Source: Longimicrobium sp. (GTDB taxonomy: Bacteria; Gemmatimonadota; Gemmatimonadetes; Longimicrobiales; Longimicrobiaceae). From it: 40,581 bases of DNA. Of this stretch, positions 1 through 40,581 are shown piece after piece. The stretch spans positions 1-40,581 of the forward strand of contig DASVWD010000071.1 in assembly GCA_036389795.1 (NCBI GenBank). The letters are read 5' to 3'. Under the pieces are notes generated by a model. It was not told where the DNA came from. It searched no databases and saw only the letters and a program-made list of their open reading frames with translations. Within the stretch, counting starts at the first letter, position 1; each line of letters starts with the position of its first letter. The position numbers and the translations under genes are program-made.

Positions 1-351
1 GCACCGCGCAAGGAAGCGGCCGACCGGTATGGCGGCAACGGGGGGCCACAGGGCAGAATTGGGCAGTCTGCCCCCGGGGATGATTTGCCCGGATCGCCCG
101 GAGCTTGACAACGGTGGCCTCATAGAAGGGATGCGCGCCCGACAGGGCGCGCAGCCCGGCCCCCTTCAGGGGGACACGCCCAAACTGCAGTGCGTTAGTG
201 CGTTAGTGCGTTAGTGCGTTAGTGCGTCAGTGCGCGGTTCGCCGTTTTCCCACCCTGGAAGTGGGGGCAGAAACGGGAGGCGTGGCTCGTTTCTCCTCCG
301 GACCCCACCTCACACGCGCGAAAACCCACCGGAGGCGACCAGGAGGCGGCC
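1..351. other. Gene-free left end with hairpin and AGTGCG repeat array
   Basis: I see no supportable gene here. An 8-bp hairpin (133-152, loop GACA) is followed by a small C5/G5 hairpin near 161-174. From about 191 to 236 the heptamer-like unit AGTGCGTT is repeated about five times, ending with a TCAGTGCG variant. The last 30 bases carry an AGGAGG ribosome-binding site just upstream of the first exbD. The exbB partner usually found before exbD is not in this stretch. Confidence 0.6.
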
Positions 352-780
352 ATGAGGCGCACGGACGTGGCGAGCCAGTTCCAGGTGTCGGCGGAGATCA
401 ACGTGACGCCGATGATCGACGTGATGCTGGTGCTCCTGATCATCTTCATGGTGGTCACCCCCGTGGTGGTCCCCGCGGCGCTCCCGGAGGCGAGGATGGC
501 CGAGCCCGCCGCGAAGGACCACGTGACGCTGGCCGTGGACGCCGGCGGCAACTTCTACCTGGGGACCCGCGGCCGGCTGGACCCCGTCCCCGAGGCGCGG
601 CTGGCGGCGGCGCTGGAGGGCGCCTACCGGGGCCGCCCGGGCGACCACGTGCTGTACCTGAAGGCCGACCGCGAGGCGGGGTACGGGCGCGTGCTGGCGG
701 CGCTGGACGCGGCGCGCGCGGCCGGGGTGCGCACGGTGGGCGCCATCGCCAACCGGCCCTCCAGCCGTCGCGACGACTGA
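352..780 (+). CDS. exbD: ExbD/TolR family biopolymer transport protein (first copy)
   Basis: This 142-residue protein fits the ExbD/TolR family: a short cytoplasmic N-terminus, one transmembrane helix and a periplasmic domain. The family signature NVTPMIDVMLVLLIIFMVV (about residues 18-36) contains the membrane aspartate that ExbD proteins use for proton-coupled energising of TonB. The periplasmic part (about 45-135) has the usual pattern of strands and an Ala-rich helix (GRVLAALDAARAAGVRTVG). The ATG is set by AGGAGG seven bases upstream. A second exbD follows after 39 bases, so the two are probably cotranscribed. No exbB or tonB gene adjoins them in the window, so the partner must lie elsewhere or to the left. 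The short C-terminus (NRPSSRRDD) is unremarkable. Confidence 0.93.
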   Translation: MRRTDVASQFQVSAEINVTPMIDVMLVLLIIFMVVTPVVVPAALPEARMAEPAAKDHVTLAVDAGGNFYLGTRGRLDPVPEARLAAALEGAYRGRPGDHVLYLKADREAGYGRVLAALDAARAAGVRTVGAIANRPSSRRDD

Positions 781-819
781 GCCGGGTTCCGACATCCACC
801 AAGCGCGACGGAGGAGAGC

Positions 820-1236
820 ATGGCGCTGGGCATGGCGGGCAGGAGGGGCGGCGTGGCGCACACGATCAACGTGACGCCGATGATCGACGTGCTGCTGGTG
901 CTGCTGGTGATCTTCATGGTGGTGCAGCAGGGCCTGCGGCGCGGGGTGAGCGTGCAGGTCCCGACGCCGGACGCGGTGACGCCGCCCGGGCCGGAGGCGA
1001 TCGTGCTGGAGGTGGAGCCGGGCGGCCGCTACTTCCTCAACACCCGGGCGGTGGCGGCTGCGGCGCTGCAGGCGGAGCTCGCGCGCGCGTACGCGGGCCG
1101 CCCGCGCAAAGTGCTGTTCGTGAAGGGGAGCGAGCGGCTGGCCTACGGCGAGGTGGTGGCGGCGGTGGACGCGGGGCGCGCGGCGGGGGTCGAGGCCGTG
1201 GGCCTGGTGCCGCGCGCAAGCGGCGCTCCGCGCTGA
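820..1236 (+). CDS. exbD: ExbD/TolR family biopolymer transport protein (second copy)
   Basis: This 138-residue protein is a paralogue of the preceding one. It carries the same signature, NVTPMIDVLLVLLVIFMVV (about residues 19-37), with the conserved Asp in the single transmembrane helix, then a periplasmic domain (about 45-130) ending in the helix YGEVVAAVDAGRAAGVEAVG. GGAGGAG lies six to seven bases before the ATG. Paired exbD genes are common where ExbB works with two different ExbD subunits, or where one serves a TonB and the other a motility or Tol-like system; the sequence does not say which applies. A possible promoter and a strong hairpin follow the gene. Confidence 0.93.
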   Translation: MALGMAGRRGGVAHTINVTPMIDVLLVLLVIFMVVQQGLRRGVSVQVPTPDAVTPPGPEAIVLEVEPGGRYFLNTRAVAAAALQAELARAYAGRPRKVLFVKGSERLAYGEVVAAVDAGRAAGVEAVGLVPRASGAPR

Positions 1237-1238
1237 TC

Positions 1239-1267
1239 TTGCCCCTTCCCGCGCGGCTCCTCATAAT
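1239..1267 (+). promoter_or_regulatory. Candidate sigma-70-type promoter for the symporter gene
   Basis: TTGCCC (1239-1244), a 17-base spacer and CATAAT (1262-1267) form a promoter-like pair just after the second exbD. Transcription would start near 1274 and read through the hairpin at 1282-1313 into the symporter gene. This is pattern matching only. Confidence 0.4.
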
Positions 1268-1281
1268 AGTGCGCGAGTGAC

Positions 1282-1313
1282 AGGCCGCCGCTCCGTGGCC
1301 GGGGCGGCGGCCT
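1282..1313 (+). terminator. Strong hairpin between exbD and symporter (terminator or leader hairpin)
   Basis: A 13-bp stem with one G-U pair (AGGCCGCCGCTCC against GGGGCGGCGGCCT) encloses a six-base loop. It is followed by TTCGCTTCGCG, which is a poor U-tract. It may end the exbD transcript, or it may be a leader hairpin if the promoter just upstream is real. Confidence 0.5.
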
Positions 1314-1374
1314 TCGCTTCGCGCGGCGGGCCAGCCCGGCCTTCCGCTTCCCGCGACCTTCCGGCACCCCGCCG

Positions 1375-2715
1375 ATGCTGAAGCTCTTCCGCCGCGTCTC
1401 GCTCACCCAGTGGATCCTGATCGGCATGGCCGTGGGCGTGGTGATCGGCCTGCTCTTCCCGGAGGGGCAGGCGGGGTTCCACGCCAGCTCGCTCAAGCCG
1501 CTCTCCACGATCTTCCTGCGCATGATCAAGTCGATCGTGGCGCCGATCATCTTCGCCACGCTGGTGATCGGGATCGCGGGGCACGGCGACGACATGAAGC
1601 GCGTGGGGCGGCTGGCGCTCAAGTCGATCATCTACTTCGAGGTGGTCACCACCGTCGCGCTGTTCATCGGGCTGGCGGCGGTGAACCTGACCAAGCCGGG
1701 GGTGGGGATCACGCTGGCCGCGCCGGCCGAGCAGGGGCGCGACCTGGCGGCCACGGGGCAGAACCTCTCCATCGGCTCGTTCCTGGAGCACATCGTCCCG
1801 CAGAACTTCGTGGAGGCGGCCTCGAAGAACGAGGTGCTGCAGGTCGTCTTCTGGTCGATCCTGTTCGCGGTGGCGCTGTCGCAGGTGCGCGGGCGGCCCA
1901 AGGAGGTGATGCTCGGCTTCTGCGAGGCGCTGGCGGAGATCATGTTCAAGTTCACCGCCATCATCATGCGCTACGCCCCGATCGGCATCGGCGCGGCGAT
2001 CGCGGTGACGGTGGGGCACAGCGGCGCCAGCGTGCTGGTGAACCTGGCCAAGCTGATCCTGACGCTGTACGGCGCGCTGGCCGTCTTCATCCTGCTGGTG
2101 CTGCTGCCGGTGGCGCTCCTGGCGCGGGTGCCGATCCGCAAGTTCCTGCAGGCGGTGAAGCAGCCGGCGCTGATCGCCTTCTCCACCACCAGCTCCGAGG
2201 CCGCGCTCCCCCGCGCCATGCAGGCGATGGAGGCGATCGGGGTGCCGCGCCGCATCGTGGCGTTCGTGATGCCCACCGGGTACTCGTTCAACCTGGACGG
2301 GACCACGCTCTACCTCTCCCTGGCCTCGGTGTTCGTGGCGCAGGCGGCGGGGGTGCACCTCTCGCTGGGCGAGCAGCTCATCATGATGCTGACGCTCATG
2401 ATCACCTCGAAGGGGGTGGCGGCGGTGCCGCGCGCCTCGCTGGTGATCCTGTCGGGGACGCTGGCCACCTTCGGGCTGCCGCTGGAGGGGGTGGCGGTGA
2501 TCCTGGGGGTGGACGAGCTGATGGACATGGCGCGCACCACGGTGAACCTGGTGGGGAACTGCCTGGCCACGGTGGTGATGGCGCGCTGGGAGGGTGAGTT
2601 CGACCCCGACGCGGCGGTGATCCCGCCCGAGGAGGCGCCGGAGAGCCTGGGGATCGACCAGGAGCCCGGCGTCGGCCGCATCCCCGACCACCGGCCGCTC
2701 GGGGAGAGTGCGTAG
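1375..2715 (+). CDS. Dicarboxylate/amino acid:cation symporter (DAACS family)
   Basis: This 446-residue inner-membrane protein belongs to the GltP/DctA/GltPh family of Na+- or H+-coupled glutamate, aspartate or C4-dicarboxylate carriers. About eight hydrophobic segments are visible, plus the two family landmarks: the Ser-rich re-entrant loop AFSTTSSEAALPRAMQ (near residue 265) and the NMDGT-like substrate/cation motif, here FNLDGTTLY (near 305). The C-terminal core motif (VDELMDMARTTVNLVGNCLA) is complete. An acidic tail of about 40 residues (FDPDAAVIPPEEAPE...) extends beyond it. The ATG is chosen because the following residues (MLKLFRRVSLTQWILIG) match the usual family start; no clear ribosome-binding site precedes it. 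Substrate cannot be assigned from sequence alone. Confidence 0.95.
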   Translation: MLKLFRRVSLTQWILIGMAVGVVIGLLFPEGQAGFHASSLKPLSTIFLRMIKSIVAPIIFATLVIGIAGHGDDMKRVGRLALKSIIYFEVVTTVALFIGLAAVNLTKPGVGITLAAPAEQGRDLAATGQNLSIGSFLEHIVPQNFVEAASKNEVLQVVFWSILFAVALSQVRGRPKEVMLGFCEALAEIMFKFTAIIMRYAPIGIGAAIAVTVGHSGASVLVNLAKLILTLYGALAVFILLVLLPVALLARVPIRKFLQAVKQPALIAFSTTSSEAALPRAMQAMEAIGVPRRIVAFVMPTGYSFNLDGTTLYLSLASVFVAQAAGVHLSLGEQLIMMLTLMITSKGVAAVPRASLVILSGTLATFGLPLEGVAVILGVDELMDMARTTVNLVGNCLATVVMARWEGEFDPDAAVIPPEEAPESLGIDQEPGVGRIPDHRPLGESA

Positions 2716-2999
2716 GAAGTGCGAAAGTGCGTGAGTGCGAAAGTGCGAAAGTGCGAAAGTGCTAAGTCCTGAGTCCTTGGTCCTTAGTGCTTTTGCGTCG
2801 CGACCGATGCGTAGTCGCTCTTCTCGCACATAGAACTCAGGTCCTGGGCACTCACGCACTCACGCACTCACGCACTCACGCACTCACGCACTCACGCACT
2901 TTCGCACTTTCGCACTTTCGCACTTCACCGTAGTTTCGCCCGCACTCCGGCGGGGGGACGCCCCTCCGCGCCGGCCCCGTCCCCCCCACGGTCTCTCCC
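2716..2999. repeat. Opposed AGTGCGAA / TTCGCACT tandem arrays forming a large inverted repeat
   Basis: Just after the symporter stop, AGTGCGAA-like octamers run in tandem on the plus strand (about 2718-2762). After a spacer of about 85 bases the complementary units run back as CACGCACT and TTTCGCACT (about 2848-2925, some ten units). The two arrays can pair into a long cruciform or RNA hairpin. Part of the spacer is also self-complementary (CCTGAGT against ACTCAGG). The remaining 75 bases before the next gene show nothing clear. No Cas-like spacers are present, so it is not a CRISPR array. Confidence 0.85.
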
Positions 3000-4550
3000 A
3001 TGTCCCAACTCTTCCGCAGGAAGCCGATCGCCGAGCTGCTGGTGGAGGGCGATCACCCCAACGCCCTGAAGCGCGCCTTGGGCGCGGGCGACCTGGTCAT
3101 GCTCGCCATCGGCGCGGTGATCGGGGCGGGGATCTTCTCCTCGATCGGCACCGCCGCGGCGGGCGAGGTGCTCCCGAACGGCGAGGTGGTGCGCTACGGC
3201 GCGGGGCCGGCGCTGGTGATCTCGTTCCTGCTGCTGGGCGCGGTGTGCGGGCTGGCGGCGCTCTGCTACGCGGAGCTGGCCTCGATGATCCCGCAGGCGG
3301 GGAGCGCCTACGCCTACTCGTACGCCACGCTCGGCGAGCTGGTGGCCTGGATCATCGGCTGGGACCTGATCCTGGAGTACGCGGTGGGGAACGTGGCCGT
3401 GGCGGTGGCGTGGAGCGGCTACTTCAACTCGCTCCTCTCCGGCTTCGGGATCCACCTGCCGGACTTCCTCACGCACGGCTACCGCGCGGTGATCAAGAGC
3501 TCGGACCCCGCCGTGCACGGGCTGCTGGACACGGCGCCGCGGGTGTTCGGGATGCCGCTGCTGGTGAACCTCCCCGCCTTCGCCATCGTGATGCTCATCA
3601 CCTGGCTGCTGATGCTGGGGGTGCGCGAGAGCGCCCGCGCCAACAACATCATGGTGGTGGTGAAGCTGCTGGTGCTCACCCTGTTCGTGGTGGTGGGCGC
3701 CCTGAACGTGAACATGGACAACTTCACCCCGTTCGCGCCCAACGGCTGGCGGGGGATCCACCAGGGCGCGGCGATCGTCTTCTTCGCCTACATCGGCTTC
3801 GACGCCATCTCCACGGCGGCCGAGGAGACGAAGAACCCGCAGCGCAACCTCCCGATCGGCATCCTGGGCGGGCTGGGGATCTGCACGGTCATCTACATCA
3901 TCGTGGGCATCGTGGCCACGGGGCTCGTCCCCTACCAGCAGCTCAAGGGCGCCGACCCGCTGGCGCAGGCGCTGGAGGTGGCGGGGCTGAAGACGGCGGG
4001 GTGGATCGTGGCCTTCGGCGCGGTGGTGTCGCTCACGGCGGTGCTGCTGGTGTTCCAGTACGGGCAGCCGCGCATCTTCTTCGCCATGGCGCGCGACGGG
4101 CTGCTGCCGCCCTGGGCCGCGAAGGTGCACGGCAAATACCGCACGCCGTACGTCACCACGCTCCTCACCGGGATCGCCGTGGCGGTGGGGGCGCTCTTCG
4201 CCGACGAGAACGAGATCTACGACCTCACCAACATCGGCACGCTCTCGGCGTTCGCCATCGTCTGCATCGGGGTGCTGGCGCTCCGGGTGCTGGAGCCGGA
4301 GCGGCCGCGCCCGTTCCGCGTGCCGGCGGTGTGGCTGGTGGGCTTGGTGGGGGCGGCGGCGTGCCTCTACACCATGGCCGGCCTGCCGAAGACGGCCTGG
4401 GAGCGCTTCGGCATCTGGCTGGCGATCGGCCTGGTGCTCTACTTCGTCTACGGCTACCGCAAGAGCACCCTGCGCGGCCGGCCCGGCGCCCCGCCCGCGC
4501 CGGCGGGCTTCCCGCCCGGTCCGACCGGTCCGGCGGGTCCGGCGGAGTAG
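3000..4550 (+). CDS. APC-superfamily amino acid permease (cationic amino acid transporter-like)
   Basis: This 516-residue polytopic membrane protein matches the APC amino-acid permeases closest to the CAT/YfnA group. The first helix carries the substrate-binding glycine motif GAVIGAGIFSSIGTAAAG (about residues 37-54). TM3 has the family pattern SAYAYSYATLGELVAWIIGWDLILEY, and the TM6 region reads FFAYIGFDAISTAAEETKNPQRNLP. About twelve to thirteen hydrophobic helices are expected. The N-terminus (MSQLFRRKPIAELL) is typical of the family. The C-terminus ends in a Pro/Gly-rich tail (GAPPAPAGFPPGPTGP) that is not part of the fold. No strong ribosome-binding site is visible at the ATG. Likely substrates are cationic or neutral amino acids; the exact one is unknown. 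Confidence 0.95.
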   Translation: MSQLFRRKPIAELLVEGDHPNALKRALGAGDLVMLAIGAVIGAGIFSSIGTAAAGEVLPNGEVVRYGAGPALVISFLLLGAVCGLAALCYAELASMIPQAGSAYAYSYATLGELVAWIIGWDLILEYAVGNVAVAVAWSGYFNSLLSGFGIHLPDFLTHGYRAVIKSSDPAVHGLLDTAPRVFGMPLLVNLPAFAIVMLITWLLMLGVRESARANNIMVVVKLLVLTLFVVVGALNVNMDNFTPFAPNGWRGIHQGAAIVFFAYIGFDAISTAAEETKNPQRNLPIGILGGLGICTVIYIIVGIVATGLVPYQQLKGADPLAQALEVAGLKTAGWIVAFGAVVSLTAVLLVFQYGQPRIFFAMARDGLLPPWAAKVHGKYRTPYVTTLLTGIAVAVGALFADENEIYDLTNIGTLSAFAIVCIGVLALRVLEPERPRPFRVPAVWLVGLVGAAACLYTMAGLPKTAWERFGIWLAIGLVLYFVYGYRKSTLRGRPGAPPAPAGFPPGPTGPAGPAE

Positions 4551-4601
4551 CTGCACGGTAGCTCCAGGCTCTGAGTCGATCCAGAGCCACAAACAGCAGG
4601 C

Positions 4602-4661
4602 CTCACGCAGAGTCAGAGCTAGCAGAGAACCCTTCCGTTGACTCCGCTGACTCTGCGTGAG
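4602..4661. repeat. Inverted repeat of the CTCACGCAGAG family
   Basis: CTCACGCAGAGTCAG (4602-4616) is perfectly complementary to CTGACTCTGCGTGAG (4647-4661), giving a 15-bp stem with a 30-base loop. The same core words recur in the larger inverted repeat at 12045-12298, so this is one member of a dispersed intergenic repeat family. Confidence 0.8.
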
Positions 4662-4701
4662 AAAAGTCTTTCACTGGACTCGGTGTCATACCAGATGGAA
4701 G

Positions 4702-4777
4702 GATTGATTGTGCATTCTTCAGTCGAAGAGAGTCTGTTGCGGCTCTAGTGCCTGCTCTTCGGAATGCACAACCAATC
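4702..4777. repeat. Long imperfect hairpin flanked by GGTGTCA direct repeats
   Basis: GATTGATTGTGCATTC (4702-4717) pairs with GAATGCACAACCAATC (4762-4777) with one wobble, and CGAAGAG (4724-4730) pairs with CTCTTCG (4755-4761). The only interruption is a six-base bulge on the 5' side. The element is bracketed by GGTGTCA at 4682-4688 and 4787-4793, as a small non-autonomous mobile element with a 7-bp duplication would be, or it is a structured RNA. Neither reading is proven. Confidence 0.5.
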
Positions 4778-4831
4778 ATCGTGAATGGTGTCACATCGCG
4801 CAGCATGCCCGACGCGGATGACCCGGATGCG

Positions 4832-4867
4832 AAGCGCCTCTCCCGCACGGCTGCGGGAGGGGCGCTT
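4832..4867 (-). terminator. Terminator of the TerC gene, probably bidirectional
   Basis: A 16-bp stem with one G-U pair (AAGCGCCTCTCCCGCA against TGCGGGAGGGGCGCTT) and a four-base loop lies 28 bases past the TerC stop. The same AAGCGCC(C/T)CTCCC stem is found after the chemotaxis gene and after its remnant. Confidence 0.75.
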
Positions 4868-4894
4868 TCGATCTTCGGCTTTAGAGCCCGGACG

Positions 4895-6064
4895 TCAGCG
4901 TCCGCCCTGGGCCCGGCGGCGTGGGGCCGGCGCGCGGCGGTCCTCAAAAGGGGGCTCGTCCGGGGTGCGGACGTCGGCGTCGTCGCGGCGGCGCTCGGTC
5001 CCGGCGCGCCGCTCGGCGCGAGTGTCGACGATGCCGTCGGTCTCGGAGCGGAAGATCGGGCCCGGCGGCTCGTCGCCCTCCTCGAGCACGTCGTGGGTAA
5101 CCGGGCAGTTCTCCTCGGCCTCCTTCGGGTGCAGGAGCGACCACACCACCGAGCCGGCCAGCACCCCCGCCACCACCGCCAGCGACACGCCGATCGGCAC
5201 GTGCACGTGGACCATGGTGGCCAGCATCTTCAGGCCGATGAAGACCAGCACGATGGAGAGGCCGATCTTCAGGTAGTGGAACTTGTCGATCACCCCGGCC
5301 AGCAGGAAGTACAGCGAGCGCAGGCAGAGGATGGCGAAGACGATGGAGGTGAACACCAGGAACGGGTCGGTGGTCACCGCGAAGATCGCCGGGATCGAGT
5401 CGACGGCGAAGATCAGGTCGGTGGTCTCCACCAGCACCAGCACCACGAAGAGCGGCGTGGCGGCCAGGCGCAGGCGGTCGCCGATCTTCTCGCGGGTGAA
5501 GAAGTGCTGGCCGTGGTACTGGTTCGTCACCGGGAGGAAGCGCCGGATCAGCTTGAGCGCCGGGTTGGACTCGGGCTCGATGTCCATCTCGTCCTGCGTG
5601 GCCATCCGGATGCCGGTGAACACCAGGAAGGCGCCGAAGACGTAGATGATCCAGTGGAAGCGGTCGATGAGCAGCGCCCCGGCCCCGATCATGGCGCCGC
5701 GCATCACCAGCGCGCCCAGCACGCCCCAGAAGAGCACGCGGTGCTGGTACTTGGGCGGGACCTTGAAGTACGAGAAGAGGAGGACGAAGACGAAGATGTT
5801 GTCGACCGAGAGCGCCAGCTCGATGATGTAGCCGGTGACGAACGCCAGCGCGTCGCGGTGGCCGCCCACGATGTCCCAGGGGAGGGTGCGCGTGGCGATC
5901 CCGGCGGCGAAGAGCATCGCCAGCACCACGGTGATCACGCTCCAGCGCGCCGCCTCGTGGAGCTTGATCTCGTGCGCCTTGCGGTTGAAGACGCCCAGGT
6001 CGATGGCGAGCATCACCAGCACGAAGCCGATGAACGCCACCCAGGGCAGGACGTGTCCGTGCAA
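4895..6064 (-). CDS. TerC/Alx family membrane protein (Mn2+-responsive metal exporter family)
   Basis: A protein of about 389 residues with seven to nine transmembrane helices typical of TerC/Alx, a family linked to tellurite resistance and now to manganese export. Family patterns include WVAFIGFVLVMLAIDLGVF at the N-terminus, ALSVDNIFVFVLLFSYFKVP, and TTDLIFAVDSIPAIFAVTTD with the intramembrane acidic residues. The last 70 residues are charged and disordered (DTRAERRAGTERRRDDADVR). I start at the TTG at 6064 because GGGAGA sits seven bases upstream and the protein then begins MHGHVLPWVAF. The upstream in-frame TTG at 6103 falls in the U-tract of the riboswitch terminator. The gene is preceded by a yybP-ykoY riboswitch and a promoter, so manganese control is expected. 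Confidence 0.93.
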   Translation of the reverse strand: MHGHVLPWVAFIGFVLVMLAIDLGVFNRKAHEIKLHEAARWSVITVVLAMLFAAGIATRTLPWDIVGGHRDALAFVTGYIIELALSVDNIFVFVLLFSYFKVPPKYQHRVLFWGVLGALVMRGAMIGAGALLIDRFHWIIYVFGAFLVFTGIRMATQDEMDIEPESNPALKLIRRFLPVTNQYHGQHFFTREKIGDRLRLAATPLFVVLVLVETTDLIFAVDSIPAIFAVTTDPFLVFTSIVFAILCLRSLYFLLAGVIDKFHYLKIGLSIVLVFIGLKMLATMVHVHVPIGVSLAVVAGVLAGSVVWSLLHPKEAEENCPVTHDVLEEGDEPPGPIFRSETDGIVDTRAERRAGTERRRDDADVRTPDEPPFEDRRAPAPRRRAQGGR

Positions 6065-6101
6065 AGCTCTATCTCCCGTTCGACTCGCGTTCCCCGTAGC
6101 C

Positions 6102-6173
6102 AAGAAAACGGGCGAGACCTTCGTCCGGACCGGCGGCCCGCGGGGCCGCGCTTTCCGGGACGAAGGTCTCGCC
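6102..6173 (-). terminator. Intrinsic terminator of the manganese riboswitch (expression platform)
   Basis: Read on the minus strand, GGCGAGACCTTCGTCC (6173-6158) is followed by its exact complement GGACGAAGGTCTCGCC (6126-6111) and then CGTTTTCTTGG, a stem plus U-run. The 5' arm includes the 3' strand of the aptamer's closing helix (GAGACCTTC), so aptamer folding and terminator folding exclude each other. This is the layout of an ON switch. Confidence 0.85.
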
Positions 6174-6281
6174 CTGACCAGGCGCCAGCGGCGCCCTGTC
6201 CCGGCCGGACCGTGCGGGGCGGGCCCCGCAGTCTTGACGATCCGGCCGCCGGGTGTCTCCCCGGTGGACTACTCCCCTTCA
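6162..6281 (-). ncRNA. yybP-ykoY (manganese) riboswitch aptamer
   Basis: The minus-strand RNA shows the consensus blocks of the yybP-ykoY riboswitch in order: GAAGGGGAGTAG at the 5' side (6280 downward), a CGTCAA block, GGCCGGGACAGG with a C/G-rich arm, GGCGCCTGGTCAGG, and GAGACCTTC closing P1 with GAAGG. In known members Mn2+ binds between the two docked arms and turns on exporters such as MntP or TerC-type proteins. Here the RNA lies directly upstream of a TerC-family gene, which is a classic partner. Identification is by eye against the consensus, without a covariance model. Confidence 0.9.
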
Positions 6282-6294
6282 ATGATGTGCGGGG

Positions 6295-6323
6295 AAGGTA
6301 CTGCGCAATTCCCTTGCCGTCAA
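6295..6323 (-). promoter_or_regulatory. Promoter upstream of the manganese riboswitch
   Basis: On the minus strand TTGACG (6323-6318), a 17-base spacer and TACCTT (6300-6295) precede the aptamer, so the transcript would begin near 6288, just before the first conserved riboswitch base. The fit of position supports it; the -10 is weak. Confidence 0.55.
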
Positions 6324-6383
6324 TCGCGCCTCCCTTCCGCACCTGCCTGATACTCTTCTCCCGCGAACTCGTTCGCGAGCCGC

Positions 6384-6412
6384 GGGAACGGGGGAGGAGG
6401 GGCCCCGTTCCC
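6384..6412 (-). terminator. Possible terminator hairpin after the protease gene
   Basis: GGGAACGGGG pairs with CCCCGTTCCC (10 bp, nine-base loop) 29 bases past the protease stop on the minus strand. A second small stem, CGCGAAC/GTTCGCG, lies next to it. There is no U-tract, so this is tentative. Confidence 0.4.
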
Positions 6413-6441
6413 CAGCTCCCGCGAGCCTCCCGGATCCCACG

Positions 6442-8307
6442 TCAGTTGTAGAACGACCGCCACTCGCTCCACGTCCCTCCGAGCTGGCGGGTCACGTAGA
6501 GGTTGCCCTGCCCGTCCGTGGCGAACACGACCGGCACCACCACGCCTCCGTTCTCCTCCTGCCACCGGCTCGCCGTCAGGGCCACCACGCCGTCCAGCGG
6601 GGGCGGCGTCTTCGCCTTCGGGGCGTAGAGGGGGATCGACCAGCCCGCCCACGCGCCCCACCTTCCGGCCGGGGAGGTGGTGCTCGCGGCGCGGGTCCAG
6701 GTGCTCCCTCCCTGCGCGACCGCGAACACCTGCACCCGGCCGTCGGACGTCCAGGCCGCGTCCAGGTCCGCCAGGGGAGGGGGGGAGCCGCCGAAGGCGG
6801 CCGGCGCCGTCCACGCCGAGGCGGCGGCCGCATCGACCTGCCAGCGGGTGCGGGCGTCGCCCGTGTTCGAGACCACGAACACCTGCTGCCGGCCGTCGCC
6901 GTGCCGCACGGCCGACACCCACTCGACCCGCACCCCCATCTCCAGCGGCTCCCAGGCTCCCCAGGCCGCGCCGGCGGACGTGCCGCTGGAGCGCCGCGTG
7001 TAGAGCACCTGGTCGCTCCCCACGGCGTAGAGCTGCGGGAGCCCGCCCGCATCGTACGCCGCGTCCACGTCGCGGAAGCCGGTGACGCCCGCCGGGGGGC
7101 CGAGCACCGTCCAGGGCCGCCACGTCCCGTCGGCGCCCACCCAGGCGGTGAACAGGCCGCCGGTCTGGCTCACCACCACGAGCTGCGGGCGGCCGTCCTG
7201 GAGCTTGAACGCCGCCAGCCGCCCGGGGCGAGGCACGGACCCGAGGTCGCGGAAGTTGGTGAAGCGGTCGCTCGCGCCGGGGCCGGTGCGGGAGCGGCTG
7301 ACCACCCGTTCGCGGTCGCCGTCGGTGGCGAAGACCTGGGTGCGCGCGCTGCCGTCGTCGGCGGAGGCGACCGCGACCCCCGCGGCGAAGCGCGGCGCGT
7401 GCTCGAAGCGGCTGGCGCTCCAGAACGCCCCTCCTCCGCTGGTGACGCCGGTGATCCGCCACGCCGGCGCGTCCGGGCTCCCCGCGTCCCAGAGGATGGG
7501 AGAGCCCGAGTTCCCGCCCTGCAGCACGCAGCTGAAGTCGTCGAGGGACACGACGTCGTCCGCCTCTTCCAGAGCGAGGCACTTCGGGTCGGTGAAGGCG
7601 GGGATCCACCAGCAGTTCCCCTTGAAGTTGGCGCAGAACCCGCCCGGCGACGGCTCCGGGAAGGACGCCGACATCTGCGGGTAGGCCGCGGGATCCCGGG
7701 CGTACCCCGCGAAGACCACGAAGCGCGGGTACTGCCAGCGGCCGAGCGTCTCCAGCGGGAGCGACGGGAAGCCCGCCACCGGGGTGGCCAGGTGGCCGAT
7801 CCCCCAGTCCGACTGCACCGACGGCTGCGCCGTGTCGCCCTGCACGCGGCTTCCCACGATCACGCGGTCGATCGGGTAGCGGGGCGGGTCCGGCCGGCCC
7901 GGGTGGTAGTTGGGGAAGAAGACGAGGCCGGTCTGCCAGGCCCCCTGCAGGAAGGGCGTCCCGGCGGCCGTGGCGCCGTCGAAGTCGAAGGTGAAGCAGT
8001 GGGAGGCGGCGAGCACGTGCTGGCTGTCGATCAGCGTGCCGGTGCAGCCGTTGTCGACGAAGCCCACGGCGCCCCAGGGGAGCGCGGTCGTCATCGGCAT
8101 GACGGCGCGGTGCCCGGCGTCGATCGAGTCCTCCTCGGTGGAGAGGGACGCCAGCGCGCCGGCGAGGAGGCCGGCGGCCGTCGGGCCGTCGGCGCCCCGC
8201 GAGCGGCCGGCGGCGGCGGAGACGAGCAGGACCGCCGCCGCGGCGAGGAGGAGCGGGGCCGGGCGCCGCCACCGCCCCGGAGGCGGCGGACCGGGCGGCG
8301 CGCGCAT
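6442..8307 (-). CDS. Secreted trypsin-like serine protease with C-terminal beta-propeller-like repeats
   Basis: A 621-residue exported protein. Residues 1-35 are a signal peptide with an Arg-rich start and an Ala/Leu core. The peptidase domain (about 65-300) has the S1/glutamyl-endopeptidase-like triad: His103 in VLAASHCF, Asp167 in SDWGIGHL and Ser267 in QGGNSGSP. Several Cys residues could form disulfides. Residues about 310-621 contain six or so repeats of 45-50 residues with patterns such as QVFAVAQGGSTWTRA, LYAVGSDQVLYTRR and W-G-A-W, resembling PLL-type sugar-binding propellers. The ATG overlaps the stop of the upstream gene by one base (TGATG), so translation is coupled. A processed extracellular protease that binds glycans is a fair guess; the substrate is unknown. 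Confidence 0.85.
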   Translation of the reverse strand: MRAPPGPPPPGRWRRPAPLLLAAAAVLLVSAAAGRSRGADGPTAAGLLAGALASLSTEEDSIDAGHRAVMPMTTALPWGAVGFVDNGCTGTLIDSQHVLAASHCFTFDFDGATAAGTPFLQGAWQTGLVFFPNYHPGRPDPPRYPIDRVIVGSRVQGDTAQPSVQSDWGIGHLATPVAGFPSLPLETLGRWQYPRFVVFAGYARDPAAYPQMSASFPEPSPGGFCANFKGNCWWIPAFTDPKCLALEEADDVVSLDDFSCVLQGGNSGSPILWDAGSPDAPAWRITGVTSGGGAFWSASRFEHAPRFAAGVAVASADDGSARTQVFATDGDRERVVSRSRTGPGASDRFTNFRDLGSVPRPGRLAAFKLQDGRPQLVVVSQTGGLFTAWVGADGTWRPWTVLGPPAGVTGFRDVDAAYDAGGLPQLYAVGSDQVLYTRRSSGTSAGAAWGAWEPLEMGVRVEWVSAVRHGDGRQQVFVVSNTGDARTRWQVDAAAASAWTAPAAFGGSPPPLADLDAAWTSDGRVQVFAVAQGGSTWTRAASTTSPAGRWGAWAGWSIPLYAPKAKTPPPLDGVVALTASRWQEENGGVVVPVVFATDGQGNLYVTRQLGGTWSEWRSFYN

Positions 8308-8717
8308 CAGATCACCGCCACGGAGAGGAGCCGGCGGCAGTCGCTCGCCTGGCACCCGAACGCCGTCCCGCTCGTGTCGGCCGGGTCGTACCCGACTTTG
8401 ACCTTCCGCCCGGTGAGGTGCGCCATCATGAGCACCGACAGCAGCCGGTTGGCGTGGGCCGTGTTGGCCGTGGAGACGGCGAAGAAGACGAACCCGCCCG
8501 GCGCCGCGACGCTGCAGAGGACGTGCACGCGGTTGGCGAAGGCGGCGACGTCGACGGGCTGGCAGGTGTGGACGGCAACGGCCGCGCGGGTGGAGGCCGG
8601 GGGAGGGGGCGCGGCGACCGCGTGCGACGGGCCGCGGGAAGCCGCCAGGCCGATGCCGGCCGCGAGCGTGAGCGAGCCCAGGGCCGCACCGAGCCGACGG
8701 GAGCGGGGTCGGAGCAT
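8307..8717 (-). CDS. Small exported cysteine-containing protein of unknown function
   Basis: This 136-residue protein has a signal peptide (Arg-rich start, then AALGSLTLAAGIGLAAS) and a mature part of about 100 residues. I do not recognise the family. The mature region has four Cys residues: one in HTCQPVDV, one in RVHVLCSV, and a close pair near the end in FGCQASDCRRLL. This suggests two disulfides in a small extracellular fold. The start is well supported by AAGGAG six to eight bases before the ATG. It is the first gene of a two-gene unit with the trypsin-like protease, coupled by a TGATG overlap, so it might be an inhibitor, chaperone or accessory of that protease; this is inference from context only. 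Confidence 0.75.
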   Translation of the reverse strand: MLRPRSRRLGAALGSLTLAAGIGLAASRGPSHAVAAPPPPASTRAAVAVHTCQPVDVAAFANRVHVLCSVAAPGGFVFFAVSTANTAHANRLLSVLMMAHLTGRKVKVGYDPADTSGTAFGCQASDCRRLLSVAVI

Positions 8718-8938
8718 GGCCTTCTCCTTGTTCAGGGGTTCCGTGCGATGAAGGGCAGTGAACGCCGAGGCCGACGACCAGCCTCTTCAGGAAGGGGTGT
8801 AAGCTCTTCGCATGAAACGTCATGACCGCTACTGCCGCCGCACTTGGCGCCGTTCGGCCTCGCGCCGTGCGCCCGGTCGCGAGGGACGGGCCCTGCCCCG
8901 GTGCCGCAGGCTGTCCCCTGTCCCCTATCCCCGAGCGG

Positions 8939-10627
8939 TTACGCGGCCGGCAGGGTGAAGTGCACCGTGGTTCCCTCGCCGCGGCGGCTCTCGACCCAGA
9001 TGCGGCCGCCGTGGCCCTCCACGATGCCGCGGGCGATCGGCAGCCCCAGCCCCACGCCGCGGCGGTCGGAGCGGCCCACCTGCCAGAAGCGGTCGAAGAT
9101 GTGCGCCAGGTGCTCCTCGTCGATTCCCGCGCCGGTGTCGGCCACCGCGAACCACTGCTCGGCGCCGCGGGGCTCGGCCAGCACGCGCACCGAGCCGCCG
9201 GGCTCGGTGAACTTCACCGCGTTGCCGATCAGGTTGGAGAGCACCTGCACCACGCGGTCCGAGTCGGCCAGCACGGGGAGCGGCGCGCCGGGCTCGGCCT
9301 CGAGCGACACCCCGCGCGCGGCGGCGATCGGGGCCAGCAGCCGCACGGCGCTCGCCACCAGGCTGCGCGCGTCGACGGGGGCGCGGTCCAGCGGGATCCC
9401 GCCGTTCTCCTCCATCCGCGCCACGTCGAGCAGGTCGGTGATGAGCCGGTTGGTCTGCTCCACCGAGTCGACCACCTGCTCCAGCGAGTCGGCCACCCAG
9501 GGGTCGAGCCCCTTCGTGTCGAGCACCATGGTGGCGTTCAGCAGGATCGAGGCGAGCGGGTTGCGCAGGTCGTGCGACACCACGGCCAGCACCGCCTCGC
9601 GGGCGCGGATCGCCTGCTGCGCCTGCCCGTAGAGCCGCGCGTTGTCGATGGCGATGGCGGCCCGCTTGGCCACCTCCTCGGCGTGGGCCAGGTCGGCAGC
9701 CCCGTAGCGCCGCCCCGAGTCGGCGGTGGCGCCCAGGGTGATGGTGCCCAGCACCCGCCCGCGCGCGATGAGCGGGGCCACCATGAACGAGCGCAGCCCG
9801 ATCACCTGGAAGCGCGAGCGGTGCTCCTCGTCCACCGCCAGCATGTCGAGCACCTCGGGGGTGACGTCGGAGACCAGCACGGGCAGGCCGCTCCTCACCA
9901 CCTGCAGCACGGGGCGGCGGCCGGCGTCGGCGTCGGGCGGGTTGTAGGTGGTGGCCAGCAGCAGCCGCTCCTTCGCGGGGTCCACGTGCGCGCGGGCGAT
10001 GCGGCGCGTCCCCCCGTCGGGCTCCAGCTCGTCGATCAGGCAGTAGTCGGCCAGCCCGGGGACGGCCAGGCGGGCGAGCTTCTGAAAGGTCTCGTGGTAG
10101 TCGAGCGAGGCGTCGAGCAGCGCGCTCACCTCGGCCAGGAAGGCGTAGCGCTTCTCGGCGGCCTCGGCGGCGCCGCGGGCCTGGCGCTCGCGCTCCAGGC
10201 TGGCCTCGTGCTCCACCTCGGCCGCGCGCCGGGCGCGCTCGGTGCGGCGCCAGCGCAGCTCGGCGGCGGCCACGGCGGCCACGTCGTCCAGCACGGCGCG
10301 CTCCCCGGCTCCCCACTCGCGCGGGCCCTCGTCCAGCAGCAGCAGGCTCCCCAGGAGCTGGCCGCTCCCGGGGTCGTGCAGGGGGAGCGTGGCGGCGGGG
10401 TAGAGCCCGCCCTCGTCCAGGTGCCCGGGGAGGGGGACCACGGCGCCGGGGTCCACGCCATCGCACGAGCGCCCCGCCACCACGGTGGCCTCGCCGTCGA
10501 ACGCCAGCACCAGCGCGCCGCGGGCGCCGGTGAGCGCGCAGGCGAGGCGCGCCAGCCGGTCCAGGACCGCGGCGTCGGCGTCGGCGGGTGCGTTCAGCGC
10601 CTGGGTGGCGGGAGCGCCGTCGGGCAT
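8939..10627 (-). CDS. Sensor histidine kinase with two GAF domains
   Basis: A 562-residue cytoplasmic signal-transduction kinase with no transmembrane segment. An N-terminal GAF-like region (about 20-125) and a charged helical linker (125-165) lead to a clear GAF domain (about 165-335, with LRSFMVAPLIARGRVLGTI). A HisKA domain follows with the phosphoacceptor His352 in VVSHDLRNPLAS. The HATPase_c domain keeps its N box (SNLIGNAVKFTEP), G1 (DTGAGI), F box (IFDRFWQ) and G2 (GVGLGLPIARG). All catalytic boxes are intact, so it should autophosphorylate. No response regulator is adjacent; the single-domain regulator at 16238 is a possible but unproven partner. The GAF ligand is unknown. Confidence 0.93.
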   Translation of the reverse strand: MPDGAPATQALNAPADADAAVLDRLARLACALTGARGALVLAFDGEATVVAGRSCDGVDPGAVVPLPGHLDEGGLYPAATLPLHDPGSGQLLGSLLLLDEGPREWGAGERAVLDDVAAVAAAELRWRRTERARRAAEVEHEASLERERQARGAAEAAEKRYAFLAEVSALLDASLDYHETFQKLARLAVPGLADYCLIDELEPDGGTRRIARAHVDPAKERLLLATTYNPPDADAGRRPVLQVVRSGLPVLVSDVTPEVLDMLAVDEEHRSRFQVIGLRSFMVAPLIARGRVLGTITLGATADSGRRYGAADLAHAEEVAKRAAIAIDNARLYGQAQQAIRAREAVLAVVSHDLRNPLASILLNATMVLDTKGLDPWVADSLEQVVDSVEQTNRLITDLLDVARMEENGGIPLDRAPVDARSLVASAVRLLAPIAAARGVSLEAEPGAPLPVLADSDRVVQVLSNLIGNAVKFTEPGGSVRVLAEPRGAEQWFAVADTGAGIDEEHLAHIFDRFWQVGRSDRRGVGLGLPIARGIVEGHGGRIWVESRRGEGTTVHFTLPAA

Positions 10628-10701
10628 GCTCCGGCGGGTCCGGGGGAGGGGCGCGGGCGCGGGAGAGGTGGCCGCGCACGCGGCGGGACGGCTGCAAGAT
10701 A

Positions 10702-10719
10702 ACCCCCGGCCCCGCGCCG
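10702..10719 (-). other. GC-rich hairpin between the HD-hydrolase and histidine-kinase genes
   Basis: CCCCGGC and GCCGGGG flank a short loop about 30 bases past the HD-protein stop. On the minus strand it is followed by GTTATCTTG, a weak U-rich tail. It may be a partial terminator separating the two minus-strand units. Confidence 0.3.
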
Positions 10720-10750
10720 GGGAATCATTTTGTGACCTGTCCTGTGGCGG

Positions 10751-11398
10751 CTACGGGGCGCTGGGCGGGTCGGGGGCGACGAAGCCGGCGGCGCAGGCGC
10801 GGTCGATGGTGCGCACCACGAAGGGCCAGAGGGCGGGGGCGCCGCGCTCGATCGGCGCCATGCGCGCCAGCACCTGGGCGCGGGTGACGCCGTGCTCGCG
10901 CCAGCTGCCGCCGCCCGCGTGGAAGTTGAGCAGGAGCGGCTGCAGGCGGTCGAGCGCCACGGCGAAGGCGGCGTCGGCCGTCCGGCCCGCCTCGAACTCC
11001 TCCCACAGGGCGCGCAGCTCGCCGCCTTCGGGGTCGGGCAGCAGGCCGAAGAGGCGGGCCGCGGCCAGCTCTTCGCGCGCGGCGCGGTCCAGGTTGGCGG
11101 ACGCGTCGTAGCAGAAGGTGTCGCCGGCGTCGATCTCCACCACGTCGTGCACCAGCAGCATGCGCAGCACCCGCCCCAGGTCGACGGGGGCGCCGGCGGC
11201 GTCGGCCAGGACCACGGCCATGAGCGCCAGGTGCCAGGAGTGCTCGGCGCTGTTCTCCTGCCGCGAGCCGTCCAGGAGCCGCGTGCGCCGCAGCACCCCC
11301 TTGAGCCGGTCGGCCTCGACCACGAAGCCCAGCCGGCGCGCCAGGGCAGGGTCTCCGGCTTCGTCGCCCAGGAGGAAGGGGATGGCGCCGCCCTCCAT
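10751..11398 (-). CDS. HD-domain hydrolase (COG1896/YfbR-like putative 5'-nucleotidase)
   Basis: A 215-residue soluble protein with the metal-binding residues of the YfbR/HDDC2-type HD superfamily: His53 in NSAEHSWHLAL, the doublet His84-Asp85 in LLVHDVVEIDAGDTF, and a late Asp in ALDRLQPLLLNF. Family members hydrolyse deoxyribonucleoside monophosphates. The first 40 residues contain the typical VEADRLKGVLRRTRLLDGSRQENS lead-in, split here by motif. The gene follows the thioesterase with no gap (TAG directly followed by ATG), so the two form an operon and are translated together. The last 20 residues are Pro/Ala-rich and outside the fold. Confidence 0.88.
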   Translation of the reverse strand: MEGGAIPFLLGDEAGDPALARRLGFVVEADRLKGVLRRTRLLDGSRQENSAEHSWHLALMAVVLADAAGAPVDLGRVLRMLLVHDVVEIDAGDTFCYDASANLDRAAREELAAARLFGLLPDPEGGELRALWEEFEAGRTADAAFAVALDRLQPLLLNFHAGGGSWREHGVTRAQVLARMAPIERGAPALWPFVVRTIDRACAAGFVAPDPPSAP

Positions 11399-11908
11399 CT
11401 ACCACTCCTCCCGCTCGTCGGCCGCCTCGGCCTTGCGGCGCTCGCGGCGGCGCTCGGCCAGGGCGTGCAGCCGCCGCTCCTCGTCGGTCTCCAGCAGGAG
11501 CGGGGGGACGGGCGCGGGGCGGCCGTTCAGCCGGTCGAGCGCCACGTAGGTGAGCATGCAGCGGTTGGTGAGGCGGCGGACTCCGGTCTCCACCTGCTCG
11601 GCCTCGACGGTCACCAGCACGTCCATGGAGGTGCGGCCCGCGTAGACGATGCGCCCCTTCGCCTCGACGTAGTCGGTGGCGTAGATCGGCTCGCGGAACT
11701 CCACGCGGTCGATGGCCACGGTGACCACGGGGAGCCGCGCGTGCCGCCGCGCCACCACGCCGCCGCACTTGTCCACCAGCGCCAGGATCTCGCCGCCGAA
11801 CACGTTGCCGTGGTGGTTGAGCTGGTCGGGCATCATGCTCTCGGCGAGCACGGAGAGCGACTCGCGCGGCGGCTTCGGCGGGGGGAGGTCGGTGTCGTTC
11901 GGCGGCAT
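11399..11908 (-). CDS. Acyl-CoA thioesterase, hotdog fold (YciA/BACH-like)
   Basis: This 169-residue protein has the single-hotdog acyl-CoA hydrolase pattern: LNHHGNVFGGEILALVDKCG (about residues 30-49) carries the catalytic-region Asn/Gly and Asp, followed by strands VVTVAIDRVEFREPI, GRIVYAGRTSMDVLVTVEAE and the C-terminal MLTYVALD. Family members cleave acyl-CoA to free acid and CoA and act as hexamers. The last 35 residues form an Arg/Glu-rich helix (EERRLHALAERRRERRKAEA). I use the ATG at 11908 because the conserved domain begins soon after and upstream codons encode low-complexity sequence; no strong ribosome-binding site is present. It is the first gene of a unit with the HD hydrolase. 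Confidence 0.88.
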   Translation of the reverse strand: MPPNDTDLPPPKPPRESLSVLAESMMPDQLNHHGNVFGGEILALVDKCGGVVARRHARLPVVTVAIDRVEFREPIYATDYVEAKGRIVYAGRTSMDVLVTVEAEQVETGVRRLTNRCMLTYVALDRLNGRPAPVPPLLLETDEERRLHALAERRRERRKAEAADEREEW

Positions 11909-12645
11909 CGCGGTAGGATCGTGGTCGGGAGAAGTGAGCCGGCGCGGCAAGATGGGCGTCGGCGACAGCGGCGGCAACGGGCGGCGCCGGAGATTCTTCC
12001 ATGTCGCCCATAATCGTTCTGGGTTCAGGTTCTCCAACAAAGGTCTCACGCAGAGCAGCAGAGTCAGCAGAGAAGGCCTCCCGATATTCTCGTGAGACGT
12101 CCCGGCTCGATCTCGAACAATCCTCCGTAAGGACCTCACACAGAGGACACAGAGGACACAGAGGACACGGAGAACTTCGATCCGTTTTGCCGTTCCTCTG
12201 TGTCCTCTGTGAGAGTCGAGCAGTTCCGGGAATTTCGTCGGAGGGCCAGGTCGGCGGAGGAGAACGTGTTCTCTGCTGACTCTGCTGCTCTGCGTGAGAC
12301 GATTCGGTCCAGGATCTCGCCCCGGCCGAGTCCCAGCGGAACGGCTATCGGTCGACGGGAAAGAAGCGCTTCAGGGCGCTCTCACGTGCTCACCGGAGAC
12401 GAAATCATTGACGGGGCGGGCTTTCCGCACTACGTTGCACGTCCCCAAGCCAACACAAGCGACGAAGCATGGCCGGCCCGGCGTGAGGCACCGGGCGCAG
12501 CGCGGCCGCGCGCTCGTCGTCCCCCCGTTCCGTTCCCCATCCACATTGCCGGTCCGGTTGATCCACCGGCTCCGGCCCAGACAGGCTTCCGCGCGCGCGG
12601 CGGTCCGCGCGCGCCGGGGCATTATCCCTTCTCCGGATCTCTACC
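11909..12645. other. Divergent gene-free region of about 0.7 kb
   Basis: This lies between the thioesterase (-) and the kinase-TonB gene (+). It holds the nested inverted repeat at 12045-12298. The flanks are less GC-rich than the genes. No promoter could be named with confidence for either gene, and no coding region is supported. Confidence 0.6.
12045..12298. repeat. Nested inverted repeats: perfect 30-bp outer arms and CACAGAGGA inner arrays
   Basis: The 30-base outer arms (12045-12074 and 12269-12298) are exact reverse complements; their ends are CTCACGCAGAGCAGCAGAG and its complement. Inside, ACACAGAGGACACAGAGGAC-type tandem units (about 12135-12168) are complementary to TCCTCTGTGTCCTCTGTGAG (12194-12213). 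The whole 254 bases can fold into one long nested hairpin. The core word CTCACGCAGAG is shared with 4602-4661. Confidence 0.88.
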
Positions 12646-15195
12646 ATGAGCGGCCTGGAACGACTGCTGATCGGGCGCACCCTGGACGGCCGGTACGCCA
12701 TCGAGGAGCTGATCGGGCAGGGCAGGGGCGGGTCCGTGTACCGGGCGCGCCACACCCGCCTGGGGTCCCTGCTGGCGGTGAAGGTGCTGGCCTCGCCGCG
12801 CAACCCCGAGGCGCGCGAGCGCTTCCGCCGGCTCTTCCGCCACGAGGCGGCGCTGGCCGCGGGGGTGCGGCACCCGGGCCTTCCCCTGGTGATCGGCTCG
12901 GGCACCGACGCCGAGCTGGACGTGGACTTCTTCGTCACCGAGCTGCTGGAGGGCGAGAAGCTCTCGTGCGTGCTGGCGCAGCGGGGGAAGCCGCCCGCGG
13001 CGCTGGCGCTCAGGCTGCTGAGCGAGGCCGCGGCGGGGGCGGGGGCCGCGCACGGGGCGGGGCTGGTGCACCGCGACCTGCGGCCGGCCAACCTGTACCT
13101 GGTGCGCTCCCCGGCGGAGCGGCACGTGCGGGCGCGGGTGGTGGGCTTCGGCGTGCCGCAGCTGGCCTCGCGCGCCACGCTCGCGTCGGCGGACGCGGCG
13201 CTGGTGGGGTACGCGCCGCCGGAGCTGTTCGCGGGCGGGCGCCTGACGCCGGCCGGCGACGTGTTCAGCCTGGGGGCCATCGGCTACGAGCTGCTCGCGG
13301 GCCGGGTGCCCTTCGACGAGGCGGGGCGCCGCGCGCTGGCGGAGGGCCGGCCGGTGCCGCTGGCTCCCCCGGCGGAGCCGGGCGCCGCCGTCCCCGCGCA
13401 CGTGATCGAGGCGATCCTGTGCGCGCTCCGCCCCAACCCCGACGAGCGCTTCGCGGACGCGGCGGCGTTCCAGATCGCGCTCGACACGGTCCCCGCCGCA
13501 TCGTCCCTCCCCGTTCCGGCGATCGGGGTCCCGGGCGGCGCGGCCGACGCGGAGCCGGCGGCGCCGGACTCCGGGGAGAAGCGGGAGGAAGCCGCGCCCG
13601 CCGAGGTCAAGGAGCTGCTCGCCAGGATCGACTCGGAGGTGGTGGCGGCGGAGGCGGACGGGGCCCTGGAGCCGCCGGTCGCCGAGATCCCGCCCCCGTC
13701 GGCAGCCGAGGTGGGGGCAGCGCTCGCGGAGTTCGATGCCGAGGTGGAGACGGCGCCCGTCACCGCGGCCGAGCCCGTCACCGAGGCGGAGCCGGCCGGC
13801 GCCGCAGCCGGGCCCGCTCTTGCCGCCGAGGCGGATTCGGCGGGCGTCGAGGCGGAGTCCCCCACCGTCGCCGAAGCCGAACCGGCCGACATCACCGTGA
13901 CCGTCACCGTCACGGAGGCCGAGCCGGCGGTCGCCGGGGTGGAGTCCATCGTCTCCGAGGCCGGGACGGGCATCATCGAGGCGGAGTCCACCGTCGTGGA
14001 GCCCGCGCCGAAGCCGTTCACCCCGCCGCCGCCGCCCGCCGACCTGCTCCGCGCCGCCTCCCTGGCACCACCGCGGCGAGGCGGCCAGCGCGACGGTGCC
14101 CCGTCCCATCCGCCGACGGCGAAGCCGAAGCCCGGGGGCGGCCGGGCCGGGAAGGCCGCGGCGGCCCCGGTCGAGCCGGTCGGCGCGTTCGCCACGGAGC
14201 GGGAGATCGCTCCGCCCGACGCGCTCGTTCCGCAGCCGCCGATCGAGGTCCTCGCCGCGCAGGTCACGTCGGGCGCGCCGAGGGATGTGCGTCCGGAGCC
14301 GGCCTCGCCCGCGCCCGCCGCGCCGGTGGCGGCCCTGCCGTCCCCCGCTCGCCGGCGGCGGGTGCTCGTGGCGCCGTCCGAGCGTTCGGCGAAGCGCCCG
14401 CCGGTGCTGGTCGGCCTCGTGGTCGCTGTCCTGCTGGTCGGCGCGGCCGGCGGGCTCGCGATGTTCCGCAGGGGAGCCAGCGATGCCAGGGCCGCATCAC
14501 CCGAGGCCGTGAACCAGCTCGCCGCCGGGACCGCGGCCGCGCCCGTCGCCGGCCAGCCGGCGGACGCCCGGGTCCAGGCCTCAATCCAGGCCATCGCCGA
14601 GCAGCCGGAAGAGCCCCAGGAGGAAGCGGCGAAGCAGAAGACGCCGGAGGAGCTCGCCGCCGAGGCCCGCCGGGCGCAGCAGGAGGCCGCGCTCCAGCAG
14701 CAGGCGCAGCAGGCCGCCGCGACGGCGCAGGCGACGCCCGCGCAGCAGCCGCCGGCCCCGCAGCCCGCGCCGGCGGCGCCCGCGCCGGTGCAGCCCCAGC
14801 CCCAGCTCGCCGCCGCGCCGCCTCCGCCGGCGCCCGAGCCGACCATCGCGCCCGCCGAGTCGCGGCGCGCGGCGCCGGCCATCTACGACGCCGACGCGGT
14901 GGAGCAGCAGCCGGCGCTGGTCAACGGCCCCGAGGTGGGGCGCCTGCTGCGGGAGCGCTACCCGATGCAGATGCTGCGCAACCGCATCGAGGGGCGCGTG
15001 ACGGCCACCTTCGTGGTGCGCGAGGACGGCAGCGTCGACCCCTCCAGCGTGCGCGTGGTGAGCTCGGCGAACGCGGCGTTCAACAACGCCACCGCCGGCG
15101 TGCTGCGCCGCGCCCGCTTCAGTCCCGCGCGCGTCAACGGCCAGCCGGTGAAGTCGCAGGTCACCATGCCCGTCGTCTGGGCCATCGACAGGTGA
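12646..15195 (+). CDS. Degenerate Ser/Thr kinase fused to a TonB C-terminal domain
   Basis: An 849-residue, two-part membrane protein. The N-terminal Hanks-type kinase fold (about 15-285) keeps the Gly-rich loop (GQGRGGSV), Lys46 in LLAVKVL and the catalytic loop HRDLRPAN (Asp144, Asn149), with a YAPPELF APE motif. The metal-binding DFG is GFG (Gly167), so catalysis is doubtful. A long Ala/Pro/Glu-rich linker (about 290-580) precedes a transmembrane helix (586-607) and a Gln/Ala/Pro-rich periplasmic spacer. A TonB/energy-transducer C-terminal domain (about 770-849) follows, with RIEGRVTATFVVREDGSVD and ARFSPARVNGQPV. The domain order puts the kinase in the cytoplasm and TonB in the periplasm. 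It may link signalling to outer-membrane transport. A terminator follows directly. Confidence 0.9.
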   Translation: MSGLERLLIGRTLDGRYAIEELIGQGRGGSVYRARHTRLGSLLAVKVLASPRNPEARERFRRLFRHEAALAAGVRHPGLPLVIGSGTDAELDVDFFVTELLEGEKLSCVLAQRGKPPAALALRLLSEAAAGAGAAHGAGLVHRDLRPANLYLVRSPAERHVRARVVGFGVPQLASRATLASADAALVGYAPPELFAGGRLTPAGDVFSLGAIGYELLAGRVPFDEAGRRALAEGRPVPLAPPAEPGAAVPAHVIEAILCALRPNPDERFADAAAFQIALDTVPAASSLPVPAIGVPGGAADAEPAAPDSGEKREEAAPAEVKELLARIDSEVVAAEADGALEPPVAEIPPPSAAEVGAALAEFDAEVETAPVTAAEPVTEAEPAGAAAGPALAAEADSAGVEAESPTVAEAEPADITVTVTVTEAEPAVAGVESIVSEAGTGIIEAESTVVEPAPKPFTPPPPPADLLRAASLAPPRRGGQRDGAPSHPPTAKPKPGGGRAGKAAAAPVEPVGAFATEREIAPPDALVPQPPIEVLAAQVTSGAPRDVRPEPASPAPAAPVAALPSPARRRRVLVAPSERSAKRPPVLVGLVVAVLLVGAAGGLAMFRRGASDARAASPEAVNQLAAGTAAAPVAGQPADARVQASIQAIAEQPEEPQEEAAKQKTPEELAAEARRAQQEAALQQQAQQAAATAQATPAQQPPAPQPAPAAPAPVQPQPQLAAAPPPPAPEPTIAPAESRRAAPAIYDADAVEQQPALVNGPEVGRLLRERYPMQMLRNRIEGRVTATFVVREDGSVDPSSVRVVSSANAAFNNATAGVLRRARFSPARVNGQPVKSQVTMPVVWAIDR

Positions 15196-15220
15196 GCGAC
15201 CTGTGTCGGCAGAAAGACGA

Positions 15221-15255
15221 AGCCCCGGCTGGACGTTTCGGCCGGGGCTTTCGTT
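15221..15255 (+). terminator. Intrinsic terminator after the kinase-TonB gene
   Basis: AGCCCCGGC pairs with GCCGGGGCT around a GTTTC-containing loop, followed by TTTCGTT. The stem belongs to the GAAGCCCCGGC terminator family seen again at 16648 and 26091. Confidence 0.8.
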
Positions 15256-15303
15256 GAAAACGTCCCAAGGCAGTTGCGGCCTTCTCGGTAAGCGCATATT
15301 CTA

Positions 15304-15333
15304 ATACAGAAGTAAGTCTCATATATACAGAAG
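15304..15333 (+). promoter_or_regulatory. Two direct repeats ATACAGAAG before the toxin-antitoxin genes (possible operator)
   Basis: ATACAGAAG occurs at 15304-15312 and 15325-15333, exactly 21 bases apart (two helical turns), in an AT-rich stretch that includes TATATA. Spaced direct repeats suit binding by a dimeric ribbon-helix-helix antitoxin, so autoregulation is plausible. The promoter itself cannot be fixed. Confidence 0.4.
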
Positions 15334-15343
15334 AGGGATCCTC

Positions 15344-15592
15344 ATGCCCAGGTCCGCCCTGCGCGGTAACGTCCCGCGAGATGCCGCTGAAAAGCCTGCG
15401 ATTCGCCGGAAGAACTTGAATATCGACCAGAACAAGCTGGACCGCGCGGTCAAGATTCTCGGTGCCCACTCCGAGACGGAGGCCGTAGACCGTGCGCTGG
15501 ACCTTCTGGTGTTCCGGGAGGATCTCCTAGAGGGAATTCGTCGAATCGGAGGCACGGGCGGCGTCGAGAACTTCTTCGACGAGCACCTCTGA
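15344..15592 (+). CDS. Putative antitoxin of a VapBC-like pair
   Basis: An 82-residue basic protein with a short helical region (LNIDQNKLDRAVKILG...SETEAVDRALDLLVF) matching the VapB-type ribbon-helix-helix antitoxins: a beta strand with basic flanks, then two helices. The acidic, aromatic C-terminus (GGVENFFDEHL) is the part that usually wraps the toxin. GAGGG lies six to eight bases before the ATG. One base separates its stop from the GTG of the PIN-domain gene, the normal antitoxin-first layout. The longer than usual N-terminus (about 25 residues before the strand) might start instead at a later codon, but no better start is visible. Confidence 0.8.
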   Translation: MPRSALRGNVPRDAAEKPAIRRKNLNIDQNKLDRAVKILGAHSETEAVDRALDLLVFREDLLEGIRRIGGTGGVENFFDEHL

Positions 15593-15593
15593 C

Positions 15594-16052
15594 GTGCGAA
15601 AGTTCGCGCTCGACACGAACCTCTACGTCCGGAGCATCCGAAATCCTGCCGATGCCGGGGACCTGGGGCGCTTCTACTCCGCCTTCGCCCCCTCCCTCTA
15701 TCTCAGTTCCATCGTCCTCCACGAACTCCTCATCGGCGCAGATGGGGAGTTGAAGGTCAAGCAGATCCACAGGGACATTGCGGGTCCGTTCGACCGCACC
15801 GGGCGGATCTTCGCCCCTTCTCATCGGTCATGGGTCGCGGCAGGGGAAGCGCTCGCGAAGCTGGCCTCCACGGGTGATCTGGACCGCCGGGCGCTTCCCC
15901 GTTCCTTCATCAACGACGTGCTGCTTGCTGCTTCGTGTAGAGAAGCGGGAATCACGCTGGTCACCGACAACGGTCGCGATTTTATGCGGATCGCGCGCGT
16001 GCTTCCATGCGAGTTCGTCGAGCCTTGGCCACGAAGTCTTTCCCAAGATTAA
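15594..16052 (+). CDS. PIN-domain ribonuclease toxin, VapC-like
   Basis: A 152-residue PIN-domain protein. The acidic metal-binding residues are in place: Asp7 in FALDTNLYVRS, Glu44 in SSIVLHELLIGA, Asp108 in RSFINDVLLAASCRE and Asp125 in LVTDNGRDF. VapC toxins cut tRNA or rRNA in a Mg2+/Mn2+-dependent way and are held inactive by the cotranslated antitoxin. The GTG start immediately follows the antitoxin stop, which supports both the start and the coupling. The full domain is present, with no truncation. Codon use is somewhat less GC-rich than in surrounding genes, consistent with a mobile toxin-antitoxin cassette. The RNA target is unknown. Confidence 0.9.
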   Translation: MRKFALDTNLYVRSIRNPADAGDLGRFYSAFAPSLYLSSIVLHELLIGADGELKVKQIHRDIAGPFDRTGRIFAPSHRSWVAAGEALAKLASTGDLDRRALPRSFINDVLLAASCREAGITLVTDNGRDFMRIARVLPCEFVEPWPRSLSQD

Positions 16053-16237
16053 TCCCGTTCGCGTGCAATTGATGGTAGCTCACACTGAACTCGTACACGA
16101 GTCAGTCGGGGCCACTTCCATTTCGGACAGTACCGCGCTGTGACCCGCGCAAGCCGTTGCTCGTCATGGGCCTACACGTGACACATCGCTTGGGAGAACG
16201 GCCTGTGAAAGCGGGCCGTACAGCGCGGGAGGGGAGC

Positions 16238-16612
16238 GTGCGAGTGATGCTCGTGGAGGACGATCCCGACCACCGGACCATCTACCGGACCATGCTGCAG
16301 GCGTCCGGCTACGAGGTGGTGGAGGCGCTGGAAGGCGGCGAGGCGGTGCGCATGGCCACCGACCATCCCCCGGACCTGATCCTGATGGACCTGGGCGTTC
16401 CCGGGATCGACGGGCTGGAAGCCACGCGGCGGCTCAAGCGCGAGCCGCGCACCTCGAAGGTCCCGGTGGTGGCGCTGACCGCGCTGGTGCTCCCCCAGAC
16501 CCGCGACGAGGCGCGCGCCGCCGGGTGCGCCGCCTACCTGGCCAAGCCGGTGGAGCCGCGGGTGGTGGTGGAGGTGGTGCGGCGGCTGGCGGGTCCCGCC
16601 GACGCGGCGTAG
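16238..16612 (+). CDS. Single-domain response regulator (CheY-like receiver)
   Basis: A 124-residue receiver domain with no output domain. It shows the acidic pair in VMLVEDDPDHR, the phosphoacceptor Asp in LILMDLGVPGIDG, the switch Thr in VALTALVLP and the conserved Lys in AYLAKPVEP. I choose the GTG at 16238, which follows GGGAGG by five bases and gives the normal start MRVMLVEDD; longer in-frame starts to 16157 would add an unstructured extension. Such regulators act through protein contacts, for example as phosphorelay intermediates. The closest histidine kinase in the window is at 8939-10627; pairing is not shown. A terminator follows. Confidence 0.9.
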   Translation: MRVMLVEDDPDHRTIYRTMLQASGYEVVEALEGGEAVRMATDHPPDLILMDLGVPGIDGLEATRRLKREPRTSKVPVVALTALVLPQTRDEARAAGCAAYLAKPVEPRVVVEVVRRLAGPADAA

Positions 16613-16647
16613 CCCGGCGATCCGTCGTCCTGTCGTCCAGTGAGCGA

Positions 16648-16680
16648 AGCCCCGGCCGGAGCCCTCCGGCCGGGGCTTCT
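16648..16680 (+). terminator. Intrinsic terminator after the response regulator
   Basis: AAGCCCCGGCCGGAG pairs with CTCCGGCCGGGGCTT with a short loop, followed by CTTCG. This isolates the response regulator from the lasso cluster downstream and belongs to the shared GAAGCCCCGGC stem family. Confidence 0.8.
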
Positions 16681-16974
16681 TCGTGCCTGCTGATCCACCC
16701 TCCGGTAGCAGGCGTTCCCGGCCGTGGCGCCCGATCCCGGGGTGTGGCGCGGGTGCGACACCGCGCGCCGGCCGCTCCGTGGCGCGCTCCCCTCACGAGG
16801 GAGCGTGCCCGCGGCCAACGCGCAGCTACGAGCGGCCATTCCAGGTCTCCGGGGCCGCCGCGGGGGAATGCTCCGCACGTGGCACGGCTCGTGTTCAGAG
16901 GCCGAGTCCCGGGCGGCGCCTCACCCCCCACCGGCCCGCGTCCATTCCTCTCCATCCAGCCCCGCAGATCCGGC
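16681..16974. other. Leader region of the lasso cluster
   Basis: About 290 very GC-rich bases separate the terminator from the first lasso gene. Two small hairpins are visible (CCTGCT/AGCAGG near 16686-16712 and GCTCCC/GGGAGC near 16786-16805). I could not find a convincing promoter, although one must lie here if the cluster is transcribed as a unit. No gene is supported. Confidence 0.5.
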
Positions 16975-17289
16975 ATGCTCCCGAGTGCGAGTCCCCCCGT
17001 GCTGTTCCAGCGGCTTCCCGACGGTGCGGTGCTGTTCGACGCCGCCAGCGAAGTCTACTTCGGCCTCGACCCCGTGGGCGCCCGGGTGTGGGAGCTCCTC
17101 ACCGGAGAGGCCGGCGGATCGCTGGAGGAGCTGTGCGCGGCGCTCGCGCGCGAGTACCCCGACGCCGACCCCGCCGCAGTGCGGGCCGACGTCGAGGAGC
17201 TGCTCGGCGAGCTGGCCCGCCACGGGCTGGTGATCCCTTCCCCCGCCGGAGCCGAAGATGCGGCGGAGCTCGCAGGGGCGCGCCCGTAA
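16975..17289 (+). CDS. Lasso peptide B1: PqqD-family RiPP recognition element
   Basis: A 104-residue PqqD-fold protein. The pattern VLFQRLPDGAVLFDAASEVYFGLDPVGARVWELL (here read as overlapping motifs), then EELCAALAREYP and the C-terminal helix VEELLGELARHGLV, is that of the winged-helix RiPP recognition element. In lasso clusters split into B1 and B2, this protein binds the precursor leader and delivers it to the B2 protease and the C cyclase. The ATG at 16975 gives the usual family start. Its end overlaps the B2 gene by 32 bases. A PQQ role is excluded because no pqqA/C/E genes are nearby and all neighbours are lasso genes. Confidence 0.92.
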   Translation: MLPSASPPVLFQRLPDGAVLFDAASEVYFGLDPVGARVWELLTGEAGGSLEELCAALAREYPDADPAAVRADVEELLGELARHGLVIPSPAGAEDAAELAGARP

Positions 17290-17725
17290 GCCGGCGGCGC
17301 GGCGCGCGGCCGCGGCGTTCGACGTGGCGTGGGCCTGGTGGGCGCTCGCGCTCGCCCGGCTGCAGGTGTGGCTGCGCCCCACCGGGCGGCTGCTGGGCTC
17401 CGACGAGCCTCCCGCCGCGCCCGCCGCCGCGCCGCTGGCCCGCGAGCGCGCCGTCCGCCTGGCGCGCGCGGTGGACCGCGCCGCCCGCGGGCCGCTGCGG
17501 GCCACCTGCCTGGTGCGCGCGGTGGCGCTGCACCGCCTGCTGCAGGCGTCGGGCGTCGACGGCAGCCTGGTGCGGATCGGCGTGCGGGCCGAGGGCGGGC
17601 GCTTCGCGGCGCACGCGTGGGTGGAGTACCACGGCGCCGCGCTGGGGACCGACGGGGCGCGGGCGCGCTCCTTCCTCCCCCTGGCGCCCGAGGCCCTGGG
17701 GCCCGGCGCGGAGTTCGGCCGGTGA
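17258..17725 (+). CDS. Lasso peptide B2: transglutaminase-like leader peptidase
   Basis: A 155-residue protein of the Transglut_core3 (McjB C-terminal) type that removes the leader in lasso peptide maturation. The catalytic Cys84 lies in LRATCLVRAVALHRLL, His119 in AAHAWVEYHG, and Asp132 (GTDGARAR) sits 13 residues after the His, close to the McjB spacing. The N-terminus is Arg/Ala-rich with a Trp-rich helix (VAWAWWALALARLQVWL), as in other B2 proteins. It starts inside the B1 gene (32-base overlap) and its TGA overlaps the GTG of the cyclase gene, so B1, B2 and C are coupled. Confidence 0.92.
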   Translation: MRRSSQGRARKPAARRAAAAFDVAWAWWALALARLQVWLRPTGRLLGSDEPPAAPAAAPLARERAVRLARAVDRAARGPLRATCLVRAVALHRLLQASGVDGSLVRIGVRAEGGRFAAHAWVEYHGAALGTDGARARSFLPLAPEALGPGAEFGR

Positions 17726-19776
17726 GTGCCCTGGTCGCGGTCTTCGGGGCGCCGGACGCGCTGCCGGACGACGCCGGGGTGCGGCGGATGCTGGCCGCCG
17801 CGCGCCGGGGCGACGGCCCCGCGGCGCTCCACCGCCAGCCTGGGTGCGTGCTGGCCGTCCGCCGCCACGCCTGGGAGACGGCCGACGGCTTCGGCGGGCC
17901 GGCCGCGGTGGTGACGGAGGACGGCCTGACCGTGGTCACCGACGCCACCCTCTACCACCGGGACGACCTGCGGCGGGACCTGCGCGCGCGGGGAGTGGCG
18001 CCCTCCGGCGACACCCCGGGGCACCTGGTGCTGGCGGCGTACCGCGCCTGGGGTGAGCGCTGCCCCGAGCACCTGGAGGGCGATTTCGCCTTCGTGCTCT
18101 GGGACGCCCGCGCCCGCCGCGCGGTGTGCGCCCGCGACTTCGCGGGGAAGCGCCCGCTCCTGTACGCCGAGGTCCCCGGGGCCCTGGTGGTGGCCTCCGC
18201 CGCCGGCGCCGTGCTGGCGCACCCGGCCGTCTCCGCGGAGCTCAACCCCGCGTCGCTGGCCGAGGCCGCGGCGGGGATGTGGGCGGGGAGTGACGAGACC
18301 GCCTTCCGCGCCGTGCGGCGGCTGCACCCTGCCCACACGCTCCGCTGGGAGGGGGGCGCCCCGGCCCGGACCGCGCCCCACTGGTCGCCCCCGGCGATGG
18401 GCTCCGCGCGTGGGCCCGCCTTCGACGAGGCCGCGGAGGAGCTGCGGGAGCTGCTCGTCCGCGCGGCCGCGGAGCGCCTCCCCGCCCCGGGGCCGGCGGC
18501 GGTGTGGATGAGCGGGGGGTGGGACTCGACCGCCGTCTTCGCGGCCGGTCAGGACGCGCTCCGCTGCGAAGGCAGGGGCGGCGGCGCCCTGGAGGTCGTC
18601 TCGGTCAGCTACCCGCAGGGCGACCCGGGGCGTGAGGACGAGCTGATCCAGGCCGTCGCCGGGCACTGGGGGCGGCCGGTCCACTGGCTCCGGATCGGCG
18701 AGATCCCGATGCTCGGGCGCGCGGAGGAGCGGGTGGCGGCGCGCGACGAGCCCCTGGCGCACGTCTTCGAGACGTGGAACCGCGCGCTGATCGGGCGGAC
18801 CCGCGAGCTGGGGGCGCGGGTGGCGCTCGACGGCAACGGGGGCGACCAGCTCTTCTTCACCAGCAACGTGTTCTTCGCGGACCTGCTGGTGCGCGGGCGC
18901 TGGCGCGAGCTGCGGCGCGAGTGGCGGGTGAAGGGGGGGACGCGCCCGCGCGACTTCTACGACAACGCCGTCCGGCCGCTCCTCTCCCCGGGCCTGGCGC
19001 GGCTGGTGGCGGCGCTCGGGGGCCCGCGTCCTGACCCCGTCTTCGAGCGCCCGGTGCCGGGGTGGATCCCGCCCGCCTTCGCGCGGCGGCACGGCCTGGC
19101 GGCGCGCGAGCGGGCGCACAGCCCGCGGCCGCCCTGGCGCGGCCTGGCCGAGCGCGAGGCGTACTGGTACCTGACCTGTCCGCACTTCGCCCGGGCCTAC
19201 GGGCTCCTCTCGGGCTTCGCGCTGGAGGCGGGGGTGGAGCTGCGCTCGCCGCTTCTGGACCGGCGGGTGGTGGAGCTCGCGGCGGCGCGCCCGCGCCCCG
19301 AGCGCAACGCCGGGCGCGAGGTCAAGCGCCTGCTGCGCCGCTCCATGCGCGGCCTCCTCCCCGACGGGGTCCTCGCTCCGCGCGACGCCAAGACGGGGAC
19401 GCTGGACGGCTACTTCGCCCGCTCGATGCAGGGGGGCTTCCCCGCGCTCGCCGAGGCCGCGCTCTCCGGCTCGCCGCGGCTGGCCGAGCTGGGGATCGTG
19501 GAGCCCGGGGCCTTCCGCGCCGGACTCGAGGAGTACGCCCGCACGGGCGACGGCTGGCTGGGCTACGCGCTGCACCAGACGGTGCAGGTGGAGCTCTGGC
19601 TCCGCGCCCGCGAGGGCGGCACACATCGTTTCGCGCCGGCCGGGGCGCCGGAAGCCTCGCTTCCGCGCACCCGCGCGCCGGCACTCACAGCCGCGGCCAC
19701 TCCGGGCCGCGCACCGGGCGCAAGCCCGGTCCACCCGCGACCAGGAGGTGTCGCGTGTACACCAAACCCACGCTGA
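17722..19776 (+). CDS. Lasso peptide C: asparagine synthetase-like macrolactam synthetase
   Basis: A 684-residue AsnB homologue. The N-terminal class II amidotransferase-like domain (about 1-215, with LEGDFAFVLWDARARRAVCARD) lacks the nucleophilic Cys: the residue after the initiator is Ser. This is expected for lasso cyclases, which use the leader-freed amine instead of ammonia. The synthetase domain has the ATP pyrophosphatase loop MSGGWDST (Ser264-Ser269) and the later ALDGNGGDQLFF motif. The enzyme adenylates the core Asp/Glu side chain and closes the macrolactam. The GTG start overlaps the B2 stop (GTGA). The last 50 residues are Pro/Ala-rich and unlike the family; the reading frame runs 22 bases into the precursor gene. 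Confidence 0.93.
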   Translation: MSALVAVFGAPDALPDDAGVRRMLAAARRGDGPAALHRQPGCVLAVRRHAWETADGFGGPAAVVTEDGLTVVTDATLYHRDDLRRDLRARGVAPSGDTPGHLVLAAYRAWGERCPEHLEGDFAFVLWDARARRAVCARDFAGKRPLLYAEVPGALVVASAAGAVLAHPAVSAELNPASLAEAAAGMWAGSDETAFRAVRRLHPAHTLRWEGGAPARTAPHWSPPAMGSARGPAFDEAAEELRELLVRAAAERLPAPGPAAVWMSGGWDSTAVFAAGQDALRCEGRGGGALEVVSVSYPQGDPGREDELIQAVAGHWGRPVHWLRIGEIPMLGRAEERVAARDEPLAHVFETWNRALIGRTRELGARVALDGNGGDQLFFTSNVFFADLLVRGRWRELRREWRVKGGTRPRDFYDNAVRPLLSPGLARLVAALGGPRPDPVFERPVPGWIPPAFARRHGLAARERAHSPRPPWRGLAEREAYWYLTCPHFARAYGLLSGFALEAGVELRSPLLDRRVVELAAARPRPERNAGREVKRLLRRSMRGLLPDGVLAPRDAKTGTLDGYFARSMQGGFPALAEAALSGSPRLAELGIVEPGAFRAGLEEYARTGDGWLGYALHQTVQVELWLRAREGGTHRFAPAGAPEASLPRTRAPALTAAATPGRAPGASPVHPRPGGVACTPNPR
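19742..19749 (+). promoter_or_regulatory. Very strong ribosome-binding site of the lasso precursor
   Basis: AGGAGGTG lies five bases before the GTG at 19755, inside the end of the cyclase gene. It is the best ribosome-binding site in the cluster, fixes the precursor start, and would favour high precursor synthesis relative to the enzymes. Confidence 0.8.
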
Positions 19777-19907
19777 CCCGTTTCGGGACGCTCCGCGAGC
19801 TCACGCTCTGCGGCGCGAGCGCGCCGCTCGACGGCGGGCCCTCGAACGGGAACGGCTCCACCAACTTCAACTGCGGCACCAGTGGTGGAGGGGGGAGTCA
19901 CTCGTAG
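19755..19907 (+). CDS. Lasso peptide precursor (A)
   Basis: A 50-residue peptide between the cyclase and kinase genes. The leader MYTKPTLTRFGTLRELTL (1-18) has the conserved Tyr2, Pro5, Leu7 and Gly11 of the RRE-binding motif, and Thr17 at position -2 of the predicted cleavage. The core is then 19-50: CGASAPLDGG, followed by PSNGNGSTNFNCG and a Gly/Ser tail ending in His-Ser. Core Cys1 and Asp8 would close an eight-residue macrolactam ring. Cys22 is the only other Cys, so one disulfide is possible. The terminal Ser fits the cluster's HPr-kinase-like enzyme, which in paeninodin-type clusters phosphorylates the C-terminal Ser. The GTG start is fixed by the AGGAGGTG site. Cleavage and modifications are inference. 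Confidence 0.88.
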   Translation: MYTKPTLTRFGTLRELTLCGASAPLDGGPSNGNGSTNFNCGTSGGGGSHS

Positions 19908-19922
19908 TCCGTGTGGCTCCCC

Positions 19923-19948
19923 GTGGAGGGCCCCTCGGGGCCCTCCAC
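19923..19948 (+). other. Stem-loop directly after the precursor gene
   Basis: A perfect 11-bp GC stem (GTGGAGGGCCC/GGGCCCTCCAC) with a CTCG tetraloop begins 16 bases past the precursor stop and ends 26 bases before the kinase gene. There is no U-tract, so it more likely protects or processes the precursor mRNA, or causes partial termination, than ends transcription. Confidence 0.65.
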
Positions 19949-19973
19949 CCGTCCTCACCCTCGCAAGATCGAC

Positions 19974-20930
19974 ATGCCGGACTACGCTGTCTTCGGCGGC
20001 CTCCTCCGCTCCGAGCTGGAGCTCATGGGCGTTCCCCCCGCGGGCGAGGGGAGGGACGCGGACTGGCGCCTGCGCGTCGTCCGCCGTCCTCCGCCGCCCA
20101 CCGCCCACGCCCCCGAGGCCGAGGTGGGCGAGGACGGCTACGCGGTGCGGCTCTACCGGCTGACGGACGGCTGGCGGCTGGCGTACGCCGACACCGGCAC
20201 CTACGACGTCTCGGCCGGCGGCGCCCGCATCGCCTGGCACCCCGTCCCCGGCGCCCTCCCCGAGCTGGTGCAGGCCGACGTGCTGGGGCGGGTGCTGGCG
20301 CTGGCGCTGGGCGCGGCGGGGGCGCTCCCGCTGCACGGCAGCGCCGTGGCCCTGGACGGGGAGAGCATCGTTCTCCTCGGCGAGAAGCACCACGGGAAGT
20401 CCACCCTGGCCGCCGCGCTCACCGCGGCCGGCGCCCGGCTGGTCTCCGACGACATGGCGGCCGTGGAGCCCGGCCCCCCCGCGCTCCTGCGCCCCGGCGT
20501 GGCCCAGCTGCGCCTGTGGGCCGACAGCGCACAGAGCGCGCTGGGCGACACCCCCGCCACCCGCTCGGGGGGGATCAAGGACACCCTCTCGGGGCTCCCC
20601 GCCGAGCGGGTGGAGACGGCGTCCACGCGGCTCGGGGCGATCTACGTCCTGGCCCCCGAGGCCGCGGATGGCGAGGGCGAGCCCGTGGCCCGCGTCCCGC
20701 TCGCCCCCACCGAGGCCGCGCTGGCGCTCCTGGTGCACGCCAAGCTGGGCGCCCTCCTTCGCGGCCCGCTCGCCGCCGAGCACCTGCGCCGCGCGGCGCA
20801 GGTCGTCCGCCAGGTGCCCGTCTACAGCCTGCGCGTGGTGCGCGGCCTGGAGCGCCTCCCCCGGGTGGCCGCCCGCGTGCTGCAGTGGCACGGCGCGGCG
20901 GCGGCAGGGCGGCCGGAGGCGCTGCCGTGA
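19974..20930 (+). CDS. Lasso-cluster HPr-kinase-like protein (probable precursor Ser kinase)
   Basis: A 318-residue protein related to the C-terminal domain of HPr kinase/phosphorylase. The P-loop is GEKHHGKS (136-143, Lys142), preceded by the strand pair LPLHGSAVALDGESIVLLG, and followed by LVSDDMAAVEPG with the acidic pair typical of this family. The N-terminal 110 residues are a variable domain. In paeninodin-type lasso clusters the equivalent kinase phosphorylates the C-terminal Ser of the precursor, and here the precursor ends in Ser. I use the ATG at 19974 because the upstream in-frame GTG lies within the hairpin leader. Its TGA overlaps the GTG of the ABC ATPase. A carbon-catabolite role is unlikely because there is no HPr gene nearby. 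Confidence 0.88.
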   Translation: MPDYAVFGGLLRSELELMGVPPAGEGRDADWRLRVVRRPPPPTAHAPEAEVGEDGYAVRLYRLTDGWRLAYADTGTYDVSAGGARIAWHPVPGALPELVQADVLGRVLALALGAAGALPLHGSAVALDGESIVLLGEKHHGKSTLAAALTAAGARLVSDDMAAVEPGPPALLRPGVAQLRLWADSAQSALGDTPATRSGGIKDTLSGLPAERVETASTRLGAIYVLAPEAADGEGEPVARVPLAPTEAALALLVHAKLGALLRGPLAAEHLRRAAQVVRQVPVYSLRVVRGLERLPRVAARVLQWHGAAAAGRPEALP

Positions 20931-21991
20931 TCGCCGCCGCGCCCCGCGCCTCCGCCCGGGTGGAGGGCGCGCCGCCGCCCCCGCGCGAGGCGGTGGTGCG
21001 GCTGGAGGGGCTCGCCAAGAGCTTCCCCGTGCGCCGCGGCTGGCGCGAGACGCTCCTGCACCCGCGCTCCGGGCGCCTCGCCCCCGCGCTGCAGGGCGTC
21101 ACCTGCGACGTGGCCGCCGGCGAGCTGTTCGGGCTCCTGGGCCCCAACGGCGCGGGGAAGACCACGCTCTTCCGCATCCTCTCCACGCTGGTGCTCCCCG
21201 ACGCCGGCACCGCCCGGGTGGGCGGCGCCGACGTGGCGCGCGAGCCCGCGCGGGTGCGCCGCCTGCTGGCGCCGGTGCTCACCGACGAGCGCAGCCTGAA
21301 CTGGCGCCTCTCGGCCCGCGAGAACCTGCGCCTCTTCGCCGCGCTCTACGGCCTGTCGGGCGCCGCAGCCCGCGCCCGGGTGGACGAAGTGCTGCAGGTG
21401 GTGGAGCTGGGCGACGCCTCGGAGCGGCCCGTGGGCGGCTTCTCGTCGGGGATGAAGCAGCGCCTCCTGCTGGCGCGCGCGCTCCTGGCCCGCCCGCGGG
21501 TGCTGCTGCTGGACGAGCCCACCCGCAGCCTGGACCCGATCTCGGCCCGGCGCTTCCGCGCCTTCCTGCGCGACGAGGTGGTGGGGCGGCGGGGGTGCAC
21601 GGTGATCCTGGCCACCCACGCCGCCGACGAGGCGATGGAGCTGTGCGACCGGGTGGCGGTGCTGGACCGCGGGCGCCTGCTGGCGGTGGGCCCGGCCGAG
21701 GAGCTCTCCCGCCGCGCGGGGCGCGAGCGCTACCGCGTGTGGACGCGCGCCCCGGAGCACCCCGCCTTCGCCGTGCTGGCGCGGCGCGGGCTCCTCCGGT
21801 CGCCCCGCGCGGGCGAGGCGGGCGAGGAGGGGTGGGCAAGCGTGGACGCCGAGGTCCCCGGCGGCGAGGAGGGGGCGGCCGCCGTGCTGGCGGCGCTCGC
21901 GGCCGAGCGGGTGCCGGTCTCCCGCTTCGAGCGGGTGCGGCCCACCCTGGCCGAGCTGATCGAGCGCATCGTGGAGGAGGCCGCCCCGTGA
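20927..21991 (+). CDS. ABC exporter ATPase of the lasso cluster
   Basis: A 354-residue ABC ATPase of the NatA/drug-exporter type. It has Walker A GPNGAGKTT (from Gly72), a Q-loop region VLTDERSLNW, the signature FSSGMKQR (from Phe172), Walker B VLLLDEPTRSLDP (Asp196, Glu197) and a switch His in ATHAADEAM. About 35 extra N-terminal residues precede the domain, and a C-terminal region of about 100 residues ends in the exporter-like FERVRPTLAELIERIVEE. It is coupled to the kinase upstream and the permease downstream by GTGA overlaps. With the permease it should form the D transporter that exports the finished lasso peptide and gives self-immunity. Confidence 0.93.
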   Translation: MIAAAPRASARVEGAPPPPREAVVRLEGLAKSFPVRRGWRETLLHPRSGRLAPALQGVTCDVAAGELFGLLGPNGAGKTTLFRILSTLVLPDAGTARVGGADVAREPARVRRLLAPVLTDERSLNWRLSARENLRLFAALYGLSGAAARARVDEVLQVVELGDASERPVGGFSSGMKQRLLLARALLARPRVLLLDEPTRSLDPISARRFRAFLRDEVVGRRGCTVILATHAADEAMELCDRVAVLDRGRLLAVGPAEELSRRAGRERYRVWTRAPEHPAFAVLARRGLLRSPRAGEAGEEGWASVDAEVPGGEEGAAAVLAALAAERVPVSRFERVRPTLAELIERIVEEAAP

Positions 21992-22791
21992 GCCGACCCG
22001 TGGGCGCGCTGGTGCGCGCGGCGTTCCTGACCGACGCCAGCTATCGGGTGGCGATGCTCACCTCGCTGGCCGGCCTGATCGCGACGACGATTCCCGTCTA
22101 CTTCATCTCCGGGGCGATCCAGCCCGTGGTGGCCGAGTCGATCGCCACGCAGGGGGGGCAGTACTTCGCCTTCGTGCTGGTGGGGATGATGGCGGTGAAC
22201 TTCGTGCACTCGGCGTGCAGCGCGCTCCCGGGCGCCGTCTCGTCCGGGATCCGCAGCGGCACCCTGGAGGTGATGCTCGCCACCCCCACCCCGGTGCCCA
22301 CCCTGCTGGCGGGGATGGTGGGGTACCCGCTGATCTGGACACTGCTGCGCGCCGCCGTCCTCCTGCTGACCGGCGCGGTGCTGGGCGCGCGCTTCGCGCC
22401 GGGGGGCGCGCTCCCGGCCGCGGCGGTGCTCGCGCTGATCGTGCTGGCGTACCTCCCCTTCGGGCTGCTGGGGGCGGCGCTCCTGCTGGTGTTCCGCACC
22501 ACCGGCCCGGTGCTGCAGGGGGTGGTGGTGCTCTCGCTCCTGCTGGGCGGCGTCTACTATCCCACCGAGGTGATCCCGGCGCCGCTGCGCGTGTTCTCGA
22601 GCGTCCTTCCCCTCACCTACGGCCTCAGGGCGCTGCGGCGCACGCTGCTGGACGGCGCGCCCCCCGCCGCGGTGGCGGGCGACGTGGCCGCGCTGCTGGG
22701 CTTCACGGCGGTGCTCCTGGCCGCGGGCTCGCTGGCGCTGGCGGCGGCGCTGCGCCACGCGCGGCGCCAGGGCACCCTGGCGCAGTACTGA
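21988..22791 (+). CDS. ABC-2 type permease of the lasso cluster
   Basis: A 267-residue membrane protein with six hydrophobic segments typical of the ABC-2 permease family (NatB/DrrB-like), including the amphipathic-loop pattern GIRSGTLEVMLATPTPVPTLL and the late motif GGVYYPTEVIPAPLRVFSSVLPLTY, quoted here as separate conserved blocks. It starts at a GTG overlapping the ATPase stop (GTGA). Two copies probably pair with two ATPases to export the mature peptide. The presence of a NatAB-like pair rather than a single fused McjD-type exporter is notable but known from other non-proteobacterial lasso clusters. Export of another cluster product cannot be excluded. Confidence 0.92.
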   Translation: MSRPVGALVRAAFLTDASYRVAMLTSLAGLIATTIPVYFISGAIQPVVAESIATQGGQYFAFVLVGMMAVNFVHSACSALPGAVSSGIRSGTLEVMLATPTPVPTLLAGMVGYPLIWTLLRAAVLLLTGAVLGARFAPGGALPAAAVLALIVLAYLPFGLLGAALLLVFRTTGPVLQGVVVLSLLLGGVYYPTEVIPAPLRVFSSVLPLTYGLRALRRTLLDGAPPAAVAGDVAALLGFTAVLLAAGSLALAAALRHARRQGTLAQY

Positions 22792-22794
22792 GCC

Positions 22795-24003
22795 GTGCCG
22801 CGCCATCCGCCCCTCCTCCCCGAAGCGGAGCTGCTGCTGCTGGCCGCGCGCGGCCCCGAGGGCGACGAGCGCTTCCGCGCGCTGCTGGACACGGGGCTCG
22901 ACTGGGACCGGGTGGCGGCGCGGGTGGAGCGCGACCGGGCGCACGCCGCGTTCTGGCGGCGGGCGGCGGCCGCCGGGCTGGAGCGGATCCCCCCCGAACC
23001 CCGCGAGCGGCTGCGCCGGCTGGGCCAGGTGGCAGCCTTCCGGCAGGCGCGCCTGGAGGAGCGGCTGGGCCAGGCGCTCGGCGTGCTGGAGGGCGCCGGC
23101 GTCGAGGTGCTCCTGCTCAAGGGCGCGGCGCTGGCGGTCTCGGTGTACGGCTCGTTCGCCGAGCGGCCGATGGCCGACCTGGACCTGCTGGTCCCCGCCG
23201 ACCAGGCGGAAGAGGCGCAGCGCCTGCTGCTGGAGGCCGGCTGGGTGCGCGCGGCGCCGGTGCCGGCCGAGCGCCTGGACGCGCTCTACGCAGGGCACCA
23301 CCACCTGGCGCCGCTGGCCGACGCGGGCGGCACGGGGGTGGTCCTGGAGCTGCACACCGCCCCGCTCCCCCCCGGCCATCCGTTCCGCCTGGACGCCGCC
23401 GACCTCTGGCGCGAGTCGCTCCCCGTGCGAGTGGGCGCCCGCGCCGCGCGCGTGCCCGACCTGCACCACCAGGTGCTGCACCTCTGCCTGCACTTCGCCT
23501 GGGCGCACGCCATGGAGTCGGGCGCCTGGCGCACGCTGCGCGACCTGCGCGCGCTCTCCGCCCGGGAGGGGCTCGACTGGGGGCGCGTGGCAGCCCTGGC
23601 GCGAGATGCGCGGGGGGCGAGCTGCGCCTACTGGGCGCTCCGGCTGGCGCGGGGGCTGGTGGGCGCGCGGGTGCCGGACGGGGTGCTGGAGGCGCTGGCC
23701 CCGCGCGGCTCGCGGTGGAGGCTGGACCTGCTGGAGCGGCACTTCGTGGCGACGCTCTTCGGCGGGGCGCGCTGCCCCTCGCCGCGGGTCACGCGCGCGC
23801 TCTGGGAGGCGGCGGTCGCGCCGGGGCGGAGCGGGCACGGCGCGGCGCGGCCGTGGCTGCGGCAGGAGGCGTTCGCGGAAGCCGGGATCGCCGCGGTGGA
23901 CGCCGGGGCGCGCGCCTCGGCGTGGGGGGACTTCGCCGGGTGGCGGCGCTACCTGGGGACGCTCCTCTTCGCCGCGCAGGGCGGGGTCGGCGTCCTGTTC
24001 TGA
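22795..24003 (+). CDS. NTP_transf_5-type nucleotidyltransferase of the lasso cluster
   Basis: A 402-residue protein of the uncharacterised nucleotidyltransferase family PF14907. The core LLLKGAALAVSVYGSFAERP leads to MADLDLLVP with Asp128 and Asp130, the metal-binding pair of the polymerase-beta-like fold; later blocks VVLELHTAPL, HHQVLHLCLHF and TLRDLRALS match the family. It is the last gene, with GTG three bases after the permease stop, so it belongs to the operon. Relatives occur in many lasso and other RiPP clusters, sometimes beside HPr-kinase-like genes, but their exact chemistry is not settled. It might transfer a nucleotide or further phosphate onto the peptide; that is speculation. 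No terminator is obvious after it. Confidence 0.88.
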   Translation: MPRHPPLLPEAELLLLAARGPEGDERFRALLDTGLDWDRVAARVERDRAHAAFWRRAAAAGLERIPPEPRERLRRLGQVAAFRQARLEERLGQALGVLEGAGVEVLLLKGAALAVSVYGSFAERPMADLDLLVPADQAEEAQRLLLEAGWVRAAPVPAERLDALYAGHHHLAPLADAGGTGVVLELHTAPLPPGHPFRLDAADLWRESLPVRVGARAARVPDLHHQVLHLCLHFAWAHAMESGAWRTLRDLRALSAREGLDWGRVAALARDARGASCAYWALRLARGLVGARVPDGVLEALAPRGSRWRLDLLERHFVATLFGGARCPSPRVTRALWEAAVAPGRSGHGAARPWLRQEAFAEAGIAAVDAGARASAWGDFAGWRRYLGTLLFAAQGGVGVLF

Positions 24004-24104
24004 GCCGGGGCCGAGTCGTTCGCGGCTGCACGAGGGATGCGCGCCCCGGAGGGTCGGAACGGCGGTGCGGGAGCCAGCCGATTCCGTCGTATCCCGGCCG
24101 ATCC

Positions 24105-24974
24105 TCAGCCGGCGAAGCCCTCCAGGATTTCGAGCATGTCCGCCAGGTGTCCGCGGATGTCGGCCAGCGCCGCCCCGTCGGTGAACCCCGGCTCCCTCTC
24201 CTTCAGGGCCCGAGCCACCTCTGGCAGCAGGGGTTGGAAGGCTCCGCCCAGTGCCAGACCCAGGGTGTTGCTCGCGTGGCGGATCCTGTCTCTCGCGAGC
24301 TTCCGCGTTTCCCTCGCCTGCACCATCTCCGCCAGATCGGATTCGATGCGGCCCACCACCTCGGCCCCGGCCGCCATCAGGTCGCGCAAGTACAACAGGT
24401 CCTTGGCTCGTTTGGGATTCGCGCCTCCCTGACGGGCTTGCCGGCGTGCGAACGTCGACGACTTGTTGACGACGTAGGCTCCGAGAGTGGGAACCCAGAT
24501 CTCCAGAGACACGCCTCCCGCGGGCGTGGCGGCCGGGATCGCCAGCCGTCGCCGGAAGCGGCGCATGAAGTCCAGGCCGCCGAGAGGTATGGCGCCCATC
24601 CCGTTCTGGGCGGTCACGGGGACGACGGCCCCTTCCTGCCGGCTGGCCCCCTGATGCGGAACCAGGAACTCTATCTTCTCTCCACTCCGAACATCGCGCT
24701 CCCACACGGCGAGACCGCCCTCTTCCACGGCAGGACGGAACCCCGCCTTGCGCAGGATCTCGGGGATCGAGGGGCGGCCCGCGGGGAGAAGCGGGCGATC
24801 CACCAGGACATCCACCTCCGCGGTGAGGGACGTGCTCGTCATCCACGAGGCGAATCCCCCGTACCGTTTGTAGAGATACGGCACCCAGCCGCCGACGATC
24901 ACGAGCTCGTTGAGGTACGGCCGCAACTCCCACACGATCCGTCGCAAGGCGGCCTCGTAGGGCGAGAAGTCCAT
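24105..24974 (-). CDS. AbiEii-like nucleotidyltransferase (type IV toxin-like)
   Basis: A 289-residue protein with a minimal nucleotidyltransferase motif: the strand-turn VIVGGWVPYLY (Gly28-Gly29) and the acidic strand TAEVDVLVD (Glu53, Asp55). The rest is mostly helical, as in AbiEii/MenT-type proteins, with NPKRAKDLLYLRDLM as the usual helix near the C-terminal half. Such enzymes add nucleotides to tRNA or other targets and are neutralised by an AbiEi antitoxin. The antitoxin gene ends one base before this ATG (TGAAATGG), so they are cotranslated. Composition is less GC-rich than the surroundings, in line with horizontal gain. Toxicity is inferred from the pair, not from a strong motif match. 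Confidence 0.78.
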   Translation of the reverse strand: MDFSPYEAALRRIVWELRPYLNELVIVGGWVPYLYKRYGGFASWMTSTSLTAEVDVLVDRPLLPAGRPSIPEILRKAGFRPAVEEGGLAVWERDVRSGEKIEFLVPHQGASRQEGAVVPVTAQNGMGAIPLGGLDFMRRFRRRLAIPAATPAGGVSLEIWVPTLGAYVVNKSSTFARRQARQGGANPKRAKDLLYLRDLMAAGAEVVGRIESDLAEMVQARETRKLARDRIRHASNTLGLALGGAFQPLLPEVARALKEREPGFTDGAALADIRGHLADMLEILEGFAG

Positions 24975-24975
24975 T

Positions 24976-26001
24976 TCACGCGAAGAGGTGCTGAGCGTCG
25001 ATGATGTGCTCGGCCTGCTCACGGCCTCTGAGCGGATAGTGCCAGAGGTCGAGGGCGAGCTGCAGGTCGCTCACCACCGGCAGACCGCCGATCTCCCGCA
25101 TGCCGTGCCAGACGGAGTCCCGGTAATACGGCTTCATCAGAACGAGCCGACCCTCCTCCGCGACCGGCCATCCCTGGTTTTCCGCCAGATCCAGCAAATC
25201 GCCCGTTTTTTCGACGTCCACGTAGGCGTGTACGCGTTCCCAGCTCGCGTGAGGCGCGACGAGAGACGCTCCGGCATGCATCGTCAGCGCCCACCTGTAC
25301 GCTGCGAAGACGCTCCGCGAGCGTCGCAGGAAGCGCATCGGGTCTCCGAGTGGGGCGTTGAGGGCGATGCTCTGGTTCTTCACCCAGTCGTACGCGCCCG
25401 TCCAGAGCGTGAACAGACCGCGCGGCTCCGTCAGCCGGATATGGGAGCCACGTCCGATCCGCCTGAGGGTGACGATCCTGTGCCGCAGCAGCTCGCGAAC
25501 AATCCTCGTGACGGTCGCGGGTCCGACGCCGGCCGCACCAGCGAGCTCGCGCACCCCCCAGGACCGGTCTCCGGTCGTAAGCAGCGTTCGTACGACCAGG
25601 GAGCTCCGGTCGGCAAAAGGATCGAACGACGGGTACGCCGATTTCCTCCGCGGCGGGGGTGGAATCCCGCTCCGGTCGACCAGCAGGTTCGGGAAAGTCA
25701 GGTGCACCGTTCCCCGCAGGTCGACGAAGTTCTTCCGCTGGTTCCGGAGGCGGTCGTGAAGTCCCTTTGTTGCGCCCGTTAGAATCCAGACCCTGGCCGG
25801 ATCGTCGCTCAGGTCTGGCTCCGCATGGGTCCAGAGTACGAATTCGAGGGGGATCGCCTCTCCCCCCTGGAACTCGATCACCGCGTCGTGTCCAGGCTCG
25901 TTGCTCGCGGCCCGGACGGACGCGCTCGGACTCAGAGCCTCTTTGACGAGCAGAAAGGCATCCCGCTCGGGACGATGGGAGCTTCCATTGTGTTGTTTCA
26001 T
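24976..26001 (-). CDS. AbiEi-like winged-helix antitoxin/regulator
   Basis: A 341-residue protein with a winged helix-turn-helix in the middle (about 136-200, VRELAGAAGVGPATVTRIVREL with the wing RRIGRGSHIRL, read as two blocks). It is followed by an AbiEi-like C-terminal domain (TMHAGASLVAPHASWERVHAYVD). The N-terminal 100 residues resemble a restriction-endonuclease-like or effector domain without catalytic residues I can name. In type IV systems AbiEi both counters the nucleotidyltransferase and represses its own promoter by binding inverted repeats; a perfect 18-bp palindrome lies 12 bases upstream of this gene. The ATG follows AAAGGA by six bases. The whole operon looks like an insertion beside the lasso cluster. 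Confidence 0.8.
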   Translation of the reverse strand: MKQHNGSSHRPERDAFLLVKEALSPSASVRAASNEPGHDAVIEFQGGEAIPLEFVLWTHAEPDLSDDPARVWILTGATKGLHDRLRNQRKNFVDLRGTVHLTFPNLLVDRSGIPPPPRRKSAYPSFDPFADRSSLVVRTLLTTGDRSWGVRELAGAAGVGPATVTRIVRELLRHRIVTLRRIGRGSHIRLTEPRGLFTLWTGAYDWVKNQSIALNAPLGDPMRFLRRSRSVFAAYRWALTMHAGASLVAPHASWERVHAYVDVEKTGDLLDLAENQGWPVAEEGRLVLMKPYYRDSVWHGMREIGGLPVVSDLQLALDLWHYPLRGREQAEHIIDAQHLFA

Positions 26002-26013
26002 CTATCATCCTTT

Positions 26014-26031
26014 GTTTCATATGTATGAAAC
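26014..26031 (-). promoter_or_regulatory. Palindromic operator of the AbiE-like operon
   Basis: GTTTCATATGTATGAAAC is a perfect inverted repeat with two central bases. Extra half-sites GTTTCAT (25995-26001) and TGAAAC (26045-26050) flank it. Its place between the -10 box and the start codon fits repression by the winged-helix protein it precedes. Confidence 0.8.
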
Positions 26032-26059
26032 GATAAAGCTATGGTGAAACAGTTGTCAA
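26030..26059 (-). promoter_or_regulatory. Promoter of the AbiE-like operon
   Basis: On the minus strand TTGACA (26059-26054), 18 bases, then TATCGT (about 26035-26030) makes one of the best sigma-70-type pairs in the window. The -10 box overlaps the edge of the palindromic operator. Confidence 0.65.
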
Positions 26060-26090
26060 GGTCCATGCTCCGCCTGTCGCACGGATGATG

Positions 26091-26124
26091 GAAGCCCCGG
26101 CCGGGATGAACCGGCCGGGGCTTC
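26091..26124 (-). terminator. Terminator of the acyl-CoA dehydrogenase gene
   Basis: GAAGCCCCGGCCGG pairs perfectly with CCGGCCGGGGCTTC around a six-base loop, 31 bases past the stop on the minus strand. The stem matches those at 15221 and 16648. Confidence 0.8.
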
Positions 26125-26155
26125 GTCGCGTGTGCAGATCCGTCGCGGAGGGCTG

Positions 26156-27325
<1,170 letters not shown>

Positions 27326-27693
27326 CGTCGCATTGAAGTCGTTGGAGGATTCCGCTGCCCCGGCCGAACGCGCCGGAGCGGTCGAACGTGTCAATCTAGC
27401 AACCGCTTGCGCCGGTCGAAAGACGCGGCCCGGGCGTGCGCCGCATCGCGTCGCAAAGGCGGCTAAAGCCGCGGCTACAACTACAGAAAGCCTCGCCAAC
27501 CCCGCGAGGCTTCAACCGCACACCTCTTCGATCTCCCGTACTTCGCACTTCGTACTTCGCACTTCGTACTTCGCACTCCGTACCCCCGGCACGCGCGGTG
27601 CGTACGAAACCGTCCCCGTCGGCCTGCGTAGTCCCGGCACGTCCGCCGGGCGCGGTCCGGCGCATCCCAATCGCTCACCACGGGGAGACGGTC
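27326..27693. other. Divergent gene-free region with palindromic and AGTGCGAA-type repeats
   Basis: This separates the acyl-CoA dehydrogenase (-) from the Gly-rich protein (+). It holds a palindromic element GGCGGCTAAAGCCGCGGCTA (27459-27478), a 9-10-bp hairpin (AAGCCTCGC/GCGAGGCTT, 27488-27512) and a tandem array of TTCGCACTTCGTAC units (27536-27588). That array is the complement of the AGTGCGAA unit found at 2716. A weak promoter for the dehydrogenase may lie at 27393-27421. Confidence 0.65.
27536..27588. repeat. Tandem TTCGCACTTCGTAC array
   Basis: Three to four 14-base units alternating TTCGCAC and TTCGTAC. On the minus strand the unit reads GTACGAAGTGCGAA, containing the same AGTGCGAA word as the arrays at 2718-2762 and 2848-2925. 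Confidence 0.85.
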
Positions 27694-29259
27694 ATGCAGA
27701 ACAATCCCAACGATCCTTTCGCCCAGCCGGGCTCGGGCGACGCGGCGGGCGGTGATACGCCGGGCACCCCCGACTCGCACGGCGCCGGCGGATACGGCGG
27801 CAGCACCGGCGGCTCCGGCCTGGGCGGCGGCACCGGCTCGACGGGCGGAACCGGCTCGACGGGCTCCTCCGGCGGCGCGGGGTCGACCGGCTCCACGGGC
27901 GGAACCGGCTCCACCGGCGGCGGGACGGGCTTCGGCGGGTCCACGGGCGGCACCGGGTCGACCGGCTCCACCGGCAGCGGGACGGGCTTCGGCGGGTCCA
28001 CGGGCGGCACCGGATCGACCGGCGGCTCCACCGGCGGCGGAACGGGCTACACCGGCGGTTCTACCGGCGGGACCGGCTCCACTGGCTCCACCGGGTCCAC
28101 CGGGTCCAGCGGCTCCACCGAGGCGGGGACGGGCTACACCGGCAGCTCCACGGGCGGAACGGGCTCGACGGGCTCCACCGAGGCGGGGACCGGCTACACC
28201 GGCAGCTCGACCGGCGGCACCGGCTCGACGGCCGGCACCGGCTCGCCCGGCGGCACCGGCTACACCGGCACGGGGACGACCGGCGGCTCCACCGGCGGGA
28301 CCGGCGGCGGGGCGGGCGGGAGCGGCGCGGGCGGGCCGTTCTGGGAGAGCACCGGGACGGGCGGCGCCGGCGGCGCGGCCGACGAGACCGGCGGCGGCAC
28401 CGGCTCCGAGGGCGGCCGCGGGCGTGGCGCGCGCGACGCGTTCGAGGACGTCGGCGCGCGCATCGAGTCGATCTTCTCCGAGCTGCGGCCGAAGCTCAAG
28501 AGCGCCTTCCAGGACCTGGACGCGAAGATCGACAGCGCGCTGGAAGACATCAAGCCCAGGGTGCAGGAGGCCCGCGACCGCGCCAAGCCCAAGGTCGACG
28601 AGTTCATCTCCGAGGTGCAGCCGCGCATCGACTCGCTGCTGAAGCGCATGCAGAGCGCCATCGACAACCTGCGCAGCGAATTCGAGTCGCGCTCCGACCG
28701 CGCCGAGGCCCGCCACGAGGAGACCTCCGGCACGAGCGACGCCGGCGCCACCCCCGCGGGCGAGCTCGGCACCAGCTCTACGGGCTACACGGGCGGCGGC
28801 TCGACCGGCACCGGCGGCGCGACGGGCTCCACCGGCTTCACGGGCGGCGGCACGACCGGCTCGGCGGGCACGGGTGGTTCGACGGGATCGACCGGGTCGA
28901 CCGGCTACACGGGCGGCGGCTCGACCGGCTCGCCGGGCACGGGTGGCTCGACGGGATCGGTTGGGGGCACGGGGTCGGCCGGGTACACGGGCGGATCGAC
29001 CGGGACGACCGGCTCCACGGGGAGCACCGGGTCCACCGGCGGCGCCGGGACGGGCGGGGCCACGGGCGGCAGCACGCCGGGCTACACGGGCTCGACGGGC
29101 GGCGGCACCTCGGGCGGCTCGTCCGCGGGCGGGTCCACGCCGGGGACCACCGACCCCTGGCCCGCGTCCGCCGAGGACAGCAAGCCCGGCGACCCGCCGA
29201 TCGAGGACACCTTCGGCCCGCGCTCCGGCGCCGGGGGCACCAGCGACGACGACTCCTGA
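27694..29259 (+). CDS. Gly/Ser/Thr-repeat protein with a central amphipathic helical domain
   Basis: A 521-residue protein that I cannot assign to a known family. Residues about 25-235 and 355-500 are runs of [11 protein letters not shown]-like repeats with periodic Tyr (GYTGGSTGG). Between them a charged helical segment (about 244-342) has regularly spaced hydrophobics and Pro: [63 protein letters not shown]. The helical part repeats an 11- to 22-residue pattern with Pro at turns, like apolipoprotein/YtxH-type helices that bind surfaces or membranes. There is no signal peptide. GGGAG lies seven bases before the ATG, and a good terminator follows. A phase-forming, storage or stress-coat protein is possible; function is unknown. 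Confidence 0.8.
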
Positions 29260-29313
29260 CCGCCGGGGGAGCCCGGCGCAAGCCGTTCCCCGCCGGATCG
29301 TCGGCGGAGGCGC

Positions 29314-29346
29314 GAGGGAGGCCCCCGGCGGGCCTCTCTCGGTTTT
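29314..29346 (+). terminator. Intrinsic terminator after the Gly-rich protein
   Basis: GAGGGAGGCC pairs with GGCCTCTCTC (one G-U) around a seven-base loop and is followed by GGTTTTT, the clearest U-tract in the window. Confidence 0.88.
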
Positions 29347-29372
29347 TGCCGATTTCCATCCTTCGCTCTGAC

Positions 29373-29411
29373 CTCTTACGGCGCTTCGCCGCCCCGAATT
29401 CGCCGTAAGAG
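29373..29411. other. Stem-loop upstream of the binding-protein promoter
   Basis: CTCTTACGGCG and CGCCGTAAGAG form a perfect 11-bp inverted repeat with a 17-base loop, located 20 bases upstream of the -35 box. It could be a regulator site or part of a bidirectional terminator. Confidence 0.5.
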
Positions 29412-29431
29412 CGAGTGATCTGATACGGGAT

Positions 29432-29460
29432 TTGACGGCAGACGATTTCTGTCGTATACT
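29432..29460 (+). promoter_or_regulatory. Promoter of the binding protein-chemoreceptor operon
   Basis: TTGACG (29432-29437), a 17-base spacer and TATACT (29455-29460) make a strong sigma-70-type promoter. Transcription from about 29467 leaves a leader of some 235 bases before the GTG at 29704; no known riboswitch was recognised in it. Confidence 0.7.
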
Positions 29461-29703
29461 CATTGCTCCAACACCGAGTCCAGCGCCGTCCCCACGCAGC
29501 CGCCGCGGGCGCCCACGCCCGGCCCCACCAGGCCACCAGGCGAACAACTCCCTCGCGCGGTCCCGTTCCCCCACGCGCCGCCCTCGCTCCGGTTCCGCCG
29601 GCCGAGAGCGCGTGCGCCTTCCGGCTGGCGCCTTCCGACCCACCCACGGCCCCTGGCGGCCGCGGCCGTTCCAGCACACCCCAGCCCACCAGCTCGGAGA
29701 CAC

Positions 29704-30816
29704 GTGCACACACCAGCAACGCTCCGGCGCGTCCTCGCGCCGGCCCTCGCCTGCGCTGCCCTTGCCCTGGCGGCCTGCGACCGCGGCGGGGGCACCCTCG
29801 TGATCGGCACCGCCGGGCCGTTCAAGGAAGGCTACGCCACCATGGTGCGCCGCGCCGTCGAGATGGCCGTGGACGAGGCCAACGACCGGGGCGGCGCCGG
29901 CGGCAGGCGCCTGCAGGTGCTGGCCCAGGACGACGAGGGCGACGGCGTGAAGGCCGGCGCCATCGCCCGCGGCTTCGTCGAGAACCCCGACGTGGTGGGC
30001 GTGGTCGGGCACGCCAACTCGGGCGGGATGGTGGGTGCCGCCTCGGAGTACGACGGCGAGCTGGCCGCCGTGGTCCCCAGCGCCACCAGCCCCGAGATCA
30101 CCGGCATCTCGCCCTGGGTGTTCCGCGTCACCGTCAACGACAGCGTCAACGGCGCCAACCTGGCCCGCTTCGCCGCGCGCATGGGCAAGCAGCGCGTGGT
30201 GGTGCTCTACGAGAACAACGTCTACGGGCGCGACCTGGCCCGCGCCTTCCTGGCCGCCTACCCGGGCCGCCCGATCGGCGTGGACCCGATCGCGGGCGAC
30301 GGGAGCAAGGTGGAGCCGTTCGTCTCCTACTACCGTCAGGTGGCCCCCGACCTGGTGTTCGTGGCCGGCACCGAGCCCTCCGGCCGCGCGCTGCTGCGCG
30401 AGGCGCTCCGGCAGGGCTTCCGCACCCAGTGGCTGGCCGGCGACGGCTGGCCCGGCGTGGCCGCCGACACCGTGGCCGCCGAGGGCGCGCTGATCGCCAC
30501 CCCCGTGCGCCTCGACGACCGCCCCGAGGCCCGGCGCTTCGCCGACGCCTTCCAGGCGCGCTACGGGGTGACCCCCGACGCCAACGCCGCCATGGCCTAC
30601 GACGCCGCCAACCTGCTCATCCAGGCGATCGGCGAGGTGGGCGGCGACCGCAAGCGGATCCGCGACTGGCTGGCCGGGGTGAAGGAGGGGCGCGCCTACC
30701 GCGGCGTCACCGGCGAGATCCGCTTCCGCGCCGACGGCGACCCCGAGCGCGGCGGCTTCGTGATGACCCAGGTCCGCAACGGCGCCCTGGTGCCCCTGGA
30801 AGGAGGTGCGCAGTGA
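29704..30816 (+). CDS. ABC-type substrate-binding lipoprotein (branched-chain amino acid-binding family)
   Basis: A 370-residue exported lipoprotein: signal peptide with lipobox ALAACDRGG, then a type I periplasmic-binding fold (LivK/Peripla_BP_6 type). The mature part opens with [20 protein letters not shown] and contains [28 protein letters not shown] and [18 protein letters not shown], all typical of branched-chain amino acid, amide or aromatic-acid binding proteins. No permease or ATPase genes adjoin it. Its stop overlaps the GTG of a methyl-accepting chemotaxis gene, so it probably acts as a ligand-binding partner of that receptor rather than in transport. The ligand is unknown. GTG is used as start because the signal peptide begins there. 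Confidence 0.92.
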
Positions 30817-32654
30817 GCGAAGTCGTCTCGCGGGTGAAGATCCGCACCCGGCTGCTGGGCGGCTTCGGGGTGCTGCTGGTGCTCCTGCTCGCCGCCGGCG
30901 CGGTCGGGTGGAGCTCGCTCAGGGTGCTCTCCGGGCACATCCGCTCCGCCAACCAGGGCGTCGAGCAGGACGCCCGCCTCTCCACGGCGCTCGCCACCAG
31001 CGTGGCGCGCGAGATCGCCGTGGCGGCGCGCTACATCGAGGAGAACGACCCCGCGGCCGCCGTGGCCTTCGACTCGCTGCGCTGGCAGACGCACGGCACG
31101 CACCGCACGCTGCGCCGCCGCGAGATCCGTCCCGACGACAAGACCAGGCTGGTGGGGATCGACCAGGCGCTCTCCGACGCCGAGGTGCGCTACGTGGTGG
31201 CGCGCCGGCTGATGGAGCTGGGGCGCGTGGACGAGGCGAGAGCGCAGACCGACAGCGCCCGCGCCATCGAGGCCGCCATGCTGGGCGACCTGGAGAAGCT
31301 GGGCGACGCCAAGGCCCGCCGCCTGGCCGACTCGGCCGCCGGGCTGGAGGAGTCGGCCGGGCGCTCGGCGCTGGCCCTGGTGGGGCTCCTGCTGGTGGCG
31401 GTGGCCGTGGCCGTCTTCGTGGTGGTGCGGGTGATCCGCTCGATCTCCGCCCCGCTCGACGACCTGGCGCACCACGCCGAGCGGCTCTCCGACGGCGACC
31501 TCACCGCGCGCACCGCCGGGCACTTCCCCGGCGAGCTGGAGCTGCTGGCCACGGCGATGAACCGCACCAGCGAGTCGCTGGCCCGGATCGGCGCGGGAGC
31601 GGCCGGCGCGGCCGACAGCATCACCCACTCGGCCGACGACCTCTCGGCCATCTCCGAGCAGCTGCGCGCCGCCGTGGGCGAGGTGACGCGCTCCATCACC
31701 CAGGTGTCCGACGGCGCCGCCGACCAGGTGGCGCAGCTGCGCCGGGTGGACGAGGCGCTCCGGACCATGCTCTCGCGCGCCCAGGCCGTGGTGGCCGACG
31801 TGCGCGAGGTCTCCTCGCTGGCCGCGGCCATCGGCGACGTGGCGCGCGAGCGGCGCGAGGAGACGGCCCGGACGCTCGGCACGCTCATCAAGATCAAGTC
31901 GGCGGTGCAGGAGGCGGCGGCCGAGACCACGGCGCTGCACGGCGCCATGACCGACATCACCGATTTCGTGAAGACGGTCAACGACATCGCCGAGCAGACC
32001 AACCTGCTGGGGCTGAACGCGGCGATCGAGGCGGCGCGCGCCGGCGCCGAGGGGAACGGCTTCGCGGTGGTGGCGGGCGAGGTGCGCAAGCTGGCCGGCC
32101 AGGCGCGCGCCGGGGCCGAGAACATCGCCCAGATCACCCGCGCCATCACCGAGCGGGTGAACGGCGCCGCGCGCACCATGACGGCGGGCGCCGCGCACGT
32201 GGACGAGATCGAGCGGGTGGCGCACCAGATCGACGCCGCGCTGGCCACGATCCTGGACGCCGCCGAGCGCACCCGCGTGGCCGCCGAGAGCGTCACCGAG
32301 GCGGCGGAGCACAACGCCGAGGCCGCGGTCGACGCCGCGGGGGGCGTGGCCGCCGTGGCCGAGACGGCCGAGGTGCACGCCGAGACCGCCGAGGGGGTGC
32401 GCGCCGCCACCGCGCAGCAGGAGAGCGCGGTGATGCTGGTGAGCGAGGCCACCCGCCGCCTGATCGGCAGCGCGGGCGAGCTGCGCGACCTGGTGGGCGG
32501 CCTCAGGGTGGACGGATCGCCCGCCGACGCCGGCCCGATCGCCATCCCCTTCGCCGGGATCAAGGACGCGGAGCCGGAGGACGACCTCACCCGCCGCCGC
32601 CGCCGCCACCGCCGCTCGCCTTCCCCCGAGGAGCTGGCCGAAGCGGAGGCCTGA
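30813..32654 (+). CDS. Methyl-accepting chemotaxis protein
   Basis: A 613-residue chemoreceptor. A first transmembrane helix (about 14-36, [20 protein letters not shown]) and a second (about 190-212, [20 protein letters not shown]) bracket a helical periplasmic sensor domain of about 150 residues (four-helix bundle type). A HAMP domain follows, then the signalling domain with the conserved hairpin tip [20 protein letters not shown] and [15 protein letters not shown]. The tail is basic ([16 protein letters not shown]). AGGAGG lies six bases before the GTG, which overlaps the stop of the binding lipoprotein, so they form a sensor pair: bound ligand may be presented by the lipoprotein. A frameshifted copy of this gene's 3' end lies at 34866-34979. 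No other chemotaxis gene is in the window. Confidence 0.95.
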
Positions 32655-32710
32655 CCCCTGGGTGCCGGCCGTACCGGCCGGCGCACCACGAAACAGGACA
32701 AGAATCTGGA

Positions 32711-32749
32711 GCGCCTCTCCCCGACCCGGGAGGGGCGCTTCTTCTTCCT
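32711..32749 (+). terminator. Intrinsic terminator of the chemoreceptor operon
   Basis: AGCGCCTCTC pairs with GAGGGGCGCT (one G-U) and is followed by TCTTCTTCCTC. The stem belongs to the AAGCGCCCCTCCC family also found at 4832 and 35004. Confidence 0.8.
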
Positions 32750-32809
32750 CTGGCTACCCCGAAATAGTTCTGATTCGGAGGGGGTAATTGCGGGCATGGC
32801 AGGAAATGC

Positions 32810-32839
32810 TTGACTTTCCCGCCGCCCGGCCACTACCAT
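32810..32839 (+). promoter_or_regulatory. Promoter of the first subtilase gene
   Basis: TTGACT (32810-32815), 18 bases, then TACCAT (32834-32839). The preceding GCTTGACTT context is repeated before the second subtilase (35154-35162), supporting a shared, duplicated promoter. Confidence 0.55.
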
Positions 32840-33029
32840 CCGTTTACACTCCCACACCGGCATCCCGTGTTCACGGAGAGCGTTTCCGCTCTTCGTACGC
32901 AGATCGTATTCAGCCACGTAGAGAACAAAATTTCCATATTGCGGCCAGTACGGCTGCAGCTTTCCGTCGTCCTTCACCCCCTGGGGACGGCGCCGCGGAC
33001 CCACGGGGGGAACTCACCCAGGAGGACGT

Positions 33030-34790
33030 ATGAGACGAACGGCTCGGTTCCTCTTCCCCACGGTGGTCGCGCTGGCGCTCGCCGCCTGCGCCGACGCGCC
33101 GACGCCGGTGCCCGCCCCCGACTCGCCCGCGCTCTCGGTGCAGGCGGGGAGCACCGACGTGCGCGACCGCTGGATCGTGGTGTTCAGGGACGACGTGGCG
33201 GACCCGCGCGCCCTGGCCGCGCGGCTGGTGTCGGAGCACCGGGGGACGCTGCACTACGCGTGGGAGCACGCCATCCGCGGCTTCGCGGCCACGCTGCCGC
33301 CGGGTGCGGCCGAGGCGCTCCGCCGCAACCCGGGCGTGGCGTACGTGGAGCCCGACGTGGTCTACACCCTCGAGGAGACGCAGGGCAGCGCGCCGTGGGG
33401 GCTGGACCGGATCGACCAGAGGTCGCTGCCGCTCTCCGGCACCTACACCTACCAGGCCAAGGGCGAGTTCGTGCGGGCCTACGTGGTGGACACGGGGATC
33501 CGGACCACCCACAACGACTTCGGCGGCCGGGCGTCGGTGGGCGCCGACGTGGTGGGGGGCACCGGGGCCGACTGCCACGGCCACGGCACCGGCGTGGCCG
33601 GCGTCCTCGGCGGCAGCACCTACGGCGTCGCCAAGCGGGTGCAACTCGTCGCCGTGCGCGTCTTCACGGGGTGCACCACGCCCGCGGCCACGGCCTCGGC
33701 CGTGGTCACCGGTCTCGACTGGATCCGGGCCAACCACGTGAAGCCGGCGGTGGTCAACATGAGCCTGGGCTCCACCTCGGGGAGCACTGCCGCGGTCGAC
33801 CAGACGGTGCAGGCCCTGATCAGCGAGGGGGTGCTGGTGGTGGCGGCGGCGGGGAACAACAACGGCGACGCCTGCCTGGTCTCTCCGGGGCTCAACCGGA
33901 CCGCCCTGACGGTGGGCGCCACCGGCTCGGGAGACGGCCGCTGGGTGGCGAGCTCGACCTCGGGGTCCAACTGGGGCGGCTGCCTGGACGTGTTCGCCCC
34001 GGGGGCGAACATCGTCATGCCGTCGATCGGCAGCAACACCGCGACGGCCACCCGGACGGGGACCTCGTTCGCCGCCCCGCACGTGGCCGGCGCGGTGGCG
34101 AAGTACCTGGAGGTGAACCCCGCCGCCACGCCGGCCCAGGCGCACGCCTACATCGTCGACAACGCCACCGCCGGGGTGGTGACGAACGCCGGGTCCCAGT
34201 CGCCCAACCGGCTGCTCTGGAGCGACCCCGCGCTCCGCCGCGCCGTGGCCTCGGTGACGGTGTCGCCGGGCGCGGTGTCGGTGCAGGTGGGCTACGGCGC
34301 GCAGCTCACCGCCACGGTGTACGACGCGCAGGGCCGCGTCATCACCGGGCGCACGGTCTCCTGGTCGTCGGCGAACACCGCGGTCGCGTCGGTGACCTCC
34401 GGCGGCGTGGTGATCGGCAACGCGGTGGGGAACACGACGGTGACGGCGACGGTGGAGGGCGTCGCCGCGGCGCCGGTGGCGGTGGAGGTGACCCCGGCGC
34501 CGCCGCCGCCGTTCACGGTGGGCGAGATCGGCGTGCAGCAGCCCGCGCCCGCGTTCGGGACGTGCGGCCACTACGTGAGCGTGAGCGGCGGGACGCAGCC
34601 CTACTTCTACGCCTGGTACGTGAACGGCGTCCAGCAGCCGACCGACGAGTCCGGCGGGATGCTCTACACCAACGACGGCAGCACGTACTTCGTCTCCGTC
34701 GACGTGTCGGACTCGGCGGGCAACTCCGGCCACAGCGAGCGGTGGGTGGAGGTGGCGCCCAACCCGGGCGGGATGGCCTGCCTGCAGTAG
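33030..34790 (+). CDS. Subtilisin-like (S8) lipoprotein peptidase with Ig-like domain, copy 1
   Basis: A 586-residue exported serine peptidase. The signal peptide ends in a lipobox with Cys20 (ALALAAC). An inhibitor I9-type propeptide (about 45-112, DRWIVVFRDDV...GVAYVEPD) precedes the S8 domain. The triad is Asp154 in YVVDTGIRTTH, His185 in CHGHGTGVAG and Ser346 in TGTSFAAPHVAG, with oxyanion Asn276 in AAAGNNNGD. It resembles proteinase K-type enzymes. After about residue 405 comes a Big2-like Ig domain (VASVTVSPGAVSVQVGYGAQ, ending VTATVEG), then a second short Ig-like or C-terminal domain. AGGAGG precedes the ATG. A paralogue lies 630 bases downstream, sharing the first ten residues exactly. 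Confidence 0.95.
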   Translation: MRRTARFLFPTVVALALAACADAPTPVPAPDSPALSVQAGSTDVRDRWIVVFRDDVADPRALAARLVSEHRGTLHYAWEHAIRGFAATLPPGAAEALRRNPGVAYVEPDVVYTLEETQGSAPWGLDRIDQRSLPLSGTYTYQAKGEFVRAYVVDTGIRTTHNDFGGRASVGADVVGGTGADCHGHGTGVAGVLGGSTYGVAKRVQLVAVRVFTGCTTPAATASAVVTGLDWIRANHVKPAVVNMSLGSTSGSTAAVDQTVQALISEGVLVVAAAGNNNGDACLVSPGLNRTALTVGATGSGDGRWVASSTSGSNWGGCLDVFAPGANIVMPSIGSNTATATRTGTSFAAPHVAGAVAKYLEVNPAATPAQAHAYIVDNATAGVVTNAGSQSPNRLLWSDPALRRAVASVTVSPGAVSVQVGYGAQLTATVYDAQGRVITGRTVSWSSANTAVASVTSGGVVIGNAVGNTTVTATVEGVAAAPVAVEVTPAPPPPFTVGEIGVQQPAPAFGTCGHYVSVSGGTQPYFYAWYVNGVQQPTDESGGMLYTNDGSTYFVSVDVSDSAGNSGHSERWVEVAPNPGGMACLQ

Positions 34791-34813
34791 CCGCGGCCGG
34801 ATGGTAGACCGAT

Positions 34814-34850
34814 GCGGATCGGGCACCCGGCTTCCGGGTGCCCGATCCGC
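34814..34850 (+). terminator. Terminator of the first subtilase gene
   Basis: GCGGATCGGGCACCCGG pairs perfectly with CCGGGTGCCCGATCCGC (17 bp, three-base loop), followed by TCTCGTCTTC. Confidence 0.85.
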
Positions 34851-34865
34851 TCTCGTCTTCGGCAG

Positions 34866-34979
34866 GCCGCCCGATCGCGATCTCCCTTAGTGAGGATCAA
34901 GGACGCGGAGCCGGAGGACGACCTCACCCGCCACCGCCGCCCGCCGGCGAGCATGGAACTGGCCGAGGCGCAGGCCTGA
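34866..34979 (+). pseudogene. Remnant of a chemoreceptor 3' end (frameshifted duplicate)
   Basis: This stretch aligns with the last 120 bases of the chemoreceptor gene (about 32533-32654). It begins with codons for RPIAIS, matching GPIAIP. After a frame change it reads [16 protein letters not shown] ... ELAEAQA and stop, against [16 protein letters not shown] ... ELAEAEA in the intact gene. There is no start, no signalling domain, and a frameshift inside, so it is debris of a duplication. Confidence 0.85.
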
Positions 34980-35003
34980 CGCCGCGCACGATCCACGTCA
35001 TAC

Positions 35004-35033
35004 AAGCGCCCCTCCCCCGCGGGAGGGGCGCTT
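35004..35033 (+). terminator. Terminator after the chemoreceptor remnant
   Basis: AAGCGCCCCTCCC pairs perfectly with GGGAGGGGCGCTT around CCGC, followed by GCGTTTG. It sits at the same place relative to the remnant as the terminator at 32711 does to the intact gene. Confidence 0.8.
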
Positions 35034-35155
35034 GCGTTTGCCGACCGGCTCCGGTGACATCCACTCCCTTTAAAGCGGTCTGTGCATCGCCTCGAAACTC
35101 GATCCTACGCGCGGTAAATCCACGGTGAAAAATTGATCTAAATTATTGCCAGGGC

Positions 35156-35184
35156 TTGACTTGCGTAATATTGAATGCTACATA
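35156..35184 (+). promoter_or_regulatory. Promoter of the second subtilase gene
   Basis: TTGACT (35156-35161), 17 bases, then TACATA (35179-35184), in an AT-rich stretch. It shares the GCTTGACTT context with the first copy's promoter. Confidence 0.55.
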
Positions 35185-35419
35185 TGTTTCCAGACACGAA
35201 TCGCGCCCGCCCTCCGCGGCGCGATCAGGCCTGCCAATGCACACCCGTGCCGCTGCCCGCGGCCATGGCAGGCCAGCCAGTGCCCTCAGCCACATACAGG
35301 ACATTGTTTACGCACGCCGGGACCCGTGCCGGTCCCGGCGGGCGTAAGCAGGAGCAGCACCGTCCTCACCCCCGGGGACGGCCGCCCACCCTCGCGGGGG
35401 AAACGCTCAAGGAGTACGC

Positions 35420-37465
35420 ATGAGACGAACGGCCCGATTCCTTTTCCCGGCCGCCCTGGCGTGGCTGGCCGCCGCCTGCACCGACGCCACGCAGCCGGCT
35501 GCGCTTGCGCCGGAGGCGCCGGCGGCGTCCGCCGCCGTGGGCCTGGACGTGCGCGACCGCTACATCGTGGTCTTCGACGACCGTGTGGCCCGGCCCGGCG
35601 ACGAAGCGTGGGAATTGGTCCGCGCCCACGGCGGCACCCTGCACTTCGTCTACGAGCACGCCCTGCGCGGCTTCGCGGCCACCCTGCCCCCCGGCGCCGC
35701 CGCCGCGCTCCGCCGCGACCCGCGCGTGGCCTACGTGGAGGCCGACCAGGTGGTGCGCGCGGCCGGCGTCCAGACCGGCGCGCCCTGGGGGCTCGACCGC
35801 ATCGACCAGCGCGCCCTCCCGCTCAGCGGCGACTACACCTGGTTCGCCAGCGGCGCCGGCGTGAACGTCTACGTGGCCGACACGGGCATCCGCCTCACCC
35901 ACGCGGAGTTCGGCGGGCGCGCGGCGTTCGGCGCGGACATGGTCATGGACGGGCAGAGCGGCGACTGCAACGGCCACGGCACCGGCGTGGCCGCCCTGGC
36001 CGGCGGCGCCACCTACGGCGCGGCCAAGCAGGCGACGCTGCGCTCGGTGCGCGTGCTGGGGTGCAACGGGTCGGGGACCACTTCGGCCTTCGTGGCCGGG
36101 ATCGACTGGATCCGCTCCAACCACGTGAAGCCGGCCGTCGTCAACGCGAGCCTGACGTTCGCCGGCACCAGCGCCGCGTCCGACGAGGCGGTGCGGAACC
36201 TGCTCGACGCCGGCGTCCTGCTGGTGGCGGCCGCGGGGAACAGCAACGCCGACGTCTGCGCCATCTCGCCGGGGTGGCAGGCCGGGGTGCTCACGGTGGG
36301 CGCCACCGACGCGGGCGACACGCGCTGGTCCTCCTCCAACTGGGGGTACTGCCTGGACGTGTTCGCCCCCGGCGTCTCCGTCCTTTCCGCCAGCGGCGGG
36401 AGCGACAACGCCACCGCGACCCGCAACGGCACCTCGATGGCGGCGGCGTACGTCAGCGGCACCGTCGCCCGCTTCCTCCAGGCCAACCCGGGCGCGACCC
36501 CGGCCGACGCGCACGCCTTCGTGGTGAACAACGCCACCGCCGGGGTGGTGCTGAACCCCGGCAGCCTCTCGCCCAACCGCCTGCTGTACGTCGACCCGGT
36601 GCTCGGTATGCCGCCGGTGGGCGCGAACGTCACCGGGCCGGGCACGGTCTCCAGCGTGGGCACCTACACCTGGCAGGCGGGCGCCACCGGCGGGGACGGC
36701 TCGTACGCCTACACCTGGGAGTACCGGGTGCAGGGCGCCGCCGTCTGGACGGTGGTGGGGACGGGGAGCTCGTACGCCCGCAGCGTCGCCGCGTCCGACC
36801 CGTCGTTCGAGCTGCGCGTGACGGTCACCTCGGGCGGCCTCTCCGCCTCCGACACACACCTTGTCGCGGTCAGCATCACTCCGCCCTCGGCGAACATCAC
36901 CGGGGCGAGCACGATCTCCAGCGCGGGCACCTACACCTGGCAGGCGAACGCCACCGGCGGGGACGGCTCGTACGCCTACACCTGGGAGTACCGGGTGCAG
37001 GGCGGCGCCTGGTCGGTGGTGGGGAGCGGGAGCTCGTACGCGCGCAGCGTCGCCGCGGGGAACCCCTCGTTCGAGCTGCGCGTGACGGTCACCTCGGCGG
37101 GCATGAGCGCCTCCGCCTCGAAGCTGGTCACCGTCAGCATCGCCGCGCTGTCGGCGAACATCACCGGGCCCAACTACATGTACGGCGGCACGTCCGGCAC
37201 CTGGTACGCGAACGCGTCGGGCGGCACCGGCACGTACACCTACCAGTGGCAGTACCGGGCGGCGAGCAGCACCACGTGGAGCAACGTGGGGACGGCGAGC
37301 TCGTACACCCGCAGCGTCGGCTCCCTCGCACCGTCCTTCTACCTGCGCGTGATCGTGACCTCGGGAGGCGTAAGCTACACCTCCGCCCAGTACTCCGTCA
37401 CCGTCGAGCCGGCCGAGACCGAGCCGGTCGACCCGACGCCGATGTGCGGCAAGTACTACTGCTGA
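35420..37465 (+). CDS. Subtilisin-like (S8) lipoprotein peptidase with three Ig-like repeats, copy 2
   Basis: A 681-residue paralogue of the upstream peptidase with the same start (MRRTARFLFP) and lipobox Cys20 (LAAAC). The I9 propeptide spans about 45-112. The S8 triad is Asp154 in YVADTGIRLTH, His186 in CNGHGTGVAA and Ser339 in NGTSMAAAYVSG, with oxyanion Asn274. The C-terminal region differs from copy 1: three tandem Ig-like repeats of 88-89 residues (from about 403, 492 and 580), each with TYTWQA or WYANA, SYAYTWEYRVQG or TYTYQWQYRA, and SFELRVTVTS. Repeats 1 and 2 are nearly identical at DNA level (267-bp period). The protein ends MCGKYYC with two Cys. AAGGAG precedes the ATG. Confidence 0.95.
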   Translation: MRRTARFLFPAALAWLAAACTDATQPAALAPEAPAASAAVGLDVRDRYIVVFDDRVARPGDEAWELVRAHGGTLHFVYEHALRGFAATLPPGAAAALRRDPRVAYVEADQVVRAAGVQTGAPWGLDRIDQRALPLSGDYTWFASGAGVNVYVADTGIRLTHAEFGGRAAFGADMVMDGQSGDCNGHGTGVAALAGGATYGAAKQATLRSVRVLGCNGSGTTSAFVAGIDWIRSNHVKPAVVNASLTFAGTSAASDEAVRNLLDAGVLLVAAAGNSNADVCAISPGWQAGVLTVGATDAGDTRWSSSNWGYCLDVFAPGVSVLSASGGSDNATATRNGTSMAAAYVSGTVARFLQANPGATPADAHAFVVNNATAGVVLNPGSLSPNRLLYVDPVLGMPPVGANVTGPGTVSSVGTYTWQAGATGGDGSYAYTWEYRVQGAAVWTVVGTGSSYARSVAASDPSFELRVTVTSGGLSASDTHLVAVSITPPSANITGASTISSAGTYTWQANATGGDGSYAYTWEYRVQGGAWSVVGSGSSYARSVAAGNPSFELRVTVTSAGMSASASKLVTVSIAALSANITGPNYMYGGTSGTWYANASGGTGTYTYQWQYRAASSTTWSNVGTASSYTRSVGSLAPSFYLRVIVTSGGVSYTSAQYSVTVEPAETEPVDPTPMCGKYYC

Positions 37466-37508
37466 CCCCGGCCGCGCCGGAGGGAAGCCCCTTCGGCACG
37501 AGTGTCGT

Positions 37509-37541
37509 GAGCCGCCCGCCGGACCTTCCGGCGGGCGGCTC
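37509..37541 (+). terminator. Hairpin after the second subtilase gene
   Basis: A perfect 14-bp stem (GAGCCGCCCGCCGG/CCGGCGGGCGGCTC) with a five-base loop lies 43 bases past the stop. The tail GTGTACC is not U-rich, but the stem strength and position suit a terminator. Confidence 0.65.
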
Positions 37542-37617
37542 GTGTACCCCGCTGGCCCCGGCCGGCGCGGCGCGCTACTCTGATGGGTCCCGGCCGACAG
37601 ACCCCGACACCGCTCCC

Positions 37618-39516
37618 ATGCACCCGATCCCGCTCCGCGGCGCCCGGCGCGCCGCCTCCGCGCTGCTCCTGGCGCTCGCCCCGACCGTCGCCGCCGCGCA
37701 GCAGCGCCAGGTCACCTACGAGGTCTCCTTCCCCAACGCCGTGCACCACGAGGCGGAGGTCACCGCCACCTTCCACGGCGTCCCGCGCGGCCGTCCGCTG
37801 GAGGCGCGCATGAGCCGCTCCTCGCCCGGGCGCTACGCGCTGCACGAGTTCGCCAAGAACGTCTACAACCTGCGCGCGTTCGACGGGGCCGGCCGGCCGC
37901 TCGTCGTCACCCGCCCCAACCCGCACCAGTGGGACGTGGCGGGGCACGACGGCACCGTGCGCGTGACCTACACCCTCTTCGGCGACCGCGCCGACGGGAC
38001 GTACGCGGGAATCGACCGCACCCACGCCCACCTGAACATGCCGGCCACCTTCCTGTGGGCGCGGGGGATGGCCGACGCGCCGGTCCGCGTCACCTTCGCC
38101 CGCCCCGCGGGGTGGCGGGTGGCCACGCAGCTCGCGCCCACGGCCGACTCGGCGACGTTCACCGCGCCGAACCTGCAGTACTTCATGGACTCGCCCACCG
38201 AGATCTCCCCGTTCACGCTCCGCACCTGGCAGGTGCGCCGCGCCGACGGGACGCCGCAGACCGTGCGCCTGGCCGTGCACCACGCGGGGACCGAGGCGCA
38301 GGTGGACTCCTTCGCGGCGCTGGCGCGGAAGGTGGTCGCGGAGGAGATCGCCATGTGGGGGGAGCCGGCGGGGTACGACTTCGGCACCTACACCTTCATC
38401 GCCGACTACCTGCCGTGGGTGAACGGCGACGGGATGGAGCACCGCAACTCCACCATCCTGGTCAGCACCCGCTCGCTCGCCACCCGCCGGGAGGTGCTGG
38501 GGAACCTGGGGACGCTCTCGCACGAGTTCTTCCACTCGTGGAACGTGGAGCGGCTGCGCCCGCGCTCGCTGGAGCCGTTCGACTTCGAGCGCGAGAACAT
38601 GTCGGGCGAGCTGTGGCTGGCCGAGGGCTTCACCAGCTACTACGACGACCTCTTCATCCGCCGCGCCGGGATCTACAGCGACGACGAGTACGCCGACGCG
38701 CTCTCGGGGACCGTGTCGGACGTGGTCACCGCGCCGGGGCGGCGGTACTTCAGCGCGGTGGAGATGAGCATGCAGGCGCCGTTCGTGGACGCCGCCGTCT
38801 CGATCGACCCGCAGAACCGGCAGAACACCTTCATCTCGTACTACACCTGGGGCGCCGGGATCGGGCTGGGGCTGGACCTGACGCTCCGCACCCGCTTCCC
38901 CGGCGTCACCCTGGACGACTACATGCGGGCCCTCTGGCGCGACTTCGGGCGGCACCAGACGCCGGCGCTGGCCCCGGCGCGCCCCTACACGCTGGCCGAC
39001 CTGCGCCGCGTGCTGGGCGAGGTGACGCGCGACCCCGCCTTCGCGGCAGACTTCTTCCAGCGCTACGTGGAGGGGCGCGACGCGGTGGACTACGAGCGCC
39101 TCCTCGGCGCGGCCGGGTTCCTGCTGCGGAAGGCGAACCCGGAGCGGCCCTGGTTCGGCGCGCTCTTGGACGACGCGCCGGACTCCAGCGGCGCGCTGGT
39201 GGTGCAGACGCCGGTGCAGGGCGGGTCGCTCTACCCGGCGGGGATCGACCGGCTGGCGGTGATCCGCGCGGTGGACGGGGTCCCCACCCCCACCAGCGAC
39301 TCGATGGTGGCCGTGGCCCGCCGCCGGCGCGTGGGCGAGACGGTGCAGCTGGAGGTGGAGCAGCGCGGCGAGCGGCGGACGATCCCGGTGGTGCTCGCCG
39401 GGAACCCGGGGCTGGAGGTGGTCACCTACGAGAAGGCGGGGCTCCCGGTCACGGACGCCATGCGGGCGCTCCGGCGCGGCTGGCTGGGGTCGAAAGCGGC
39501 AAGGGCGGAGGATTGA
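37618..39516 (+). CDS. M61 family zinc metallopeptidase with C-terminal PDZ domain
   Basis: A 632-residue exported protein of the glycyl-aminopeptidase (M61) family. A signal peptide (ASALLLALAPTVAAA) gives a mature N-terminus that probably begins with Gln (QQRQVTYEV). The N-terminal beta domain (about 25-200) has the family pattern YEVSFPNAVHHEAEVTATF. The gluzincin active site is HEFFHSWN (His302, Glu303, His306) with the third ligand Glu336 in LWLAEGFTSYYDDL. A C-terminal PDZ domain (about 525-605, GGSLYPAGIDRLAVIRAVDG) follows, as in other M61 enzymes. The gene is followed after two bases by a glutaminyl-peptide cyclotransferase gene, so they are cotranscribed. It likely acts in the periplasm on peptides. 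Confidence 0.94.
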   Translation: MHPIPLRGARRAASALLLALAPTVAAAQQRQVTYEVSFPNAVHHEAEVTATFHGVPRGRPLEARMSRSSPGRYALHEFAKNVYNLRAFDGAGRPLVVTRPNPHQWDVAGHDGTVRVTYTLFGDRADGTYAGIDRTHAHLNMPATFLWARGMADAPVRVTFARPAGWRVATQLAPTADSATFTAPNLQYFMDSPTEISPFTLRTWQVRRADGTPQTVRLAVHHAGTEAQVDSFAALARKVVAEEIAMWGEPAGYDFGTYTFIADYLPWVNGDGMEHRNSTILVSTRSLATRREVLGNLGTLSHEFFHSWNVERLRPRSLEPFDFERENMSGELWLAEGFTSYYDDLFIRRAGIYSDDEYADALSGTVSDVVTAPGRRYFSAVEMSMQAPFVDAAVSIDPQNRQNTFISYYTWGAGIGLGLDLTLRTRFPGVTLDDYMRALWRDFGRHQTPALAPARPYTLADLRRVLGEVTRDPAFAADFFQRYVEGRDAVDYERLLGAAGFLLRKANPERPWFGALLDDAPDSSGALVVQTPVQGGSLYPAGIDRLAVIRAVDGVPTPTSDSMVAVARRRRVGETVQLEVEQRGERRTIPVVLAGNPGLEVVTYEKAGLPVTDAMRALRRGWLGSKAARAED

Positions 39517-39518
39517 CC

Positions 39519-40343
39519 ATGCGCGGGACTCTCACGACCCTCACGACGATGGCGGCGATGGCCCTCACCCTGGGAGCGTGCAACGGCAGCGGGACCGCCA
39601 AGGGCGAGGCGGCCGAGCCCGCGGCGCCCACCGTGGCGGCGGAGCAGGTGCGCAGCTACCCGCACGACCCCGCGGCGTTCACGCAGGGGCTCGTCTTCCA
39701 CGACGGCCAGCTGTACGAGAGCACGGGCCGCTACGGCGAGAGCTCGCTGCGCCGGGTGCGGCTGGAGACGGGCGAGGTGCTGGAGAAGGTGGCGGTGCCC
39801 GAGCGGCACTTCGCCGAGGGGCTGGCGCTCCTGGGCGGGCGGCTCTACCAGCTCACCTGGCAGGACGGGATGGGCTTCATCTACGACGTGGGGACGCTCC
39901 GGCAGCAGGGCACCTTCCCGTACGAGGGCGAGGGGTGGGGGCTCACCACCGACGGGACGTCGCTGATCCTGAGCGACGGGTCGAACGTGCTGCGCTTCCT
40001 GGACCCGGCCACCGCGGCGGTCACGCGCACGGTGGAGGTGACCGACGGCGGCCAGCCGGTGCACCAGCTGAACGAGCTGGAGTGGGTGCGCGGCGAGGTG
40101 TGGGCGAACGTGTGGCACGACCGGCGCGTGGCCCGCATCGACCCCGAGACCGGGCGGGTGAAGGCGTGGCTGGACCTGTCGGGGCTGGTCCCCACGCCCC
40201 AGCCCACCGACAACGAGGCGGTGCTGAACGGGATCGCCTACGACCCGGCGGCCGACCGCCTGTTCGTGACGGGGAAGCTGTGGCCCACGCTCTTCGAGAT
40301 CCGCGCCCCGGGGGTGGGCGGGGGCGCGAACGCGGGGCGCTGA
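39519..40343 (+). CDS. Glutaminyl-peptide cyclotransferase, bacterial beta-propeller type (lipoprotein)
   Basis: A 274-residue lipoprotein (signal peptide with lipobox LGACNGSG) with the glutamine cyclotransferase propeller fold (Glu_cyclase_2). Family blocks are visible: YPHDPAAFTQGLVFHDGQLY, ESTGRYGESSLRRV, FAEGLALLGGRLYQLTWQD, GEGWGLTTDG, LNELEWVRGEVWANVWH and VLNGIAYDP. These enzymes turn N-terminal Gln into pyroglutamate, protecting exported proteins from aminopeptidases. GGAGG lies seven bases before the ATG, which comes two bases after the M61 stop. The membrane-anchored location matches a role on proteins just released by signal peptidase. Confidence 0.94.
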   Translation: MRGTLTTLTTMAAMALTLGACNGSGTAKGEAAEPAAPTVAAEQVRSYPHDPAAFTQGLVFHDGQLYESTGRYGESSLRRVRLETGEVLEKVAVPERHFAEGLALLGGRLYQLTWQDGMGFIYDVGTLRQQGTFPYEGEGWGLTTDGTSLILSDGSNVLRFLDPATAAVTRTVEVTDGGQPVHQLNELEWVRGEVWANVWHDRRVARIDPETGRVKAWLDLSGLVPTPQPTDNEAVLNGIAYDPAADRLFVTGKLWPTLFEIRAPGVGGGANAGR

Positions 40344-40412
40344 AACCATCGCGGGGGCCCGAGCGTACGACAACGCCGAGCAAGAACCGTCGACCCGAAC
40401 CGCCAGCTGACG

Positions 40413-40523
40413 ATGCTACTCCTCCTCCGCGCCTTCTTCAAGACGGTGGTCCTCGGCCTGATCATCAAGGTCCTGGGCCGCTTCTTCCCGATCCTCCTGC
40501 GCTTCCTCCGCCTGATGCGGTAG
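40413..40523 (+). CDS. Possible small hydrophobic amphipathic peptide (36 residues)
   Basis: A short open frame from ATG to TAG encodes MLLLLRAFFKTVVLGLIIKV followed by LGRFFPILLRFLRLMR. It is almost purely hydrophobic and basic, with no acidic residue, as in small membrane-active proteins or type I toxin-like peptides. There is no clear ribosome-binding site. The frame is open upstream to about 40342 without another good start. It resembles a real small membrane protein by composition, but conservation is unknown. Confidence 0.4.
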   Translation: MLLLLRAFFKTVVLGLIIKVLGRFFPILLRFLRLMR

Positions 40524-40562
40524 CGGGACCAGGGGTCGGCGATACAAGCTCCGCCGCCGGGC

Positions 40563-40581
40563 GCCTGCGCGAGACGCAGGC
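40563..40581 (+). terminator. Hairpin at the right window edge (possibly cut-off terminator)
   Basis: GCCTGCG and CGCAGGC enclose CGAGA at the very end of the window, 40 bases after the small open frame. Whether a U-tract follows cannot be seen. Confidence 0.4.

Follow-up and report, generated by a model that had tools for sequence, protein, structure and literature searches.

Receptor kinases of the PknB/StkP type combine a cytosolic Hanks-type kinase fold, a linker, one transmembrane helix and an outer domain of PASTA repeats. In PknB and StkP these repeats read the cell wall. Families of bacterial pseudokinases have been reviewed, and the accessible part of that review, in which TonB is unmentioned, calls a protein a pseudokinase by sequence when it lacks at least one of the β3 Lys, the HRD Asp and the DFG Asp (PMC12599244). 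The same part describes DLHK pseudokinases, exemplified by Hrdlrpas with GFG, all of which lack a transmembrane segment and have lost the β3 Lys, as well as MviN and EssB/YukC, membrane proteins whose pseudokinase domain has a non-catalytic role (PMC12599244). Among eukaryotic proteins, CASK and STRAD-alpha have altered metal-binding residues but keep the fold and can bind nucleotide without a cation (PMC4718504). The helix of the energy transducer TonB is also relevant here; in E. coli it touches ExbB through Ser16 and His20 (PMC12215075).

We analyzed a stretch of 40,581 nucleotides (the window), which is the whole of contig C71 of a Longimicrobium sp. genome of 7.5 Mb in 285 contigs. One of its genes starts with ATG and joins in one frame a kinase-like domain (Pfam Pkinase, residues 17-227, 84.8 bits, E 8.5e-24, cut-off 31.7) to a C-terminal TonB domain (Pfam TonB_C, 51.9 bits, E 1.1e-13, cut-off 24.6). 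The coordinates of its parts are collected in Table 1. A single hydrophobic segment was predicted, and the kinase end would lie in the cytosol with TonB_C in the periplasm. The linker ahead of this segment, counted over the 298 residues 283-580, contains 46 Asp and Glu against 21 Lys and Arg, together with 72 Ala and 50 Pro.

Table 1. Features of the kinase-TonB_C gene and of its conserved neighbors in the window
Feature	Position	Strand	Basis and remarks
Whole gene, 849 aa: pseudokinase, linker, transmembrane helix, linker, TonB_C	12646..15195	+	Same frame in orthologues
Hanks-type kinase fold, residues 17-282	12694..13491	+	Pfam, AlphaFold2, PknA match
β3 Lys46 (AAG)	12781..12783	+	Alignment; kept in GFG orthologues, Arg in both GLG relatives
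HRD Asp144 (GAC)	13075..13077	+	Alignment; kept in 6 of 6 clade members
Catalytic-loop Asn149 (AAC)	13090..13092	+	Alignment; Ser in both orthologues, Met in two GLG relatives
GFG replacing DFG, residues 167-169	13144..13152	+	Alignment
Linker, acidic, Ala/Pro-rich, presumed cytosolic, residues 283-586	13492..14403	+	Composition
Transmembrane helix, residues ~587-607, without Ser-x-x-x-His	14404..14466	+	Hydrophobic segment prediction
Linker, Ala/Gln/Pro-rich, presumed periplasmic, residues 608-770	14467..14955	+	Sequence and composition
TonB_C domain, residues 771-846	14956..15183	+	Pfam; sequence and structure matches
4HBT thioesterase, syntenic neighbor; functional tie to the fusion putative only	11399..12139	-	Pfam and synteny
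VapB-like/PIN (VapBC) pair	15344..16052	+	Adjoins the fusion in all three genomes

The order of kinase, transmembrane helix and outer domain is that of the PASTA-type receptor kinases, but the outer domain is TonB_C, no PASTA repeat was matched by Pfam at E 0.01, and the DFG Asp has been lost in the lineage. Like the DLHK example, one orthologue of the protein reads HRDLRPAS with GFG; the window protein, however, has one transmembrane segment and retains Lys46. MviN and EssB/YukC differ in their unrelated outer parts and other catalytic motifs, which for MviN are given as VALT, Lsidhpsr and Y-- (PMC12599244). The protein shares its C-terminal domain with TonB, but it lacks the Ser-x-x-x-His helix and has a kinase fold ahead of the membrane. 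With CASK and STRAD-alpha, which are cytosolic and share no outer domain with it, the likeness is one of working and not of descent. No description of kinase-TonB fusions, or of a signaling route from TonB_C to Ser/Thr phosphorylation, was found in the part of the literature covered. Bacterial pseudokinase families are known; transmembrane Hanks-type (pseudo)kinases with TonB_C as the outer domain appear to be new.

Orthologues were searched with the kinase part in 41 genomes and with a profile of three rows in 394 genomes of the class. Only two close ones were found, both in the same genus (genomes G002 and G008), with kinase parts 59-61% identical; a single scan of genome contigs returned 13 distant kinases and no orthologue. 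Both orthologues have the same architecture in a single frame. The fusion is therefore not a product of sequencing error, which the preliminary description had named as a way in which the TonB part might turn out to be a separate protein, and its account of one polypeptide made of kinase fold, acidic linker, membrane helix and TonB domain was correct. The three genomes also share the neighborhood, consisting of TerC, a GAF histidine kinase, HD_3, a 4HBT thioesterase, a VapBC pair and the fusion, with an acyl-CoA dehydrogenase beyond. The VapBC pair lies downstream of the fusion in the window and upstream of it in the other two loci (L066 11145-11857; L067 10699-11420), and VapC is 44-45% identical. 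No PP2C, FHA or transporter gene was found directly beside the window gene, where the conserved neighbors are the thioesterase, HD_3, the histidine kinase and TerC.

The same preliminary description had reported that the DFG Asp is replaced by Gly while Lys46 and the HRD Asp are kept, and this holds in the sequence: residue 167 is Gly (codon GGC), the αC Glu67 is present, and the protein is a pseudokinase by the sequence definition given above. Gly167, Lys46, Glu67 and Asp144 are common to the window protein and both syntenic orthologues, and both of these read GFG. When 129 kinase-scoring frames were reduced to 91 distinct ones and aligned, the DFG Asp was kept in 85, and Gly took its place only in the window protein and its two orthologues. 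The other three frames without it were L040 (AFG, genome G015) and two distant kinases, L017 and L018. Two more TonB_C-fused proteins, L192 (G001) and L188 (G009), read GLG and HGD; their β3 Lys is replaced by Arg and Asn149 by Met.

From an alignment without the catalytic columns, IQ-TREE placed the window protein, its two orthologues, L040, L192 and L188 in one clade (support 96/96). The wider kinase tree omits 10 of 101 rows (in the range L009-L021), and the tree used for the clade omits 9 more. All six members lack the DFG Asp (three GFG, one AFG and two GLG), which indicates that this loss is old in the lineage and that some of its branches went on to lose more of the catalytic residues. 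TonB_C is present in five of the six; the frame of L040 meets the end of its contig inside the linker. G015 also has a stray TonB_C fragment (L213, at the edge of contig C57), which groups loosely with the clade in the TonB_C tree, with 81-85% SH-aLRT on a branch that is not starred, and no exact overlap is shared by the two contig ends. Members are distributed patchily, in 6 of the 21 genomes of the family. No 4HBT, HD_3 or TerC neighbor was found at the loci of the GLG relatives, which leaves the same-locus reading unsupported for them. To judge by its residues, the window gene is a member of a conserved pseudokinase lineage. The preliminary description had taken homologues with an intact DFG as a sign against this assignment; such kinase-TonB_C fusions do exist, but in other kinase lineages.

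The structure models are consistent with the domain assignment. The AlphaFold2 model of the kinase part, made from 13 sequences, had a pLDDT of 86.4; within the activation segment, residues 173-185 scored below 50. Its best match was PknA (4x3f_B; Z 31.0, rmsd 2.5, 259 residues aligned), which is also nearest by sequence; among solved kinase domains, PknA and PknB come closest. The absence of CASK among the structure matches listed for the model carries no weight either way. The model of TonB_C was weak (pLDDT 60.7), and its best matches, the C-terminal domains of TonB and TolA (best Z 6.3, rmsd 3.5, 83 residues aligned), agree with the sequence matches, which include E. coli TonB (chain 1xx3, E 1.3e-4).

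A census of kinase-TonB_C fusions was made by a TonB_C profile search of the 21 family genomes, followed by reading of the long frames among the listed rows. The 22 fusion lines, several of which were partial copies of one protein, collapsed to at least 16 complete fusions in 12 genomes and one cut by a contig end (L164, G011), giving 13 of 21 genomes. Five belong to the clade without the DFG Asp, two are canonical kinases (G014 and G015; HRD..N and DFG), two are DYG kinases (G005 and G006), one is a DFG kinase (G005) and one an SDFS kinase (G016). Five others, from G000, G003, G005, G006 and G018, have GDVNESN and DTD motifs, by which we presume them to resemble TerY-triad kinases; the Pkinase match was below the Pfam cut-off in all four that were scanned (the fifth is L189). 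For L183, TonB_C was matched by our own profile and not by Pfam at E 0.01. Several kinase lineages thus contribute fusions, and in many of these the catalytic residues are intact. A single origin of all of them was rejected, since a tree holding 11 such rows together gave a p-AU of 2.7e-139, although these rows include L040, in which TonB_C was not seen, and a distant kinase (L203) that contributes to the rejection. On the wider kinase tree, where L040 counts as unfused and the TerY-like fusions are absent, the fusion label needs six changes (gains or losses), at least four of them forced by starred branches. On the clade tree, with unlabeled rows ignored, the other five TonB-fused rows fall on one side of the six-member branch, which has no bearing on a single origin.

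When the TonB_C profile was applied to the 394 class genomes at E 1e-24, with 12 candidates scored per genome, 10 matches lay outside the family, in frames of 139-349 aa that are too short for this fusion; fusions outside the family may exist among matches weaker than this limit. One Hanks-kinase lineage, starting M-x-G-[IL/F]-E-x-LL-x-GR, has expanded throughout the family with several paralogues per genome; at E 1e-60 it was found in 21 of the 394 class genomes, all belonging to the family of the window. TonB_C was also joined to another signaling-type domain, peptidase M56 instead of a kinase, in six frames (L204, L195, L191, L200, L193 and L025, from genomes G009, G008, G003, G012, G005 and G000), some with two TonB_C domains. 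A kinase-like protein of G018 (L196, contig C464) likewise has two.

Some sister fusions are accompanied by PP2C and FHA genes, a likeness to the PASTA kinases. In G016, FHA, PP2C and kinase-TonB_C genes overlap or nearly touch (L240 7400-10859), and in the window's own genome a run of VWA, PP2C and kinase-TonB_C genes was found on contig C121 (L241 7954-11403). The L241 fusion is the second one of this genome, with the motifs GDVNESN and DTDSF plus CPWC. To judge from gene content, such runs are the company of Ser/Thr phospho-signaling and not of nutrient uptake. The pattern of PP2C, FHA or VWA genes was not seen beside the other fusions examined.

The membrane helices separate the fusions from other TonB proteins. 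Ser-x-x-x-His was present in none of 16 fusion helices, including that of the window protein. Among the other TonB_C frames for which a transmembrane segment was predicted, 24 of 36 had it (Fisher p 3e-6); left out of this count are duplicates, 13 frames in which no such segment was predicted, and eight loci of M56 or similar fusions. When the M56 protein L068 was removed from the non-fusion frames, the motif was present in 23 of 35 (p 6e-6). We conclude that kinase-TonB_C fusions are probably not energized in the usual way.

The TonB_C of one kinase fusion, L184 of G005, was 96% identical over 107 aa to that of the stand-alone TonB of the same genome, L156. The shared part contained 16 synonymous and 5 nonsynonymous differences, and the sequence upstream was unrelated. 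We take it that L184 probably acquired the end of a functional TonB recently and has retained it under constraint.

Taken together, we give an even chance to the reading that the window protein is a single-pass receptor, in which TonB_C senses or docks in the periplasm and the pseudokinase acts as a switch or scaffold in the cytosol, with no energy transduction. It would be an inner-membrane receptor of the PknB/StkP layout with TonB_C in place of the PASTA repeats. TonB_C would dock onto or sample a target in the periplasm, for which the TonB box that outer-membrane transporters expose when loaded is the likeliest candidate, and the membrane helix would relay the state of this target to the cytosolic part. 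Loaded transporters are preferred as the target mainly because of the capture in G005, which belongs to a kinase lineage other than the window clade. The cytosolic domain presumably does not bind the catalytic metal in the normal way and would act as a switch or scaffold with no catalysis or very little; it may pair with one of the canonical kinases of the same lineage in the genome. This is close to the sensor or scaffold of the preliminary description, except that we take the periplasmic end, rather than the cytosolic one, to be the sensor. A broader proposal is tentative and somewhat unlikely: that Hanks-type kinases repeatedly captured TonB_C as a sensor to read the loading of transporters and report it by phospho-signaling, with one lineage having become a pseudokinase relay. 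If TonB_C is the outer domain of a receptor kinase, the state of outer-membrane transporters could be coupled directly to Ser/Thr phospho-signaling.

Like CASK, which itself has GFG, the cytosolic domain might instead be an atypical active kinase that binds ATP without a divalent metal and transfers phosphate slowly, so that TonB_C would feed a working kinase. CASK transfers phosphate without cations (PMC4718504). All three GFG orthologues retain Lys46, Glu67 and Asp144, so weak or metal-independent catalysis by these members is possible. The substitutions in the rest of the catalytic site point the other way: Asn149 is Ser in both orthologues, and the GLG branch has Arg for the β3 Lys and Met for the Asn, which suggests that catalysis was apparently not what was kept in the clade. 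We consider an active kinase unlikely.

Equally unlikely in our judgment is that TonB_C reads peptidoglycan or another periplasmic ligand, not transporters, as PASTA repeats do. TonB C-termini bind peptidoglycan, and the layout of a PASTA receptor kinase and the lack of the energizing motif in the fusions are consistent with such a role, as is an amidase with a peptidoglycan-binding domain less than about 1 kb from the second fusion of the genome (L241 12428-13360). However, the near-copy of the C-terminus of a Ser-x-x-x-His TonB in the G005 fusion points to the usual partners of TonB, at least there.

The preliminary suggestion was that the protein may be an energized TonB, in which the kinase-like part would monitor the cytosol and adjust TonB-dependent uptake, with ExbB and the window's two ExbD proteins as the source of power. 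The TonB_C match is genuine, and the two exbD genes are indeed in the window, at 352-780 and 820-1236, about 11 kb from the fusion. Nevertheless, no match to these ExbD proteins was found in the stretches around the G002 and G008 orthologues, while contig C47 of the window's genome encodes a TonB with Ser-x-x-x-His and, about 450 bases away, an ExbB. Because the motif is missing from every fusion helix counted and exbD is not a conserved neighbor, the ExbD partnership is not supported and energized control of uptake appears very unlikely.

Constraint was estimated as NG86 omega. Between G002 and G008, the closest pair, TonB_C had the lowest omega at 0.20, followed by the kinase at 0.36 and the cytosolic linker at 0.47. 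Comparison with the more distant window sequence gave 0.66-0.96 in the kinase and TonB_C, values that are uninformative and no evidence of constraint, because GC3 of the window gene and its orthologues is above 0.9, so that dS is probably too low and omega too high. That the gene is a decaying relic of a receptor kinase, losing its function with the fold still present, is hardly credible. The stepwise loss of catalytic residues and the patchy distribution of the clade would fit it, but the frame is open in at least five genomes, synteny extends over several genes, and omega is low in both domains of the closest pair.

Elsewhere in the window, genes for asparagine synthase, a glutamine amidotransferase, an HPr-kinase-like protein, an ABC transporter and NTP_transf_5 lie in a row at 17329-24003, which we take to resemble a gene cluster of the lasso-peptide type. 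On the reverse strand at 24105-26001, NTP_transf_8 stands beside AbiEi_2, in the order of an AbiE-like toxin-antitoxin system.

Follow-up and report, generated by a model that had tools for sequence, protein, structure and literature searches.

The eight-gene operon and its surroundings

The window (the whole stretch of DNA analysed here, 40,581 nucleotides from Longimicrobium sp.) derives from contig C71 of a 7.5 Mb assembly that is 98% complete. It carries a plus-strand operon at positions 16975-24003 with the genes B1, B2, C, A, K, D1, D2 and N (Table 1). All eight reading frames are open, and each gene gave a family match, in agreement with the initial annotation, which had placed the genes at the same positions and in one direction. 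The description of most genes as joined by GTGA or longer overlaps holds for B1/B2 (32-bp overlap), for C/A (22-bp overlap) and for B2/C, K/D1 and D1/D2 (GTGA each), but not for D2/N, which the ORF coordinates separate by a 3-bp gap, nor for A/K, the only junction that is set apart (66-bp gap, on the assumption that ATG 19974 is the start codon of K). The reading frame of K extends upstream to a GTG at 19911; the ATG is probably the true start, because the region of homology in relatives begins just after it. Consensus promoters and U-tract terminators were not found in 16600-24400, a null result that is uninformative at this G+C content.

Upstream of the operon lie a plus-strand gene that joins a Ser/Thr protein kinase domain to a C-terminal domain of TonB type, which is an odd combination (12646-15195), a plus-strand VapBC pair of a VapB-like antitoxin and a PIN-domain gene (15344-16052) and, after this pair, a lone response regulator (16157-16612). 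Just downstream, on the opposite strand, an NTP_transf_8 gene adjoins an AbiEi-like gene (24105-26001); the two are a probable AbiE/MenAT-like toxin-antitoxin pair by their sequence.

Table 1. Features of the operon, with positions in the window and profile or structure matches.
Feature	Position	Strand	Description	Matches
B1	16975..17289	+	discrete PqqD-like RiPP recognition element (RRE), 104 aa	PF05402 2.3e-18; TbiB1 structure 5v1u 1.3e-7
B2	17258..17725	+	leader peptidase, transglutaminase-like, 155 aa	lasso_biosyn_B2 2.2e-17 (above cut-off); PF13471 2.1e-17; NF033537 above cut-off
C	17722..19776	+	lasso macrolactam synthetase, asparagine-synthetase-like, 684 aa	Asn_synthase PF00733 2.7e-32; lasso cyclase model NF033535 1.3e-57 (under the cut-off of this narrow model)
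A	19755..19907	+	precursor, 50 aa, GTG start	NF033521 lasso leader, 23.1 bits (cut-off 19)
hairpin	19923..19948	+	perfect 11-bp stem, GTGGAGGGCCC-CTCG-GGGCCCTCCAC, just 3' of A	
K	19974..20930	+	HprK-like kinase	HprK_rel_A TIGR04352 1.3e-9; Hpr_kinase_C PF07475 6.4e-5 (both below cut-off)
D1	20927..21991	+	ABC transporter ATPase, DrrA-like	ABC_tran PF00005 2.7e-30; TIGR01188 drrA 1e-72 (below cut-off)
D2	21988..22791	+	ABC-2 type permease, DrrB-like	ABC2_membrane PF01061 3.5e-13; TIGR00025 5.1e-13 (below cut-off)
N	22795..24003	+	nucleotidyltransferase-fold protein, 402 aa	NTP_transf_5 PF14907 3e-45

Conservation of the operon in Gemmatimonadota

A kinase-alignment search of 394 genomes of the class returned matches in 104. 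We also scanned named records with a 7-row kinase alignment and then read the neighbourhoods of the close matches; the matching records were Gemmatimonadota MAGs, save for two records with more distant kinases, one from Rhodothermus and one delta-proteobacterial. The order B1 B2 C A K D1 D2 N is identical in 14 clusters including that of the window, and A comes first in six others. The gene set is thus not due to chance, given that the same eight-gene order recurs in 13 other Gemmatimonadota clusters. A plasmid collection yielded no relative of K and only one weak relative of N. Literature naming both lasso peptides and Gemmatimonadetes or Gemmatimonadota amounted, in the papers searched, to passing mentions; the clusters would extend phospho-lasso biosynthesis to a little-studied phylum for which no description was found in that literature.

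The precursor and its terminal serine

Precursor A reads MYTKPTLTRFGTLRELT-L / CGASAPLDGGPSNGNGSTNFNCGTSGGGGSHS (leader / core). The leader is of the lasso type (YTKPTLTRFGTLRELT), with a YxxP motif and Thr at position -2, and the 32-residue core begins with Cys1, has Asp at position 8 and ends in SHS, that is, with a terminal Ser. From the precursor sequence a Cys1-Asp8 ring is predicted, and a Cys1-Cys22 disulfide could form in the same core.

Its neighbour K holds the His-Lys-Asp-Asp set (LHGSAV, HGKST, SDD), and H126, K147, D164 and D165 are invariant in a 17-row alignment. This motif is essential in lasso kinases, as established by mutation (PMC9266682), and PadeK, ThcoK and SyanK each phosphorylate a C-terminal Ser (PMC9266682, PMC8498205). 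The four retained catalytic residues and the conserved linkage in relatives uphold the earlier proposal of a tailoring kinase, and A ends in Ser, the terminal residue required by a kinase of the paeninodin type. We curated by hand 51 precursors that lie beside members of the window's kinase clade in Gemmatimonadota (the window's A and 50 relatives) and, as a control, 22 precursors of lasso clusters in the same class in which this kinase is absent. A terminal Ser was present in 41 of the 51 kinase-clade precursors vs. none of the 22 controls (Fisher test, 2.5e-11, an optimistic value since the clusters are partly close relatives); ten kinase-adjacent precursors are exceptions without it. Some 50 precursors have thereby put the rule 'kinase means terminal Ser' to the test, and it largely held. 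Two of the control clusters, both without K, come from the window's own genome (L054:353-1042 and L055:5139-7669); each has three candidate precursors, and these do not end in Ser.

Separately, three lasso-like clusters from the window's own genus and family pair a more distant kinase with Thr-ended precursors (L061:8628-8735, QTKT; L066:8315-8419, SFSMT; L063:10326-10436, NLKT), which suggests a Thr acceptor in these clusters.

The nucleotidyltransferase and the exporter

The nucleotidyltransferase that had been noted beside the kinase is substantiated by its family profile, by residues invariant among its relatives (K109, R124 and the acidic set D128, D130 and E185) and by the fold of its model. 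This model (pLDDT 84) resembles MenT1 (Z 16) and ANT(2'')-Ia (Z 14) and, less closely, FKRP (Z 9.8), a ribitol-phosphate transferase; a PDB sequence search with N gave no match. Judged by the model, the N fold could move NMP or, as in FKRP, a phosphosugar. In the pseudomycoidin pathway, PsmN is required for the appearance of one or two hexoses on phospho-Ser (PMC9266682, PMC8498205). If N were FKRP-like, the product would be Ser-P-P-sugar, which would, speculatively, account for a polyphosphate-plus-hexose mass pattern. D1 and D2 match the profiles of an ATPase and a permease and keep their linkage in relatives, as expected of the two-gene exporter recognized before.

These enzymes might be unrelated to the peptide: the operon would then make a plain lasso peptide, with K and N acting elsewhere or inactive, e.g. 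as a linked signalling kinase and a toxin-like nucleotidyltransferase. The HprK profile match of K is indeed weak, and the N fold is common to MenT toxins and antibiotic-resistance adenylyltransferases. However, K resides in a conserved operon with B1, B2, A, D1, D2 and N across the class, its four kinase residues are invariant, and its presence tracks the terminal Ser of A; we consider a plain product very unlikely.

A hairpin between A and K

Perfect stems of at least 9 bp with a short loop, located within 75 bases after A, were found in 18 of 51 cases vs. 0.5% of random stretches from the same loci, so that such stems are ~70 times more common after A; their sequences differ between clusters. 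By fold energy alone, the hairpin is only 2.2 s.d. below shuffled sequences. The ~70-fold excess speaks against the hairpin being a chance product of G+C-rich DNA, and we regard it as a probable processing or attenuation element. It would probably serve to raise the A transcript over those of the downstream enzymes.

Lasso enzymes and the ring acceptor

The split B1/B2 pair and C had been taken to define lasso biosynthesis, and their profiles, motifs and conserved linkage in dozens of relatives bear this out. B1 contains an RRE of the PqqD type and is close to TbiB1 of a characterized lasso system. In C, the SGGWDS ATP site is intact, with S264, G265, G266, D268 and S269 invariant in the alignment. 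Residue 2 is Ser (Met-Ser start), and C therefore has no glutaminase Cys; lasso cyclases lack this residue of true asparagine synthetases. The retention of catalytic residues that had been expected of B2 and C is complete for the ATP site of C and for Cys84 and His119 of B2, but not for the triad Asp of B2, which is replaced by Thr.

An Asp or Glu at core positions 7-9 was present in 41 of 46 precursors from clusters with a C gene vs. none of five from clusters without it (p = 1e-4, again optimistic because of related clusters). Both Fisher values overstate independence, as many sampled clusters are related (e.g. L107, L108, L110 and L128); the direction of the terminal-Ser and ring-acceptor contrasts is clear despite this kinship. 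Five precursors in C-containing clusters lack the acidic residue. Three clusters with C (L137, L138 and L140, from G254, G345 and G193) have cores without Asp/Glu at 7-9 and share an IGDD motif at about positions 10-14.

Could the product nevertheless be a linear phosphopeptide, with ring closure absent or not the point? Linear polyphosphorylated peptides (LPPs) were described in Bacillota in 2026, and their clusters likewise have a kinase, an RRE and an NTP transferase, without C or B2 (PMC13381572); moreover, some sister clusters of the window's operon lack C (see below). Against a linear product, the window's C is intact and keeps its ATP site, and A has Asp at core position 8, a pattern found only where C is present. 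We consider a linear product very unlikely too. An LPP cluster in the strict sense is ruled out for the operon by the presence of C and B2 and by the lack of a signal-peptidase-I-like protein in the operon.

In B2, Thr occupies the position 12 residues after the active-site His (His+12), and an Asp follows at +13 in the alignment. Among 93 B2 proteins from the loci, 49 have D at His+12, 21 have E and 23 have some other residue (T in 2), and the non-acidic residues also occur in B2 members of intact clusters. Since 23 of the 93 proteins have no acidic residue there, the Thr is, on this comparison, an uncommon deviation and not necessarily a disqualifying one; with Thr for the usual Asp, cleavage might be weak or use Asp+13. 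A PDB sequence search with B2 gave no match, and a Foldseek search with its model no significant one. Decay of the cluster, with the triad Asp lost and no mature peptide made, is likewise very unlikely: the Thr is the point in its favour, but the non-acidic B2 proteins, the open frames, the tight operon overlaps and the other retained catalytic residues all speak against it.

Ring-less relatives

The freshest point of the analysis lies outside the window. Five clusters have B1, K and N but no C: L053:5544-8904 and L156:3576-6765 consist of A, B1, B2, K and N; L154:2573-7725 and L155:8420-14281 retain D1 and D2 as well; and L157:1852-7928 has no recognizable B2. All five precursors end in Ser, and none has Asp/Glu at core positions 7-9 (cores e.g. 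MFADVYVNGRS and NGFQTSLSCYSCS). In whole-genome searches of G050 (the genome of L156), G054 and G276 a cyclase of the family type was not found, the best scores being 130-158 bits vs. 859-909 for true family members, those of G011. A lasso cyclase of another kind is present elsewhere in G110 (C26 cluster, L178). For the L157 precursor, cyclization in trans would in principle be possible, as G011 carries three family-type cyclases on other contigs.

A kinase tree pairs L053 with L156, with support, inside a set of clusters that have C, and places the remaining three C-less clusters elsewhere; its deep branches lack resolution. Given these placements, the loss of C probably occurred at least twice. 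The products of the five clusters are likely to be linear phosphopeptides, to judge from their genes. A joint reading for Gemmatimonadota, which we offer tentatively and would rate at somewhat under even odds, is that the C-terminal Ser tag, for which K acts first and N second, is the conserved heart of these systems, rather than the lasso ring. Loss of the ring-forming genes on more than one occasion would have left linear phosphopeptides processed by B2, a parallel to the LPPs of Bacillota; the window's cluster would represent the ring-bearing form, and N would perhaps be FKRP-like, moving a phospho-sugar from a nucleotide-sugar to phospho-Ser. The C-less clusters amount to a natural experiment on which of the two, tag or knot, is responsible for the biological function, for paeninodin-like peptides as well as LPPs.

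A more distant K/B1/B2/N set without C was seen in L191, L193, L194, L195, L197, L198 and L203. Several of these loci adjoin very short peptides with an [FY]xAPxL...L..[LI]TL motif (e.g. MRKTFTAPKLTEEATLTRLTLSGLVVSNTD) and perhaps represent another linear phosphopeptide family.

Proposed pathway

Profiles, motifs, conserved linkage and the co-occurrence of K with a terminal Ser speak for a modified lasso peptide whose chemistry goes beyond ring closure, as the initial annotation had suggested. We hold it very probable that the product of the operon is a lasso peptide with a tag at its C-terminus; by analogy, its last Ser probably receives a phosphate, followed by a nucleotide or sugar. The steps proposed here follow characterized relatives (PadeK, PsmK/PsmN). 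B1 would bind the YxxP leader of A and hand A to B2, which would cut after the Thr-Leu pair, the predicted cleavage site. Using ATP, C would link core Cys1, through its amino group, to the Asp8 side chain; the resulting 8-residue ring would be threaded by the long Gly/Ser/Asn-rich tail, possibly with the Cys1-Cys22 disulfide. K would phosphorylate the hydroxyl group of Ser32, the last residue, once or several times, probably at the precursor stage, ahead of folding, in the manner of PadeK, and N would add a nucleotide or sugar unit to the phosphate, as PsmN does. D1/D2 would export the product, and the hairpin behind A probably lifts A expression over that of the downstream enzymes.

Comparison with known systems

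By its gene set, its retained motifs, the terminal-Ser and ring-acceptor patterns and the 14 clusters of the same order, the operon is classed as a phospho-lasso cluster of the paeninodin/pseudomycoidin type. Bacillota already provide a lasso cluster that combines K and N, namely that of pseudomycoidin (PMC9266682, PMC8498205), which limits the novelty. What sets the operon apart from the known members of this type is its phylum, its split DrrAB-like exporter, the 32-residue core and the hairpin between A and K.

The paeninodin cluster of Paenibacillus dendritiformis (PadeK) shares with the window's operon lasso enzymes with discrete B1 and B2 proteins, a precursor with a terminal Ser and an HprK-like His-Lys-Asp-Asp kinase (PMC9266682). 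Compared with this Bacillota system, the operon adds N, the split DrrAB-like exporter and a longer Gly/Ser/Asn-rich core with the predicted Cys1 and D8 ring, and has A after C. Going by their descriptions, two further systems are similar: pseudomycoidin of Bacillus pseudomycoides, from a phylum other than the window's, in which lasso enzymes are joined by a kinase and a nucleotidyltransferase (PsmK and PsmN; PMC9266682, PMC8498205), and the SyanK-type cluster of Sphingobium yanoikuyae (Proteobacteria), whose HprK-like kinase polyphosphorylates a C-terminal Ser (PMC9266682).

The LPP clusters of Paenibacillus resemble the operon in having a discrete RRE, an HprK-like kinase, an NTP transferase and a peptide with a YxxP leader; they differ in their signal-peptidase-like LppS, in the phosphate on core Ser3 and in an MsbA-like exporter, whereas C, B2 and a terminal Ser are all present in the window's operon (PMC13381572). 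Gemmatimonadota are not mentioned in that paper (PMC13381572). In contrast to the LPP clusters, most of the C-less clusters of Gemmatimonadota retain B2, and a terminal Ser is present in each of the five. New relative to the known systems are thus, in the window, a branch at the level of the phylum that has a different exporter and, in the wider survey, the ring-less relatives.
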